57,590 bases of DNA, taken from positions 1 through 57,590 of the IMG/VR virus record IMGVR_UViG_3300020472_000028, one strand, 5' to 3'. A program made the position numbers and the translations under genes. The stretch is from a virus. Below, piece after piece: positions 1 through 57,590 of this stretch (positions are counted from its first letter, which is position 1; every line of letters starts with the position of its first letter). The notes under the pieces are model-generated. The model saw nothing but the letters and a program-made list of their open reading frames with translations. It was not told the origin of the DNA and searched no databases.

Positions 1-1
1 T

Positions 2-2638
2 TTCTTGGTAACCAGTGCACAAGGTAACCAATTTACTTACCAGATGTCTGCTGAGCCATCAGGTAACGCACTAGGTAACAACGTACTAGTCAAGGTCGAG
101 ATTGATACAGTTGACTCTGCTTCACCATATGTCTTCAACTGCTCGTTGAGATCAGTTTGGGGTATTAATGGTATGTCTGCTGACGGTAGTCAAGCAACAG
201 GTTTCAAGTCAATGGTTGTTGCCCAGTTTACTGGAATATCGCTACAGAAAGATGACAGAGCATTCGTCATTTACAACCAAACTACTGGAGCATATGAACC
301 CCAAGCTGCGGGATCTGGTGCTCACATTAATGGACTTGCCAAATACCGAAAGGGGTGGCGACACCGACATATATTCGCAGCAAACGACGCATTCATCCAA
401 GTCGTTTCCGTCTTCGCAGTTGGATTCGGAGATCATTTCTTCGCTGACAGTGGAGGAGACCTCTCGATTACCAACTCGAACTCAAACTTTGGTAACACTT
501 CTCTTAGATCTAAAGGATTTAAGGCATCAGCATTTACGAAAGATAAAGCAGGGCAAGTTACACATGTAATACCACCTAAGTCTCTATCAGATATTTCTGA
601 GATCTCAATTAACTGGGTCACTATCGATATTACTAAAACACGAAGTGTTGCAGACCCGACAAAATTATTCTTATATGGTTACACAGTAGAAGGTGGCAAA
701 CCACCAGCAAAAGTCCAAGGATATACTATTGGTGCTAGACGTGATGACGTTAACACTCCAGATCGCCTATATGTGCTCTTGGTTGCCAGTGGTGCATCAG
801 AACCTACTACACACTATGCTGACGTATCACCTAGTGGTACTGATGTAACAGGTACTAAAGCAGGTGATGATGAGTCACCACTCAAGTGGGATAGTGTTAA
901 CAATCAGTGGTATATTCAGGTGGATGGATCCGCTAATACCATATACACAACACTACAAGCGAATAGCACATATCAGAATTTAGGATTCACACCGACAACA
1001 TTTATCAGAAGGGTACCCGATGCTAGAAACTTGGTTGATAGGATTTACAGGTACCGCTATGTATTGGACAAGGATGCCTTCCCCGTTCCTAGAGCACCTA
1101 TTACAGGTTTCGTACTACAACCACGAAGTAGTGAAACCAATAGTCCAGCATTTGCCAAAGCTTATTACATATATGCTGTAGAGACATTCCAGACATTCGT
1201 CAAGGGTGTTACTGACGGTGTATATTATCTGACGTTATTGAATGCTTCAGTAGCACCATCAACGTCTAACTTTAATGACTTCGCATTCTCTCAAGCAGTT
1301 GTAGACTTATATCCTGCATTTGATAGAGATAACCCAGTAGCAGATCCAGCAGCAGCAGTATCCATAGCAAGTAATGAAACTCTTGGTGTTGTTACAACTA
1401 CTGACGGTGCATCTCCTACTCCTAATGAAGATACACAGAGATCTCTTACTAAAGAAACATCTCAGTTCTTCCTATTAGAGACAGAGAATAACTTAGGATA
1501 TAACACTACATCTAACGTATTGAATGGTATTAGTGTTACTGCAAGACTAGGTGATGCTGAAGAAAGAAAGATTGCCCTGAAGTTGAATGCTGATAACTCA
1601 GTTCAACCTCTACTCTGTGAGTTGAGACGTTACTCAATTCTGAGAGCATCAGGTCACACGTTTGAGTATCTTGGATTTGGTCCAGGTAACTATTCAACTG
1701 CATTCCCATCTACACAGGTGGAAGTATTAACACCAGCACAGGTCAGACTGTCACAGTCACTTAAAGAATCTGCGGGTGTTGCATACTACTCTGGTGTTAA
1801 CAGTGATGGTGAGTTGTTCGTTGGTAACCAGGTTATTAACCCAGTTACAGGTCAGATCACTAACGAAGATATTGCTCAACTTAACGTGTTGGGTGAAGAA
1901 GGTACAACTATTGAAACCTTCTCAGAGATTGTGCTTACTGATAAACTAACTGTTATCGGTGGTGCATCTAACCAGTTGGAATCAGTATTCTCTGGTCCTG
2001 CTACATTCCAGAAGAAGATAACTTCTCAGGATACATTGCAGACGCTAAACTTTACCTTATCTAACGATGATGGTACTGTTTTGAAGAATACATTCCTTGC
2101 TGAGGATGATGGTACTGGTAATCCAACAGTAACAGCAGGATCAGCATTTAACTCTGGAGATATTTGTTATAACGTAGACTGGACTCCAGGTAAATTCTTA
2201 GGATGGATATATGATTCAGGCACTTGGTATAAGTTTGGTCTGAGTGATACAGCACCTATTGAGTCTAATAGATTCTCAGGTGTGACTCATTATGGTATTG
2301 GTGAAGCACCAGATGCACTTAATAGAATGAGGATCACAGGTAATGTAGCAATTACAGGTGATATTGATGTAACTGGTAAGTATGGATGTGCAGATAAGTA
2401 TACTCTTGCAACTGGTGTTACTAATAGTAACAACGGTGTCATGTATACAGGTAATGGTGTTGCCACATCATTTGCTATATCTTCTGGACATACAGCATAT
2501 TCGTTATTAGTATTCTTGAATGGTGTTTGCCAGAGACCTGGTACTGATTATACTGTTACTGCAAACTCTGTAGACTTCTCTGTTGGTACTACACCTCAGA
2601 CTGGAGATAATATACAGATACGTGAACTCGTTATATAA
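2..2638 (+). CDS. Virion structural protein, 5'-truncated by window edge
   Basis: The reading frame is already open at the first bases and the TTG at position 5 is unlikely to be a real start, so this is the C-terminal ~878 residues of a longer protein. The early part carries a segment around residues 45-75 (CSLRSVWG, then ATGFKSMVVAQ) that I recall from long virion proteins of T4-like cyanophages. The middle is rich in Gly, Ser, Thr and Asn with no catalytic motif, as expected for a beta-structured tail component. The end (GVCQRPGTDYT, then TGDNIQIREL) resembles the closing beta-module of phage fibre proteins. A fibre-like gene follows 27 bp downstream, which fits a late tail operon. The virion role is inferred from composition, remembered family resemblance and context. 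The exact component (baseplate-attached protein or fibre) cannot be decided. Confidence 0.75.
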   Translation, partial: FLVTSAQGNQFTYQMSAEPSGNALGNNVLVKVEIDTVDSASPYVFNCSLRSVWGINGMSADGSQATGFKSMVVAQFTGISLQKDDRAFVIYNQTTGAYEPQAAGSGAHINGLAKYRKGWRHRHIFAANDAFIQVVSVFAVGFGDHFFADSGGDLSITNSNSNFGNTSLRSKGFKASAFTKDKAGQVTHVIPPKSLSDISEISINWVTIDITKTRSVADPTKLFLYGYTVEGGKPPAKVQGYTIGARRDDVNTPDRLYVLLVASGASEPTTHYADVSPSGTDVTGTKAGDDESPLKWDSVNNQWYIQVDGSANTIYTTLQANSTYQNLGFTPTTFIRRVPDARNLVDRIYRYRYVLDKDAFPVPRAPITGFVLQPRSSETNSPAFAKAYYIYAVETFQTFVKGVTDGVYYLTLLNASVAPSTSNFNDFAFSQAVVDLYPAFDRDNPVADPAAAVSIASNETLGVVTTTDGASPTPNEDTQRSLTKETSQFFLLETENNLGYNTTSNVLNGISVTARLGDAEERKIALKLNADNSVQPLLCELRRYSILRASGHTFEYLGFGPGNYSTAFPSTQVEVLTPAQVRLSQSLKESAGVAYYSGVNSDGELFVGNQVINPVTGQITNEDIAQLNVLGEEGTTIETFSEIVLTDKLTVIGGASNQLESVFSGPATFQKKITSQDTLQTLNFTLSNDDGTVLKNTFLAEDDGTGNPTVTAGSAFNSGDICYNVDWTPGKFLGWIYDSGTWYKFGLSDTAPIESNRFSGVTHYGIGEAPDALNRMRITGNVAITGDIDVTGKYGCADKYTLATGVTNSNNGVMYTGNGVATSFAISSGHTAYSLLVFLNGVCQRPGTDYTVTANSVDFSVGTTPQTGDNIQIRELVI

Positions 2639-2665
2639 ACTAAATAGTATTAAACGGGGATAAAT

Positions 2666-3538
2666 ATGTCCACCAAAATAATTGGTAATCAGATTGATGC
2701 TACGACTCGTGCCATAATGGAGGCACTACAGTTGACAGAGCAACTCAATCTCCCTGCTCTTAACCAAGCAGCGGTAACTGCTTTAGGTACTCCTGCCTAT
2801 GGTACCATTGTGTACAACTCTACGGAGGATATGGCACAGATCTATAAACAGGATGCTGCCCAGGGTGTGCCAGGTTGGACAGATGTAGGTGGAGGTGGTC
2901 CCTCAGTTGGTGAGAATAGTATAATAAGGACTAACGGCACAACGATAGGAGAAAACTTAACTATAGGTCCAGTTGCTAACGGTGGAGTAGAATTTACAAA
3001 CGGTTTTAGCGCAGGTCCAATCACTATTGCAAACGGTTTTACAGTCACGATTGAAAATAATGCCACGTGGAATATCCTCGGTGGTGATGACATGTTAAAC
3101 CTTGAGGTTGTAGATATAATAACTCAAGATTTCAGATCAACTGGAATGCATTTCTCAGGTGGTCGTAAAGAGCATTGTAAATTCTATGCTGATTATAGTG
3201 GTGATGTAACTCATAGTATTAATAACGGTAACACAATATATGTCACAAGAAATGGTGGTGGTAACTTTAGGATAAACCTAACAGATATGGATGAGCACAA
3301 TGGTGACGGTAGTTGTTATCATTTCAGATGTTTCTGTGAGAATGCAGGAGCAAACGGATTGCCATCTAGCATAAGTATATTAGGTATAAACTGTCCTATT
3401 GACTGGTCTGGAGGATCAGGACCAAGTATGAACCAAGACTATGCTATGGTTGATTTCCTTATTATAGATAAGGTACCTAAGAATCAAGATGGTAATGAGG
3501 AGTTTGTGGTACTAGGACACTGGAGAACTTATAACTAA
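2666..3538 (+). CDS. Tail-fibre-like structural protein
   Basis: A 290-residue protein whose ATG lies 8 bp after a GGGG run that could serve as a ribosome binding site. Residues ~1-75 resemble a head-proximal fibre segment (PAYGTIVYNST, an element common in phage fibres that display a status or label strand). Then come a Gly-rich linker (DVGGGG), short beta-repeats (NGFSAGPITIANGFTVTIENNATW), and a C-terminal ~140 residues that look globular. The repeated pattern of a small hydrophobic patch followed by TIxNNxxW matches fibre proteins of marine T4-like phages. No enzyme motif is visible. It lies between a long virion gene and the adhesin block, so receptor binding or fibre structure is likely. 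Confidence 0.65.
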   Translation: MSTKIIGNQIDATTRAIMEALQLTEQLNLPALNQAAVTALGTPAYGTIVYNSTEDMAQIYKQDAAQGVPGWTDVGGGGPSVGENSIIRTNGTTIGENLTIGPVANGGVEFTNGFSAGPITIANGFTVTIENNATWNILGGDDMLNLEVVDIITQDFRSTGMHFSGGRKEHCKFYADYSGDVTHSINNGNTIYVTRNGGGNFRINLTDMDEHNGDGSCYHFRCFCENAGANGLPSSISILGINCPIDWSGGSGPSMNQDYAMVDFLIIDKVPKNQDGNEEFVVLGHWRTYN

Positions 3539-3543
3539 ATGAT

Positions 3544-4161
3544 ATGATATTTGATACCCCTCTCTGGATTAAGAGAGTTGATTTTGATAATGATAAATTA
3601 GAGCAAGAGATATATAATTTCTCTGAGCATGAACCTAATCACCCATATTCTTCTAACGGAGGGTATCAGGGTGATTTGTTTTATAACAAAGAATGGATAG
3701 ATCTAGTTGCTGCTAATTGCCCATTTAGAGAAGATAAACCATTAAGTAATATAATGATATATTCTTGGTGTAATATCAATCCAAAGGGAGCATCTAACTC
3801 TAGACATATACACGCAGATACAAATATATTTCTGTGCGGTGTATACTATGTGAAGGTGCCTAAATACTCAGGTAGCATAAGATTTTATGACCCTAGAGGT
3901 CCATTAGTCCATGTGCAACGTGATCATGAATATTTTAATGATGGTATAGATAAGCATGAGATCGAACCAGAGTCTGGGACGTTAATATATTTCCCGTCGT
4001 GGTTAGAGCATGATGTGACTGAGAATGAGAGTGATGATGATCGGATATCAATAGCATTCAATTTGTCTGCTGATTTTGAGGGTAAGAGTAATTGCTTAGA
4101 AGTATCTGAGCACAATCCTTTTGCTCAGAATCAGGGACATTCTGGAAAATATCTGGTATAA
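3544..4161 (+). CDS. 2OG-Fe(II) oxygenase, TIGR02466-like
   Basis: A 205-aa double-stranded beta-helix oxygenase. The likely metal ligands are in RHIHAD (His88 and His90) and the distal His156 in FPSWLEHDV. Arg167 in DDDRISIAFN is placed to bind the 2-oxoglutarate C5 carboxylate. The order of elements is that of the TIGR02466 family: HxH, GVYYVKVP, a Gly-containing beta strand, FPSxLxH, RxSxAFN. Such enzymes couple 2-oxoglutarate decarboxylation to hydroxylation of a substrate, which is unknown here. It sits between the fibre-like gene and the three adhesins, away from the main oxygenase cluster, so modification of a tail component is an attractive but unproven idea. A late-promoter-like box overlaps its stop codon. 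Confidence 0.8.
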   Translation: MIFDTPLWIKRVDFDNDKLEQEIYNFSEHEPNHPYSSNGGYQGDLFYNKEWIDLVAANCPFREDKPLSNIMIYSWCNINPKGASNSRHIHADTNIFLCGVYYVKVPKYSGSIRFYDPRGPLVHVQRDHEYFNDGIDKHEIEPESGTLIYFPSWLEHDVTENESDDDRISIAFNLSADFEGKSNCLEVSEHNPFAQNQGHSGKYLV

Positions 4162-4174
4162 ATAATGATAAATA
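4157..4174 (+). promoter_or_regulatory. T4-type late promoter, possibly double
   Basis: TATAAATA at 4157-4164 is identical to the T4 late-promoter -10 element recognised by gp55-type sigma. A second GATAAATA follows at 4167-4174. The adhesin start codon is at 4196, leaving a short leader of about 20 nt. The first box includes the stop codon of the oxygenase gene. Confidence 0.6.
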
Positions 4175-4195
4175 GAAACGTAGTAGTAGTTTAGT

Positions 4196-5005
4196 ATGGC
4201 ACAGTTAAACCTGGGAGCTATAAAAGACGTAGGTGGTATTGGAGGTTTTACTTTCACAAGTAGTGGTATAACCGCTAATGGTACCTTAAATGTTACTGAT
4301 ATAGAAATCAGTGGTAACTTGGCAGGTTCGTCTGCATATATTCTCCCCAATCCATCAGGTCATGCTGATGAATACATATCAACCAATGGGTCAGCACTCA
4401 CGTGGGGTAACTTATCATCTGCTTCTGGTATTAGATCTATGCAGGTCTGGACTGGTAATGGCACATGGTACAAACCTAGTGATGTTAGCACCATAATGGT
4501 GACTGTAACTGGTGCGGGAGGAGGTGGATCAGGATTCATGGAATCTGGTGGTGCTGGAGGTACAGCACAAAGACAATTAGATGTAACTAATATTGGATCA
4601 GTATCAGTCACAGTGGGAAACCCAGGTGGTGGTACTAACTACTCAGGATGTGGTGGTAACGGAAACTCATCATCATTTGGTGGATATTGTAGTGCTTCTC
4701 AAGGAATCGGTGCTAACTGTTCTCAGCAACATGCTGGAGGATACGGTGGTAACGGATCAGGTGGGTCACTAAATATTTACGGTGGAGGTGGATCAGGACA
4801 CGGATCTCACTATACATATGGTAACCATTCATGTGGTAAATCATATTGGGGAGGTGGACAACCTTCTTCCCATCAACAGCAGAACTATGCTCATAGACAC
4901 CAATCACATGCTGCCTGGGGTTCAGGTGGTAATGGATGTAGAGAAGGTGGACGTGGTGCAAGAGGTCGTGAAGGTGTCGTCGTGGTACATGAGTTCTACG
5001 GATAA
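4196..5005 (+). CDS. Glycine-rich tail adhesin, copy 1
   Basis: A 269-aa protein, the first of three tandem paralogues. Residues 1-75 form a short beta-rich fibre-like head (repeats such as GITANGTLNV). Residues ~80-100 carry GIRSMQVWTGNGTWYKPSDV, the entry to the phage glycine-rich domain. The rest alternates polyglycine motifs (GAGGGGSG, SGGAGG, GNPGGG, YGGGGSGHG) with short loops rich in His, Tyr, Ser and Cys, and ends with a conserved RGARGREGVVVV strand. This layout recalls gp38-type adhesins of T-even phages, in which polyglycine strands hold variable loops that touch the receptor. That analogy is inferred from architecture. It has its own late-promoter boxes 22-39 bp upstream. Confidence 0.7.
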   Translation: MAQLNLGAIKDVGGIGGFTFTSSGITANGTLNVTDIEISGNLAGSSAYILPNPSGHADEYISTNGSALTWGNLSSASGIRSMQVWTGNGTWYKPSDVSTIMVTVTGAGGGGSGFMESGGAGGTAQRQLDVTNIGSVSVTVGNPGGGTNYSGCGGNGNSSSFGGYCSASQGIGANCSQQHAGGYGGNGSGGSLNIYGGGGSGHGSHYTYGNHSCGKSYWGGGQPSSHQQQNYAHRHQSHAAWGSGGNGCREGGRGARGREGVVVVHEFYG

Positions 5006-5008
5006 ATA
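5001..5008 (+). promoter_or_regulatory. T4-type late promoter
   Basis: GATAAATA overlaps the stop codon of adhesin copy 1 and lies 18 bp before the ATG of copy 2. The spacing closely matches the box before copy 1. Confidence 0.5.
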
Positions 5009-5026
5009 CAAGGAAAGCAGTGACCT

Positions 5027-5836
5027 ATGTCAAAACTTAAAGTATCAGCATTAAAAGACTTAACTGGAGCACAAGGGTTTATGCTTGCAGGTGGTGGTAT
5101 CACTGCGACAACCACCCTGACATGCTCTAATGTAGTCATTAATGGTGCGATTCGTGGTGGATCCACATTCGTTGTACCTCCTATGGGTGGTAACGAAGGT
5201 AAAGCATTGAGATCCACTGGTTCTGAGTATGTTTGGTCAGGTGTTAGTGCTGGATCTGGTATAAGATCTATGCAAGTATGGACTAATAACGGTACATGGT
5301 ATAAACCCAGTGATGTGGGTACTATCACAGTTACTGTTGTTGGTGCTGGTGGAGGTGGATCAGGTTACAATGAATCTGGTGGTGCTGGTGGAATGGCAGA
5401 AAGGGTTATAAATGTTGAGAATGTAAGTTCTATTTCAGTTACAGTAGGTAATCCAGGTGGAGGATCTAACTATTCTGGATGTGGAGGTGGAGGTAATACT
5501 TCGTCATTTGGGGGTTATTGCTCTGCATCTGGAGGATACGGTGCAAACTGTAGACAACAACACGCAGGTGGAATAGGTGGAAATGGTTCAGGTGGTAACC
5601 TGAATGTATATGGTGGTGGAGGTAACGGACATGGATCACACTGGTCCTTCGGTTGCGTCACTGCTGGTATGTCATACATTGGAGGTACCCAACCTTCAAG
5701 TCACCAACAACGAGACTATGCTCATAGACACCAATCACATGCAGCATGGGGCGCAGGTGGTAATGGAGCACAGCACGGAGCACGTGGTGCTAGGGGAAGA
5801 GAAGGTGTCGTTATCGTACAGGAGTATTACGGATGA
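5027..5836 (+). CDS. Glycine-rich tail adhesin, copy 2
   Basis: A 269-aa paralogue of its neighbours on both sides. The polyglycine scaffold, the RSMQVWTNNGTWYKPSD segment, the Cys-containing SGCGGGGN and FGGYCSAS motifs, the SHQQRDYAHRHQSHAAWG stretch and the terminal RGARGREGVVIVQEYYG are kept. The N-terminal 75 residues are much more diverged than the C-terminal scaffold. The loop after the central GGGGNGHG (about residues 204-224) differs almost completely from copies 1 and 3. This is the pattern expected of receptor-binding loops on a conserved frame. Its stop codon overlaps the ATG of copy 3 (ATGA). Confidence 0.7.
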   Translation: MSKLKVSALKDLTGAQGFMLAGGGITATTTLTCSNVVINGAIRGGSTFVVPPMGGNEGKALRSTGSEYVWSGVSAGSGIRSMQVWTNNGTWYKPSDVGTITVTVVGAGGGGSGYNESGGAGGMAERVINVENVSSISVTVGNPGGGSNYSGCGGGGNTSSFGGYCSASGGYGANCRQQHAGGIGGNGSGGNLNVYGGGGNGHGSHWSFGCVTAGMSYIGGTQPSSHQQRDYAHRHQSHAAWGAGGNGAQHGARGARGREGVVIVQEYYG

Positions 5837-6657
5837 GCGTTCTTAAAGTTACTGGAGTTACTGACCTCGCTGGTCTCGGTGGTTTCACTCTATCGAGTGG
5901 AGCGATCACCTGTAATGGGACGCTGAAGGTTAATAACATAAACATAAATGGTACCATTACTGGTAGTTCTAACTTCAACATACCTAGTTTTTCAGGTCAG
6001 TCAGGACAATTCTTGAGCACCAATGGTACAAATCTTATCTGGTCAACTGATATCTCTGGAGGAGGTGGAGGTGGTGCTGGATTTAGATCCATGCAAGTAT
6101 GGACTAATAACGGTACATGGTATAAACCATCAGGTGTTGGAAGTATTAAAGTACAAGTAGTAGGTGCTGGTGGTGGAGGATCAGGAAAATGTGAATCAGG
6201 TGGTGCTGGTGGATTTTCCGAAAGAGTTATAGATGTAGCAAACGTATCATCAGTATCAGTAACAGTAGGAAACCCAGGTGGTGGTACTAGTTACTCTGGT
6301 TGTGGTGGTAATGGTAACAGTAGTTCATTCGGTGGATACTGTAGTGCTTCACGTGGAATTGGTGCCAACTGCTCACAGCAACACGCTGGTGGGTATGGTG
6401 GTAATGGATCTGGAGGCAACCTAAATGCCTATGGAGGTGGTGGAAACGGTTACGGTAACTGGTCTAAGTATGGTAACTATTCTGCTGGTGCATCCTATAT
6501 GGGTGGATCACAACCTGCATCTCACCAACAACAAGACTATTCACACAGGCATCAATCACACTGTGCTTGGGGTGCTGGCGGTAATGGTGCTCGTGAGGGT
6601 ACTAGAGGTGCTAGAGGACGTGAAGGTGTGGTCGTAGTATACGAATTCTACGGTTAA
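5833..6657 (+). CDS. Glycine-rich tail adhesin, copy 3
   Basis: A 274-aa third paralogue, translationally coupled to copy 2 by an ATGA overlap. It has a longer glycine run (SGGGGGGAG) before the shared RSMQVWTNNGTWYKPS segment. Otherwise it keeps the scaffold of polyglycine turns, paired Cys motifs, the RHQSHCAWG histidine-rich segment and the terminal RGARGREGVVVVYEFYG. The central loop (NWSKYGNYSAGASY) differs from those of the other copies. A role as receptor-binding tip or distal fibre protein is inferred from the domain type and the adjacent fibre genes. Confidence 0.7.
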   Translation: MSVLKVTGVTDLAGLGGFTLSSGAITCNGTLKVNNININGTITGSSNFNIPSFSGQSGQFLSTNGTNLIWSTDISGGGGGGAGFRSMQVWTNNGTWYKPSGVGSIKVQVVGAGGGGSGKCESGGAGGFSERVIDVANVSSVSVTVGNPGGGTSYSGCGGNGNSSSFGGYCSASRGIGANCSQQHAGGYGGNGSGGNLNAYGGGGNGYGNWSKYGNYSAGASYMGGSQPASHQQQDYSHRHQSHCAWGAGGNGAREGTRGARGREGVVVVYEFYG

Positions 6658-6689
6658 CTAAATAACTATCGAAGGAGATTTAATCTATC

Positions 6690-7118
6690 ATGGCTAAATG
6701 GGCATTAGTAAGTAAAGACACAGGTGCACTATCTGACATCTGTGATGAAGCAGATAAATTTGAGGTATATGAAGGTGCCGACGCTACTATGAAGTGGATG
6801 GAAGTGCCTGATGATGCCACATTTGATCATCAGATGATTAATGGTGTCTTAGTAGATCACCATGACAACGAAGACCTTAGAGAAGAGGCAGTTGTTGATC
6901 GTATCATTGCTTATGGTGATATCGGTGAGCAAATGGATATGCAGTATAGAGACGCTCTTAATGGTACTACTGAGTGGAAAGATCATGTTGCTAATGTAAA
7001 AGCAACAACCACTAAACCTGGTACAATTGCTGCATTCGTGCAAGATCCTAAGAAGATTCAGTTACAAGGTAGAGATCCTTGGGATCCCTGGGTTGACAAC
7101 TGGGTACCTCCAGGGTAG
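6690..7118 (+). CDS. Probable tail-fibre assembly or fibre-associated protein
   Basis: A 142-aa acidic protein preceded by a clear AAGGAG ribosome binding site at 6673-6678. Residues ~70-110 (RIIAYGDIGEQMDMQYRD, then GTTEWKDHVANVKATTTKP) match a motif widespread in small phage tail proteins encoded next to fibres: YGxIGDQLDM, a Trp-Lys-Asp helix, then VKAxxxKP. The C-terminus is Trp- and Pro-rich (DPWDPWVDNWVPPG). It directly follows the three adhesins, as fibre chaperones often do. Whether it is a chaperone or a virion component cannot be told from sequence. Confidence 0.5.
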   Translation: MAKWALVSKDTGALSDICDEADKFEVYEGADATMKWMEVPDDATFDHQMINGVLVDHHDNEDLREEAVVDRIIAYGDIGEQMDMQYRDALNGTTEWKDHVANVKATTTKPGTIAAFVQDPKKIQLQGRDPWDPWVDNWVPPG

Positions 7119-7141
7119 AATAACCGAGTAAGAGTTTTGTT

Positions 7142-8599
7142 ATGAAGATTGTTATTGTTGGCGGTGGTACCGCTGGTTGGATGACTGCATCTACTCTGGT
7201 CAAGGCATATCCCGACTGGGATATTGTTTTGTACGAAGATGATAAGACTCCCTCAGTTGGTGTAGGTGAGTCAACAACACAGTTTTTTAGATTATGGTGT
7301 CACTTCCTTGATTTGAAGGATGAGGAGTGGATGCCATATTGTGACGCAACATATAAGTGTAGTGTAAGATTTCATAATTTTCATAAGAAAGGAGACACTC
7401 CTTGGCAGTACCCATTCGGTCCTCCAAGGAGTGATTTATTTGAACCAGCACAGTGGTGGTATTATCAGAAGAAGTATGGATGGAATAATGCTAAGTTTGC
7501 AGATGACTACAGTTATGCAGCAGCATGTATAACACAGAATAAACTACCATTAACCAATGATTACTGGGATCTACACAAGTATACTGGATTCCATTTCGAT
7601 GCTGCTAAGTTTGGTGAATGGTTAAGAGATAACTATGCTATACCACGTGGTGTTAAACGTAGAGTAAGGAAGATAAACCCTAAGAGATTACCTAAAGCAG
7701 ATCTATACTTTGATTGCACAGGATTCAAATCATTATTAAATGATTCACCTTGGCATAGTATGGAGGACATACTGCCTAATAATAGTGCAGTTGTGACCAG
7801 GTTTGCCTATGATAATAAAGAGAGACAGATGAAAGCAGTCACAGATTGTGTTGCTCTCGATAATGGTTGGTGTTGGAATGTACCAACATGGACTAGAATA
7901 GGTAGTGGATATGTATATTGTGATAAGTTTTGCTCAGATCAAGAAGCAATAGATGAGTTTAGAGATTACTTAGCAGATAATGTAGAGTCTGATGTAGGAG
8001 CATATACTGACAAGATGTTCCGTGTTATTAAATGGACAACAGGTAGAAGAGAGAAGATGTGGAATGGTAATGTAATATCAATTGGATTGTCTGCTGGTTT
8101 CATTGAACCATTAGAATCTAATGGTATACTATCCATACATAATTTCCTATTAATGTTCCTACGTGTGGTAGATGGTAGGAGAAACTTCACACAGATAATG
8201 AAGGATACCTTTAATAATAATTGTAATGGTAGTTTTGATGAGTTTGCAACGTTTGTTGCATCACATTTCGCATTAACACAACGTGATGATACACCATACT
8301 GGAAACATGTAAGTAGTATTAATTATCCAGATGATCATGCTATCTTTAGATTCCAAAGGAACTTAGGACTACCATCATCAGTATATGGTTCTGCATATAG
8401 TTGGGCAGATCTATCACAAGAAGGATCATTCTATGTCCAAGCAGGTCAAGGATGGAATCCATTTAGTGATCTAATCTATAAAGAATTAGATTACTATGCA
8501 GGTGGCACGGTACCTGAGCATGAACCAGTACCTTGGGAGGGTATAGATAAATTACAGTGCCCATACGATTACTATAAGGAGAATCTATATGCGAGTTGA
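7142..8599 (+). CDS. Flavin-dependent halogenase (tryptophan halogenase family), copy 1
   Basis: A 485-aa member of the PrnA/RebH family (Trp_halogenase, PF04820). These enzymes use FADH2, O2 and halide to form HOCl or HOBr, which is relayed by an active-site lysine to an electron-rich substrate. The FAD site is GGGTAGWM near residue 7 with GVGEST at 40-45. The lysine corresponding to PrnA Lys79 is Lys72 in ATYKCSVRF. NGWCWNVP (241-248) stands where the family has WxWxIP. EPLES at 322-326 aligns with the catalytic glutamate region of PrnA, and DDTPYW matches the family's EDTPFW. It lacks ~20 residues around 175-190 compared with copy 2. VirX1 of cyanophage Syn10 is an experimentally studied viral halogenase of this type. 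Its natural substrate is unsettled, and this one's substrate is unknown. Confidence 0.88.
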   Translation: MKIVIVGGGTAGWMTASTLVKAYPDWDIVLYEDDKTPSVGVGESTTQFFRLWCHFLDLKDEEWMPYCDATYKCSVRFHNFHKKGDTPWQYPFGPPRSDLFEPAQWWYYQKKYGWNNAKFADDYSYAAACITQNKLPLTNDYWDLHKYTGFHFDAAKFGEWLRDNYAIPRGVKRRVRKINPKRLPKADLYFDCTGFKSLLNDSPWHSMEDILPNNSAVVTRFAYDNKERQMKAVTDCVALDNGWCWNVPTWTRIGSGYVYCDKFCSDQEAIDEFRDYLADNVESDVGAYTDKMFRVIKWTTGRREKMWNGNVISIGLSAGFIEPLESNGILSIHNFLLMFLRVVDGRRNFTQIMKDTFNNNCNGSFDEFATFVASHFALTQRDDTPYWKHVSSINYPDDHAIFRFQRNLGLPSSVYGSAYSWADLSQEGSFYVQAGQGWNPFSDLIYKELDYYAGGTVPEHEPVPWEGIDKLQCPYDYYKENLYAS

Positions 8600-10160
8600 A
8601 TCTATTTGTATTGTAGGTGGTGGTACATCAGGATGGATGGCAGCGGCATTATTATCTAAGTCACATCCAGATATTGAGATGTGTCTGATAGAGTCTCCTG
8701 ATATTAAACCTATAGGTGTAGGTGAATCAACTCTGGCAGATTTTAATAGGTACCTATTAAGATTAGGTCTTAAGGATGAAGACTGGATGACATATTGTAA
8801 TGCTACATATAAGTCATCAATTAGATTTAAGAATTTTAAAGAAGGAAAGGGTGAGTCATTCCAATATCCTTTTGGAGCATTTGGTCCACCACGTGATGAG
8901 ACACCATTTCATATTCAGAAATACTTTGAAGCATCATGGGTATATGATTATGGATCCGAGGAGTTTGCTAGGTTTGTTAATCCATTAACATATCCAACAG
9001 AGCATGGTAAGATAACCAAAGAGATACCTGATTCATATTATAACTCTGATACTGATCTTGCATATCATCTCAATGCTGATAAGTTTGGTGAGTATTTAAG
9101 AGATAATATTGCTGTACCTAATGGGGTACATCATGTCTATGGTGAAGTAAACAATGTAATTAAAACTATTCATGGTGATATATCTGCTATCACTACAACA
9201 GATGGTCAAGCAATTAGTGCTGATCTATTCATAGATTGCACAGGATTTAGATCACTGCTACTAGAGCAGCATATGAATGTACCATTTATTCCATTTACAG
9301 ATCAGTTATTCAATGATAGAGCATTAGCAACACATATTGAATATAAGGATAAAGAGACACAGATGGATACTTTCACTGACTGTGTTGCAATGAAGAATGG
9401 ATGGGTATATAATATTCCCATGTGGAATAATATAGGTACAGGATATGTTTACTCTAGTAAATATATCTCTGATGCTGAGGCAGAGGAGGAGTTTAGAGAG
9501 TATCTAGATGACCAAGAATGCTCACTAATGCCCATAAAAATAAAGCATGGTAAGCATAAGGTGGGATGGGTTAGGAATGTTGTAGGTATTGGTCTAGCAT
9601 ATGGTTTCATAGAACCATTAGAATCAACTGGACTGGTTACCACACATGATAATATTATTTTCTTAGATGATATATTATCTACTCGTGATGGACATGTAGT
9701 TAATCAAGATCGTATAGCATATAACTATGCTACTAATAAACTATTAGAATCATATAAGAATTTCGTGGTAAATCATTATACTTTCAGTATGAGAGAAGAT
9801 ACTCCATATTGGAGGGATGCCACCAATAATGTTGAAAGATTCTATAATTTCACTGATAATCCTGATGAGTCATCATTACATGCTATTAGTGACTATAGAC
9901 AACTATTAGAAACATTAGAGACTAAAGTATATGATCCTAGTGTGCTAGGTGAAGGGACAATATATATTTCAGCAGGAATGGGATATAAACCATTTACTAG
10001 ATCTATATTAAATGAGAGAGCAGATGAAGAAAGGTTCAAACAGATTGAACAATATCATAATGATTATTGCAAAAACAAAGAACATATGTTAGAGTGGGTG
10101 AATACGTTACCATCACATTATCAATACTTGAAGGATAATATCTATGTGGAATCCGTTTAA
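8589..10160 (+). CDS. Flavin-dependent halogenase (tryptophan halogenase family), copy 2
   Basis: A 523-aa second halogenase, overlapping the first by 11 bp. It has GGGTSGWM at the FAD site, GVGEST (43-48), the putative relay Lys75 in ATYKSSIRF, DCTGF (216-220), NGWVYNIP (270-277) in place of WxWxIP, EPLEST (342-347) and EDTPYW. The catalytic Lys and Glu are thus both kept. The two copies share their order of motifs but differ widely elsewhere, so they are probably old paralogues with different substrates or forming a heteromer, rather than a recent duplication. No flavin reductase gene is visible nearby, so reduced flavin would have to come from the host. Confidence 0.88.
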   Translation: MRVESICIVGGGTSGWMAAALLSKSHPDIEMCLIESPDIKPIGVGESTLADFNRYLLRLGLKDEDWMTYCNATYKSSIRFKNFKEGKGESFQYPFGAFGPPRDETPFHIQKYFEASWVYDYGSEEFARFVNPLTYPTEHGKITKEIPDSYYNSDTDLAYHLNADKFGEYLRDNIAVPNGVHHVYGEVNNVIKTIHGDISAITTTDGQAISADLFIDCTGFRSLLLEQHMNVPFIPFTDQLFNDRALATHIEYKDKETQMDTFTDCVAMKNGWVYNIPMWNNIGTGYVYSSKYISDAEAEEEFREYLDDQECSLMPIKIKHGKHKVGWVRNVVGIGLAYGFIEPLESTGLVTTHDNIIFLDDILSTRDGHVVNQDRIAYNYATNKLLESYKNFVVNHYTFSMREDTPYWRDATNNVERFYNFTDNPDESSLHAISDYRQLLETLETKVYDPSVLGEGTIYISAGMGYKPFTRSILNERADEERFKQIEQYHNDYCKNKEHMLEWVNTLPSHYQYLKDNIYVESV

Positions 10161-11025
10161 AAAGAAGAAGAAGTGGGTAAGATTTTACTCAGTACAAGAT
10201 GGAGTATCTGCATTACAACCTTGGATACCTGCCAAGCAACTTAAGAGACCTTGGGTAAAGGATGCACTTAAGAAATACTATGGTAAGGACAGTGCTTGCC
10301 CTGTAATGAAGGTCAAGAAGTTATTTCAACATCATAAGCAAGTACTCCAATATGGTCAGGGTGAGGAAAACTATGATGGTTTATTCCAACATGCAGCAAC
10401 ATGTCCAGCATTATCAGAATTATTTCAGAGTGGTTGGATATTAACATCACCAACAGACTTTGTTATATCACAAGATGGTAAGGGTGAGAATTTCTCTTGG
10501 GTAACACAAGTAATGTTTCGCAAGGATAAAGCATTTATAAATGCTCATGCACCTGAGCAGACTGAGGGTATGGTACACTTAGTCAATCAACAGAAACCAA
10601 CTAACGCAATGGTAGTTAAGTTGGAATTACCTTGGAGAGTACAAGCACATAAAGATGTGGTATTTGTACAAATGCCAATACCATACTGGGATGAGGAGAG
10701 ATTCAGTGTCCCTACTGGTATTGTTGATCCATCATATTCATTTGAGGTTAATCTACAACTATTCTGGCATTCTATTGAGGAGGGTGAGTACCTTGTTAAG
10801 GCAGGTACACCACTCGCTCAATGGATACCAGTTCATAGATCATGGTTGAATAATGATGAGTTTGATGTTATAATTGAAGATGCTAATGATGAGGATCATA
10901 AAAACAACAGGGTCATGGACTTTAATAGGTTTATGCACTTTGTAGAGATGACCACATTAAAACAACGCATCGACAATACTAAGACAGTCCTTGCCCTAAA
11001 TAAAAACAAAGAGAGGTTTGAGTAA
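10144..11025 (+). CDS. Halogenase-linked protein, DUF6065-like
   Basis: A 293-aa protein overlapping halogenase copy 2 by 17 bp. It begins with a very basic patch (FKKKKKW). Several aromatic-rich strands follow (SGWILTSPTDFVI, LPWRVQAHKDVVFVQMPIPYW, GEYLVKAGTPLAQWIPV), which suggest a cupin-like or other beta-sandwich fold. The length and PxxYW / GTPLAQWIP features recall proteins labelled DUF6065 that accompany tryptophan halogenases in bacterial gene clusters; this assignment is from memory and tentative. The tight coupling suggests it works with the halogenases, for instance as partner or tailoring protein. No catalytic motif is identified. Confidence 0.5.
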   Translation: MWNPFKKKKKWVRFYSVQDGVSALQPWIPAKQLKRPWVKDALKKYYGKDSACPVMKVKKLFQHHKQVLQYGQGEENYDGLFQHAATCPALSELFQSGWILTSPTDFVISQDGKGENFSWVTQVMFRKDKAFINAHAPEQTEGMVHLVNQQKPTNAMVVKLELPWRVQAHKDVVFVQMPIPYWDEERFSVPTGIVDPSYSFEVNLQLFWHSIEEGEYLVKAGTPLAQWIPVHRSWLNNDEFDVIIEDANDEDHKNNRVMDFNRFMHFVEMTTLKQRIDNTKTVLALNKNKERFE

Positions 11026-11411
11026 TGCCAGAAGACGTAAGAGAAGTGAATCTTGCTGAAGAAGCAGGTATAGCAGGTAAGGAGGCACCGACTACATTAG
11101 AAGGTCTTATTTCCTTTGATGAGTTGGTAATGAACTTCTTGCAACAGTATGAAGATACTAAAGCAGATTATCATAAACTCCAAGAAGCATTAGATAATAT
11201 GCACTATACTAGTACTATCACTAAGATATCACTAGAAGATTTGCAGACTAAGAAGGATACACTTAATAAACTAAGTGGTGCTGTTGAAGCATTAGCATTG
11301 TTTAAGAAGCATGTTGATCCTAATATCACAGATAAAGAGTTTGTATTTAATAATGAGGAGGAGGTTAAAGAACCTGCTGTTGAGGAAGTAAAGGATGAAG
11401 TTAAGAACTGA
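11025..11411 (+). CDS. Hypothetical acidic coiled-coil protein
   Basis: A 128-aa protein whose ATG shares a base with the preceding TAA (TAATG). Residues 30-95 are strongly helical with heptad-like Leu/Ile spacing, and the tail is a Glu/Lys-rich disordered stretch. The segment NITDKEFV near residue 100 recurs exactly at the end of the protein encoded at 19210-19482, so the two are probably related. It resembles small T4-like phage proteins of unknown function. No catalytic residues are visible. Confidence 0.6.
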   Translation: MPEDVREVNLAEEAGIAGKEAPTTLEGLISFDELVMNFLQQYEDTKADYHKLQEALDNMHYTSTITKISLEDLQTKKDTLNKLSGAVEALALFKKHVDPNITDKEFVFNNEEEVKEPAVEEVKDEVKN

Positions 11412-12081
11412 GCATCTATTTCCAACACCTATATGGATATTTGATGACGTACCATTAGATAATGATCAGATTCGTAATTTTGTATATCAAGTACAAAAGG
11501 ATGATCCTGATGGTATGAGAAAGTCTAACATGGGTGGATGGCAATCTAATGATTTTATTGCACCCTATATTGATAACACACCATTAGGTGACTTACATCA
11601 TCATGCAACAGCAAATACATATACTGCTGGTGACGAATTTGGGTTTCGTGATTATACCCTTAAGTTGTCAAATATGTGGATGAATATTAATAAGAAGGGA
11701 GATAGTAATCACATACACACACATTCTGGATCTATGTTTGCTGGTGTATACTATGCAAAGGTACCCAACTGTTGTTGTGGTGAATTAAAATTTCATAGAC
11801 CTATGCAAGATCAGTGTATCAAAGAATATTGGGGATGCAATGAGAACTTTGATAGACATGAGGAGGCAATGAATTTCACTGAGTGGTATGTACAACCTAA
11901 AGAAAATACTATGGTTATATTTCCATCATGGTTGATGCACAGTGTTGACAAGAGTGCTAGTGATGATGATAGAATATCTCTATCATTTAATATGCACGTG
12001 TTTTCTAATTATTATCGTGAAAATGAAGTATATCCACAAAAAAGATATAATAAACCCAACGTACCTCTCTCGCTTAAATAA
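11395..12081 (+). CDS. 2OG-Fe(II) oxygenase, TIGR02466-like
   Basis: A 228-aa oxygenase of the same type as that at 3544. HIHTH (His106, 108, 110) supplies the proximal ligands, FPSWLMH ends at the distal His182, and Arg193 in DDDRISLSFNM fits the 2-oxoglutarate site. An extra Cys cluster (NCCCGELKF, 125-133) is unusual for the family and could be structural or metal-related. It overlaps the upstream gene by 17 bp. It is the first of an almost unbroken run of oxygenases. The substrate is unknown. Confidence 0.8.
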   Translation: MKLRTEHLFPTPIWIFDDVPLDNDQIRNFVYQVQKDDPDGMRKSNMGGWQSNDFIAPYIDNTPLGDLHHHATANTYTAGDEFGFRDYTLKLSNMWMNINKKGDSNHIHTHSGSMFAGVYYAKVPNCCCGELKFHRPMQDQCIKEYWGCNENFDRHEEAMNFTEWYVQPKENTMVIFPSWLMHSVDKSASDDDRISLSFNMHVFSNYYRENEVYPQKRYNKPNVPLSLK

Positions 12082-12682
12082 ATTAGTATCAGGTCAGAAT
12101 GGATTTCCTTGGTATTTTATATCAGAGGATATATCATATGATGATGCAACTGACTTTAAGTTTGGTGGTGAGGAGATAAGGAATAAGGTACCCGATAAGG
12201 AGAGATCCATCGGGTTTGTCCATATGTTATTAGATCAGGATGGTGTTGAGAGTCCTTGGTTACCTCATTTCTTACCACTATGTGATATGATAAGTGATTC
12301 AATGCCACATCCAGTTGAATTCTTTAGATTGAGGTTAGCATTAATCACTGATATAGGTAAAGAGGGACATCATAATGCACCACATACTGATAATGAGGAG
12401 GACCATTATGCAGCACTATTCTATCTACATGAGTCAAATGGTGATACTGTATTCTTTGATCAGTATGATGACCCTAAGAGTGGCACTGTAGATGAGAGAT
12501 GGTACAAAGCAAGACACCAAAAATATACTATTCAGAAGAGGGTAACACCTGAACCAAATAGTTTATTTGTATTCGATGGACATCAGTTCCATGCTTCAAC
12601 AAATCCATACGGTGAGCACCTCTACCGTGTGACATTAAATATTAATTTCAGATGTAACCATGATCTCTTCGCTACTTGCTAA
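12023..12682 (+). CDS. 2OG-Fe(II) oxygenase (HxD...H type)
   Basis: I place the start at the ATG at 12023, giving 219 aa; the frame stays open upstream to 11942 but that segment is out-of-frame coding for the previous gene. The likely iron ligands are His121 and Asp123 in APHTDNEEDH and His190 in VFDGHQFHAST. Arg202 (YRVTLNINF) would bind 2-oxoglutarate. FYLHESNGDTVFFDQ is the typical central strand of phage prolyl-hydroxylase-like enzymes. A non-ATG start a little further downstream is possible, since the first ~20 residues are not conserved-looking. Confidence 0.75.
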   Translation: MKYIHKKDIINPTYLSRLNKLVSGQNGFPWYFISEDISYDDATDFKFGGEEIRNKVPDKERSIGFVHMLLDQDGVESPWLPHFLPLCDMISDSMPHPVEFFRLRLALITDIGKEGHHNAPHTDNEEDHYAALFYLHESNGDTVFFDQYDDPKSGTVDERWYKARHQKYTIQKRVTPEPNSLFVFDGHQFHASTNPYGEHLYRVTLNINFRCNHDLFATC

Positions 12683-13391
12683 ATTACACTCATCAAAGAA
12701 TTGGGCAGAGGATGATGAACCACAACTGTGGGAAGGTATTGTTGAGGATCCACATCAGTTTGCTACATGGGATGAGGTAGAGTATTGTCTTAACAACCCA
12801 CAATTTTATTCTATTACATTTATTAATAAGGATGAAGTTAGGTTTGTTGAGTTACCTGAGTATGAACGTTGTTGGTCAAGATCAACAGCAGATGTAGAAG
12901 AGATAATGAAGAATTGGGAGTATGGTCATAATTTAATTATTAATAATTTCGATCAAGGATTTCGTAAGAAGCAAGAGATAATAGAACAGTTTGAGAGATA
13001 CTTTGATGGTAAGACAGCATTTCATGTGTATGCTGGTCTAATGAAATGTAATTCATTTAATGCACATGAAGATACTGCAAGTAATTTTATATTACAAGTA
13101 GAAGGAGAGACACACTGGAAAGTATATAGAAATAGATGTAGTAATCTATTAAAGAAACAACCACAAAGGAAGGAAGACTTTGATTTCTATCAAGATATAG
13201 TACCAGAACCAGAGGCATTAGATTGTGTAATAGATCACGTGTTAAAACCAGGTGATATACTATACATACCAGCACGAGGATATCATCAAGCATTCCCAAG
13301 TGGTAAGAGATTATCTGTTAGCATACCGATGCAGCACATGTTACCACATCTAAAACCTATTGATAGGAAATATTATGACCTTTCCCATTGA
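12660..13391 (+). CDS. JmjC/Cupin_4-type 2OG oxygenase
   Basis: A 243-aa protein with the JmjC-type cupin signature. FNAHEDTASNF gives His136 and Asp138, Lys154 lies in THWKVY, and the distal His209 is in LYIPARGYHQAF, followed by LSVSIPM. This arrangement resembles Cupin_4 / bacterial ribosomal oxygenases (YcfD/RoxA), which hydroxylate an arginine in ribosomal protein L16, but lacks their long C-terminal dimerisation and winged-helix parts. It overlaps the preceding oxygenase by 23 bp. A protein substrate (host ribosome or phage virion protein) is plausible from family precedent. The true substrate is not known. Confidence 0.75.
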   Translation: MISSLLAKLHSSKNWAEDDEPQLWEGIVEDPHQFATWDEVEYCLNNPQFYSITFINKDEVRFVELPEYERCWSRSTADVEEIMKNWEYGHNLIINNFDQGFRKKQEIIEQFERYFDGKTAFHVYAGLMKCNSFNAHEDTASNFILQVEGETHWKVYRNRCSNLLKKQPQRKEDFDFYQDIVPEPEALDCVIDHVLKPGDILYIPARGYHQAFPSGKRLSVSIPMQHMLPHLKPIDRKYYDLSH

Positions 13392-14085
13392 GATATTTGA
13401 TACTAAATTAGCATCACAAGAATTATTTGATAAGGTGATGTATCTTCCTTACATGTATACAAGGACGGATGATCCACCATGTAAGGCAAAACCAGAGATT
13501 GATATCAGTAATAACTATTGGACACATCAATTATATAATTTCACACCAAAGGATGATCCAGATTACTTTGATAACTCAGGACTACAGGGGAGTGACAATA
13601 CACTGTACCTAGAATGCTTAGAATATTTGGAAGCAGTTTGCCCAAAAATGCCCAAACGAGACTGGTTATACAGTGCATATATTAATTGTTTAAAGGCAGG
13701 TGATACTCCTGGTGTGCATGTTGATGCACCATATTGGATAGAAGAGAATAAGACAGTATTATTATATCTTAATCCTGAATGGCACCCTAACTATGGTGGT
13801 GAGACTATATTTTATGACCATAGATTAGAAGCACAACGCATTGTATCACCTATACCTGGTAGAATAGTAATATTTGATGGGAGAGTACCCCATTCAGGTA
13901 GACCACCAACTAATAGGTATCCAATAAATAGATATATTATGTCATTCAAATACATGGATCCAGAACGGAGACAGAGTTTGTTTAACAGTGCTGAGATGGA
14001 TAACAAGCATGGACTCTTACCACCAGAGGACATGGGAGTCATTGGTTTCGATTCCAAGACAATAGAAAAACTACTATTGACATGA
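13375..14085 (+). CDS. 2OG-Fe(II) oxygenase, prolyl-4-hydroxylase-like
   Basis: The likely start is the ATG at 13375 (236 aa); an ATG 15 bp upstream is the alternative. The P4H-type motif is clear: His115-x-Asp117 (GVHVDAPY), the central strand VLLYLNPEWHPNYGGETIFY, distal His173 (DGRVPHSGRPP), and Arg186 for 2-oxoglutarate. The protein overlaps the JmjC gene and its stop overlaps the next ATG. It belongs to the run of oxygenases and may hydroxylate a peptide, but that is inference. Confidence 0.8.
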   Translation: MTFPIEIFDTKLASQELFDKVMYLPYMYTRTDDPPCKAKPEIDISNNYWTHQLYNFTPKDDPDYFDNSGLQGSDNTLYLECLEYLEAVCPKMPKRDWLYSAYINCLKAGDTPGVHVDAPYWIEENKTVLLYLNPEWHPNYGGETIFYDHRLEAQRIVSPIPGRIVIFDGRVPHSGRPPTNRYPINRYIMSFKYMDPERRQSLFNSAEMDNKHGLLPPEDMGVIGFDSKTIEKLLLT

Positions 14086-14318
14086 GCAACAATTTAGATA
14101 GACTAATAAATAGTTCTGCACAAGACCTATTAGGGGAAGGGTCAAAAATGTACATGTCACTTAAAACTGCTATCTTAGATCACGATCAAAAAGAGTTACT
14201 AAAGAAAGCACTATTCTTTTATCAGAAGGATGCTTGCGAGCATTATGGAGATGTTCCAGATAATGATAAGGGAATCATTGAGTCAATCATTGATACTCTG
14301 CACATGAAACATATATGA
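14082..14318 (+). CDS. Small hypothetical protein
   Basis: A 78-aa, mostly helical protein starting with an ATGA overlap and ending with another. Its features are a central KELLKKALFFYQKDA helix and an acidic DVPDNDKGI loop. I recognise no family. It sits between two oxygenases and is certainly within the same translated chain. Confidence 0.6.
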   Translation: MSNNLDRLINSSAQDLLGEGSKMYMSLKTAILDHDQKELLKKALFFYQKDACEHYGDVPDNDKGIIESIIDTLHMKHI

Positions 14319-14929
14319 ATGATCCTCAAATAGTACCCTTATTTTCACAACCATTATATATTAATAAGGTAGAGTTAATAGACCTAGATGAAGTAATTAA
14401 TACACCATGCAATAGTGATAACGGAGGATATAGTAATGGTTGGATGAGTGAAACTCAGTGGTTAAAGAAACAACCAAAGATAAGGGCAGTAGTTGAGTAT
14501 AATTTATCAAAATATGTTTATGATGTGTTACAAGTCGATGAGACTAAACATCAATTAGAACATACATCATCATGGGTTAATAAACATAAACCTGGTGATA
14601 GTGGGCACGGTCATGCTCATAATAATGCCATGTTCAGTGGTGTTATGTATTTTAAATGTCCACCTAATAGTGGTGACATAACATTTTATGTCCCATCTAT
14701 GATCCCTACTTGGTGTACTCAAACTCTATATCCAGAGGTTAAGGAGTACAACACATATAATATGAGAGAGTCTAGGATACCAGTTAAGGATGGTATGATA
14801 TTATTATTTCCATCACACTTAGCACATGCTGTTAGACCTAATAATAGTAATGAGGATAGGTATTCCATAGCATTTAATTATATTTTAAGGGGTGACTATG
14901 GTTATGATGACCATCAGTTAAAACTATGA
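14315..14929 (+). CDS. 2OG-Fe(II) oxygenase, TIGR02466-like
   Basis: A 204-aa oxygenase. GHGHAH gives His98, 100 and 102 as candidate proximal ligands. The distal His171 ends FPSHLAH, and Arg182 (EDRYSIAFNYI) matches the 2-oxoglutarate arginine. FSGVMYFKCPPNSGDITFY is the family's central strand pair. It is coupled to both neighbours by four-base overlaps. Substrate unknown. Confidence 0.8.
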   Translation: MNDPQIVPLFSQPLYINKVELIDLDEVINTPCNSDNGGYSNGWMSETQWLKKQPKIRAVVEYNLSKYVYDVLQVDETKHQLEHTSSWVNKHKPGDSGHGHAHNNAMFSGVMYFKCPPNSGDITFYVPSMIPTWCTQTLYPEVKEYNTYNMRESRIPVKDGMILLFPSHLAHAVRPNNSNEDRYSIAFNYILRGDYGYDDHQLKL

Positions 14930-15255
14930 CTATTCCTATATTCTTAGCGGAGGCAATTCCATTGGAGATCAGAAACATTCTTAAATCATTAGAGAAGGGG
15001 ATGAAGGTAAGGTTGAGAGGTGGAGAAGAGGGAGTAATTAATTTCATAGGTGATGAGTATATTACTGTCACCACACATGAATGGGAGAAGAAAGATACAT
15101 TACATGGTGTAGCACAAACAAATGTGCTAGTATATCCAGATGAGTGGGAGGATATGGAGATAGAAGACGAGCATTTTTATAATAAAAAGAATTACAAGGG
15201 TGTTATTAAGGACCACCCAGGCAATGAAGATCTACCCGAAGACATTACATCATGA
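14926..15255 (+). CDS. Hypothetical small beta-barrel-like protein
   Basis: A 109-aa acidic protein. Residues 22-75 (KGMKVRLRGGEEGVINFIGDEYITVTTHEW) look like an SH3- or KOW-like small beta barrel of the kind that binds nucleic acid or protein, and the tail is acidic. I do not recognise a named family. It overlaps the 2OG oxygenase upstream and purC downstream by four bases each. Confidence 0.55.
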   Translation: MTIPIFLAEAIPLEIRNILKSLEKGMKVRLRGGEEGVINFIGDEYITVTTHEWEKKDTLHGVAQTNVLVYPDEWEDMEIEDEHFYNKKNYKGVIKDHPGNEDLPEDITS

Positions 15256-15950
15256 ATATTAAAGAGACACAAGGCAAGGTCAAGACAGTATACTCTACTG
15301 ATGACACTGAGACAGTTCTTATACAATATGAGGACAAGGTTACTGCTGGTAATGGTAGAAGAGTAGATTTCCCAGAGGGTAAAGGTGAGGTATGTGCTAA
15401 GATATCTGAATGTTTATTTCAATTACTTGAATTAAATGATATTGATACTCATTATATTAATATGCCAACCAGTACTGCGATGGCATGTAGAAGAGTAGAT
15501 ATTATACCAATAGAGGTAGTAGTTAGAAATATAGCAGCAGGTAGTATTGTTAGACAAACTAATATACCAGAGGGTACAGTATTTGATGCACCATTAGTTG
15601 AGTTTTATCTTAAGGATGATGAGAAGGATGATCCACTATTAACAGAGGATCGTATATCATTAATGAAGTTTACCAATATTGGTACTAACTTACCCATACT
15701 TAAGTCAATAGCACGTAATATTAATGCTATACTAAAAGAGACCTTTAAAGATATAGGTCTTACACTTGTAGATTTTAAATTGGAGTTTGGTTATGATTCT
15801 AGACAGAATATACTCGTTGCTGATGAACTATCACCTGATGGAATGCGACTCTGGAAAGAAGGTAAGAGTTTTGATAAGGACTTGTTTAGGAAGGGAGAAG
15901 GTGATATAGTGGAGGCATATAATAATATATTAATTGAACTAACATCATGA
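15252..15950 (+). CDS. purC: SAICAR synthetase (PurC)
   Basis: A 232-aa phosphoribosylaminoimidazole-succinocarboxamide synthase, which makes SAICAR from CAIR, aspartate and ATP in de novo purine synthesis. The ATP site begins GKVKTVYST (8-16). The family signatures are seen as VVRNIAAGS (90-98), LVDFKLEFG (172-180) and ADELSPD (190-196). The length is close to that of bacterial single-domain PurC (~235-240 aa), so the gene appears complete. purC and other pur genes are known auxiliary metabolic genes of T4-like cyanophages. Its place inside an oxygenase chain rather than beside other pur genes is notable; no other purine gene is in the window. Confidence 0.93.
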   Translation: MNIKETQGKVKTVYSTDDTETVLIQYEDKVTAGNGRRVDFPEGKGEVCAKISECLFQLLELNDIDTHYINMPTSTAMACRRVDIIPIEVVVRNIAAGSIVRQTNIPEGTVFDAPLVEFYLKDDEKDDPLLTEDRISLMKFTNIGTNLPILKSIARNINAILKETFKDIGLTLVDFKLEFGYDSRQNILVADELSPDGMRLWKEGKSFDKDLFRKGEGDIVEAYNNILIELTS

Positions 15951-16123
15951 GAAAAATTGATCCAAGTGAATACATGCAGAAGGGATGGGATGAATCACCA
16001 GTTGGTGCTCACCCATATGTGAGAGGGTCAAGGCATAATAAGATTGGTATCACTATCATGTGGACCTACTATATTATTATAATATTAATGGTAACAAGAC
16101 TTATACTGGTATTAAACTCATGA
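15947..16123 (+). CDS. Small single-pass membrane protein (predicted)
   Basis: A 58-aa gene linked to purC by ATGA and to the next gene by another ATGA. The first 30 residues are polar and charged (MRKIDPSEYMQKGWDESP). Residues ~33-57 form one hydrophobic segment (IGITIMWTYYIIIILMVTRL) that could span the inner membrane. No homologue is recognised. It could be a holin-like or membrane-targeting peptide, but one membrane segment is weak evidence for either. The double overlap supports it being translated. Confidence 0.5.
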   Translation: MRKIDPSEYMQKGWDESPVGAHPYVRGSRHNKIGITIMWTYYIIIILMVTRLILVLNS

Positions 16124-16305
16124 GATTAACTGCTGAAATAATTAAAGAGATACAATTAGCAATGGTACATACCAAGAAGGATGGCACTGTTAATTGGCAT
16201 GATGGTGATGAGATAGATGTGTGCCTAGCAGGTACATTTGCTGGTGATAAGTTTATTACTATCATCAATCGTACACGTAGTAATACCACTAAACAAAATG
16301 CCTGA
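16120..16305 (+). CDS. Small hypothetical protein
   Basis: A 61-aa protein starting at the ATG that overlaps the previous stop. The same frame is open further upstream from a GTG at 16060, but the coupling favours 16120. It shows a short helix (LTAEIIKEIQLAMVHTKKDG), then beta-strands with DGDEIDVCLAGTF and FITIINRTR. I recognise no family. The fold could be a small DNA-binding or antirestriction-size protein, but nothing specific supports this. Confidence 0.5.
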   Translation: MRLTAEIIKEIQLAMVHTKKDGTVNWHDGDEIDVCLAGTFAGDKFITIINRTRSNTTKQNA

Positions 16306-16567
16306 TGAATTTACTATTGACATTGATAAGGCATTAGAGAATGCTAAGACCAATGATCTAGCAGGTGATAGAGGATATAAGAAACCTGATGGTCTTGAAT
16401 CAGTGCGTAAATCTGTTGATAACTGTGTTAACCTAGCAGGTTTAGATAAGAAGATCATGGAAGAACTACTCAAAGGTGAGTGGGCAGAGTATAGTACTCT
16501 TAACAGTGTGGGTAGACAGTCTCAGAAAATTGTGATAGAATATAATATATCACAAAAGAAAGAATGA
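16298..16567 (+). CDS. Hypothetical protein preceding methyltransferase
   Basis: An 89-aa protein from the ATG at 16298, overlapping the previous gene by 8 bp and the methyltransferase by ATGA. The N-terminal part is acidic. The middle is helical (LESVRKSVDNCVNLAGLDKKIMEELL) and the end is basic. No known domain is recognised. Its position directly before the restriction-modification-like cassette invites comparison with controller or antirestriction proteins, but no helix-turn-helix can be identified with confidence. Confidence 0.55.
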   Translation: MPDEFTIDIDKALENAKTNDLAGDRGYKKPDGLESVRKSVDNCVNLAGLDKKIMEELLKGEWAEYSTLNSVGRQSQKIVIEYNISQKKE

Positions 16568-17517
16568 AGGACACCATATTATATGGTGATTGTCGAGAGA
16601 CATTATCAGCATTTATCGATAAGGCGAGGATGTGTGTAACGTCACCGCCTTATTATGGTCTTAGGGACTATGGTGGTGAACAAGATCAAATAGGTCAGGA
16701 GCAGTCACCAGAGGAGTATATAGATAATTTAGTAAAGGTATTCAGGGAGGTGCGAAATGTGCTCACAGATGATGGAACTTGTTGGGTTAATATTGGCGAT
16801 AGTTACTATAATTACAGACCTGGAAGGGGACAAGGACTGGCAAAACAAACAGTCTCAAATACTAAACAAGACCTACCAGATGTGTGTCCTCGCAGAGGAA
16901 ATAGACTCGACGGACTCAAAGAAAAAGATTTAATTGGTATACCTTGGATGTTAGCATTTGCATTACGTGCTGATGGATGGTATTTAAGACAAGATATAAT
17001 ATGGCATAAACCTAATCCAATGCCTGAGAGTGTGAGAGATAGATGTACTAAATCACACGAGTATATATTTTTATTGAGTAAGAGTAAGAAGTATTATTAT
17101 AACAATGAAGCAATCAAAGAACCAGCAAAGGACTGGGGCACAAGAGATAGATCAAAAGGAAAGTATCACAACAAAGGTACAGGACTCCAACCGCATTCAG
17201 GTCTTGAGAAATCATATCCAACAAAGAATAAACGATCTGTATGGTCAGTAACAAATAAACCATACAAGGGATCACATTTTGCTACATTCCCTAGAGACCT
17301 CATTGTACCATGTATCAGAGCAGGTAGTGAGAAGGGTGATATAGTATTAGATCCCTTTATGGGCAGTGGTACCACTGCAATGGTAGCAAAGGAGTTAGGT
17401 AGATACTACCTAGGATGTGAGTTGCACAAGGACTATTCTAATTTAATAGACAAGAGACTGGGACTGTATGCCAGTCTACAAACTGGTGGCACTGCTGATA
17501 CAGATGACTCTGATTGA
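16564..17517 (+). CDS. DNA N6-adenine/N4-cytosine methyltransferase, beta class (1)
   Basis: A 317-aa AdoMet-dependent DNA methyltransferase of the N6_N4_Mtase family (PF01555). The catalytic motif TSPPYY (26-31) precedes the AdoMet-binding motif DPFMGSGTT (263-271), the motif order that defines the beta class. Between them lies a variable region (about 80-245) likely to read the target. The SPPY form occurs in both N4-cytosine and N6-adenine enzymes, so the methylated base is uncertain. It is followed after 31 bp by a nuclease-like gene and then a second methyltransferase. Confidence 0.88.
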   Translation: MKDTILYGDCRETLSAFIDKARMCVTSPPYYGLRDYGGEQDQIGQEQSPEEYIDNLVKVFREVRNVLTDDGTCWVNIGDSYYNYRPGRGQGLAKQTVSNTKQDLPDVCPRRGNRLDGLKEKDLIGIPWMLAFALRADGWYLRQDIIWHKPNPMPESVRDRCTKSHEYIFLLSKSKKYYYNNEAIKEPAKDWGTRDRSKGKYHNKGTGLQPHSGLEKSYPTKNKRSVWSVTNKPYKGSHFATFPRDLIVPCIRAGSEKGDIVLDPFMGSGTTAMVAKELGRYYLGCELHKDYSNLIDKRLGLYASLQTGGTADTDDSD

Positions 17518-17519
17518 TG

Positions 17520-17534
17520 TATACTAGTACTATA
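17520..17534. promoter_or_regulatory. Imperfect palindrome before nuclease-like gene
   Basis: TATACTAGTACTATA is a near-palindrome (the two arms match at 6 of 7 steps apart from two C/C or G/G positions) in the only gap of this cassette, 15 bp before the nuclease start codon. It could be an operator or a promoter element. No controller gene is identified. Confidence 0.3.
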
Positions 17535-17548
17535 GAATTTTTAAATCG

Positions 17549-18187
17549 ATGAAATTACGTCCCCCATCGCACGACGACATCGCTGCTGATCTCAAACAAA
17601 TCATTCCACTTGCTCTCACTCGCACATCAGAGAGGATTGCTAAATGTGTTGAAATTGCAGGTGATGGAGAGTTTGCACACTTAGGAGAATGGTTTCAACA
17701 AACTGTTGATAGGACTAAGTATGTTGCACCTATCTTCAATGTCCAACTAGGTAGAGTCGCTAAAGAACTAGGTGTGGATTACATTGAAGAGGAGGGCATT
17801 GGTTATGATTGTATCGTAGAGAAGCAGAAGGTAGAGAATAAACTATCTCTTGGTACTAAATCACCTCATGCGTTTGCAACTGGTAACAATCACAGTAAAA
17901 CTAAGGTTGACCTTGTTTTCTGCACAAAATTAGTGTATAATGACAACAATGGGTTTGATCAAATACATGCAAGTGTGGTTGATCTATCACAGAGGACTCT
18001 ACCTCTTATCACAAGATGGAGAGATGACCAGAAGAAAGACAAGAAGACTGGTGAAGTAAAGAATAATAATGGATTCTCTACTCTTGAGATATCAAAGCAT
18101 GATGCACATATTGTGACATGTGTATTTGGTAGCACAAGACCAGCAACTAAATTCTTATACCCTACATATGTCCCTTTCAATCAATAA
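17549..18187 (+). CDS. Putative restriction endonuclease, PD-(D/E)xK-like
   Basis: A 212-aa protein between two DNA methyltransferases. Residues 79-105 read as the PD-(D/E)xK core: GIGYD (Asp87), a hydrophobic strand CIVEKQ, then Glu96-Asn-Lys98 (VENKLS), followed by a further strand KVDLVFC (119-125). A helical N-terminal domain precedes the core. Asp87 and the ExK pair would bind the metal ions for DNA cleavage. Overall similarity to any one named enzyme is not recognised, so the call rests on the motif and the genetic setting, which is typical of Type II systems. The alternative is a different DNA-binding phage protein that happens to carry ExK. Confidence 0.55.
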   Translation: MKLRPPSHDDIAADLKQIIPLALTRTSERIAKCVEIAGDGEFAHLGEWFQQTVDRTKYVAPIFNVQLGRVAKELGVDYIEEEGIGYDCIVEKQKVENKLSLGTKSPHAFATGNNHSKTKVDLVFCTKLVYNDNNGFDQIHASVVDLSQRTLPLITRWRDDQKKDKKTGEVKNNNGFSTLEISKHDAHIVTCVFGSTRPATKFLYPTYVPFNQ

Positions 18188-19010
18188 AACATATCATCTC
18201 AACTGCATAGCAGGTATGGAGAAGATGGATGAGGAGAGTGTTGACCTAGTGGTCACCTCTCCACCTTATGATGACTTGAGGACATATAATGATAGCAGTA
18301 AATGGGATCAGAATACATTCTATGCAGTTGCAGCACAACTGAATAGGGTGTTGAAACCAGGTGGTGTCATCATGTGGAATGTAAATGATGCTACCATAAA
18401 TGGTAGTGAGTCTGGATCATCATTTCGACAGGCATTACATTTCATGGACTTAGGGTTGAGATTACATGATACAATGATATATGAGAAGACTGGCACTGCA
18501 TTTGCATCTGGTCCTAAGAGTGTGAGATATACTCAACAGTTTGAGTATTGTTTTATATTATCTAAGGGTAAACCTAAGACTATCAATCTATTGTGTGATA
18601 AGAAGAATAAGTGGGCAGGTCACCAGTCATGGGGTAATGCACAGACTAGGAGTAAGGATGGATCAATCAAGGATCCTGGTAAGAAGAGCAAAGAGATTAA
18701 GGAGTGGGGAGTACGCACTAACATTTGGAGGATAAAGAATAGTGGTGGGTTTGGACAGTCAAGTAAGAGTGCGTACAAACATCCTGCTACCATGCCAGAG
18801 GAGTTAGCACGTGGTCATGTACACACGTGGAGTAACGAGGGTGACCTTGTGTTAGATCCCTTTATGGGTAGTGGCACATCTGCCCAAATTTGCCTAGAAA
18901 TGCTCAGAAATTATATTGGGTTTGAGATAGATGATACATACTATCAAATGTGTGTTGATAGGGTCAAACCTTATCAGGACAATCTACTCACAAGACTAGC
19001 AGCAAATTAA
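18168..19010 (+). CDS. DNA N6-adenine/N4-cytosine methyltransferase, beta class (2)
   Basis: A 280-aa enzyme from the ATG at 18168, which overlaps the nuclease-like gene by 20 bp; the frame is open 48 bp further up but that region codes for the nuclease in another frame. It has TSPPYD (30-35), an expected post-catalytic strand (VLKPGGVIMWNVND) and the AdoMet motif DPFMGSGTS (230-238). The target region between them is unlike that of the first methyltransferase, so they should recognise different sequences or opposite strands of one asymmetric site. Two methyltransferases plus one nuclease is an arrangement known from Type IIS systems. Confidence 0.87.
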   Translation: MSLSINKTYHLNCIAGMEKMDEESVDLVVTSPPYDDLRTYNDSSKWDQNTFYAVAAQLNRVLKPGGVIMWNVNDATINGSESGSSFRQALHFMDLGLRLHDTMIYEKTGTAFASGPKSVRYTQQFEYCFILSKGKPKTINLLCDKKNKWAGHQSWGNAQTRSKDGSIKDPGKKSKEIKEWGVRTNIWRIKNSGGFGQSSKSAYKHPATMPEELARGHVHTWSNEGDLVLDPFMGSGTSAQICLEMLRNYIGFEIDDTYYQMCVDRVKPYQDNLLTRLAAN

Positions 19011-19217
19011 ATGCTTAGACAGAAAGTATGGGTAACACCCATCTCAGAACAAAGTAAACTCACATGGTGCACATATCTTAACAGTAAGAATGTTGTACAC
19101 CTTGAGCATAATAGAATAGATAAACTATTCGTGTCATCACTGGATAACCCAGACTTTTGGTTCTGGATCAACAAAGAAAACGATACTAATTGGGAGTATA
19201 AGATATTAAATGACTAA
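19011..19217 (+). CDS. Small hypothetical protein
   Basis: A 68-aa, Trp- and Asn-rich protein starting immediately after the methyltransferase stop. WVTPISEQSKLTWCTYLNS and FWFWINKENDTNWEY suggest a compact beta-fold. No family is recognised. It overlaps the next gene by 8 bp. Confidence 0.55.
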   Translation: MLRQKVWVTPISEQSKLTWCTYLNSKNVVHLEHNRIDKLFVSSLDNPDFWFWINKENDTNWEYKILND

Positions 19218-19482
19218 TTCTAATATAAATGTGACAGAGACAGAGCATCCAGCACAACAGCATCAGCAGGATGTCAACGCATGTATACATCACATCAGAG
19301 ATGCAGTGGTTGATTATGTTGAGTCTGAAGTGCTAACTCCTGGAGAATTTGTTAATTGTGTCAGGACAGCATTATCTGACAGCATAAATTACCATTCTCA
19401 GAGGGCAAAATTGCTCAAAGATGCCCAAGATTTGTTAACAAATAACATCACAGATAAGGAGTTTGTTCAACAACAATTATGA
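19210..19482 (+). CDS. Small helical hypothetical protein
   Basis: A 90-aa helical protein. Its C-terminus NNITDKEFVQQQL shares an exact eight-residue segment (NITDKEFV) with the coiled-coil protein at 11025-11411. DNA around the motif is also similar (both read ATCACAGATAA then GAGTTTGT). This suggests a duplicated C-terminal element. Coupled by ATGA to the next gene. Confidence 0.55.
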   Translation: MTNSNINVTETEHPAQQHQQDVNACIHHIRDAVVDYVESEVLTPGEFVNCVRTALSDSINYHSQRAKLLKDAQDLLTNNITDKEFVQQQL

Positions 19483-19676
19483 CACAAGAAGCAGACGAAG
19501 CAGCACGTGCACTCCGTAAATTACAGGAGTTAACTAATAAATATTCAAACCTAGAAATGGGTGCAGATGAACTCAAACAGTCAATATCTGAGAGGATAAA
19601 TGCAACTGAAGAGTTAAAAGATATCCTTGCTAAAGCAACACAAGCAAAGAAAGATCGTGAGTCTAAGTTACAATGA
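19479..19676 (+). CDS. Small coiled-coil protein
   Basis: A 65-aa protein that is almost entirely a charged coiled coil with heptad Leu and Ile positions (ALRKLQELTNKYSNLEMG, then LKQSISERI). There is no enzymatic motif. Four-base overlaps with both neighbours show translational coupling. Small coiled-coil proteins of this size are common in T4-like phages. Confidence 0.55.
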   Translation: MTQEADEAARALRKLQELTNKYSNLEMGADELKQSISERINATEELKDILAKATQAKKDRESKLQ

Positions 19677-20320
19677 TGAAAGTAGGTGAGTATAAAGTTA
19701 TTGATGACTATTTCCCTGACTGGATGATACAAAATGTAAGAGATTACATGTGTATGATGCCAGTTAGGTGGGATAATGTATCATTAACTGAACCAACTTG
19801 GGACACCAGTGAGTCAAGATTCATGGGTAATATGATACTCATTGAAGACAATTGGCAACTACGAGATGTCCAAATTCATTGGTTTTTATTATACTTAATA
19901 GATGCAATTAAGCATGATATATGTAAAGAATTAAATATATCTAACGTTGTTAGATGTTTACATAATGGACAATTTCCTTTGGAAAGTATGAACGGAGGCA
20001 ATCATCGTGATTCTGATGTTAACAATGACAAGGAAAGTTATCTAAGTGTGATATACATGGGATATGGTAATTCTGGAGATTGTGTTATAGTAGATGAGGA
20101 CAATCATGAGCACAGAGTATCATTTAAGGAAGGACGGTTAGTATTATTTAATTCTAATACTATGCACCGAGGTGAAGCACCAGAGACAGGATATCGTTGC
20201 AGTTGGGGTTTAGTTTTCCCTACATTTGATCCAACTGGTATTAAATTAGAGGACGCTATGTTTGATCCTAATGCGATAGATAATACATGGTATAAGAAAG
20301 AACAACCCATTAATCATTAG
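19673..20320 (+). CDS. 2OG-Fe(II) oxygenase (HxD...H type)
   Basis: A 215-aa oxygenase with His111-x-Asp113 (GGNHRDSD), distal His165 (LFNSNTMHRGEAP) and a following Arg175 in the usual 2-oxoglutarate position. YLSVIYMGYGNSGDCVIVDE is the central strand. Residues 5-30 (YKVIDDYFPDWMIQNVRDY) match the common N-terminal helix of phage prolyl-hydroxylase-like proteins. The first or second of two adjacent ATG codons may be used. It starts inside the stop of the coiled-coil gene. Confidence 0.75.
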   Translation: MMKVGEYKVIDDYFPDWMIQNVRDYMCMMPVRWDNVSLTEPTWDTSESRFMGNMILIEDNWQLRDVQIHWFLLYLIDAIKHDICKELNISNVVRCLHNGQFPLESMNGGNHRDSDVNNDKESYLSVIYMGYGNSGDCVIVDEDNHEHRVSFKEGRLVLFNSNTMHRGEAPETGYRCSWGLVFPTFDPTGIKLEDAMFDPNAIDNTWYKKEQPINH

Positions 20321-20326
20321 AATAAA

Positions 20327-20965
20327 ATGACAGAAACTAAACACCCATTAAGTGATACATTAGAGGATAAAATAACCAATGAAACATATGGTTTATTTCC
20401 AACTCCTATCAGTAAGTTCTCACTTAGTAACCACACAGTTCTTAAGACTCAAATCCTAAATTGGATGGGTGATGAAGATATATTGAAGAAATCAGGTCGT
20501 GAAAGTATAACTCACAACGTGGTACAAATTGGTGAAACTAATAAACTATTAACAGATTTACCTGATGTTGCTGATGCTTTCAAGAATGCAATTAGTCAGC
20601 ATAATGATAACTCAATGCACTATACTACTGATCTAAAAGTTAATGAGTCATATTTAGAGTTATCAAATAAGGATGCAATTTATGCACCTCATGAAGTTAG
20701 TAACTGTTTGTATCATAGTATATACTTAGTTAACTACAATCCTGAAGCACATAGTTATATTAAATGGAGGAAGAATGTAGGGTCTAATCATTACCCAATC
20801 ATGCAAATCAATTCTAAACAATTAACACAGTATAATATGACTGAAGCAACATTTAAAATGGCAGAAGGAGATATTATTACTTTCCCATCTAATTTGACCT
20901 TTGGTTATGATAGTAACCCTAGCAATGAGTTAATCACACTTAGTGCTAATATTGTCCCTGCATAG
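20327..20965 (+). CDS. Degenerate 2OG-oxygenase-fold protein
   Basis: A 212-aa protein with the outline of the TIGR02466 oxygenases: FPTPISKF at the start, YLELSNKDAIYAPHEVSN, a SIYLVNYNPEAHSYIKW strand and a final GDIITFPSNLTFGYDS / LITLSANIV. The catalytic residues are not kept. The HxD/HxH position reads H-E-V, the FPSxLxH histidine is replaced (FPSNLTFGY), and the arginine before the last strand is a leucine. It is probably a non-enzymatic pseudo-oxygenase, possibly a partner of an active copy. The fold assignment is by motif comparison with its neighbours. Confidence 0.6.
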   Translation: MTETKHPLSDTLEDKITNETYGLFPTPISKFSLSNHTVLKTQILNWMGDEDILKKSGRESITHNVVQIGETNKLLTDLPDVADAFKNAISQHNDNSMHYTTDLKVNESYLELSNKDAIYAPHEVSNCLYHSIYLVNYNPEAHSYIKWRKNVGSNHYPIMQINSKQLTQYNMTEATFKMAEGDIITFPSNLTFGYDSNPSNELITLSANIVPA

Positions 20966-20970
20966 TTAAC

Positions 20971-21150
20971 ATGAATTACGAAGAAGATCACCCCGATCAT
21001 GTTAATGATTTATGGGAAGATATGGACAGACTAAATGCACTTTATGAAGAGTTATTATGGCATCATAAAGATAAATTAGAGTTTATCCCTGATTATGAAC
21101 GAAACGTCATTATTATTAGAAATGTGAGTATGAATGGATCTCAATCTTAA
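20971..21150 (+). CDS. Small acidic hypothetical protein
   Basis: A 59-aa protein rich in Asp, Glu, His and Trp (DHPDHVNDLWEDMDRLNALY), which is mostly helical. It begins 5 bp after the preceding gene and overlaps the next by 17 bp. No family is recognised. Confidence 0.5.
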   Translation: MNYEEDHPDHVNDLWEDMDRLNALYEELLWHHKDKLEFIPDYERNVIIIRNVSMNGSQS

Positions 21151-21544
21151 GCAATTAAAATATTTAAGAGGTGTATTATCCATCGCTAGGATGTATAAAC
21201 CGTATGAGGACAGGCAAGACGCTAATTTATGCCCTAAAGGTAGTCTGTACAACGATGATATGGAGGATTTGTTTATACAAATAGAAGCAGAGATACAAAG
21301 ACGGTTTCCAAACTGTCCACCTTGGTCACCATTTGGGTCATTTTCGACTATAATTAAAGAGTCAAACAAACTCAACGCAAAAATGGCACAAAACCAACTC
21401 ACCCAAGACGACTGGAACTTGATTCAAACAGTCTTCGCAAGTGCAGCAGCATTGGACATTGACACAAGACTTGATGATGATGGCGATTTCACTGTTGAAC
21501 AATTCTCAAATGTGTGGGACAAAGTTATCAATCAAGGAGTTTAA
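21134..21544 (+). CDS. Hypothetical protein
   Basis: A 136-aa protein with two helical halves separated by a Pro-rich segment (RFPNCPPWSPFGSFSTI). The second half (LTQDDWNLIQTVFASAAALDIDTRLDDD) contains a recurring T(Q/E)D(D/Q)W element also present in the next small protein (FTEDQWDSIL). The two may be related short helical modules. Function unknown. Confidence 0.6.
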   Translation: MDLNLKQLKYLRGVLSIARMYKPYEDRQDANLCPKGSLYNDDMEDLFIQIEAEIQRRFPNCPPWSPFGSFSTIIKESNKLNAKMAQNQLTQDDWNLIQTVFASAAALDIDTRLDDDGDFTVEQFSNVWDKVINQGV

Positions 21545-21547
21545 TCC

Positions 21548-21700
21548 ATGTTTACAATCAACGGCAAGGATTACACTCACAATGAGTTAAATAAGATGTG
21601 GGATTTCTTCACTGAAGATCAATGGGATTCTATCCTAAGTGACATTAAAGATCCCCAAATCATTGAAACAATTCAACAATTATGGAGGTCTAGTTATTAA
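21548..21700 (+). CDS. Small hypothetical protein
   Basis: A 50-aa protein with a beta-hairpin start (MFTINGKDYTHNEL) and a helix FTEDQWDSILSDIKD. The stop shares its last A with the next ATG (TAATG). A short helical phage protein of unknown role. Confidence 0.5.
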   Translation: MFTINGKDYTHNELNKMWDFFTEDQWDSILSDIKDPQIIETIQQLWRSSY

Positions 21701-21846
21701 TGTCAACTCTACATCATGAATCAATTCTTGAAACAATCTATGATGAATTGATGGATGAATTAACACTAACTGAAACACTTCCAATGTATTCAGAAAAGGA
21801 AATTACATCCATTGTTTATCAACGATTTGAGGATTTATGTCAGTAA
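21700..21846 (+). CDS. Small acidic helical protein
   Basis: A 48-aa protein (MSTLHHESILETIYDELMDE, then a second helix). It is coupled to the gene before it by TAATG and overlaps the gene after it. It has no recognised family. Confidence 0.45.
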   Translation: MSTLHHESILETIYDELMDELTLTETLPMYSEKEITSIVYQRFEDLCQ

Positions 21847-22004
21847 GTAACACTCACAACATGAATCTATTCATCAATAGATCAATCAATCCAAAGGGAT
21901 ATTATTATCTACCTAGTGATAATATCCCTCATTTTTATGTACATAAGTATGCTACATATAGTGATATGATTGATAGTTTAGCATCCTACATTAATGGTTA
22001 TTAA
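21837..22004 (+). CDS. Small Tyr-rich hypothetical protein
   Basis: A 55-aa protein if the overlapping ATG at 21837 is used, or 47 aa from the ATG at 21861. It is rich in Tyr, Asn and Ser (NPKGYYYLPSDNIPHFYV). Unknown function. Confidence 0.45.
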   Translation: MSVSNTHNMNLFINRSINPKGYYYLPSDNIPHFYVHKYATYSDMIDSLASYINGY

Positions 22005-22006
22005 TT

Positions 22007-22204
22007 ATGACTTTAAGCACACAAGTTGAAGAGAGTTTAATAGAAGCACAACAAGATTTACGCAATGCGTTATCATTTAGTGCAAGGACTGAAGCACCTT
22101 ATGTATCAAAACATATAGCAGATATGTTGCATAATATTGATAATTTAATACACGTAACTGATCTACTATCTGAACTTGAAGATGGCATTACAAATAACAA
22201 ATAG
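22007..22204 (+). CDS. Small helical hypothetical protein
   Basis: A 65-aa protein made of two amphipathic helices (QVEESLIEAQQDLRNALS and VSKHIADMLHNIDNLIHV). It overlaps the next gene by 23 bp. Not recognised. Confidence 0.5.
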   Translation: MTLSTQVEESLIEAQQDLRNALSFSARTEAPYVSKHIADMLHNIDNLIHVTDLLSELEDGITNNK

Positions 22205-22580
22205 TCAAAGAGATAACGATGAACTCAAATACTATGAGGACATCTATCACACTGATGATAGTATTACTATAGATGGTAAACAATTACCATCATTTACTAT
22301 AGTTGAGAATACTTATTATAGTGATGAAACTGATGATGAATACAGGGTTAATGCACGTATTGCATGTCAATTAGGCAATGCAGAAGGCATGAAACAGTTT
22401 ATATCAGTAACTGATAAAGTGTTAAACCCGATGATATTTAATGGCAATACTTTATGGACTTATGAAAGAATAGCAGCATTTCCTACTGTTGCTAGTTGTA
22501 AAGAATACATAGAGAATTATATAAATGAAGATGTAACAAAACAGATCTTTAGTAAGCAACATGAATTAATGGACAGTTGA
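22182..22580 (+). CDS. Hypothetical protein
   Basis: A 132-aa protein from the ATG at 22182 (MALQITNSQRD); a TTG two codons earlier is less likely. It has a beta-rich middle (DSITIDGKQLPSFTIVENTYY) and a helical end (CKEYIENYINEDVTKQIF). It is the last gene before the early-type control region that follows. No family is recognised. Confidence 0.55.
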   Translation: MALQITNSQRDNDELKYYEDIYHTDDSITIDGKQLPSFTIVENTYYSDETDDEYRVNARIACQLGNAEGMKQFISVTDKVLNPMIFNGNTLWTYERIAAFPTVASCKEYIENYINEDVTKQIFSKQHELMDS

Positions 22581-22641
22581 CAAAGTGGACTTTTTTGTTG
22601 CATATTGTAACGATTTAGTCAAAAATGACCATTTGTCAAGT

Positions 22642-22647
22642 TATAAT
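22642..22647 (+). promoter_or_regulatory. Sigma70-like -10 box
   Basis: A perfect TATAAT, without a convincing -35 box at the right distance. Transcription would start near 22654, which is exactly the first base of the long RNA stem described next. It probably drives the basic protein gene at 22766 and is a candidate early promoter. Confidence 0.5.
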
Positions 22648-22653
22648 GAGTAT

Positions 22654-22742
22654 GCGAAACACAAAACAGGCATCCAATGGGTTAGGTGAGAGTCCTAACA
22701 TTAACTAGATGTCATTGAATCTAAGACCTGTTTTTGTTTCGC
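22654..22742 (+). ncRNA. Nested stem-loop RNA element (leader or small RNA)
   Basis: Three nested pairings are visible. The outer stem joins CGAAACACAAAACAGG (22655-22670) with CCTGTTTTTGTTTCG (22727-22741), about 15 pairs with one bulge, plus a closing G-C (22654/22742). A middle stem CAATG/CATTG (22675-22679 with 22713-22717) encloses an apical hairpin GTTAGG/CCTAAC (22681-22686 with 22694-22699) with a 7-nt loop. The predicted transcription start is at the base of the outer stem. An ATG at 22709 lies inside the structure, so the next in-frame ATG at 22766 is the better start for the following gene. It does not match any RNA family that I can recognise. Confidence 0.5.
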
Positions 22743-22765
22743 TCACCCCTTACAACTGGTCATTT

Positions 22766-23092
22766 ATGCCAACTGCAACACCTCGCAAGTCAACCTCTAC
22801 AACACCACGTAAGAGACGGACACGCAAGGCAACTGCCCCTAAAGCAGTCAAGACAGTACCAACCATCAAAGAGGTAAAGCAAATGACAGTTGAAACACCA
22901 GTGAGACCAACCCCACTCCTCAAATTTGAAGACTATCAAAAAGACTTCAATATTAGACTTGAGATCCACAATTATGAGATCAAAGAGTTAATTAAGGACA
23001 TAAAGTGGGTTTACGAGCAATCAAAACCACTCGTAAAGCAAGGTTATGACTACGTTGTTTCATCTTACAATCGAGCATTTGTCTCTGAGTGA
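22766..23092 (+). CDS. Basic histone-tail-like protein
   Basis: A 108-aa protein from the ATG at 22766; an in-frame ATG at 22709 would add 19 residues but lies within the RNA structure. The first ~45 residues are dense in Lys, Arg, Pro, Thr and Ala (TPRKSTSTTPRKRRTRKA, then TAPKAVKTVPT), much like a histone H1 tail or other disordered nucleic-acid-binding tail. Residues 50-108 are helical. It could bind host or phage DNA, or RNA polymerase, early in infection. That is inference from charge and promoter type. A terminator follows. Confidence 0.6.
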   Translation: MPTATPRKSTSTTPRKRRTRKATAPKAVKTVPTIKEVKQMTVETPVRPTPLLKFEDYQKDFNIRLEIHNYEIKELIKDIKWVYEQSKPLVKQGYDYVVSSYNRAFVSE

Positions 23093-23111
23093 CACTCTAC
23101 AAACTGTCCAC

Positions 23112-23136
23112 AAAGCACCCTAAATGGGTGCTTTTT
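23112..23136 (+). terminator. Intrinsic terminator
   Basis: AAAGCACCC and GGGTGCTTT pair perfectly around the 5-nt loop TAAAT, and a T-run follows. It ends the transcript of the basic protein gene. Confidence 0.85.
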
Positions 23137-23172
23137 CATGTACAATGATAATGTAGTTACAAATTTCACCAT

Positions 23173-24405
23173 TTGATTACTTTAAGACCTCATCAATCAT
23201 CTGCATTAAATGTTATGCAGTCTGAGAATGTTGGGCAAATAATAGTACCTACTGGTGGTGGCAAAACTATGATTATGATCAAAGATTGCATTGACAATCT
23301 TGATAACAATGTCACAGTAATTGTAGCACCTCGTATACTATTAGCACAACAATTATGTGATGATTTTATACATCAATTAGGTGATAAAATATCACCTCAA
23401 CTCAATGTATTTCATGCACATAGTGGAAGGACTAAGCACCTTAGTTCTACCAAACCAGAAGAGATTAAGCACTGGATTGATAACACTCCAGGTGATAAAT
23501 TACTCTTCACAACTTATCATTCTCTATCAAGAGTTGTAGACAGTAATATAACAATTGATACAATATATTATGACGAGGCACACAATGGCACTGCAAGAAC
23601 TTTCTTCAAAAGTGTTAGTGCATGTAGTCAAATTGCATCACGTTGTTATTACTTTACTGCTACACCTAAAATATCATATAAGCATGATAGAGGCATGAAT
23701 AATGTATCAATTTGGGGTAGAATCTTAATTGATGTTGATGCACGTGATCTCATTAAATGTGGATCAATTATACCACCAACTGTGCAATCATTCCCAATTG
23801 ATACACATTTTACAAAAGAAAATGCTTACGTGCATCATAGTATTACTGTTGAATCTTTCATCAAAAGTATTAACAACTATGATGGTGCGAAGGTGTTAGT
23901 TAGTGTCCCATCTTCACGCATACTTAATAACATGCTAGGACACACAACATTACTCAAAACTCTTGAAGATCAGGGTTTTGATGTATTACATATTACCTCA
24001 AAGTTTGGTGCTTATGTTAACAAAACTAAGGTCAATCGCACGACGTTCTTTAACACTCTCAAAGAGTGGGGATGTCAAACAGACCGCAAATTTGTCATCT
24101 TTCATTATAGTATTTTATCAGAAGGTATCAACGTTAGTGGACTATCTCATACGTTATTGCTGCGAAATCTTAACATCGTGGAGATGGCGCAGACTATCGG
24201 TAGAGTTATCAGGTTACATAAAGAAGATGCCCAAAGTATTAATCAAGGCACTATTCCTGCTGGGGTTCTTAGTTTGTATCGCAAATCCTCTGGTAATTGT
24301 GTTATTCCTACTCACAAGAATTACGGCACTAAAACTATTAATAGGATACAAAGAGTCGTAAACGATATATTTACAGAAGGACACCACACCACCGCATACT
24401 GCTAG
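23173..24405 (+). CDS. SF2 DEAH-box helicase
   Basis: A 410-aa superfamily 2 helicase. Motif I is PTGGGKT (26-32), motif II is DEAH (134-137), motif III is TATP (162-165), and motif VI is QTIGRVIR (340-347); APRILLAQQL (52-61) is motif Ia. The arrangement resembles the helicase core of type I/III restriction subunits and of T4 UvsW, but without extra nuclease or methylase domains. No ATG is suitably placed; the start is a TTG at 23173, 37 bp after the terminator. Roles could be recombination-dependent replication, R-loop unwinding, or defence and counter-defence. A GATAAT or TACAAT (23141-23152) may be its -10 box. Confidence 0.88.
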   Translation: MITLRPHQSSALNVMQSENVGQIIVPTGGGKTMIMIKDCIDNLDNNVTVIVAPRILLAQQLCDDFIHQLGDKISPQLNVFHAHSGRTKHLSSTKPEEIKHWIDNTPGDKLLFTTYHSLSRVVDSNITIDTIYYDEAHNGTARTFFKSVSACSQIASRCYYFTATPKISYKHDRGMNNVSIWGRILIDVDARDLIKCGSIIPPTVQSFPIDTHFTKENAYVHHSITVESFIKSINNYDGAKVLVSVPSSRILNNMLGHTTLLKTLEDQGFDVLHITSKFGAYVNKTKVNRTTFFNTLKEWGCQTDRKFVIFHYSILSEGINVSGLSHTLLLRNLNIVEMAQTIGRVIRLHKEDAQSINQGTIPAGVLSLYRKSSGNCVIPTHKNYGTKTINRIQRVVNDIFTEGHHTTAYC

Positions 24406-24410
24406 TGACA

Positions 24411-24438
24411 GTCCGCAAAGTGTCCACTTTTTGCGGAC
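24411..24438. repeat. Perfect 9-bp inverted repeat after helicase gene
   Basis: GTCCGCAAA (24411-24419) and TTTGCGGAC (24430-24438) pair perfectly around a 10-nt loop. No T-run follows, so a classical intrinsic terminator is not supported. It lies directly upstream of a TATAAT, which would also suit an operator. A related but imperfect sequence, sharing ACAGT, CAAAGTG and ACTTTTT, is at 22573-22598. Confidence 0.55.
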
Positions 24439-24455
24439 AACGTGCGGAGATGCCC

Positions 24456-24488
24456 TATAATAGATGTATCGGAGGGAAAACCACCGAT
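24456..24488 (+). promoter_or_regulatory. Sigma70-like promoter with leader hairpin
   Basis: TATAAT is at 24456-24461; TTGCGG at 24431-24436 is a weak -35 with a 19-bp spacer. Transcription would begin near 24467, and the RNA would fold at once into ATCGG / CCGAT (24468-24472 with 24484-24488) around an 11-nt loop. The leader then contains ACCCTTACAA, a near copy of ACCCCTTACAA in the leader of the gene at 22766. Confidence 0.5.
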
Positions 24489-24514
24489 TTCAACCCTTAC
24501 AAGGACTTCACAAC

Positions 24515-24829
24515 ATGCGTAAAATCGAAGCACAAATGAATTCAGCGATCAGAAATGAAGTTAATTTCTCGAAAGCGAATACATCAGTGACTTGGAATGA
24601 CCGCACCGCTAGTGTCTACCTACACGGCAACCTAATTGCTAGAGTTTCAGACACTTTCGTGCAGATCTTAGACGGTGGATGGCAGTCAGTCACTACAAAA
24701 TCCCGTCTAAATGCTTTACTTAGTGAGGTTACATGTGATGGGGGAGTATTTCAAAAGGACTTCACTTGGTACTACAATAGTTCTAAAGTTGGTACAGTCC
24801 CATTCTTCTCAGGCATGGAAGCAATTTAA
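24515..24829 (+). CDS. Conserved-looking cyanophage hypothetical protein
   Basis: A 104-aa protein starting MRKIEAQMNSAIRNEVN. A start 51 bp upstream is possible but would place coding sequence in the promoter leader. Strands NTSVTWNDRTASVYLHGNLIARV and a Trp-rich FTWYYNSSKVGTVPFF suggest a compact alpha/beta fold. I recall similar short proteins beginning MRKIEAQM in T4-like cyanophage early regions; the function is unknown. Confidence 0.6.
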   Translation: MRKIEAQMNSAIRNEVNFSKANTSVTWNDRTASVYLHGNLIARVSDTFVQILDGGWQSVTTKSRLNALLSEVTCDGGVFQKDFTWYYNSSKVGTVPFFSGMEAI

Positions 24830-24890
24830 CTGCTAAATGTCACATAGTCCGAAATGACTCTAAACTAAATGTTGTTTACTCTTCCTAATC

Positions 24891-24995
24891 ATGTCTCAGT
24901 CAGTATCATTTAACTTTCTTGTTGAATCACTCTCACGTGCACAAACTGGAAACGAATTGATCGCACTAATTGACAACTACCTAGCACAACGCTAG
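24891..24995 (+). CDS. Very small hypothetical protein
   Basis: A 34-aa frame (MSQSVSFNFLVESLSRAQTG then a helix ending LAQR) with strong amphipathic helix character, immediately followed by an intrinsic terminator. Its place as the last gene before a terminator and the clean start and stop argue that it is real despite its size. Confidence 0.45.
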   Translation: MSQSVSFNFLVESLSRAQTGNELIALIDNYLAQR

Positions 24996-25006
24996 TTCAC
25001 ACTTAT

Positions 25007-25028
25007 GGGGCACATGTTGCCCCTTTTT
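25007..25028 (+). terminator. Intrinsic terminator
   Basis: GGGGCA and TGCCCC pair around CATGT and are followed by TTTTT. It separates the 34-aa gene from the next cluster of small genes. Confidence 0.85.
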
Positions 25029-25037
25029 CTTTACATT

Positions 25038-25265
25038 ATGACCATGCTAGAATCTCTCACTGATTTACTCTTTGACTGGTGTAAATCCAACGAATTAGAA
25101 TACCTTAGTGCTGATGATTTACTGGTCACTCAGTATGATGAATTAACACAATCTCAACGTGATTGGTTAACACATTACATCGCAATTTGGGATCTAGTTG
25201 AAACAAATAGTAGGAATATTGTTACCAATAAACTAGAAACATTCATTCCAGGATTTCATGACTAA
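25038..25265 (+). CDS. Small hypothetical protein
   Basis: A 75-aa protein from the ATG at 25038 (or 25044). Starts further up would run through the terminator. It is acidic and helical (SLTDLLFDWCKSNELEYLSA, then YDELTQSQRDWLTHYI). It overlaps the next gene by 8 bp. Function unknown. Confidence 0.55.
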   Translation: MTMLESLTDLLFDWCKSNELEYLSADDLLVTQYDELTQSQRDWLTHYIAIWDLVETNSRNIVTNKLETFIPGFHD

Positions 25266-25473
25266 ATCATCACTACCAAAGAAATTAGCATTGCTACTTG
25301 ATGCTTATGATGAGGGAGTTTTGCCCGAAGATTTACAAGTAGAGATGGCACAGTTCTTGATAGATTGTGACCTACACAATGAGTTGACTCAGTATCAACA
25401 ATTATGTGATTATTTCATTGCCGAAGGGTTATGTTATGAGGTAGCATTTAGTGAGGTAGATGATAATGAATAG
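25258..25473 (+). CDS. Small acidic helical protein
   Basis: A 71-aa protein with helices KKLALLLDAYDEG and EDLQVEMAQFLIDCDLHNEL and an acidic end (SEVDDNE). It resembles many small T4-like early proteins. It overlaps the zinc-ribbon gene by 14 bp. Confidence 0.55.
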   Translation: MTKSSLPKKLALLLDAYDEGVLPEDLQVEMAQFLIDCDLHNELTQYQQLCDYFIAEGLCYEVAFSEVDDNE

Positions 25474-25630
25474 GGTTAATCGTTACACTAGAGCAGGTAA
25501 GAATGGTAAACAAATTGTATGCCCTGAATGTAAATCAAAGCACACAGTTTATCATTTCTCGTTCTATGCCCTTGGTTGCCAATCGTGCCACTATATAATA
25601 CCTAAGTATGAATGGGGAGTTGTTACTTAA
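25460..25630 (+). CDS. Small zinc-ribbon protein
   Basis: A 56-aa protein with two CxxC knuckles, CPEC (21-24) and CQSC (40-43), separated by a strand-rich stretch, the pattern of a zinc ribbon. A basic N-terminus (NRVNRYTRAGKNGKQ) would suit nucleic-acid or RNA-polymerase binding. The start could be either of two close ATGs. It is linked to the next gene by TAATG. Confidence 0.55.
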   Translation: MIMNRVNRYTRAGKNGKQIVCPECKSKHTVYHFSFYALGCQSCHYIIPKYEWGVVT

Positions 25631-25965
25631 TGGAAGTAATTATCACTCCTGATTTAGAACCACTTTATGTTAATCACTCTAAGGAAACTAACACAATGAC
25701 TAAGTTAAATCCTCGCCCAGTGTATCAAGGAACAGCAAATCCTAATGCCACTAATAGTGAATTAGATGCAAAGGTTGTTATCAATCATAACAACAAATAC
25801 CCTAGACTAAATGATACTGAATGGGGCATAATCTTTGAGCAAATTGATAACAAATACACTGTAATCATTGACAAATTGTTATCATACAAGGCAGAAGATG
25901 AGATTGTCAATAGACTTTGTGACACTAATTTAAGTGCCTACGATCACATCCCAAGTCGCTATTAA
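25630..25965 (+). CDS. Hypothetical protein
   Basis: A 111-aa protein if the coupled ATG at 25630 is used; the ATG at 25696 (MTKLNPRPVYQG), preceded by an A/C-rich CTAACACA leader like others in this region, would give 89 aa. The body (TEWGIIFEQIDNKYTVIIDK) is alpha/beta. No family is recognised. Confidence 0.55.
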   Translation: MEVIITPDLEPLYVNHSKETNTMTKLNPRPVYQGTANPNATNSELDAKVVINHNNKYPRLNDTEWGIIFEQIDNKYTVIIDKLLSYKAEDEIVNRLCDTNLSAYDHIPSRY

Positions 25966-25970
25966 TACCC

Positions 25971-25976
25971 TATAAT
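25971..25976 (+). promoter_or_regulatory. Sigma70-like -10 box
   Basis: TATAAT in the context CCCTATAATA, the same ten bases as around the -10 box at 24456. No good -35 is seen. Its leader contains TAACAACTAACCCC before the ATG at 26005. Confidence 0.45.
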
Positions 25977-26004
25977 ACTAATAACAACTAACCCCAATCT
26001 TCAA

Positions 26005-26250
26005 ATGTTTAAATCTAACTTCTTTGGTCGAATCTTCTGGATAGATGATAACAATGATTTCAAATCATGCCCCTTATGTGTTGATGAAACAGGTGATTTT
26101 GATCAAGAAGATTATGTAACAGACTGGGAAGATTGGGAGGGAGTAAGTGTTAAAGAATTGCTAAACATTCATCATGCGTGTATAATTAACAAGATCAATC
26201 ATGCCAACTCATTATCACTCAACGACTTCGCATTTACCCATGCTAATTAA
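26005..26250 (+). CDS. Small acidic protein with one CxxC
   Basis: An 81-aa protein. SCPLCVDET (residues 21-29) holds a single CxxC, and a very acidic stretch with Trp follows (DFDQEDYVTDWEDWEG). The charge pattern could mimic DNA, as some phage antirestriction proteins do, but the protein is short and this is only a suggestion. It is preceded by a TATAAT box and an A/C-rich leader. Confidence 0.5.
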   Translation: MFKSNFFGRIFWIDDNNDFKSCPLCVDETGDFDQEDYVTDWEDWEGVSVKELLNIHHACIINKINHANSLSLNDFAFTHAN

Positions 26251-26386
26251 CACAAACCCCAACACAGTCTCCCTCAATAGTACAACTTTGCTCAAAATCT
26301 ATCAATCAGTTACTAACAACAAACCAAAACAGCAAAGTGTATACAATCCCCCAAGATCACGCAAGATAAGTATACTTAACGATTAA
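26240..26386 (+). CDS. Doubtful small hypothetical protein
   Basis: A 48-aa frame from the ATG at 26240, overlapping the previous gene by 11 bp. It is rich in Asn, Thr, Ser, Pro and Lys with a basic end (PPRSRKISILND). The A/C-rich DNA here also matches the repeated leader motif, so the frame may be fortuitous. Confidence 0.3.
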   Translation: MLINTNPNTVSLNSTTLLKIYQSVTNNKPKQQSVYNPPRSRKISILND

Positions 26387-26418
26387 ACACTAACTAACAA
26401 CAACTGTTTCCCTCTAAA

Positions 26419-26778
26419 ATGACACAACCTAGACAAGATTTGATCTCTGCTGTTAAAGAACATCACGTAAGGAAAGATTTTGCTTATGACGCAAAAGTGA
26501 TCGAGAAAAATGTAAACAAACTACGTGATTATCTCATCAATGATTATCAACGAAGAGATTACAAAACTGATTTCAATGTAACAATTAGTAAGGGAAGAAA
26601 GTATTATAAAGTAATAACGGACAATAGCGTACATTGCTTTGTAGATAAACTTTTAGGTCACGTATATAAACCAGCAAGTTATAATCAACCTGCTAAACAT
26701 GTAAGATTTAACTTATTAACTGATCCACAAGATTGTTTTAATAAATGTGATTGGGCAGGAGGATACTTATACCTCTAA
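26419..26778 (+). CDS. Hypothetical protein
   Basis: A 119-aa protein, MTQPRQDLISAVKEHHV at the start, then a strand-rich middle (FNVTISKGRKYYKVITDNSVH) and a C-terminal DCFNKCDWAGGYLYL. It is basic and Tyr-rich. I recall a similar conserved protein in T4-like cyanophages, with no function assigned. The leader carries TAACAACAACTGT about 12 bp before the ATG in place of a Shine-Dalgarno. Confidence 0.6.
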   Translation: MTQPRQDLISAVKEHHVRKDFAYDAKVIEKNVNKLRDYLINDYQRRDYKTDFNVTISKGRKYYKVITDNSVHCFVDKLLGHVYKPASYNQPAKHVRFNLLTDPQDCFNKCDWAGGYLYL

Positions 26779-26822
26779 TTAACAACAAGTACCACAACGA
26801 TTACATCTACTAAGTAACAACA

Positions 26823-26936
26823 ATGAATCCACAGATTACAATGAGTTTTCCACAGTTAGCGGAGAGATTGTGGATAAGTAGTGTATATTTTAAATGGTTA
26901 ATTAAATATAGAAATGTGTTATTGAAACCCCCATAA
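26823..26936 (+). CDS. Doubtful 37-aa frame over DnaA-box region
   Basis: A 37-aa frame, MNPQITMSFPQLAERLWISS then a hydrophobic/basic end. Its ATG directly follows TAACAACA. The same DNA holds two DnaA-box-like sequences, so it may be non-coding. Confidence 0.25.
   Translation: MNPQITMSFPQLAERLWISSVYFKWLIKYRNVLLKPP
26846..26877. other. Two DnaA-box-like sites (possible origin element)
   Basis: TTTTCCACA at 26846-26854 matches the cyanobacterial DnaA box exactly. TGTGGATAA at 26869-26877 is the exact complement of the E. coli-type box TTATCCACA. AT-rich DNA flanks them. More TTTTCCACA-like sites occur at 27199 and 27689. Confidence 0.4.
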
Positions 26937-26939
26937 ATA
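26932..26939 (+). promoter_or_regulatory. Late-promoter-like box
   Basis: CATAAATA fits the T4 late-box core ATAAATA. No gene start lies at the usual short distance, so its use is uncertain. Confidence 0.3.
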
Positions 26940-27026
26940 GCGTTGCAAAGTGTTGTCTTAGAGCGTAACATAGCGAGATTTTTTTGTCAACAACTGCTAA
27001 GAATTGCCACAATCTCGTTATAACCC

Positions 27027-27058
27027 TTGACATCACAATCGTTATGGACTATTATAAC
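27027..27058 (+). promoter_or_regulatory. Sigma70-like promoter
   Basis: A consensus -35 TTGACA (27027-27032) is followed by ATTATA (27051-27056, 18-bp spacer). Transcription would start a few bases before the ATG at 27077. Confidence 0.5.
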
Positions 27059-27076
27059 ATTGTAAGCAAATTACCA

Positions 27077-27247
27077 ATGGGAAGGACATACAAACGTAAT
27101 GACCCCTATTCATCACATAGGGCGAAAAGTTTGAGAGAAAAGCGTAAACAATCCAAGACAAAGTATCGCAGGGAAAGTGACAACAATTCCACAGACTCTG
27201 TGGAAAAGTATCACAAATACCGCAACGATTTGCCCCCATCCGCCTAA
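27077..27247 (+). CDS. Small very basic protein
   Basis: A 56-aa protein from the ATG at 27077 (MGRTYKRNDPYSS); starts further up fall in the promoter. It is dense in Lys and Arg (SLREKRKQSKTKYRRES), with a Ser/Asn-rich tail. The size and opening MGRTYKR resemble small basic cyanophage proteins that I recall without a function. A role in RNA or DNA binding is likely from charge alone. Confidence 0.55.
   Translation: MGRTYKRNDPYSSHRAKSLREKRKQSKTKYRRESDNNSTDSVEKYHKYRNDLPPSA
27187..27207. repeat. DnaA-box-like inverted repeat inside a gene
   Basis: TTCCACAG and CTGTGGAA form a perfect palindrome with a 3-bp centre. The right arm extends to TGTGGAAAA, the exact complement of TTTTCCACA. It lies inside the coding region of the small basic protein. 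Confidence 0.4.
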
Positions 27248-27269
27248 CAACAACTTGCCCCTAATTGCC

Positions 27270-27440
27270 ATGTCTAAAGTAACAACGATCAACACTAATC
27301 CTCCAGTAGATGTTAAATTGTGGGAAACACGTAGGAAACACTTTTGGGCGTATAATTACGATGGATGTAATAAGAATGGTCCGTTTAAAAGCGAGAAGTT
27401 AGCATTACTAGACGCAACGCAATTTAGCAGCGATTCTTAA
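27270..27440 (+). CDS. Small hypothetical protein
   Basis: A 56-aa protein starting MSKVTTINTNPPVDVKLW. The aromatic middle (RRKHFWAYNYDGCNKNGPF) and a helix KSEKLALLDATQF suggest a compact fold. The leader has TAACAACAACTTGCCCC and no Shine-Dalgarno. The upstream in-frame ATG at 27177 lies in the previous gene and is not favoured. Confidence 0.5.
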   Translation: MSKVTTINTNPPVDVKLWETRRKHFWAYNYDGCNKNGPFKSEKLALLDATQFSSDS

Positions 27441-27775
27441 CACATAGCACACACACAGTTGTTGATACTATAGGGGGACATATTACCCCCACTAATTAAC
27501 ACAAACTGTATACCCACTGATTAACAACAACTGTGTGTGGGTGTTAGTATCACATAGAGCATGTAATCACCAGGTGCATTATTAACACAAACCGTGTAGG
27601 CACTATGTGTATATGAGCATGAGCATATTAGCATATGTTAAATAACAAATAGCGTATACACACAAAATGTTAATAAACAGTTATTAACTTTTCCACTATG
27701 TGTAACCTACAAAAGTATAGGATCGATATCAAAATATTTTTTCTAATATAAAAATTTTCCCATAGGTTTTTTTCA
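27441..27775. other. Non-coding AT-rich region with repeats
   Basis: About 335 bp without a credible gene. It holds a GGGGG/CCCCC hairpin with an 8-nt loop (27473-27490) and three copies of TTAACAMMAACYGT (27496, 27521, 27582). It also has alternating CATATG-type steps (GAGCATGAGCATATTAGCATATG near 27614), a TTTTCCACT (27689-27697) close to the DnaA box, and an A/T run just before the next gene. It could be an origin, an early/late boundary or a control region. Confidence 0.5.
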
Positions 27776-28255
27776 GTGTCAGAGTTTAATCAAAATCCCT
27801 TAGAGATCGCCCAAGAGAAATTAGAAGAGGAATACAAAGATCTCATAGGTCTCCCTTGGATTGGAAGGAGATATCCAGGTTGTTATAGAATTATTCAACT
27901 TTACGCTGAGAGTCGCCTTGGAAGGTCTCTGAAGGACTTCTCAGGGTTATATACATCCTTCAAGGATGAAGCAGTAGCAGAAGAGAATGGACTCTGGATA
28001 AGCAAACCAGAATGGGGAGAGGACTGGGATATGTCTATCTTACAAAAACATGATCTCCTATTGTTTAAGATATACACCGAAGCACTGGGTGGTGCCTACT
28101 CCGAGAAGGCGGGAAGGGCACCCAATCACGGTGGAGTTTACTTAGGGGATGGATGGATGATTCATCAGTTGTGGCAGACTGACAGTTGTATTGTGAGACT
28201 AGATGAGCACTATCGCAAGTGTTGTGTAGGTATAGTGAGGGAAAATGCTACATAA
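27776..28255 (+). CDS. NlpC/P60-like cysteine peptidase (tail-associated)
   Basis: A 159-aa protein beginning with GTG. The likely nucleophile is Cys36 in RRYPGCYRIIQLY and the base is His118 in PNHGGVYLGDGWMIHQ (His130 follows). This last stretch closely matches the NlpC/P60 domain of phage lambda tail protein K. Such domains cleave the peptide cross-links of peptidoglycan and sit at the tail tip, easing DNA entry. The spacing Cys-~80-His is normal for the family. The adjacent baseplate genes support a virion role; a free endolysin-like role cannot be excluded. Confidence 0.75.
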   Translation: MSEFNQNPLEIAQEKLEEEYKDLIGLPWIGRRYPGCYRIIQLYAESRLGRSLKDFSGLYTSFKDEAVAEENGLWISKPEWGEDWDMSILQKHDLLLFKIYTEALGGAYSEKAGRAPNHGGVYLGDGWMIHQLWQTDSCIVRLDEHYRKCCVGIVRENAT

Positions 28256-28442
28256 AGCAGATATACAAGTTAAGTATGATATGAAACGGTTTACCCTAAG
28301 AATCGAAGAAGATGACTTCGGAGAGAATTATATACACATCCCTGATGATGTCATGCGAGAATGTGGATGGGACATTGGCACCAACTTAGAGTATGAAGAA
28401 GAGACGGATGGAAGTATTATCTTGCATAAAATAGACGAATGA
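28245..28442 (+). CDS. AbrB/SpoVT-like small DNA-binding protein
   Basis: A 65-aa protein (or 53 aa from the ATG at 28281). IHIPDDVMRECGWDIGTNLEYEE followed by SIILHKI has the layout of the SpoVT-AbrB swapped-hairpin domain (xIxIPxxVxxxxGWxxGDxLxxxxxxDGxIxLxK). These proteins usually dimerise and bind DNA. It overlaps the peptidase gene by 11 bp and might regulate the late genes around it. Confidence 0.6.
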   Translation: MLHKADIQVKYDMKRFTLRIEEDDFGENYIHIPDDVMRECGWDIGTNLEYEEETDGSIILHKIDE

Positions 28443-28534
28443 GATATAATCAGATCATGTTAACTATACTGGTTATAATAAACATCATTAACCTTATAAA
28501 AAATTAGCGTCTAAAAAAATGGCGAATTCATATT
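28443..28534 (+). promoter_or_regulatory. Short AT-rich gap with -10-like boxes
   Basis: Contains TATAAT at 28445-28450 and again at 28474-28479, and TTATAAAAAATT near 28494. These are candidates for early or middle promoter elements before the 28535 gene. No -35 is clear and the exact TATAAATA late box is absent. Confidence 0.35.
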
Positions 28535-28804
28535 ATGGAGACACCTCAGTTTAATAGCGACGAAGAATTCTTTGCTTGGACATTTGAAAAAATTAGCGAG
28601 TCGCTGACCAATCTTGCAAAGAGATTAGAGCAAGTAGAAGGGGGACTACAAAAAATCCCTCCTCCAGGCGCAGATATGGTTAAGTATAAACCTCCTGGTA
28701 GTCCGAAGTATCTTAATTTAAAGGAATTACTCGATACGGTATTTGCTGAGATGAATCATCTAGAGAATAGACTAAATAAGATAGAAGAAAAACTTAGTGA
28801 GTAA
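28535..28804 (+). CDS. Small coiled-coil protein in tail operon
   Basis: An 89-aa protein with coiled coils at both ends (KISESLTNLAKRLEQVEGGL and VFAEMNHLENRLNKIEEKLSE) joined by a Pro/Gly-rich linker (IPPPGADMVKYKPPGSPKY). Its last base is shared with the next start codon. It may trimerise as a tail scaffold or chaperone; that is inference. Confidence 0.55.
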   Translation: METPQFNSDEEFFAWTFEKISESLTNLAKRLEQVEGGLQKIPPPGADMVKYKPPGSPKYLNLKELLDTVFAEMNHLENRLNKIEEKLSE

Positions 28805-31800
28805 TGCCAGCCTATATTCAGGAAACTGGTAGGAGCTTTCCTAATCCTATAAAGGGTGGCGGTTTCAATCAGGATTTTAAAAGACCTAGTAGCGGTAACT
28901 ATAGGACATCAGGAGACTATCCTGGTGTAGGTAGTGGCATGTCGTACGCAATTACCTTTGAGGATGGTGGTCCTGGTAGTCTCCCTATGGGAAAGGACGT
29001 AGTACATTATATTGGTGATGAAGAGCCTACTAATGTAAATTCTAGTGGAAATGAAAGAGCAGGTATATACAGATATTATAGGGCAGCAAAGGATGATCAC
29101 AAGTATACACGTGATCCACAGTTAATAAAGAGAGATTTCGGTTGCGAGAATGAATCGTGGCAGAAAGCAGCATCAGGTTATAACCCAGAGCCTAGGAGTG
29201 GTAAACCTGTGTTCTATATTATGATAGCGCAGGTAACTAATGCTATACCCCTTAAAGCATACTACTCTCATTGGCCCGATGATACACAACTCTGTGCTGG
29301 TACTAACGTGCCTACAGGGTTATCTGGTGTAGGTTGTGGTAAAAACAAATATAAGGAAGTAGATACTCTAGGGTATGTCTTTGCTACAGAGGCAGAAGCA
29401 CAAGCATACTGCTCACCTGGAGAGACTCCTGCACCCATCTATGAGTATTTGCATCCTGACCCTGATCATTTCTATACTATAGACCCTTCAGTTGAAGTGC
29501 GTCTAGCAGATAATAGTCCTATTCCACCCAAGGAGTCATTAGATAAGTCATACTCCTACCTGGGGATCATAGGATGGGCATTCAAGACACGTGCGTTAGA
29601 TAGTCCAACTGATCTCATCCTTGATATTGGTAAGATTGGACCTACTGGACAGAATATTAATAAGAGTGGATGGTATGACTATACTTTTGGTAGTCAAGCA
29701 ACTTGGAATGGCATTGTAAATGGTATGGGTGCATGGACTGAGTTCATGTATCGTCAGATGCGTGATAGTGGTGGTAATAATATAGAAGGTCCACCTAATG
29801 TTAATGGATGGGGATGGCCTGATAACGTAGACATATTAGATAACGAAGCACTATTCGAGTGGAGTTACGGTCTGAGTGGTGCCGTAAAGGGTGCTGTACC
29901 CCGTTTCCTTGGATTCGAGGATATGTATGACTCCCAGTTTATATTTTACCTATATGATACGACTTATCCTTGGAATGGTCCTATATTCTCCTCACAGTAT
30001 ATCCTGAGTAATGCTCAGTGTTGTCCTAATACTACTGACCCTGAAGGATGTCCTCAATGCGCTCCTGTGTGGACATATCATAGTCATTACTATGAGATCA
30101 ACTCTGATGTATGGAATACTACTCAGACTAAGCTCTCCCTACATGATGCTAGTAGTGCAGGTGTGAATGAATCATTCTGGACTGTAGATACTACTACTCC
30201 TATCATATTCTTCCGTTACTTAACACGGACTGGTGACTTTGGTCCAGGTGAAAAGATTAACGGTTGGGATGTAGTATCCGTCTATTACTTCGGTGATGAG
30301 CTCAAGTGCGGAATAATGGAGCTTACTTGGGATAATAGTAGAGATAATCTGTGGTATGTTAACCCTGCTTGCATAGCCTGGCGGTTAACTACCGTAGGTG
30401 CTGTGGAGATAGCTACCTCACTTTCGGAGAAAGGGTCATGGGTACACATAGGTGCACCCACTAATACCGCAGTACCTTGGTCACAGTTGATGAAGGATTA
30501 CAGTATATACCCAGTTAAACCCGCAGATGACGCAGAAGATCCTCATATGGATGTGTGGCAAGTGCATACTGCGACAGTTACTATACCTAGTAACGGAGAC
30601 TACTCTATAGCAATAGAGTCTGATAACTACGGATACCTTAAGATTACTGACTCTAGTAGCAATGTCCTTATAGATCAGGAGATCTCCTATCAAAGTGGTA
30701 TGGGTACTCAGATATTCCCTATGACACTTGCAGCAGGTAATTACACTATAGAGAGTAGAGTTAAGAATATTGAAAGAACTACAGAGCCTGCTCCGTTTAC
30801 ATATCAAGAGCAGTTTACATCTAGTGATGGTGGTACTGCACAGATACTGGCGGGATATGGTATACCTAATAAGTCTGCATTCTGCGGGACATATGAATTC
30901 CCTAAGAAGATATCATACTGGAAGGTAGAGATAGATCCTAAAGCACTCATTCCACGACGCACTATGGATGAGGCGAAACTAGAAGCAATAGTTGGAGATG
31001 ACGGAGAAATTAAATCAGTCCATATCCTCAATGGTGGTAGAGGGTACGTAAAACCAATAATACAGGTTATGGATCCGCAAGGATTAGATGACTTCTCTCC
31101 TAATGATACATCTGACTTTATGGCAGATAAGTTAGGAATGGATCCTGATGCAGAGAAAGCAATAGCAGACCCTGATAAGGAAGATACATCTATGTCTACA
31201 ATGGACATGAAGACTCACTCAAGGGTATGGAAGTCCTCTACAGAGTCTGTAGACGCAGAGGATAAGAATAAGGATGTATACAGATTGAAGAGGGCAGAAG
31301 TTGAGATATCACAGTTAGATGATGAAGGTATAATCAGAGCAGTGCGGGTTGTAGACCCAGGCGCAGGATATAGTCAGGCAAATAATGTTTTAGTGCATGT
31401 AGTTGATCCTGAGCAAATACAATTTGAGGGTGTTAAGGATAAGGATGGTAATTATGCAGCAGGTGGTGCAGAAGTAGAGCAAGCTGCAGAGAATATGGAT
31501 AAGGCATGGGATCATACCTTTGAGAAGAAGGATGTAGTGTATGGTGTCAGGGATGAGGCAACTATGGATGATTATTCTATGCAACCTCTATCTGCATCTA
31601 TGGATCCTATGACTAGGAGTATAGTTAAGGAGTCTATGAAGAATTCTGCTGAAGTGCCAGCGAATAATGCGACTCAGGTTTCCGTAACTGTACCAGATAG
31701 TTACATAAGAGCAGCAGGTGATGGTATAGATGATGATGTAACTAAACTATGCTTCAATCTACCAGCAGAATGTATTGAGGTTAGTGGTAGTGCAAATATG

Positions 31801-32940
31801 AAAGCGGGTATGCCAGATGCAGAGCAGTTTGAATATGTTGCTGCAAATGAGTCTGGTGTACAAGAGTTCCAAGACGGAGCAATGGGATACGCATTAGCAG
31901 CAGTTGATCAGGCAGATACCTTTGGTACTAATATGTCACACTTGTATGGTCCTTTTGGACAAGATAAGTGTATAGAGATGATTCAACCTAAGTTGTATAA
32001 TATTACACGGTGGTTTGATATGCCGTGCGCTTACTTAGATACTAATGAAGAGGGTGAGCGTAAAGCATTCGGATGGTTACCATATAAGTATTGCGCTTCT
32101 AAAGAAAAGGAAGCTACATTCAGAGTATCAATGGAAATAGACGGATATGTTGGTGGTAGTCAAGGACCAGCATTCATGGATTTCCTTAAAGATATGCCAG
32201 TGCCATACTTAATGGAGAAGAGACCTATAACTACTAATGCTGGAGAGAAAACATGGAAGTGTAAGCGGAGTAGTATAGATGGTAGATGTTACCGTGACCC
32301 CCAAGACCCTGGCAACATGGTATTTGTACCTGTTGGTCTTGATGAAAACACTTATGATTACAATAGGTCTAACTATACTGAGTTAGAGCAATTGCAGATG
32401 TGGGCTGGTCAGAATATCACTAGTAGTCAAGCAGTGCAGACATGGTTAGGACACCCCACAGCAAATGATCCAGCAGGTACTCCGCATTCTGTAGATTATA
32501 CTGCATTAACCGTATCAAGTTGTTCCAGCGGTGTACCACCTAATGAATGTTGGGATACATACGTGCGGGGAGTGGTTGCTAATGATGGACCTCTTACTGT
32601 GTATAGTGGGTATGATGCTAATGGTAATGGTCAAGCAGGAAGTACATATTGTAATGTTTCTGAGCTGCATGGTAACTCCTGTCTAGCACTAGATAAATGT
32701 ATGGATGCTTCTATTGCTATTAATCCTCAACGTATAACTGGATCTGGTGCAAACGCTACAATGAATATGGGTGCTTATAATGGAATCATGGCAGTTAGGA
32801 ATTATTTGTCAGGTGGAGTCATAGCATTGGGTAGAGCATTAAGAAACTATGGTAACCCATACTTTGATGAGTGCAGTGAGGAGAATTCCTGGACTGACGG
32901 TGAATCACTTAATGATATAGTATTCCCTAAGAGGTTATAA
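28804..32940 (+). CDS. Large virion structural protein with DUF5648-like repeats
   Basis: A 1378-aa tail protein. Near residues 87-105 (IYRYYRAAKDDHKYTRDP) and 211-260 (PIYEYLHPDPDHFYTIDP, then GIIGWAF) it carries the repeat seen in DUF5648 proteins (a tyrosine-rich strand, DHFYT, then YxxxGIxGxxF), often linked to carbohydrate or surface binding. A beta-sandwich region follows (residues ~580-660, TATVTIPSNGDYSIAIESDN). Residues ~735-870 carry LNGGRGY and DPGAGYS repeats like those of the giant protein downstream. The C-terminal third is rich in Cys. The position before the PAAR-like and gp25 genes fits a baseplate or tail-tip component. Confidence 0.75.
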   Translation: MPAYIQETGRSFPNPIKGGGFNQDFKRPSSGNYRTSGDYPGVGSGMSYAITFEDGGPGSLPMGKDVVHYIGDEEPTNVNSSGNERAGIYRYYRAAKDDHKYTRDPQLIKRDFGCENESWQKAASGYNPEPRSGKPVFYIMIAQVTNAIPLKAYYSHWPDDTQLCAGTNVPTGLSGVGCGKNKYKEVDTLGYVFATEAEAQAYCSPGETPAPIYEYLHPDPDHFYTIDPSVEVRLADNSPIPPKESLDKSYSYLGIIGWAFKTRALDSPTDLILDIGKIGPTGQNINKSGWYDYTFGSQATWNGIVNGMGAWTEFMYRQMRDSGGNNIEGPPNVNGWGWPDNVDILDNEALFEWSYGLSGAVKGAVPRFLGFEDMYDSQFIFYLYDTTYPWNGPIFSSQYILSNAQCCPNTTDPEGCPQCAPVWTYHSHYYEINSDVWNTTQTKLSLHDASSAGVNESFWTVDTTTPIIFFRYLTRTGDFGPGEKINGWDVVSVYYFGDELKCGIMELTWDNSRDNLWYVNPACIAWRLTTVGAVEIATSLSEKGSWVHIGAPTNTAVPWSQLMKDYSIYPVKPADDAEDPHMDVWQVHTATVTIPSNGDYSIAIESDNYGYLKITDSSSNVLIDQEISYQSGMGTQIFPMTLAAGNYTIESRVKNIERTTEPAPFTYQEQFTSSDGGTAQILAGYGIPNKSAFCGTYEFPKKISYWKVEIDPKALIPRRTMDEAKLEAIVGDDGEIKSVHILNGGRGYVKPIIQVMDPQGLDDFSPNDTSDFMADKLGMDPDAEKAIADPDKEDTSMSTMDMKTHSRVWKSSTESVDAEDKNKDVYRLKRAEVEISQLDDEGIIRAVRVVDPGAGYSQANNVLVHVVDPEQIQFEGVKDKDGNYAAGGAEVEQAAENMDKAWDHTFEKKDVVYGVRDEATMDDYSMQPLSASMDPMTRSIVKESMKNSAEVPANNATQVSVTVPDSYIRAAGDGIDDDVTKLCFNLPAECIEVSGSANMKAGMPDAEQFEYVAANESGVQEFQDGAMGYALAAVDQADTFGTNMSHLYGPFGQDKCIEMIQPKLYNITRWFDMPCAYLDTNEEGERKAFGWLPYKYCASKEKEATFRVSMEIDGYVGGSQGPAFMDFLKDMPVPYLMEKRPITTNAGEKTWKCKRSSIDGRCYRDPQDPGNMVFVPVGLDENTYDYNRSNYTELEQLQMWAGQNITSSQAVQTWLGHPTANDPAGTPHSVDYTALTVSSCSSGVPPNECWDTYVRGVVANDGPLTVYSGYDANGNGQAGSTYCNVSELHGNSCLALDKCMDASIAINPQRITGSGANATMNMGAYNGIMAVRNYLSGGVIALGRALRNYGNPYFDECSEENSWTDGESLNDIVFPKRL

Positions 32941-32941
32941 T

Positions 32942-33475
32942 ATGGCATTTGGAGCACTATTACCAGTATCATCTCTAAACGGACTACCTTGTAGTGGTCA
33001 TGGATTGTGTTTACCATCCACTATCCACTCTGTACAAGCGTGTGGCACCCCTCCAATCCCCTACAGCATAGTCATTAAGGAATATACCTGTTGGTGGCCT
33101 CCTCAACCCTTAATTCCTATATTCCCTGTTACTCCTTATAGGGCAACTGTGCAGGTAAATCGTATTCCTATCATGTTACATGGGGATACCTTCACTCCAC
33201 ATATAGCGGTATGTACTAATATTGTTGTATACATGTGTCCTTGTGGTAAAGCGATGTGTCCAACACCCACTCCGATCCCTTGCAGCACCCTTACAATTGA
33301 AGATGGAGGTGGTGTAGGGCATACTAGAATTCTTATGGCAACAACTTTAACCGTATTTGCTCTGAAATTACCAATTGCACGTATTCTAGATCCCCTAGGA
33401 GTTGGATTTTCAGGGTTTAGTTACCCTTGTTCATCTGTAGTTGCGTGGGGACATGCAACTGTGCTATCATCATAG
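32942..33475 (+). CDS. PAAR-like tail spike tip protein
   Basis: A 177-aa protein rich in Pro, Cys and His. IPIMLHGDTFTPHIAVC and a late LTVFALKLPIARILDPLG resemble the repeating strands of PAAR proteins (nVfvNGkpaARvgD), which cap the spike of contractile tails and bind a metal ion with His and Cys residues. In T4 the equivalent tip is gp5.4. It starts 2 bp after the large structural gene. The motif is divergent and the assignment rests partly on context. Confidence 0.6.
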   Translation: MAFGALLPVSSLNGLPCSGHGLCLPSTIHSVQACGTPPIPYSIVIKEYTCWWPPQPLIPIFPVTPYRATVQVNRIPIMLHGDTFTPHIAVCTNIVVYMCPCGKAMCPTPTPIPCSTLTIEDGGGVGHTRILMATTLTVFALKLPIARILDPLGVGFSGFSYPCSSVVAWGHATVLSS

Positions 33476-33492
33476 TAGTTTATTCAATAAAA

Positions 33493-33630
33493 ATGGCATT
33501 ATACTCTGGAAATAGTGACTACATTAAGCCTCCAGCAAAGAAAACAAGGCAAGGTACTTCTAAAAACACAAAAATAAGTGCTACCTCACGTAATGGAGCA
33601 CAAAAAAGGTATAGGGGTCAAGGAAAATAG
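33493..33630 (+). CDS. Small basic conserved phage protein
   Basis: A 45-aa protein, MALYSGNSDYIKPPAKKT at the start and SATSRNGAQKRYRGQGK at the end. A larger upstream frame is not favoured because it covers the end of the PAAR-like gene. I recall short proteins ending SATSRN..RKRYRGQG in the same tail region of many T4-like cyanophages and pelagiphages. No function is known. Confidence 0.65.
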   Translation: MALYSGNSDYIKPPAKKTRQGTSKNTKISATSRNGAQKRYRGQGK

Positions 33631-33641
33631 TCGGTAAACCC

Positions 33642-33649
33642 TATAAATA
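33642..33649 (+). promoter_or_regulatory. T4-type late promoter
   Basis: A perfect TATAAATA, 19 bp before the ATG at 33669. It would drive the baseplate genes 25, 6 and the giant gene. Confidence 0.65.
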
Positions 33650-33668
33650 AATAAAATAGCTCAATAAA

Positions 33669-33851
33669 ATGTCTCCGAGACCAGAGCGACCTGTCGATAT
33701 GTCCGATTCCTTTAAGGAAAACGGTTGGGAATACTGTAAATACTTAATTACTGACCCAAGATGTGATAAATATCTTAGTAATAGTAGAGAAGAATGCCCT
33801 CCTACAGGTTCAGATCTGAAAAATACGTCAGCAGAGGATTCAAGGACTTAG
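33669..33851 (+). CDS. Small hypothetical protein before gp25
   Basis: A 60-aa frame (MSPRPERPVDMSDSFKENGW, then YCKYLITDPRCDKYL) placed directly after a perfect late promoter. It overlaps gene 25 by 58 bp. No family is recognised. The promoter position supports translation from here. Confidence 0.45.
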   Translation: MSPRPERPVDMSDSFKENGWEYCKYLITDPRCDKYLSNSREECPPTGSDLKNTSAEDSRT

Positions 33852-34207
33852 CAGTTTCTTTTAATGCTAACCCCTCAACTGGCGATTTTGGTGTGGTTAA
33901 GAATGAGAATGCTATAAAGCAGTCTGTTCGTAACCTCATTTTAACTATGTTCGGAGAAAGACCATTTCAACCTACTATTGGGTCTAGGGTTAAGATGCTT
34001 TTATTCGAGCCATGGGATCCATTCGCAGTAGATACCATTAAAAGTGAGATATTTAACTGTATCAAACGACTAGAACCACGTGTTGAATGCACAGGAGTCG
34101 GACTTCGTGATGAAAATGATATAAATTCAGTCCATATTTCGATAGATTACACTATTGTTGGTCAGCAAGAAGTGCAAAACGTCGATTTTCTCCTAGAGAA
34201 AGCATAA
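33794..34207 (+). CDS. 25: Baseplate wedge protein gp25
   Basis: A 137-aa member of the gpW/gp25 family. GFKDLAVSFNANPSTGDFGVV at 15-35, then ENAIKQSVRNLILTMFGERPFQP and GSRVKMLLFEPWDP, match gp25 of T4, which forms the inner sheath-nucleating part of the baseplate wedge with gp6 and gp53. The length is close to that of T4 gp25 (132 aa). It is directly followed by gene 6, the usual order in cyanophages. Confidence 0.92.
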   Translation: MPSYRFRSEKYVSRGFKDLAVSFNANPSTGDFGVVKNENAIKQSVRNLILTMFGERPFQPTIGSRVKMLLFEPWDPFAVDTIKSEIFNCIKRLEPRVECTGVGLRDENDINSVHISIDYTIVGQQEVQNVDFLLEKA

Positions 34208-34208
34208 A

Positions 34209-36308
34209 ATGTCAGCAATTCCATCCCAGTTAACGTCGTTAGACTTCTTTGAGATCAAAGAATCGATCAGATCGTACCTTCGGACTCGAAAAGAGTTTAC
34301 CGATTACGATTTTGAGGGTAGTTCTGCATCATACCTGATTGATATTCTAGCATATAACACATATTATACAGCATTTAACGCTAACATGGCGTTAAACGAA
34401 GCATTTTTAGAAACTGCAACGGTCAGAGACAACATTGTAAGGATCGCAAAGCAGTTAAATTACACTCCTAGGTCAATTAAGGCACCTAGAGCATGTGTCA
34501 AACTCCTTGCACAGACTAGTATTGGACTAAATGGCACTAGTTTCCCAGAATTTGCTACCTTGAAGAAGGGTGATGTCTTTGTAGCAGACAATGATTTCGA
34601 TTCTTATACGTTTGCATTGACTCAGGACATCCAAGTGCCTGTAGATAGTGGCACTGGACTAGCAACTTTTGATAATGTGCTTGTATATCAAGGTAATTTA
34701 CTAACCTATAACTACACAGTTGATTATACAGCACGTCAGGACTACATTATTCCTGATGAAAATGTAGATACGGGACTTTTGACCGTAGATATCTCTCCAA
34801 CTGAGCAATCTTCAGAGACAGATACCTATAGTCCTGCTACAAATGTAACAAATGCTGATGGAACTTCCAGAATTTACTATTTGGAAGAGACTGATGACAT
34901 GAGATACCGTCTAGTTTTCGGAGATGGGTCAATTGGACGTAAATTAATCGATGGTGAGTACATAAGAGTCTCATATGTGTCTACAGATGGGGTTGAAGCT
35001 AACGGTGCGAAGGGATTTAACTTCATTGGCACTGTTTTAGACAGTGATTTACGTGTTGTAAGTCCAAATGCCATTAGTTTGACTACTAAAGACGCTGCTC
35101 AAGACGGTGAAGATCGTGAAACATCACTTTCAGTCAAGTTTAGAGCACCTAGAGCGTATGCAACCCAAAATAGGGCGGTTACTGAGAATGATTTCGAGCA
35201 TATTGTCTCTGAGATCTATCCTCAAGCAGCATCTGTAACTGCTTTTGGTGGAGAGAAGTTAAATCCACCGATTTATGGGAAGGTCTATGTTGCAATTAGA
35301 CCAAAAACAGGAAATAAGCTGAATGCAACGACAAAACAGAAGATTAAGAAGGACTTATTGAAGTATTCCATTGCTTCTATCGAGCCAGTCATCATTGACC
35401 CAACTATTTTCTACGTTTTACCGAAATCTTACGTTTATTACAATGGAAATGACACTAGTTTGACTGGTGCACAACTTGGAACTAAGATTTTACAAGGAAT
35501 CGACGCATTTAACAAAAATGGTCAAACAAATAGGTTTGGAAACCGTTTAGACGGGTCTAAATTCGGTGCAATGGTTGATAGTAGTGATCCTGCCATTTCT
35601 GGTAACGTCACTCAGATGACTTTAGGTCAAAATATCGACCAATTTGCTTTTGGGCAAGTTTTCACCCAATGTTTAGATTTTGGTAACCCACTTTATGATC
35701 CAAACAGCTATTCTGGGTCTCCAGATGGTGATGATGACGATGGAACTGGTGGAAAGTGTAAACCATCCTTTTCAGTTGTTAAATCAGGGACATTTTATGC
35801 CACTGGTTACACAGAAGACCTTGTAAACCTTACTTTGAGTGATGGGACGACTTCTGCACAGGTTGCAACCCCAGGAATCTCCACAAGTACCGCAAATCAA
35901 GTTTTGGTACCTGTAAACATCAGAGATGATGGTCGTGGAAACCTAATTATGGTTACCACACGGGATGAGACCGAATTAACCCTTAACCCTTCAGTAGGCA
36001 GCGTTAATTATGCTAGTGGTCAAGTCTGTGTTGGTCCTGTAGCAATTCAGGGCACCCCAGATGGCACTGAGAGACTACCAATTCAGGTATTACCTGCTGG
36101 TGGATCAATTTCAGTCCCACCAGGAGTAGATCCTACAATATTCAACCCTCAAGTCAATCCAATTGACTATACAATCAACGATGTGTCAATCCCGACCTTC
36201 GATCCCAATAACTTTAGTGGTTATAATTACGGTGATACAACTGGGATAAATATCATTGATTATCCAACAGATAGTTTCGACTATCCAGTCAGCGAATCCT
36301 GTTTCTAA
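34209..36308 (+). CDS. 6: Baseplate wedge protein gp6
   Basis: A 699-aa protein of the gp6/Baseplate_J type, near the T4 length (660 aa). The first 100 residues (LTSLDFFEIKESIRSYLRTR, then ILAYNTYYTAFNANMALNE) hold the conserved gp6 core helices, and LVFGDGSIGRKLIDG and VTENDFEHIVSEIYPQ are typical of baseplate_J folds. gp6 forms the ring that holds the wedges together. An acidic and Gly-rich insertion near residues 511-520 (DGDDDDGTGG) and a Pro/Asn-rich C-terminal extension look variable. It starts one base after gene 25. Confidence 0.92.
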   Translation: MSAIPSQLTSLDFFEIKESIRSYLRTRKEFTDYDFEGSSASYLIDILAYNTYYTAFNANMALNEAFLETATVRDNIVRIAKQLNYTPRSIKAPRACVKLLAQTSIGLNGTSFPEFATLKKGDVFVADNDFDSYTFALTQDIQVPVDSGTGLATFDNVLVYQGNLLTYNYTVDYTARQDYIIPDENVDTGLLTVDISPTEQSSETDTYSPATNVTNADGTSRIYYLEETDDMRYRLVFGDGSIGRKLIDGEYIRVSYVSTDGVEANGAKGFNFIGTVLDSDLRVVSPNAISLTTKDAAQDGEDRETSLSVKFRAPRAYATQNRAVTENDFEHIVSEIYPQAASVTAFGGEKLNPPIYGKVYVAIRPKTGNKLNATTKQKIKKDLLKYSIASIEPVIIDPTIFYVLPKSYVYYNGNDTSLTGAQLGTKILQGIDAFNKNGQTNRFGNRLDGSKFGAMVDSSDPAISGNVTQMTLGQNIDQFAFGQVFTQCLDFGNPLYDPNSYSGSPDGDDDDGTGGKCKPSFSVVKSGTFYATGYTEDLVNLTLSDGTTSAQVATPGISTSTANQVLVPVNIRDDGRGNLIMVTTRDETELTLNPSVGSVNYASGQVCVGPVAIQGTPDGTERLPIQVLPAGGSISVPPGVDPTIFNPQVNPIDYTINDVSIPTFDPNNFSGYNYGDTTGINIIDYPTDSFDYPVSESCF

Positions 36309-36312
36309 GTAG

Positions 36313-39300
36313 ATGCCGATTACAAAGAATATCAACGTCTCTGATAGAGTCGAGAATCAGTTACCTGAGTTTATTCGTCACGAAGATAGACAATTAGTTA
36401 ACTTCCTGTTTGAATACTACAAGTCTCAGGAAAAGACAGGTCGTCCTTACGATATACTCAATAATTTACTGAGATATCTTGATCTTGACAACTATACCTC
36501 TGAGCAATTAGACAGTTCAACTAGTCTGCTCAAGGATATTGGTCTGTACGATGGAAAGATAGAAATTGAAGGTATAGATGGATTCCAGGAGCGTGATGGC
36601 TCCATAATGATTGATAATGAAGTAATTTACTACGAAAACGTCACTCGTGGTCCTGATGTTATCGTTACTCCAGGTATTTCATATCCACAGTTTAATAAGA
36701 AGAAGCAACAGCTAGAAAACCCCTTTACACTCTTTGATGGAGTCCAAAATACCTTTGCATTATCATTTTTAGGCACTCCAGTCGCTCCTCCTTCGGCAGA
36801 GCACTTGATTGTGACTGCTTACAACACAATGATGGTGCCAAACGTAGATTACTACGTTGAAGGGTTTAATTTGCGTTTCCAAGACCCTCCAAGAGACCAA
36901 ATCGGGTCTGATGACTCAGAATTCACTTCTGTCACTTATTTGGTCGGATATTCGGATCAACCGATTAAAACTTGCGATGCAATCCCTTATCAAGAGTGGC
37001 AAAACACAAAATTCTATCCATTAAGGATTAATCAACAATCTTACACTCCAACTTCCGAAATTGGACTTGTAATTAACAAAAATGGACGTTTACAAGAACC
37101 ATATACCGATTTTACCGTTTTTGAAGATAAAGTGGTCTTCAAAAATGAAATCGGAGCTGCTGACGCTATTCATATTAGGTCTGTTGAATATACTCCTCCT
37201 AGTTACGGTTCAGGAGCCTCAGCAATTGCTAAGGTTGCTGATGATGGCACAATTACCGCTTTAATCCCCAAAACTGGTGGATCTAAGTATAGACTTGATT
37301 TTGCACCTAAAGTTGCAATTACAAGTAAGACTGGTAAGAATTCAACTGCCAGATCTCTAATTGGAGGGATTAAAGACATTAATTTGATCGATGGTGGTCA
37401 AGGTTACACTTCTTTCAACCCACCGATCCCTGTAGTTGCTGCACCTGGTAATTCTAACGGTACACCTGCTAGATTAAGTCTTACAGTTAATGATACGACT
37501 GGAATGGTCGATACATTGACTATTATTGATAGTGGAAGTGGATATGACTTTATTCCTGCTATATCATTCAAAAACCCTGGTGGTGCAACCATTGCTCCTC
37601 CTACTATTGATGGTGAAGGTAGAATTAACATAGGAACTATTACAGTCACTACAATGGGTAGTGGATATAGTAATGCACCTGTAGTTTATATCGATCCTGC
37701 TCCTATTGGTGGAATCAATGCTCAAGCAATATCAAAAATCAACCAGGATGGTCAAGTATACGAAATCCAGATTACCAACCGTGGTAGAGGGTATACGGCA
37801 CCTCCTAGAGTCCAAATCGTTAACCCTATCGGTGCTCAGATATTAGACGTTACTGTAGCATCTGGATCAGTTACAAATATTGAAATGTTGACTGGTGGTA
37901 TGGGTTATACCGATGCACCTTCAGTTTACATCGTAGATGATAGAAAAGACGGATATGGAGAACCAATAGGTGGTACTGGTGCTTTAGCAGAAGCAACCAT
38001 CTTTAACGGTGAAATAACAGATATTAATATTACTAATTTTGGATCTGGTTACTCTACAGAGTTCCCACCCAAGATATACATCGCAGAACCAAAAGCAGCA
38101 AGAGCATCAGTAGATGTTGGTTTTGATGAAGTTACTGGATTTGATATTCTAGAGGATGGATCAGGATACGCTCCTAGTGCCTTCCTAGGGTGCTCCAGAG
38201 GCGTTTCTGGACCTGTTTCATACGATAACCTCCATAATGAGGTATATGCTGGAGAAGCAGCTTTAAGACAGTCAAATCACGTTGCTGGAGCTGCTGTAAC
38301 CAACCTTGACTCTTTATTCATTAAAGAAGTCTTTGATAAGTTTAGAAGACAATATCTACCAACCTTAGATATCGATTTTGGTAAGGTTAACCCAGTTCAG
38401 GTTATCAAAAACATTACTGACTTCTATATCTCAAAAGGTACTAAATTAGCAACTCAATATCTCTTCAAAATCCTATTTGGTGAAGATGTTGATCTTTACT
38501 ATCCTAAAGATGAGATCATAAGTCCATCTCATGCAACTTGGGTTGTAGACACTATTCTTCGTGCAGAATTGATAGAAGGTGACTCTGCAAACCTAATAGA
38601 TTCAGAAGTTAACCAATATGCAGATGATGTAGACACTAGTGTTACCAATGCATCTGCCCTTATCGAAAATGTCATCACCATCATTGAAGGAACAGATACT
38701 ATCTACGAGTTGGCGATATCTGAAGAAACCTTGGTTGGTAATTTCATTATTCCTTATAAAACTCGTCTTGTTGAGCCTCTTAGTACGACTGGGCAAATTA
38801 TCACTGTTGACTCAACTATTGGATGGCCTGAGAGAAATGGTACCATTAGGATCAATGACGTAGAGCGAGTCCAGTATAAAGAGAAGTCCCTAAACCAGTT
38901 CATAGAGTGTACTAGGTCTAAGAATGATGTCATCGAAGATTGGGATCCTGGTACCATAATCCAGTCCGATATCTTTGTATATGTCAATAAAGACACTGCA
39001 CAGGAATGTAAGTTAAGGATTTTAGGTATTGCTGAAGCAGGTACCACAGTACTAAACGATACTGGTAGTTACTACCTTGGTGGAGATAAACTGAAGGTTG
39101 CTAACCTTGGATCGACTGCTGAGGAGTTAAGACTCCAATCTTGGTTATATAACGTTAAGAAACTGATTCAGGTTACCACTATTACTCCTGGTGGTGTTAA
39201 TAACCAGACTGCGACTGTAGTTTGCGGTAACCCTCATGGTTTGCTAGTTTCTGACCAAGTTACGATATATGGTGCTAACCCTGTTGTATACAACGGCACA

Positions 39301-42300
39301 TTCACTGTAACATCAAGGATTGACCAATATACCTTCTCATATCAGATTAACACACCTACTGAGATACTTCCAGCAGGTAACATCCTATTATCGGTTGACC
39401 TTAACAGAGGTAAGTCTGATATCGATTCTATCAACTCTGTTGTAAGTGAGTTTACTACAAACATCCAAAACTCGTTTTTCAACGATGAATATGTTTATGT
39501 CGCTGCATCTGGTCTACCAAACTACAAAATAGGACCATTTACAGGATCTGCACTTATTCCAGGTAACCAAAGAAAACTATTAAGATTCCCTAGAGTAGTT
39601 CAGACTATATCAGAAAGAAAGACTATAGACCCAGGCACACCTGTTGGATCTTGGGTTAACGGTGTTTCTATCTGGTCTTACAAGTCTAGAGAATTTGTGC
39701 AATATGGACCTCTTACTAGTATTAGTGTTACTAACGTTGGAGAGTCATATGATGCTGGTGCTAAACCTAACGTAGAAATCACTGGTGGCGGTGGTACTGG
39801 TGCTACTGCTGAGGTTATCGTTAATGGTAGTCTAGTATCGTTTGATATGACTACTGAAGGTACTGGATACACTGAATCACCTCTAGTATCGATTGTTGGA
39901 GGTGGTGGATCTGGTGCTACTGCACAAGCAGTTATTACTGGTGGTAGAGTAACAAGAATTCTAGTTGAGCAACCAGGTAAGAATTATACAACACAACCCC
40001 TAGTTTCTATCACAGGTGGTGGTGGATCTGGTGCTACTGCAACTGCTAACGTTAGAGGTCCAATTCAGAGTGTAAATGTTACTAACTTTGGTACTGGATA
40101 TACTTCACTTCCTGCTGTTAAAGTTAACTCTGGTGAAGGTGCTCTAGCACAACCAATCGTTATTAACGGTAGAATAGTTTCTATCGCTATTATTAACTCT
40201 GGTGAATCTTATACAACTGCTCCTAACATCATTATTAACGGTGATGGATTTGGTGCTATTGCTCAAGCAACTATCGGCACGATTGGTGAAGATAAAGGTC
40301 GTGTTTTAGGTGTAACTATTACCAACAAGGGTATTGGGTATACACAGGGTTTAACAACCGTTAGACTCGAAGCAGTGGGTCAATTAGCGTCCTTTACACC
40401 TGCTGTGTATCAGTGGAATAAAAACCTCCAGTATGAATTAGAGTCTAATTTTGACTTTGCAAGAGGTTATGTATTCACTGGATATAACAACCAATTTGGT
40501 GGTGAATATGCTCACCTATCAGATCCTAAAGAATTAAGATATGTTGTTGGTGATAACGTATTCCTAAACCCTGTTACTCAACTCTTCCAAGAAGTTGCTG
40601 CTAACTATGAGCACTCACCTATTATTGGTTGGGCATTTGATGGTAACCCAATATATGGTCCTTATGGATATATTGATCCAACTGACCAGAATAGTGGTAT
40701 TAGGAGAATGCGTACTTCCTTCAAATTGAAGGCAAACGTTGTATTTGATGCTGCTACCAATCCTAATCCTGCTAGGATAGATGGTCCTCCTATCGATACC
40801 TATGCTGCTGGCACATTCATTGATGACTACTATTATGATTTCCAGTCTGGTGATCTAGACAACTATAATGGTCGTTTCTGTAAGACACCTGATTTCCCAG
40901 AAGGAATCTATGCTTACTTTGTAACCATTGATGCTAGTGATGCTGGTATTGCTGAATTCCCATATATCCTTGGACCTCAGTTTAACTCACTTCCAGATAA
41001 CTGGAACTTCTCTCAAGCAGCAACACAGGAGAATATTCCTGATGGTGTTGTCCGTTATAGAGATCCATACACTGATGTTGATATTGACGTTGATCGTCAA
41101 CCAAACCAAGAGGCAGATGTCCTTACTACTGAGAAAGAAGGATATCCTATAATCTTTGAAATACAAGACTCTAACAATGATGGTTTGATTGATGCTAATG
41201 AGCAACAAGAGATATTAGAGATGTCTGAAGAGGCAACTCTACAAATCTATGATTATTTCCCAAGAGTATCAGCAGAGTCTAGAGTTGACATTGAAGTTGA
41301 GACAACTACCCAATTTGAGAATGCTAAGATTGATGGATTCGTTATTGAAAACCCAGGTGTTTCTTATCAGGTAAATGACACCGTATTCTTCGATAATGAA
41401 GGTACTGGTGGATTTGGTGCATCTGCTATTATCGATTCTGTTAAAGGTCAGAAGATCACTGGTTATCAGAAAGAGATTATTGGTGACCGTCCATATGGTA
41501 AGATTGTTACTGAAGAAGGACATGAATTGCGTCAGCAAGACGAAATCATTGTAAACTCACGTCCTGTCATTGATAACACTAATAAGACCTATAGAGTTAA
41601 GGTTGTTGCTGGTGTTGAAAGAATTAACATAGTCCAAGGTGGTACTGGATATAATAACGATATTCCACCTACTTTTGAATTAATTACTGCATCTGGAAAA
41701 GACGCTGAGTTATCTCTAATACTAGAAGGTACTGGTCAAATTAACCAGGTTAATATCATTAACTCTGGTAATGGATATGATGCAGACAATCCTCCACAGA
41801 TTAGGGTATCTCATCCACAACAATATAAGAAAACTCGTTATTGGATAACAGAATATAAGGAAGCTGCTGGACAAGTTGCTATACTTGATACTAAGACTAC
41901 TGCTGATCGTTACACATACATCTGTGGTAGCATCCTAGAAGCAGATGGTGATCAAGCAGCATTTCTTGCCAAGTTTGACGATTTAGGCCAAAAGGTTTGG
42001 GAAAGGAATTTATTACCTCAAGTTTCTGGTACTAAGAAAGCAGAATTCATTAAGATGCATATTGATGAATCATTGGAAGATGATGTCATCTATATCGTTG
42101 GTCAAACCTATGATCCTAATAACGCTGCATATAACCCAGATATTTGGTTAGGACAGTATAAGTCTGGATTTAACAATGCTAATGCACCTGATGGTATTCT
42201 ACAGTGGCAGAAGGCAATTGCTGGCATCTCAGGTCTTTCTAGAAGGGACTGGGTAACAAGTTTAGCACTTGACCAAGAGAAGAGAATATACATTGCTGGT

Positions 42301-45300
42301 TATACAGATAGTAACTCTATTGATCCTAATGATATGTGGGTCATTCAGTGTGACCTAGATGGTGACCTTGTAGAGAAGAGAAAGATTGCATCTGCAAATG
42401 ATTCTGAGATGATTAATCAGATTCATTGGATATCTGATGATAGATTCTTCTTTGTTGGTGTTAATGACCAAAATGATGACTGTATCTTCGGTGTATTCTT
42501 CTATGATGGTGCAAACATCGAGATTGAGTATATTAGACAGGTTCCTACAGTTGGTGGATATGTAAGAAATCCACAATTCATAATGGATGATTATGATGAT
42601 GTAGTTTTAATTTGGGACGTATATAACGGTGCTACTCAGAAGTTTGAGAAGATTCAGGTTAATAAGTTCCCAATAGCAACTGCTAACAGTGCATGGACTT
42701 GGAGTAAGACAGTTACTGTTTCTGGTAACGTAGACAACATTAATCATGCAGGTATCAATGTAGACGTATTTGGTAACTACAGTATTGTATCTGATGTCCA
42801 AGAATCAGAGAATCAGAGATATGCTGTTATTCATTACCTCAAGTATGATGGTACTGTAATTAAAGAGACTAAAGTTGATGATACTGTCAATATTGGTTTC
42901 CAAGCTAAAGCACACTCAGTAGATAGTTCTGGTGACTGCATTATTGCTGTAGATCGTAGACAGTCTGATCAATTAGCATCATATCGTTTTAATGATGACA
43001 CTGATCTAGATTATGATACTACTAAGCAGAATCTTGCAACATTAACCTTACAGTCTCCTTCTGATGCTTCTATAGACACTGCAATTCAGAAGTTTGGTGC
43101 TGGATCACTTAAGTTGAGTGCAGCATGTCCTGTTAAACTTCCTGCTTATAACTTAACCACTAAGGAGTGGAGTTTCAGAGCATGGATGTCAATGGCAACT
43201 GCTCATCATGCAGGTAACAATAAACCACTATTATTTGATATAACTCCTGTTGCTGGTGATTCTATTCAAGTAGAATTGGATGGAGACACTACTAGTGGTG
43301 ACTATGAAAAGGTTTGTATCTATGTTAACTCAGTAAAGGTTGCAACTTCTGCTACTGCTACTCACTGGACTACATTTGCTGGTGCTGCTTGGGTGCATGT
43401 AACATTCCAGAAGAGAGAAGAATCTCTAGGATTATATCAATATGAGGTATTCTTTAATGGTAACTTAATTGCTAACTTCCAAAACACCTCTGACATAAGT
43501 TGTGCAGATGTAACTGTTGCTGGTAAGTTTTCTGGTCCTAGTACTGCCAATTCATTCATTGGATGGATTGATGATCTACTCGTTGATGACGTTGCTCCAT
43601 ATAACGGAACATATGTTATACCAACTGAAGAGATTGGTATTACTACATCTATTTCAGATTCTGCTCTAATTAAGTTTGATAGACTTCATGATAAGAGAGA
43701 TGCATATACTCTTACTGGTTTAACTCAGTATACTAATATTGCATTTACTGATATTGAGACTCCTACTACTTGGACTGATGTATCTGGTGCTGCATTAAGC
43801 AACTGGATAGTTGGTGCTGGTGGTTTACAGATATTGGATATGTCTCAGGTTGTTTCAACCATGAATCCTGGCACATATACCTTCACTAATGCTAAGGCAG
43901 AATATGGCACGAAGACTTCTACAGTACCATCACCATTAGGTAAGAAACTTACGATTACTGCTGATGTAATCAGTAAGTTCTATATGCGTGATGCATTATA
44001 TCAGAAGATTGATAATGTCCTTGAGTTTACATTTAATCAAGATATTAAGTTAACTAAGGGATCCATACTTCAGCAATATACTAATACTGCTTCAGGTCAA
44101 GTTGTTAGTGCATATGGTACTATCGTAAATGTCCCTAATGCTGATTCTTTAACTAATCCTGGAATGGGTAAGAAGTATCAGGTTGGTAAGATATATGGTG
44201 ATTTTAATGATAATGATCTCTTTAAGACTGATGCTGGTGATGTAAACCAGATTGCTGGTACATACTTCAACGTTGAAGAGCCTGAGATTCCTTGGGCAGC
44301 AGGTACAGCAGTTACAACTGGTGATAGAAAGTATTACGACAAGAAGATATATCAATCACAAGGCACAGGTACTACTGGTACAATTCCACCAACTCATACT
44401 AGTGGTGTCCAGAGTGACGGTATAATTAACTGGGCACATATAGATGATGCTGGTAAGTTTACTGTTGATCTAACTCAGCATCCTTACCCAATGCCTCAGT
44501 ATCTTGATAATGATATGCCTGAGTGGGATTCTGGCAAGTTATACGTTGTAGGCCAAAAAGTATGGCATAAGTTGAATGTATATGTTGTAGGTGCAGGTGG
44601 TGCTGGTGTATCTGGTACAACTGCTCCTGTGCACACTACTGGTGCTGTATCAGACGGTGGTGTTACATGGACACATGAATCTACTTCAGAATCAATCAGC
44701 TCTTATGCTAGGACACTTCCATATGACCTAGGTGCTAATTATACAGTTCAGATTGTAGAGATCCAACCTGGTTCACTATACATTCCAGAAGACGTTGTTT
44801 CTATTAATGCTGGTAATATAACTGAAGCAGAAGATCAGAAGAGTGTAGAGATATCTGGATTTGCATCAGTTAAGAAGATTCGTGTTACTGCACGTCTTGA
44901 GAAAGATATTCTTAGATCTAGTGAAGCACGTACAAAGTATGTTTATTGCACATCAAATAGTGCTCATAACTTTGCTTCTGGAAGCATCATCTTCACTGAA
45001 GGATTCCAAGGTGATCAATTCAATGGATCATTCTTTATCGATCAGGTAATTGGATCTAGAGAGTATACATTCGGTATTAGGGCAACTGCTGTAAGTGATC
45101 CTGCATTTAATGCTAATGCTATCGCTAATGTCAACATATATGCGAAGCACCCAACTCTAGAGTTTACTAGAAATCACCAGTATGTCTTCGATGTATCTGA
45201 TACATCTAACTTTGGTTACTACTTGTCATTCTCACAAGATAACCAGTATAAACTAGAATACTCATTTAATAATATTACAAGATCTGGCACACCAGGTATT

Positions 45301-48300
45301 CCTCTTGGTGGTGATAACTATCCATTCGTTAAGTTCTCTGTATTGGGTGATGTAACTAATATCTCCTACTACTTTGACCCATCTAGGACTGGTGCTGATT
45401 CTCCAGTTGGTGATAATTCATTCATTGATGTTATTACTACTCCATTCCAAGGCACATTTAGTGTTGCTGAGGTATTGAGTGATACTGAGTTTAGATTCCA
45501 GTTAGATAAAGAGCCTGAGAGACAGAATGCTGAGGTAGGTACCGACCCATTCGATAATGTATATTCATACTATTCAACTACTTCTGTAAGAGCAGTTGGA
45601 CCTATTAACACTATTAAACTAGTATCTTCAGGTGGTTTCTATCAGAAGTTGCCTATCATTAGTGACATTGCATCCTTCAGACAAGTTGAGAAGGTTGTTG
45701 TTAATGATGGAGGTACTGAATATGCTGTTGGTGTATACTATGACGTACCAATTGCTGGAGACGGTGAAGGTGGTAAAGCAACCATTACTGTTGAATTTGA
45801 TGCTGAAGTTGGATCAGGAACTATAACTGGTGCTGCTGTAGCTGACCCAGGTAAAGGATATACTATAGCATCTATAGATATAGATTCAATTCCTGGAATC
45901 CTAGGTAACACACTTGCTGGATCTGGTGGATCTGTAACTGTTGTTATTCCTTCAGAAGGTAGTGGTGCATCTGTATTCCTAACAGGTACTAATATTGGTA
46001 AGATTAAGAGACTGAAGAATAATGAATTTGGTTTCGGTTACTCACATGACTATACCTTAAAACCAGAGATTACCTTCCCTGTTAACCTACAACTCTTCAA
46101 TACATCAATACTAAGTCAGATCAAGATAACTGACCCAGGTTCTGGATATACTTCTACTCCTGCTGTTGTAATTGAAGGTGGTGGTGGATCAGGTGCTGAT
46201 GCAGAAGCAATTGTCAAGAATAACCGTCTTAGTGAGATCATCATTAAAAACAGTGGTGCTGGATACTCATCTGAACCAACGGTTACTCTAAAATCAGAAT
46301 TTAACTACGTTGTTAACTTAGACCTTAACTATCTACAGTTTAACTTCCCACATGGTATTACTACTGGTGCTGAAGTTCAGTTTAGGGCAGATGACGTTGG
46401 TAGCACAGAAGGTGAACTACCAAAACCAAGCACTGCTGGTTTGACCAGTTTGGTTGCTAATCAGACTTACTATGCCATTGCTGGTGAAGCAGCTGGTTTA
46501 GAAACTGACCAATTAAGATTTGGTCTTACTCTAGCTGCTGCACAAGGTGGATCTTATATCACATTCTTGACTCAAGGATCTGGTAGACAGACACTTCTAA
46601 CTGAGGTATTCGGTGGTAAAGCAGTTGCTGTTATCGAGACTTCAAGATTCTTAGAAGGAGAAGAAGTATTCCAAGGATCTGCTACTGAGACTTCTACTGC
46701 AAGAGGTAAGGTTTCTACTAACACTGGTTGGCAGATTGGTCCTAAGATTCTTAAGATCGTTGACTACACTGGTGATTGGGCAGAAGGTGAGAAGGTAACA
46801 GGTGAAATATCTAAAGCATCTGGTGTTATCGATAACTTCTCAATAGCACGTGGTGTGTTAAATATCGGCTCCCTAACGAAGACACCAGGCCGATTTATTG
46901 ATGACGTTGGTAAACCATCTGAGATTGTCCAGAAGATTCAAGATAGTTTCTTCTACCAGAACTTCTCATATGTTGTACAGTCTGAGATTCCTATTACAGA
47001 GTGGAAGACACAGGTATTAGAAAATAACCACCCTGCTGGTTTCAACATGTTTGGTCAGTTACAACTGACTGGTGGTAAGGACGTATCAGGACGTAAGATT
47101 GGTACTGAGTTTACTAAGAAAGTTAATATCAACAACTATAGTAATGTTAATCAGATCACCTCATTTGGTGCTGCTCAACCAATCTATACTGACTACAACA
47201 ATACTGAGGTTCTCTTCCGTAAGAAGCGTTTGACATCTTCTGAGGAAATCTTAACTTCTATTGTTAAGAAGATGGATAATATCCAAGATCAGTTTGATGG
47301 TATTAAGAAGCAATTCCCAATCACTGTTGAAGGTGAAACTGTCATCGTTAAGCAAGACCAGTTGATGATAACCTTGAATGGTATCATTCAGTCTCCTGGT
47401 GATTCTTATCAGATCGTTGGTGGTAGTTTAGTATTTGCTGAGCCACCTAAACCACCTTCTAAGGTTAACTATAGAATCATGGGAGTTACTCCTACAACCA
47501 TCTATAGAATCGCACTTTATCAAGATGGTGGTGGATCTAACTATGGTATCTTCCCAACATTAGGACAACAAGTCCAAGGTGCTCAATCAGATACCATTGC
47601 TACTGTTATTGATTCAGGTACTAACCATATTGACGTTATTAACCTAACTGGTACCTTCCAACTTAATGAGCAGATCAAGAGAGGCGAATTGTTTGCTGCA
47701 TTGATTGAAACAGTCACTCCTCTTAACAGTCCTACTATATTCTCATTCGGTGAGGCACTTACTAACCTAGATGGTGATACTGCTTATATTGAAGAGACTA
47801 ACATTGACAATCAAGGTAATGTAACCGATAGAGTGGTTGTAAGTAAGACTTCAGGTACTCCTAGGTTTGAAACTGGTATCTTTGACTTTAAACTCAACGA
47901 ATACATTTATTCTGCCTCATCTAAGATCGCAGGCCAGATTACATACATTGCTCCTTACACTGATCCTATTAATAACGAAGTTGTTGATGAATTGATCATT
48001 AACAAAGGAACAACTTTCTTCGGACTACTATTCGAGCGTTTAGTTAGTCTTGAGAATCCTAATGTTATTCTAGACGACATTTCACAGTCTTCTATTACTC
48101 CTACCGAGCTTTATGACTCTAGTCAGAGAATCAATGCTGACTTCTTGAATTTTGAGCAAGTAAGGACTACTGAGGTCACTTATAGTCAATTGACTGGTGG
48201 TACTCTTACTGATGGCATGGTTATTCGTAATAAGAAGGCATTTTACGGAAATCCAGTTTCTACCTTCCACGGAATTGCTGCAAACAGATATCTTGATGGA

Positions 48301-51300
48301 AAACGGAATATTCTGAATAATAAGGATGAAATCATCGATTTTGCAGAAGCTGCAATCGCAATTGATTATCCAGACTACTATTTCCCATCTGACGTTATTA
48401 ATAACCCTTGGAGTCGTTTTAAAGACTCATATAGGATGATTCAGAAGAATAAGGCATTAATCGCTGGAATGGCGTTTGATGACATGAAAACCCAATATCC
48501 TTCTTCTTCAATTCCTTCAGATGCGAAATGTAAGAGAGATATCGAATTTTTAGTCGATGCAATCTCTATAGACATCTATGCAGGTGGAAACCGCTATTCT
48601 CGTAAATTTACTCAACAATTCTTCGATGAAAACGGAACATTCACTTATGTAAGTGCTCAATCCGCTGAAACCCGTTTTGCCTTTGAAAAGGCAAGAGATC
48701 GGATGAAAGCAGCTGTTGCTAACCAATATTCAGGTACAGTTAATGCTGTTAACTCTGGAGACTCTTGGACGGCATATCAAGACCTTACAATCACTGCTGA
48801 CCCTTCACCTGGCGATGCTTACGGTACTGCTGGATCTAATGCTTCAAACACTGGTGTAGACAACTGCTCAGACGTTCAAGCAGCAATTACAACTTTACAC
48901 GAGTTTATTAACGAAGCATTGAATAATGCAAGCTTGCTCGATCTTCCTGCTGAATCTAGTGGCACATATTCACCTCATCAAGAGAAGTGCAGAAGAGACC
49001 TTGGATATATGATTGATGCTATCGCTGCTGACGTTGGATCTGGTGGTAACTTTAATACTGTTGATTTCACAAAATCATTCTTTGATGCTTCTGGTACACC
49101 TCTAACTAACGGAATTGTTGGTGAAGAAGCAGAAGCAGTCCATGCATTCACTGCTGCTGGTACATTGATGCATAAAGCGATCAATAACCTAATGTATTGG
49201 AAGGATCTCTCAGGGGTTGGATATAACCTTAATGATCCTACTACTTACTCTGGTGGTGTTGCACCTGCTAATAGTTACGATCTTAACTATGCATCTGGTA
49301 ATAACCAAGATATTGCCAATTGTGCTAACGTTAAGTCCTATATTGACACCCTGAGAACCATTGCTACAACAGCGATGACAGCGGGCAATTTAACCAATGT
49401 TAATGCTCTATCTGTTACTGACGGCACATTCCAAGCGAATGAGACTATTAGGACAACTAAGATCGGTTATAAGGATAAGTCAACTGGTTTATTTGTAATG
49501 GGTGACCAGATCAAGGGTATGACCTCTGGAGCACTATTCCAATCAATTGGTGTTAATTCTGGTCTTAAATGGTTATTCGCTGGTCCTGTTACTGGCACCT
49601 TCCAAGCAGATGAATATATCACTAATTCTACTTTAACTTTCACTAATTGCACTCAAAGTGTAATTGTCAAGAAAGCAGAATTGAGTGGATCAAAATCTGT
49701 CTTTATTCCTACAAATGGTGCATTAAGCAGTCCTGCTTCTAATAATTACGCTTTTGGCACTGGAGACTTCACTATTCAAGGTTGGTTCCGTCCTGCAACT
49801 AATACTACCCTTCAGACTCTATTTGACTTCCGTCGTTTGAGTGCTGCTCAAGGTTTAAGAATTGTCCAAGATGTGCAAGCAATTAAGGTATATAACGGCA
49901 CTACCCAAATGCTAACCAGTGGTAACGTAGTTACTACAACTGGTACATGGATGCACATTGCAGTCAGTAGAGCATCTGGAATTACTCAGTTGTATATAAA
50001 TGGTGCTCAAGTTGGTGGAAACGCTGCTGATACTAATGATTACCTATATGCTGCACTATATGTCGGACAAGACTTCAACGGATCTACTAACTGGTCTGGA
50101 CATGTAGATAACATTTGCATTAAGAAAGGTGTTGGTGATTACACAACTGGATTCACTGCACCTACTCAGGTAGATTATAGTGAGTTAAATATCGTATTTG
50201 GTCTAGATGGTGAAGCACCATTTATACTCTCTACTGAAGAAGTATACGCTAAGTATAGTGGTCAAAGATCATCTGCTACAACTTCTAAGAGAATTGACTA
50301 TTCAGGATTAGCAATTATTGCTGAGGACGTTGATTTAGGTCGTCAGGAATATAGAGACTGTGCTGACATTATTGACCTTAACGGTGCTTACATTGCTGAA
50401 GAAGCTGTAGGTAGAATGAAGGCAGCATTTAGTGACTTCACTATTCGTGGTGATGTCCCTGCTCAGAATAGTTACGGTGGCACAGACACATGTATCAGAG
50501 ATACTAAGGACTATATCCTTGGTGCTCTAATCAAAGACCTTAGAGAAGGTGGTAACTATCACACCATTTATACTGCTAGGACTTACCTGACTGTTGGTGG
50601 TAAACTAGATTTCATTGGAGAAGAAGTATTACAATCACTCTATACATGGAATGAAGTAATTAAACTCGCCAAGGAGATTATTACAACTACTAGCACTACT
50701 TTAACAGGCACATATACTACAAGATATAGAATACCTAATAACTTCTCATCTCCTGCTGGTGCTGCTGTGCTTGCAGAAGTTGATACTCTTGGTAATGATC
50801 TACTTAAGGTTATTGCTCCTAACGATCAGAGATTTAGAGAAGGTGGATTCCAACTTTGGAAGAATAGAGATTATATTGCTGAAGAAGTAGAAGGATATCT
50901 TCAGGATAAGTATACAGCAACAATCGATTCTGTACCATTTGACTTCCTTGAAATTCCTGGTACTGGATCGTCAGGATGTCAGAATGATATTAAGAGTTAT
51001 ATCATCCCTGCTGTAATTGCTGACCTAGTAACTGGTGGTACCTATCAGTGCCAATCTGCTATAGACAAGTACCTCGACAGTCAGAAGAATATTCTTCATG
51101 TTGAGCATGAATTGAGTGCATTGAATGAGGCATTTGAATATACTAAGATGCTTGCTATGAAGGCAGTTAATAACCTTCTAATGTCTCCTGGTGAAGTTGC
51201 TGCTTCACTATTAGATAATGATGGTGCTGCACTTAACGCACCTGGATGGGCACAAGAAGAGTATTATGCTCCTATTTGGACTAGTAAGACTGCATATAGA

Positions 51301-54300
51301 GATTCTACAATTGTTAAGGATACAGAAGGATATCCTAATGTTATCCAGAGAGCAAATAATGACAGATACCTTGATGCTGCAAATATGATCTGGAATAACA
51401 GAGCAGTCATCGCTAAGGAATGTGTCAGTATAATGAATGACCTCTCCAAGTATGAGACTCTAAACATTCCTGGTGGTCATGTTAATTGTGAAGATGATGT
51501 CTTAGACATGATCGAAGCTATGGTACATGACATGCGTTTCGATTGTAACGAGAAGGTATGGGATGCTGCTGCACTATATGTTGAGACAGAAAACAATTCA
51601 CTTAAGCATATTGAGACTGAATATGAAGCATCTATAACTGTAGTTAAGATTCTAAGAGATATCCTAACCTGCACAATGCGTAATGCATTTGGTAGAGATT
51701 ATGATATGGCAGAGGATCTACAAACAAAACCAGTTCAAAGTTATAATCAGAATCCTAAAGATCTATTATTTGCTACTTGTGGTGATGCTATTGATGGAAA
51801 CATCAGATACATTTCAGAGCAAGCAGTTGCTGCTGGTTTAGTACAATTCCCTAACTTAGCAATTCCTGGTGGTCCTGTTAACTGTGTCCATGACGTTACT
51901 GACATACTCAGAGCAATGGTATTCAACCTCAAGTATGGTGGTACTAATATGCTTCAGTATGCATCTGAGTTCTATACCAATTATAATGGTAACTTAGATC
52001 ACGTTACTAATGCTTCTTCTGAGACTAACTGGATTATTAACAAAGCGAAGGAATATGCATTACGTGCAATGAAGGGTCAGGTAATCAGTAATGATGCTGG
52101 TTGGACTGTAGATCAAAGATTCTATGATGCTGTCCCAAGACCTACAACTTCATTGTTTAATTCTGATTTTGATGGATTAATAGAAGGAGAAAGTAATAAT
52201 ATTATCACTAGATCATTTAAAGCTGGAGAAGACAAGATCTCCACAACTGACAGTGGCACTGGTATAGTACCTGCTGAAGATGCTGTATTCCGTTGTGTTG
52301 TTAAGTTAGCATCTAGTCCTATAGATGGAGTAATCTTTGAAGCTGGTGGACCTACTGCTGGTGTATGGTTTGGTGTTAGAGATAGTGGCACATATTTAAG
52401 ACTTCGTGCTGGTGATGGATCTAATAGTTACGCTGGTGGTGCTGGTCACTCTGAGCAAGGTCTTGCAATGCTTGACTTACAGATCAGTAATCTAAGCACA
52501 TACTTTGATAATGGAGATCATGAATTAGTATGGCAGATTAACATTGGTGGTAACCAAGCTTCAGGTAAAGGTAAAGTCCAATTATGGATTGACGGTGTAT
52601 CTGTTGGTACTGCTGAAACACAAGGTGGTGGATATACTGGTTTAACTGGTGGAACTGGATTATGGGCAGATGCAGGTTATGCTGGATATGGAGTTGGAAA
52701 TTCTTCTACTGTTACTGGAGAATCATCACCTATTAACACATTTACTGTTAATGTTGGTCCTGCTCCTACTATCAAGTATGACTGCACACATGCTGCATAT
52801 GATTCCAGCACTGGTGACTTAATAATGAATGTTGGGTCACACAATCATACAGAGGGCACATTCCTTAGATTGACAACCAACTCCATTAACTTCACTTGTG
52901 ACCAAGATGGAAATGCTTCAACGCATTCTTATCCTAGATCTGGTGACCCTGCTGGTAATACTACTATTGAAGTATTAGAAACTTATGGTAGTGACCATAA
53001 GGCAACTGCTGGAACTTATACACCAGATACAGGTATTATGACCTTGACAATTCCTGGACACGGAATGTCAAACCATACAGTACATACTGCAAAGGATTGT
53101 GGATACGACCCTGATAGTGGAGTATTAAGAGTTAAGGTAGAAGATCATGGATTTAAGACTGGTGATCAAGTAAGGATCGAGAATGGATCTCTAATCTTTA
53201 CTTGTGCACAAGACAATCATACATCTAAGCATGGTTATCCTAGACAGAAAGACCCTGCTGGTGATCAGTGGTTGTTAGTTGAATCTGTTGAGAGTAAGGA
53301 TCTATTTACAGTTAATGTAGGATCTACTCCTAAAGTTGAGTATGATGTTTCTGGTGCTACTTACGATCAGAATACTGGTGAATTAGAAATGGACATCGGT
53401 CAGCACCGTTTTGTTGGTTCTAGCACCCATGTCGCATCTCATGCTGAATATACAGCTTCTACTGGTTGGTTGAAACTAACAGTAGCTGGACATAGGATTA
53501 CAGTAGGTGAGCAGATTCAGATCATGCAGAATAGCATGACATTTACTTGCTCAATGGATAACCATTATACTAATCATGTTTATCCAAGATCAACAGACCC
53601 TGCTACTCGTGAGTGGTTGGATGTTGTTGAGTCTGATATAGAGGGTGGTACATTTACTGTTAATGTCGGTGCCTCTCCAATTAAAGGTTTCACACCTACT
53701 GCTGCTACATTTAATTCTACTACTGGTGCTCTTACACTAACAATTGGATCACATAGTTTAGCAGTTGGAACACACATCAAACTGTCACAAGGAAGCTTGA
53801 CATTTACTTGTGATATGGATCTTCATGCTACCAAGCACAAGTATCCAAGAGCTAAAGATCCAGTACATAACGAGCCTATAGCAATCACTGGTGTTACTTC
53901 AGATACTATTACTGTTAATGTAGGTACAACACCACAAGTAGCATACACACCAACAAATGCAACATTTACTCCTAGTAATGGTCAATTAGTAATAACCACA
54001 GATAGAAAGCATACATTACGTCAGTCCAGTATCCATAGTATCTCTGGTGGTGAGTATAACGGTCAAACTGGTTTAATGAGATTAACCGTTGCTAACCACG
54101 GTTTCTCTGATGGTGACTACGTTAAGATTGCTGATGGTGGAGTAACATTCACTTGCTCAATGGATAACCATGCAACAACTCATGCTTATCCTAGAGCAAC
54201 AGATCAGATGAGTGGTAAGTGGATGGATGTTAGACATGCTTCTAAGGATTCATTCGATGTATTCGTAGGTAGGACACCTGCTATACCATTTACAATTTCT

Positions 54301-57300
54301 GCTGCTACTTTCACTCCTAATAACGGTCACTTAGTTGCTACTATTGGGGATCATGATCTAAGAAGAGGACAGAGTGTAAGATTAGCAACAGAATCTATTA
54401 ACTTCACATGTTTCTTAGATGCTAATAATAGTAATCACTACTATCCACGTCCTAATGGTAATGACCCATTCTATAACAAGAATATCGAAGTACTTTATGA
54501 CGGCACACCTCTAACTGCTACTGGTGGTACAACATATAATCCTACTACAGGTATAATGACCATCACTACTGCTAATCCTCATGGATTGCAAGAAGGTGAT
54601 GATGTTAAGTTCCTCCTTAATTCATTAGTATTCCGTTGTGATGAAGATGGTCAATCATCTGATCACTCCTATCCAAGAGCATCAGACCCATATGCAAATA
54701 GATGGCAACGTGTATTAGGTAGTAACTTAACTGCTAATACATTTGACGTACAAGTATTATCATATGCTCCTTCAACTAACACAACTACTCACGTATTCTC
54801 TGCTGCTGTTTCTAATGGAATTACTAAGAGAGACGGCACTATAACTCTTAATGTTGGTAACGGTGCTATCTCAGATCAGAGCGCACATACCTTCGTTCCT
54901 AATACTGGAATGACCCCAACAAATGTTAATCATAATCCTACTACAGGTGTTATGACAGTAACCATTGTTGGTCATGGAATGGAAAATGGTGACATGATTA
55001 AGATTGATAATTATGGCATATTATTAACATGTGCTATGGATGATCATCAGACTACTCATGCTTATCCTCGTCCTGGTGACCCTGCTTCTGGATCATGGTT
55101 GAAGATTCATGATGTAACTGCTGACACATTCGATGTTACAGTTAACACAGTTATACCTCAGAGTAATACAACAACTCACCTATTCTCTAGTGCTGTTGGT
55201 AACTGCATTACTAGAGCACAGATTGTAAGTGGTGGTGTTTATGATCATACTTACTCAACTTCTACTGTTGATTGCTTACGTCATGCTGGAGACTGTGTAA
55301 GGTTAGATGAAGCTGCAATCACAATGACATGTGATGCTGATAGTCATGGATCTAATCATTCATATCCTAGATCTGGTACAGTTCATACACCAACAGATGT
55401 ATCATATGATCCTAATTTAGGACATCTTAAGTTTACTGTTAATGATCACGGATTCCTTCCATACTCTTACGTTAAGATTGTTGACAACTCTTTAACATTC
55501 ACATGTGCTAAGGATGGTAATGCAAGTAATCATACATATCCTCGTCCTTCTGACCCTGTAAGTGGTAAGTGGATGATGATTCATGATGTTACTGCTAACA
55601 CATTTAACGTAGAAGTATTAGATGTAGTACCTTCTACAAATACTACAATCCATGCCTTTGTATCTGCTGATGCAAATTGTATTCATCATAAGAAGGATCA
55701 TTTCTACGATACAAATATTCCTATCTACGAAGTAGGTAAGACAGATCATAGTCCTACTAACGCTCAGTATAATCCTACTAATGGTACTATGACAATTACC
55801 ATGAGCAATAGCTTTGGTAACCATAGCACAATGACACCAACTGGTGCTACATTCTATCCTGCTACAGGTACCATGAGAATTGATCTTAATGGTCATAGCG
55901 TTAAGAATGGAGATATGTTACTCCTTCGGGATGGACACTTTACCTTCCAGTGTGAGCAAGATAGTAATGCAAGTAATCATGCATATCCAAGACCATCTGA
56001 CCCTGCAAGTAATAAGTGGTTGAAAGCATTTAATGTTGGTAGTAACTCATTCGATGTTAACGTAGGTAACTTCTTCGGTGAAGGTGCTATTTCAAACAAT
56101 ACAGTCCATCAACTTACATCCATCGGTACCGATGCCGTTTGGAAAGCAAATGATTTTGTAATGCTTGATGAGAATGCAGTTACATTCCAATGCACTAAGG
56201 ATAACAACGCTAGTAACCACTCTTATCCTAGAAGGACAGATCCTACATTTGGTAAGTGGTTACCTATCTCTAATGTAAGTAACAGTAGTTTCACTGTCCA
56301 TATAGGCAAGTCTGGTATTAACGATGTTTATGATCATACATTTGTTTCTTGGGAGAATCTCTCATTACATAGACAAACTGGTCAGATAACACTTGATATT
56401 GGTAATGGTCAGATTACTCACCCAACTTCTCATAACTTTATAAGTGCATTAGCTAATAGTCTGAAGGTAGGTGGTGCATATAACCACACATTCGTTGCAG
56501 ATGGTGAATCATATACACCAACTGATGCTAGTTACAATCCAACAACAGGTTGGATGACTGTTACTATTCCTAATCATGGGTTCATGGATGGAGAGAGTAT
56601 TAAGTTTAATACCAATTCAATAGTATTCACATGCTTACAAGATAGTAATCAGACTAATCATGCTTATCCTAGAAACAGTGACCCAGTAGGTAATCAATGG
56701 ATTGCTATTTCTAACGTAACTGATGATACCTTTGATGTTAAGGTACTTGATAATGCTCCATCAACCAACCAGACAGTTCACACATTTGTAAGTGCTCTAG
56801 AAGGTGCTGTTGTTAGAGCAACAGTTGCAACTGGTGGTAACTACACTCATAAGTTTATTGCTCCTGCACAACTTACTCCAACCAATGCTGCTTACAACCC
56901 AACAACAGGTGTAATGACACTTACTGTTGCTGATCACGGTCTTAAGAATGGTAGCAGGATTAAGGTAGAAGATGGATTTGTAACATTCACCTGCACACAG
57001 GATAGCGATCAATCTAATCACTCATATCCAAGGGCATCTGACCCATATAGTGATGAATGGATGACAGTTAAGAATGTAACTAAAGACACATTCACTATCC
57101 AAGTATTATTCAATATACCTTCTTCTAACACTACAACTCATTCATTTGTATCTGCTAGACCTCAGAGTATAACTGTTGCTACCTTGATGAAGGGTAATGA
57201 CAGTATCAAACTTGCTGCTGATGCTTTAACATTCACTTGCTCAATGGATGGTAATGGATCTGACCATACCTATCCAAGGACATCTGACCCTGCATATGAT

Positions 57301-57590
57301 AACTCACTTAGAATTATAGATGACGGTGTAACACGTCATACTCCAACTGCTGCTACCTACACACCATCTACAGGTGTATTGGCACTGACAGTATCCAAGC
57401 ATGGATTCTCAAATGGAGACTACATTAAGATTGAAGATTATGCTTTTGATATGTCTTGTGCAATGGATGATGGATCTAGCGACCATGCATATCCTAGAGG
57501 CACAGACCCTATTGCTGGTAAGTGGGTACAGATTTCTAACGTATCTACAGATGGTTTCCAAATCGATGTAGGCACAACTGCTGCTGTCCA
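36313..57590 (+). CDS. Giant multidomain virion protein, 3'-truncated by window edge
   Basis: One uninterrupted frame of at least 7092 codons starting 4 bp after gene 6; I checked frame at several points (for example 46321, 52924, 57484) and see no break. The N-terminus (LPEFIRHEDRQLVNFLFEYY, then DILNNLLRYLDLD) and residues ~666-736 (VIKNITDFYISKGTKLATQY, then LFGEDVDLYYPKDEI) match the opening module of structural proteins next to gp6 in marine T4-like phages, where T4 has gp7. Then come GxGY beta-repeats, a YHYH-like domain, a propeller-like region, two LamG-like domains, Cys-Asp helical repeats and 16 HxYPR modules (listed separately). It is probably a long baseplate-attached protein that contacts the host surface. 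The gp7 equivalence is tentative. Confidence 0.85.
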   Translation, partial: MPITKNINVSDRVENQLPEFIRHEDRQLVNFLFEYYKSQEKTGRPYDILNNLLRYLDLDNYTSEQLDSSTSLLKDIGLYDGKIEIEGIDGFQERDGSIMIDNEVIYYENVTRGPDVIVTPGISYPQFNKKKQQLENPFTLFDGVQNTFALSFLGTPVAPPSAEHLIVTAYNTMMVPNVDYYVEGFNLRFQDPPRDQIGSDDSEFTSVTYLVGYSDQPIKTCDAIPYQEWQNTKFYPLRINQQSYTPTSEIGLVINKNGRLQEPYTDFTVFEDKVVFKNEIGAADAIHIRSVEYTPPSYGSGASAIAKVADDGTITALIPKTGGSKYRLDFAPKVAITSKTGKNSTARSLIGGIKDINLIDGGQGYTSFNPPIPVVAAPGNSNGTPARLSLTVNDTTGMVDTLTIIDSGSGYDFIPAISFKNPGGATIAPPTIDGEGRINIGTITVTTMGSGYSNAPVVYIDPAPIGGINAQAISKINQDGQVYEIQITNRGRGYTAPPRVQIVNPIGAQILDVTVASGSVTNIEMLTGGMGYTDAPSVYIVDDRKDGYGEPIGGTGALAEATIFNGEITDINITNFGSGYSTEFPPKIYIAEPKAARASVDVGFDEVTGFDILEDGSGYAPSAFLGCSRGVSGPVSYDNLHNEVYAGEAALRQSNHVAGAAVTNLDSLFIKEVFDKFRRQYLPTLDIDFGKVNPVQVIKNITDFYISKGTKLATQYLFKILFGEDVDLYYPKDEIISPSHATWVVDTILRAELIEGDSANLIDSEVNQYADDVDTSVTNASALIENVITIIEGTDTIYELAISEETLVGNFIIPYKTRLVEPLSTTGQIITVDSTIGWPERNGTIRINDVERVQYKEKSLNQFIECTRSKNDVIEDWDPGTIIQSDIFVYVNKDTAQECKLRILGIAEAGTTVLNDTGSYYLGGDKLKVANLGSTAEELRLQSWLYNVKKLIQVTTITPGGVNNQTATVVCGNPHGLLVSDQVTIYGANPVVYNGTFTVTSRIDQYTFSYQINTPTEILPAGNILLSVDLNRGKSDIDSINSVVSEFTTNIQNSFFNDEYVYVAASGLPNYKIGPFTGSALIPGNQRKLLRFPRVVQTISERKTIDPGTPVGSWVNGVSIWSYKSREFVQYGPLTSISVTNVGESYDAGAKPNVEITGGGGTGATAEVIVNGSLVSFDMTTEGTGYTESPLVSIVGGGGSGATAQAVITGGRVTRILVEQPGKNYTTQPLVSITGGGGSGATATANVRGPIQSVNVTNFGTGYTSLPAVKVNSGEGALAQPIVINGRIVSIAIINSGESYTTAPNIIINGDGFGAIAQATIGTIGEDKGRVLGVTITNKGIGYTQGLTTVRLEAVGQLASFTPAVYQWNKNLQYELESNFDFARGYVFTGYNNQFGGEYAHLSDPKELRYVVGDNVFLNPVTQLFQEVAANYEHSPIIGWAFDGNPIYGPYGYIDPTDQNSGIRRMRTSFKLKANVVFDAATNPNPARIDGPPIDTYAAGTFIDDYYYDFQSGDLDNYNGRFCKTPDFPEGIYAYFVTIDASDAGIAEFPYILGPQFNSLPDNWNFSQAATQENIPDGVVRYRDPYTDVDIDVDRQPNQEADVLTTEKEGYPIIFEIQDSNNDGLIDANEQQEILEMSEEATLQIYDYFPRVSAESRVDIEVETTTQFENAKIDGFVIENPGVSYQVNDTVFFDNEGTGGFGASAIIDSVKGQKITGYQKEIIGDRPYGKIVTEEGHELRQQDEIIVNSRPVIDNTNKTYRVKVVAGVERINIVQGGTGYNNDIPPTFELITASGKDAELSLILEGTGQINQVNIINSGNGYDADNPPQIRVSHPQQYKKTRYWITEYKEAAGQVAILDTKTTADRYTYICGSILEADGDQAAFLAKFDDLGQKVWERNLLPQVSGTKKAEFIKMHIDESLEDDVIYIVGQTYDPNNAAYNPDIWLGQYKSGFNNANAPDGILQWQKAIAGISGLSRRDWVTSLALDQEKRIYIAGYTDSNSIDPNDMWVIQCDLDGDLVEKRKIASANDSEMINQIHWISDDRFFFVGVNDQNDDCIFGVFFYDGANIEIEYIRQVPTVGGYVRNPQFIMDDYDDVVLIWDVYNGATQKFEKIQVNKFPIATANSAWTWSKTVTVSGNVDNINHAGINVDVFGNYSIVSDVQESENQRYAVIHYLKYDGTVIKETKVDDTVNIGFQAKAHSVDSSGDCIIAVDRRQSDQLASYRFNDDTDLDYDTTKQNLATLTLQSPSDASIDTAIQKFGAGSLKLSAACPVKLPAYNLTTKEWSFRAWMSMATAHHAGNNKPLLFDITPVAGDSIQVELDGDTTSGDYEKVCIYVNSVKVATSATATHWTTFAGAAWVHVTFQKREESLGLYQYEVFFNGNLIANFQNTSDISCADVTVAGKFSGPSTANSFIGWIDDLLVDDVAPYNGTYVIPTEEIGITTSISDSALIKFDRLHDKRDAYTLTGLTQYTNIAFTDIETPTTWTDVSGAALSNWIVGAGGLQILDMSQVVSTMNPGTYTFTNAKAEYGTKTSTVPSPLGKKLTITADVISKFYMRDALYQKIDNVLEFTFNQDIKLTKGSILQQYTNTASGQVVSAYGTIVNVPNADSLTNPGMGKKYQVGKIYGDFNDNDLFKTDAGDVNQIAGTYFNVEEPEIPWAAGTAVTTGDRKYYDKKIYQSQGTGTTGTIPPTHTSGVQSDGIINWAHIDDAGKFTVDLTQHPYPMPQYLDNDMPEWDSGKLYVVGQKVWHKLNVYVVGAGGAGVSGTTAPVHTTGAVSDGGVTWTHESTSESISSYARTLPYDLGANYTVQIVEIQPGSLYIPEDVVSINAGNITEAEDQKSVEISGFASVKKIRVTARLEKDILRSSEARTKYVYCTSNSAHNFASGSIIFTEGFQGDQFNGSFFIDQVIGSREYTFGIRATAVSDPAFNANAIANVNIYAKHPTLEFTRNHQYVFDVSDTSNFGYYLSFSQDNQYKLEYSFNNITRSGTPGIPLGGDNYPFVKFSVLGDVTNISYYFDPSRTGADSPVGDNSFIDVITTPFQGTFSVAEVLSDTEFRFQLDKEPERQNAEVGTDPFDNVYSYYSTTSVRAVGPINTIKLVSSGGFYQKLPIISDIASFRQVEKVVVNDGGTEYAVGVYYDVPIAGDGEGGKATITVEFDAEVGSGTITGAAVADPGKGYTIASIDIDSIPGILGNTLAGSGGSVTVVIPSEGSGASVFLTGTNIGKIKRLKNNEFGFGYSHDYTLKPEITFPVNLQLFNTSILSQIKITDPGSGYTSTPAVVIEGGGGSGADAEAIVKNNRLSEIIIKNSGAGYSSEPTVTLKSEFNYVVNLDLNYLQFNFPHGITTGAEVQFRADDVGSTEGELPKPSTAGLTSLVANQTYYAIAGEAAGLETDQLRFGLTLAAAQGGSYITFLTQGSGRQTLLTEVFGGKAVAVIETSRFLEGEEVFQGSATETSTARGKVSTNTGWQIGPKILKIVDYTGDWAEGEKVTGEISKASGVIDNFSIARGVLNIGSLTKTPGRFIDDVGKPSEIVQKIQDSFFYQNFSYVVQSEIPITEWKTQVLENNHPAGFNMFGQLQLTGGKDVSGRKIGTEFTKKVNINNYSNVNQITSFGAAQPIYTDYNNTEVLFRKKRLTSSEEILTSIVKKMDNIQDQFDGIKKQFPITVEGETVIVKQDQLMITLNGIIQSPGDSYQIVGGSLVFAEPPKPPSKVNYRIMGVTPTTIYRIALYQDGGGSNYGIFPTLGQQVQGAQSDTIATVIDSGTNHIDVINLTGTFQLNEQIKRGELFAALIETVTPLNSPTIFSFGEALTNLDGDTAYIEETNIDNQGNVTDRVVVSKTSGTPRFETGIFDFKLNEYIYSASSKIAGQITYIAPYTDPINNEVVDELIINKGTTFFGLLFERLVSLENPNVILDDISQSSITPTELYDSSQRINADFLNFEQVRTTEVTYSQLTGGTLTDGMVIRNKKAFYGNPVSTFHGIAANRYLDGKRNILNNKDEIIDFAEAAIAIDYPDYYFPSDVINNPWSRFKDSYRMIQKNKALIAGMAFDDMKTQYPSSSIPSDAKCKRDIEFLVDAISIDIYAGGNRYSRKFTQQFFDENGTFTYVSAQSAETRFAFEKARDRMKAAVANQYSGTVNAVNSGDSWTAYQDLTITADPSPGDAYGTAGSNASNTGVDNCSDVQAAITTLHEFINEALNNASLLDLPAESSGTYSPHQEKCRRDLGYMIDAIAADVGSGGNFNTVDFTKSFFDASGTPLTNGIVGEEAEAVHAFTAAGTLMHKAINNLMYWKDLSGVGYNLNDPTTYSGGVAPANSYDLNYASGNNQDIANCANVKSYIDTLRTIATTAMTAGNLTNVNALSVTDGTFQANETIRTTKIGYKDKSTGLFVMGDQIKGMTSGALFQSIGVNSGLKWLFAGPVTGTFQADEYITNSTLTFTNCTQSVIVKKAELSGSKSVFIPTNGALSSPASNNYAFGTGDFTIQGWFRPATNTTLQTLFDFRRLSAAQGLRIVQDVQAIKVYNGTTQMLTSGNVVTTTGTWMHIAVSRASGITQLYINGAQVGGNAADTNDYLYAALYVGQDFNGSTNWSGHVDNICIKKGVGDYTTGFTAPTQVDYSELNIVFGLDGEAPFILSTEEVYAKYSGQRSSATTSKRIDYSGLAIIAEDVDLGRQEYRDCADIIDLNGAYIAEEAVGRMKAAFSDFTIRGDVPAQNSYGGTDTCIRDTKDYILGALIKDLREGGNYHTIYTARTYLTVGGKLDFIGEEVLQSLYTWNEVIKLAKEIITTTSTTLTGTYTTRYRIPNNFSSPAGAAVLAEVDTLGNDLLKVIAPNDQRFREGGFQLWKNRDYIAEEVEGYLQDKYTATIDSVPFDFLEIPGTGSSGCQNDIKSYIIPAVIADLVTGGTYQCQSAIDKYLDSQKNILHVEHELSALNEAFEYTKMLAMKAVNNLLMSPGEVAASLLDNDGAALNAPGWAQEEYYAPIWTSKTAYRDSTIVKDTEGYPNVIQRANNDRYLDAANMIWNNRAVIAKECVSIMNDLSKYETLNIPGGHVNCEDDVLDMIEAMVHDMRFDCNEKVWDAAALYVETENNSLKHIETEYEASITVVKILRDILTCTMRNAFGRDYDMAEDLQTKPVQSYNQNPKDLLFATCGDAIDGNIRYISEQAVAAGLVQFPNLAIPGGPVNCVHDVTDILRAMVFNLKYGGTNMLQYASEFYTNYNGNLDHVTNASSETNWIINKAKEYALRAMKGQVISNDAGWTVDQRFYDAVPRPTTSLFNSDFDGLIEGESNNIITRSFKAGEDKISTTDSGTGIVPAEDAVFRCVVKLASSPIDGVIFEAGGPTAGVWFGVRDSGTYLRLRAGDGSNSYAGGAGHSEQGLAMLDLQISNLSTYFDNGDHELVWQINIGGNQASGKGKVQLWIDGVSVGTAETQGGGYTGLTGGTGLWADAGYAGYGVGNSSTVTGESSPINTFTVNVGPAPTIKYDCTHAAYDSSTGDLIMNVGSHNHTEGTFLRLTTNSINFTCDQDGNASTHSYPRSGDPAGNTTIEVLETYGSDHKATAGTYTPDTGIMTLTIPGHGMSNHTVHTAKDCGYDPDSGVLRVKVEDHGFKTGDQVRIENGSLIFTCAQDNHTSKHGYPRQKDPAGDQWLLVESVESKDLFTVNVGSTPKVEYDVSGATYDQNTGELEMDIGQHRFVGSSTHVASHAEYTASTGWLKLTVAGHRITVGEQIQIMQNSMTFTCSMDNHYTNHVYPRSTDPATREWLDVVESDIEGGTFTVNVGASPIKGFTPTAATFNSTTGALTLTIGSHSLAVGTHIKLSQGSLTFTCDMDLHATKHKYPRAKDPVHNEPIAITGVTSDTITVNVGTTPQVAYTPTNATFTPSNGQLVITTDRKHTLRQSSIHSISGGEYNGQTGLMRLTVANHGFSDGDYVKIADGGVTFTCSMDNHATTHAYPRATDQMSGKWMDVRHASKDSFDVFVGRTPAIPFTISAATFTPNNGHLVATIGDHDLRRGQSVRLATESINFTCFLDANNSNHYYPRPNGNDPFYNKNIEVLYDGTPLTATGGTTYNPTTGIMTITTANPHGLQEGDDVKFLLNSLVFRCDEDGQSSDHSYPRASDPYANRWQRVLGSNLTANTFDVQVLSYAPSTNTTTHVFSAAVSNGITKRDGTITLNVGNGAISDQSAHTFVPNTGMTPTNVNHNPTTGVMTVTIVGHGMENGDMIKIDNYGILLTCAMDDHQTTHAYPRPGDPASGSWLKIHDVTADTFDVTVNTVIPQSNTTTHLFSSAVGNCITRAQIVSGGVYDHTYSTSTVDCLRHAGDCVRLDEAAITMTCDADSHGSNHSYPRSGTVHTPTDVSYDPNLGHLKFTVNDHGFLPYSYVKIVDNSLTFTCAKDGNASNHTYPRPSDPVSGKWMMIHDVTANTFNVEVLDVVPSTNTTIHAFVSADANCIHHKKDHFYDTNIPIYEVGKTDHSPTNAQYNPTNGTMTITMSNSFGNHSTMTPTGATFYPATGTMRIDLNGHSVKNGDMLLLRDGHFTFQCEQDSNASNHAYPRPSDPASNKWLKAFNVGSNSFDVNVGNFFGEGAISNNTVHQLTSIGTDAVWKANDFVMLDENAVTFQCTKDNNASNHSYPRRTDPTFGKWLPISNVSNSSFTVHIGKSGINDVYDHTFVSWENLSLHRQTGQITLDIGNGQITHPTSHNFISALANSLKVGGAYNHTFVADGESYTPTDASYNPTTGWMTVTIPNHGFMDGESIKFNTNSIVFTCLQDSNQTNHAYPRNSDPVGNQWIAISNVTDDTFDVKVLDNAPSTNQTVHTFVSALEGAVVRATVATGGNYTHKFIAPAQLTPTNAAYNPTTGVMTLTVADHGLKNGSRIKVEDGFVTFTCTQDSDQSNHSYPRASDPYSDEWMTVKNVTKDTFTIQVLFNIPSSNTTTHSFVSARPQSITVATLMKGNDSIKLAADALTFTCSMDGNGSDHTYPRTSDPAYDNSLRIIDDGVTRHTPTAATYTPSTGVLALTVSKHGFSNGDYIKIEDYAFDMSCAMDDGSSDHAYPRGTDPIAGKWVQISNVSTDGFQIDVGTTAAV
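37384..38196 (+). repeat. GxGY beta-repeats, block I of the giant protein
   Basis: Six or so units of a ~45-residue pattern: GSGY, a Pro-containing strand (AxPxVxI), an Ala-rich strand and IxxGxV. Examples are GQGYTSFNPP, GSGYDFIPAI, GSGYSNAPVVYI, GRGYTAPPRVQI, GMGYTDAPSVYI and GSGYSTEFPPKIYI. Likely a stacked beta structure. Confidence 0.7.
38308..38520 (+). other. Conserved helical module of gp6-adjacent virion protein
   Basis: Residues ~666-736, including FDKFRRQYLPTLDIDF, IKNITDFYISKGT and LFGEDVDLYYP. This is the segment I recognise best from virion proteins next to gp6 in marine phages. It follows the first repeat block, so the repeats appear to be inserted into the conserved N-terminal part. 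Confidence 0.6.
39709..40383 (+). repeat. GxGY beta-repeats, block II of the giant protein
   Basis: About six tandem units with a stricter consensus than block I: VTNxGxxY, xxxPxVxIxGGGGSGATAxAxVxxGxV. Examples are VEITGGGGTGATAEV, VSIVGGGGSGATAQA and VSITGGGGSGATATA. Confidence 0.75.
40606..40935 (+). other. YHYH-like domain in the giant protein
   Basis: Residues ~1432-1541. GWAFDGNPIYGPYGY matches the core of YHYH domains (xxGYAxYGPxG). The usual Tyr-His pair is represented only by DNYNGRFCKTPDFPEGIYAYF, so metal binding may be lost. Confidence 0.55.
41820..42800 (+). other. Propeller-like repeat region (SBBP-type)
   Basis: Residues ~1837-2163 alternate short strands such as YTYICGSILEADGDQAAFL, DDVIYIVGQT, KRIYIAGYTDSN and RFFFVGVNDQND. 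This is the pattern of beta-propeller (SBBP-like) blades: a strand ending VxG, then a polar loop with Asp, then a hydrophobic strand. Confidence 0.5.
43048..43617 (+). other. LamG/concanavalin-like domain 1
   Basis: Residues ~2246-2435. TKEWSFRAWMSM, AAWVHVTFQKR, YEVFFNGNLIANF and FIGWIDDLLVDD follow the order of a LamG/laminin-G-like jelly roll, often a glycan-binding fold. Confidence 0.65.
46900..47130 (+). other. Conserved module of cyanophage virion proteins
   Basis: Residues ~3530-3606: QDSFFYQNFSYVVQSEIPI, TEWKTQVLENNHPAGFNMFG. This QDSxFYQxFSYVI...W...HPAGF pattern recurs in long structural proteins of marine T4-like phages as I recall them. Confidence 0.5.
48520..52090 (+). repeat. 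Cys-Asp helical repeat modules
   Basis: At least six helical units with the pattern C-x-x-D-(hydrophobic)-x-(helix)-AI/AM-x-D-x-x-x-G-G-N/T: CKRDIEFLVDAIS (48529), CRRDLGYMIDAIA (48988), CIRDTKDYILGAL (50491), CQNDIKSYIIPAV (near 50978), CEDDVLDMIEAMV (near 51487) and CVHDVTDILRAMV (near 51886). A second LamG-like domain interrupts them. Confidence 0.65.
49678..50170 (+). other. LamG/concanavalin-like domain 2
   Basis: Residues ~4456-4620. FGTGDFTIQGWFRPA, TGTWMHIAVSRASG, TQLYINGAQVGG and WSGHVDNICIKKG form the canonical LamG order. It is clearer than domain 1. Confidence 0.75.
52740..57590 (+). repeat. Sixteen HxYPR repeat modules
   Basis: The consensus is YxPxTGxMTxTxxxHGxxxGDxIKI, then TFTCxxDxxxxxHxYPRxxDPxxxxW, then a strand ending VNVG. 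HxYPR copies start near 52924, 53230, 53574, 53836, 54180, 54436, 54664, 55057, 55357, 55531, 55978, 56218, 56659, 57019, 57265 and 57484. Spacing varies from about 175 to 450 bp, because some units carry a longer linker. The block is still running when the window ends. Confidence 0.8.

Follow-up and report, generated by a model that had tools for sequence, protein, structure and literature searches.

A structured RNA leader at a predicted transcription start in a T4-like marine cyanophage and its family of exchangeable RNA modules

The leader and its surroundings

The window analysed here, 57,590 bases long, is a viral contig. Since it encodes T4-type baseplate and tail-fibre genes, and its DNA resembles cyanophage helicases, we assign it to a T4-like marine cyanophage. 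The structured element that concerns us, at 22654-22742, lies downstream of a gene that ends at 22580 (phrog_36241) and upstream of a plus-strand gene, P0001 (22766-23092), which encodes a 108-aa protein of unknown function (phrog_27005) with a lysine/arginine-rich N-terminus, and which is followed by a helicase gene.

Proteins related to P0001 are of two kinds, with the basic N-terminus in common and the remainder different. Specifically, two unrelated C-terminal domains follow a nearly identical N-terminus, MPTATPRK...TPRKRRTRKATA (in P0001 and its relatives in L008-L012 and L152-L159), and the DNA of this shared part is almost identical too, which suggests that it is an exchanged N-terminal tag. 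In the majority of the basic-protein relatives a TATA-like box lies directly upstream of the gene, followed by a long stem around a variable interior; no obvious leader of this type was seen in L003 or L147-L151.

The predicted -10 box of the window, TATAAT (22642-22647, plus strand), is accompanied by a poor -35 box, and about 6-7 nt downstream of it, at G22654, is the foot of the outer stem, P1. The 5' arm of P1, GCGAAACA-C-AAAACAGG (22654-22670), begins at the predicted +1 and forms 16 pairs with the 3' arm, CCUGUUUUUGUUUCGC (22727-22742), pairing 22654-22661 with 22735-22742 and 22663-22670 with 22727-22734 around a single bulged C at 22662. Within it stands the core of what we call module B, GGCAUCCAAUGGG ... 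CAUUGAAUNUAAGNCC (22669-22728), which is shared by 10 other distinct loci. This core contains a middle stem, in which CAAUG (22675-22679) pairs with CAUUG (22713-22717) and which is the same in all members, and an apical hairpin, GUUAGG-UGAGAGU-CCUAAC (22681-22699), whose stem (22681-22686 with 22694-22699) shows compensated variation among relatives. The 23 nucleotides that separate the 3' arm from the ATG of P0001 (22743-22765) are unpaired and offer the ribosome a single-stranded binding region beyond the stem.

The element folds at -28.8 kcal/mol, a value that was equalled by none of 200 shuffled sequences (z -4.17) and, in an independent run, by one of 1000 (z -4.26). Among the 89-nt windows of the contig, 86 of 11,502 fold at least equally well, as do 20 of the 6,310 matched for GC content (0.3-0.7%). 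In the single-sequence minimum-energy fold a local UAGAU/AUCUA hairpin takes the place of the middle stem; the nested fold, with outer, middle and apical parts, is the one adopted by the relatives L277 and L019. Because the antisense strand folds equally well (-30.4 kcal/mol), folding energy is uninformative on the strand, which we decided instead from G-U pairs, the promoter and the orientation of the genes. The possibility that the element is an intrinsic terminator was rejected, since the leader was not picked up as a terminator-like site and its 3' arm is followed by TCACCCC, with no T run.

An additional inverted repeat, AATGACCA/TGGTCATT (22620-22636 and 22752-22768), flanks the promoter, the leader and the start codon and is also present in the closely related locus L002. 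A transcript begun further upstream could bury the start codon in this repeat.

A family of exchangeable RNA modules

Besides the window, module B (laid out as GGCAUCCAAUGGG, a variable hairpin and CAUUGAAUNUAAGNCC) was found at L277, L019 (also L301 and L309), L297, L298, L272, L274, L275, L273, L246 and L247. At five of these loci, the window, L277, L019, L297 and L298, it lies directly beneath the same 5'-terminal stem with a -10-like box before it, and five different proteins are encoded downstream; at L246, L247, L272, L274 and L275 it sits inside another module, C. The copy at L273 (about 3424-3600) is followed directly by a sequence that, on visual inspection, resembles a tRNA gene and not by a protein gene.

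A covariance model of module B, R2, scored 72.3 bits on the window (22655-22740), which was among the nine sequences used to build it, and 55.4 and 74.3 bits on L297 and L298, which were outside the training set. Across the nine sequences 96.1% of the cells were paired, with six pairs changed on both sides; none of 500 shuffles reached the covariation score, and partners slid out of register were paired in only 24-44%. The search pattern behind most copies fixed the conserved strands and left the flanking stem and the apical hairpin free, and the apical helix was 97% paired, with three pairs changed on both sides (variants include GUAGG/CCUAC, GUAAG/CUUAC and GCAAC/GUUGC). The middle stem is 100% paired yet invariant, so covariation lends no support to this stem itself. 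Pattern matches at L270, L271 and L276 were discarded as G+C-rich or otherwise unrelated contigs with coding-like sequence, as were lax matches in cellular genomes, which scored at most 31 bits and looked like chance. A pattern for the P1 stem only, with 120 mostly unrelated matches, was too unspecific, yet it recovered the true relative L019.

A second module, A (AATTAGACTNNNTAAANNNGTTAG), occurs at 104 places on 103 marine viral contigs and was found in none of 84,980 cellular species genomes; its model, R1, found no match in the window record, which has module B instead. Module A combines a hairpin, CUNN-GUAAA-NNAG, with an AAUUAG/UAGNAU internal loop and a closing helix that varies freely, and since this closing helix lies outside the search pattern it offers an unbiased test of pairing. 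In 40 distinct sequences all 400 pair cells of the module A helices were standard, and 101 cells were changed on both sides. The covariation score was 0.708 against 0.200 after shuffling, and slid partners were paired in only 22-43%. On the sense strand there were eight G-U cells and no A-C cells, which assigns the functional RNA to that strand. These compensatory changes, seen in module B and far more strongly in module A, are the decisive evidence for the structure. The conservation of the loops is partly by construction, because the limits of the modules were drawn by eye and with exact patterns; most of the sequences are metagenomic contigs, and the covariance model contributed few divergent copies.

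Further recurring modules, labelled C, E, F, H, I, J, K and so on, are combined with these in nested or serial order, for example as H-E-A2, F-A-F-E, C-B-A-C and C-A2-C. On the reverse strand of L176 (about 11640-12900), some ten module matches extend over roughly 1 kb with one gene downstream, an array whose sequence would potentially yield a very large ornate RNA. We know of no comparable modular architecture in a natural RNA. Modules A and B are present in about one copy per genome and do not head all phage mRNAs. The window has a second strong hairpin, at 27450-27539 (17/18 pairs, z -3.3), which encloses a GGGGG/CCCCC hairpin and lies in a region devoid of genes (about 27440-27776); no relatives of module A or B were found there.

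The comparison of close relatives indicates that interiors are exchanged under a closing stem that remains paired. The window and L002 are 92% identical across 1.2 kb, promoter and spacer included, and their downstream proteins are 99% identical, but their elements have wholly different interiors; of the stem, the outermost GCGAAAC/GTTTCGC alone persists, and its inner half is altered on both sides. Modules were also found in the cultured Prochlorococcus phages P-SSM2, P-SSM5, P-TIM68 and P-RSM6. In P-SSM2 (AY939844) two leaders, whose P1 stems have their feet near 55824 and 56627, follow immediately after a DNA methyltransferase gene and precede PSSM2_070 and PSSM2_071; in the limited set of open-access literature searched we found no mention of PSSM2_068 to PSSM2_071. 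P-SSM2 and P-SSM5 are one species, and the interiors of their first leaders are almost completely different, with part of module I moved into module C and with P1 changed in compensated fashion (GGGAAACAAAAGAGG/CCTCTTTTTGTTTCTC versus GGGAAAACAAACGAGG/CCTCAGTTTTGTTTTCTC). The P-RSM6 leader likewise lies upstream of a protein with a basic N-terminus. In this genome (HQ634193) CPXG_00171 is annotated as starting within the structured leader, near 150381, and the basic protein probably starts further downstream than annotated.

Position, orientation and possible functions

The preliminary description had placed the outer stem at a predicted transcription start, and the relatives bear this out. 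Among 28 distinct leaders with GGGAAAC/GUUUC-type stems, counted with a spacing of 3-10 nt allowed, the stem starts 8 nt after a -10-like hexamer in 26 and 6 nt after it in two; a G-U pair recurs in P1 (GGGAAAC/GUUUCUC), and the next ATG lies mostly 17-30 nt past the 3' arm. When 285 TATA-like hexamers were inspected more widely, a strong enclosing stem was present 2-9 nt downstream in 7-10%, compared with about 1% upstream. On the sense side of module A an open reading frame of at least 40 aa begins within 350 nt in 86 of 92 copies (median 96.5 aa), against 41 of 92 on the antisense side (median 51 aa). In module A contigs a different promoter-like sequence, AA(G/T)TGTNNNNATAGTGAGAG, unlike TATAAT, stands directly before the closing stem in 19 distinct versions (L192, L197, L199, L201, L207, L226, L230 and others); it may be a phage-specific promoter.

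The leader hairpin is thus real, and it represents one form of a class of folded RNAs, not catalogued before, that stand at the very beginning of some messages. With its structure and compensatory conservation, its sense orientation, its position at starts predicted from -10-like boxes, the swapping of its modules and its independence of particular genes all directly observed, the RNA module family is well supported, and we infer its function from this layout. The leader family probably shields or tunes the messages of viruses that infect ocean cyanobacteria. Specifically we favour, with moderate confidence, a modular 5' leader that acts in cis, its 5' end closed and 20-30 unpaired nucleotides left before the start codon, and that would most likely protect the mRNA. 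Transcription from the TATAAT box would start at the foot of P1, and P1 would close at least one nested module; a short single-stranded segment would then lead to the start codon. With the mRNA 5' end tucked into a stable fold, whatever the gene, host ribonucleases that depend on a free 5' end, such as RNase E, RNase J and RppH-type enzymes, would be kept from starting decay, and the landing site of the ribosome would stay accessible. Those bases of the modules that are conserved but unpaired probably either build compact folds or serve to bind a protein. According to references given in PMC3997798, 5'-terminal stems hinder RNase E in E. coli, and phage infection of Prochlorococcus raises host RNase E (PMC9692554).

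Protection of the 5' end is the simplest function that fits the mRNA-leader layout, the independence of the downstream gene and the exchange of interiors with preservation of the closing stem. Since a plain hairpin would be enough for protection, however, the conserved internal loops and the arrays of several modules suggest a more specific role, and the loops point to something further, for example protein binding or compact tertiary folds. Two observations count against protection: modules A and B are each limited to about one copy per genome, and not all basic-protein relatives carry a leader. More tentatively, we would see here a combinatorial RNA system, in which interchangeable modules recombine, nested or arrayed under a 5'-terminal stem, at the head of selected transcripts of marine T4-like cyanophages, and which may be evolving as defence or counter-defence against host RNA decay or RNA-targeting immunity.

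The alternative that survives best, which we nevertheless consider unlikely, is that the leader or its closed domains are processed into a stable small or ornate RNA that acts in trans, for instance to sequester or inhibit a host defence or RNA-binding protein, so that the rapid swapping of modules would reflect an arms race. The exchange of interiors between close phages, the arrays of closed domains, the single copy or so of a given module per genome and the DNA methyltransferase gene that adjoins the leaders in P-SSM2 would all suit such an RNA, but in most clean cases the start codon lies about 20-30 nt past the last stem, the layout of an mRNA leader, and in the window no terminator separates the leader from the start codon.

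More doubtful still is a leader that acts on the transcribing polymerase as an antiterminator, like the put RNA of HK022. It would explain why the elements head transcription units of many small genes whatever their identity, and why several leaders begin just past terminator-like sequences; the modules are very diverse, however, and an RNA that binds polymerase should be uniform.

Regulation specific to the gene downstream, whether by a riboswitch or by feedback of the basic protein on its own leader, is very improbable. It would include the idea, raised when the element was first noted, that folding chooses between ATG 22709 and ATG 22766 as the start of the basic protein. The leader does lie directly upstream, and the lysine/arginine-rich N-terminus could bind RNA. 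However, ATG 22709 is private to the window: at that place its near-twin L002 lacks an ATG in frame, and in most relatives the reading frame is interrupted by a stop a short way before the real ATG. Moreover, the genes that follow module B differ among phages, so the module is not peculiar to the basic-protein gene, and homologous genes carry different modules. Of the original proposal, then, a real RNA structure at a predicted start holds, and a choice between two starts of the basic protein does not. Equally improbable are mobile palindromes or recombination hot spots that act as DNA and land after promoters without any RNA function: nesting, insertion-like exchange and shared stem ends that could guide recombination are what they would predict, but the compensatory helix changes, G-U pairs on the sense strand only, sense orientation to the next gene and fixed distance from the -10 box speak against them.

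If 5'-end protection by exchangeable modules is correct, these phages rapidly exchange a toolbox of RNA parts with the closing stem intact, so that it is RNA structure, not protein, that is quickly renewed, and the modules are natural examples of RNA folds built by nesting. Elaborate leaders appear to have gone uncatalogued in ocean viruses that are well studied, the cultured P-SSM2 among them, and in cultured phage-host pairs they offer a directly testable handle on how cyanophage messages survive despite the RNase E that the phage itself raises (PMC9692554).

Comparison with known RNAs

In Rfam 15 neither the whole window nor eight related loci gave a match at the gathering threshold, and lax thresholds returned only chance matches to unrelated families. 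The curated thresholds of manA, wcaG, PhotoRC-II, glnA, Downstream-peptide, SAM and preQ1 were not reached, in agreement with the early impression that the element is not one of the last four. Nor did we find a published description of these leaders in Rfam 15 and the limited open-access literature searched.

The manA (RF01745) and wcaG (RF01761) RNAs, whose function is unknown, are structured and come from T4-like cyanophages and marine metagenomes, where they lie in what may be 5' UTRs (Weinberg 2010, PMC2864571). The present leaders resemble them in structure and in their potential 5' UTR position before T4-like cyanophage genes, and differ in consisting of exchangeable nested modules under a 5'-terminal closing stem, mostly ahead of small genes of unknown function; neither model matched here at or near its Rfam threshold. 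Stable protective stem-loops at or near the mRNA 5' end are described for ompA and papA in work cited in PMC3997798. As in those mRNAs, a stem at the 5' end, here a predicted one, is followed by a single-stranded ribosome-binding region, but ompA and papA are host genes with simple hairpins and have no conserved internal modules, nesting or exchange.

The put RNA of phage HK022 is structured, heads an operon and allows polymerase to disregard terminators. Its likeness to the leaders lies in the structured head of a phage transcript that is indifferent to the gene downstream, and the leaders, which head transcription units, are placed as a put-type, two-hairpin RNA that suppresses terminators would be; put, however, is small and uniform and acts on E. 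coli polymerase. GOLLD and ROOL have been linked to phages. These ornate RNAs are large, independent and elaborate, with variable parts (PMC12286853), whereas the present elements, of short to medium size, are leaders tied to a start codon and have no Rfam match. Finally, antisense RNA is thought to shield cyanophage transcripts from RNase E, according to work cited in PMC9692554. The proposed purpose is alike, namely the survival of phage RNA in a host rich in RNase E, but the antisense shield is an intermolecular duplex, whereas the leader would achieve it with an intramolecular 5' stem.
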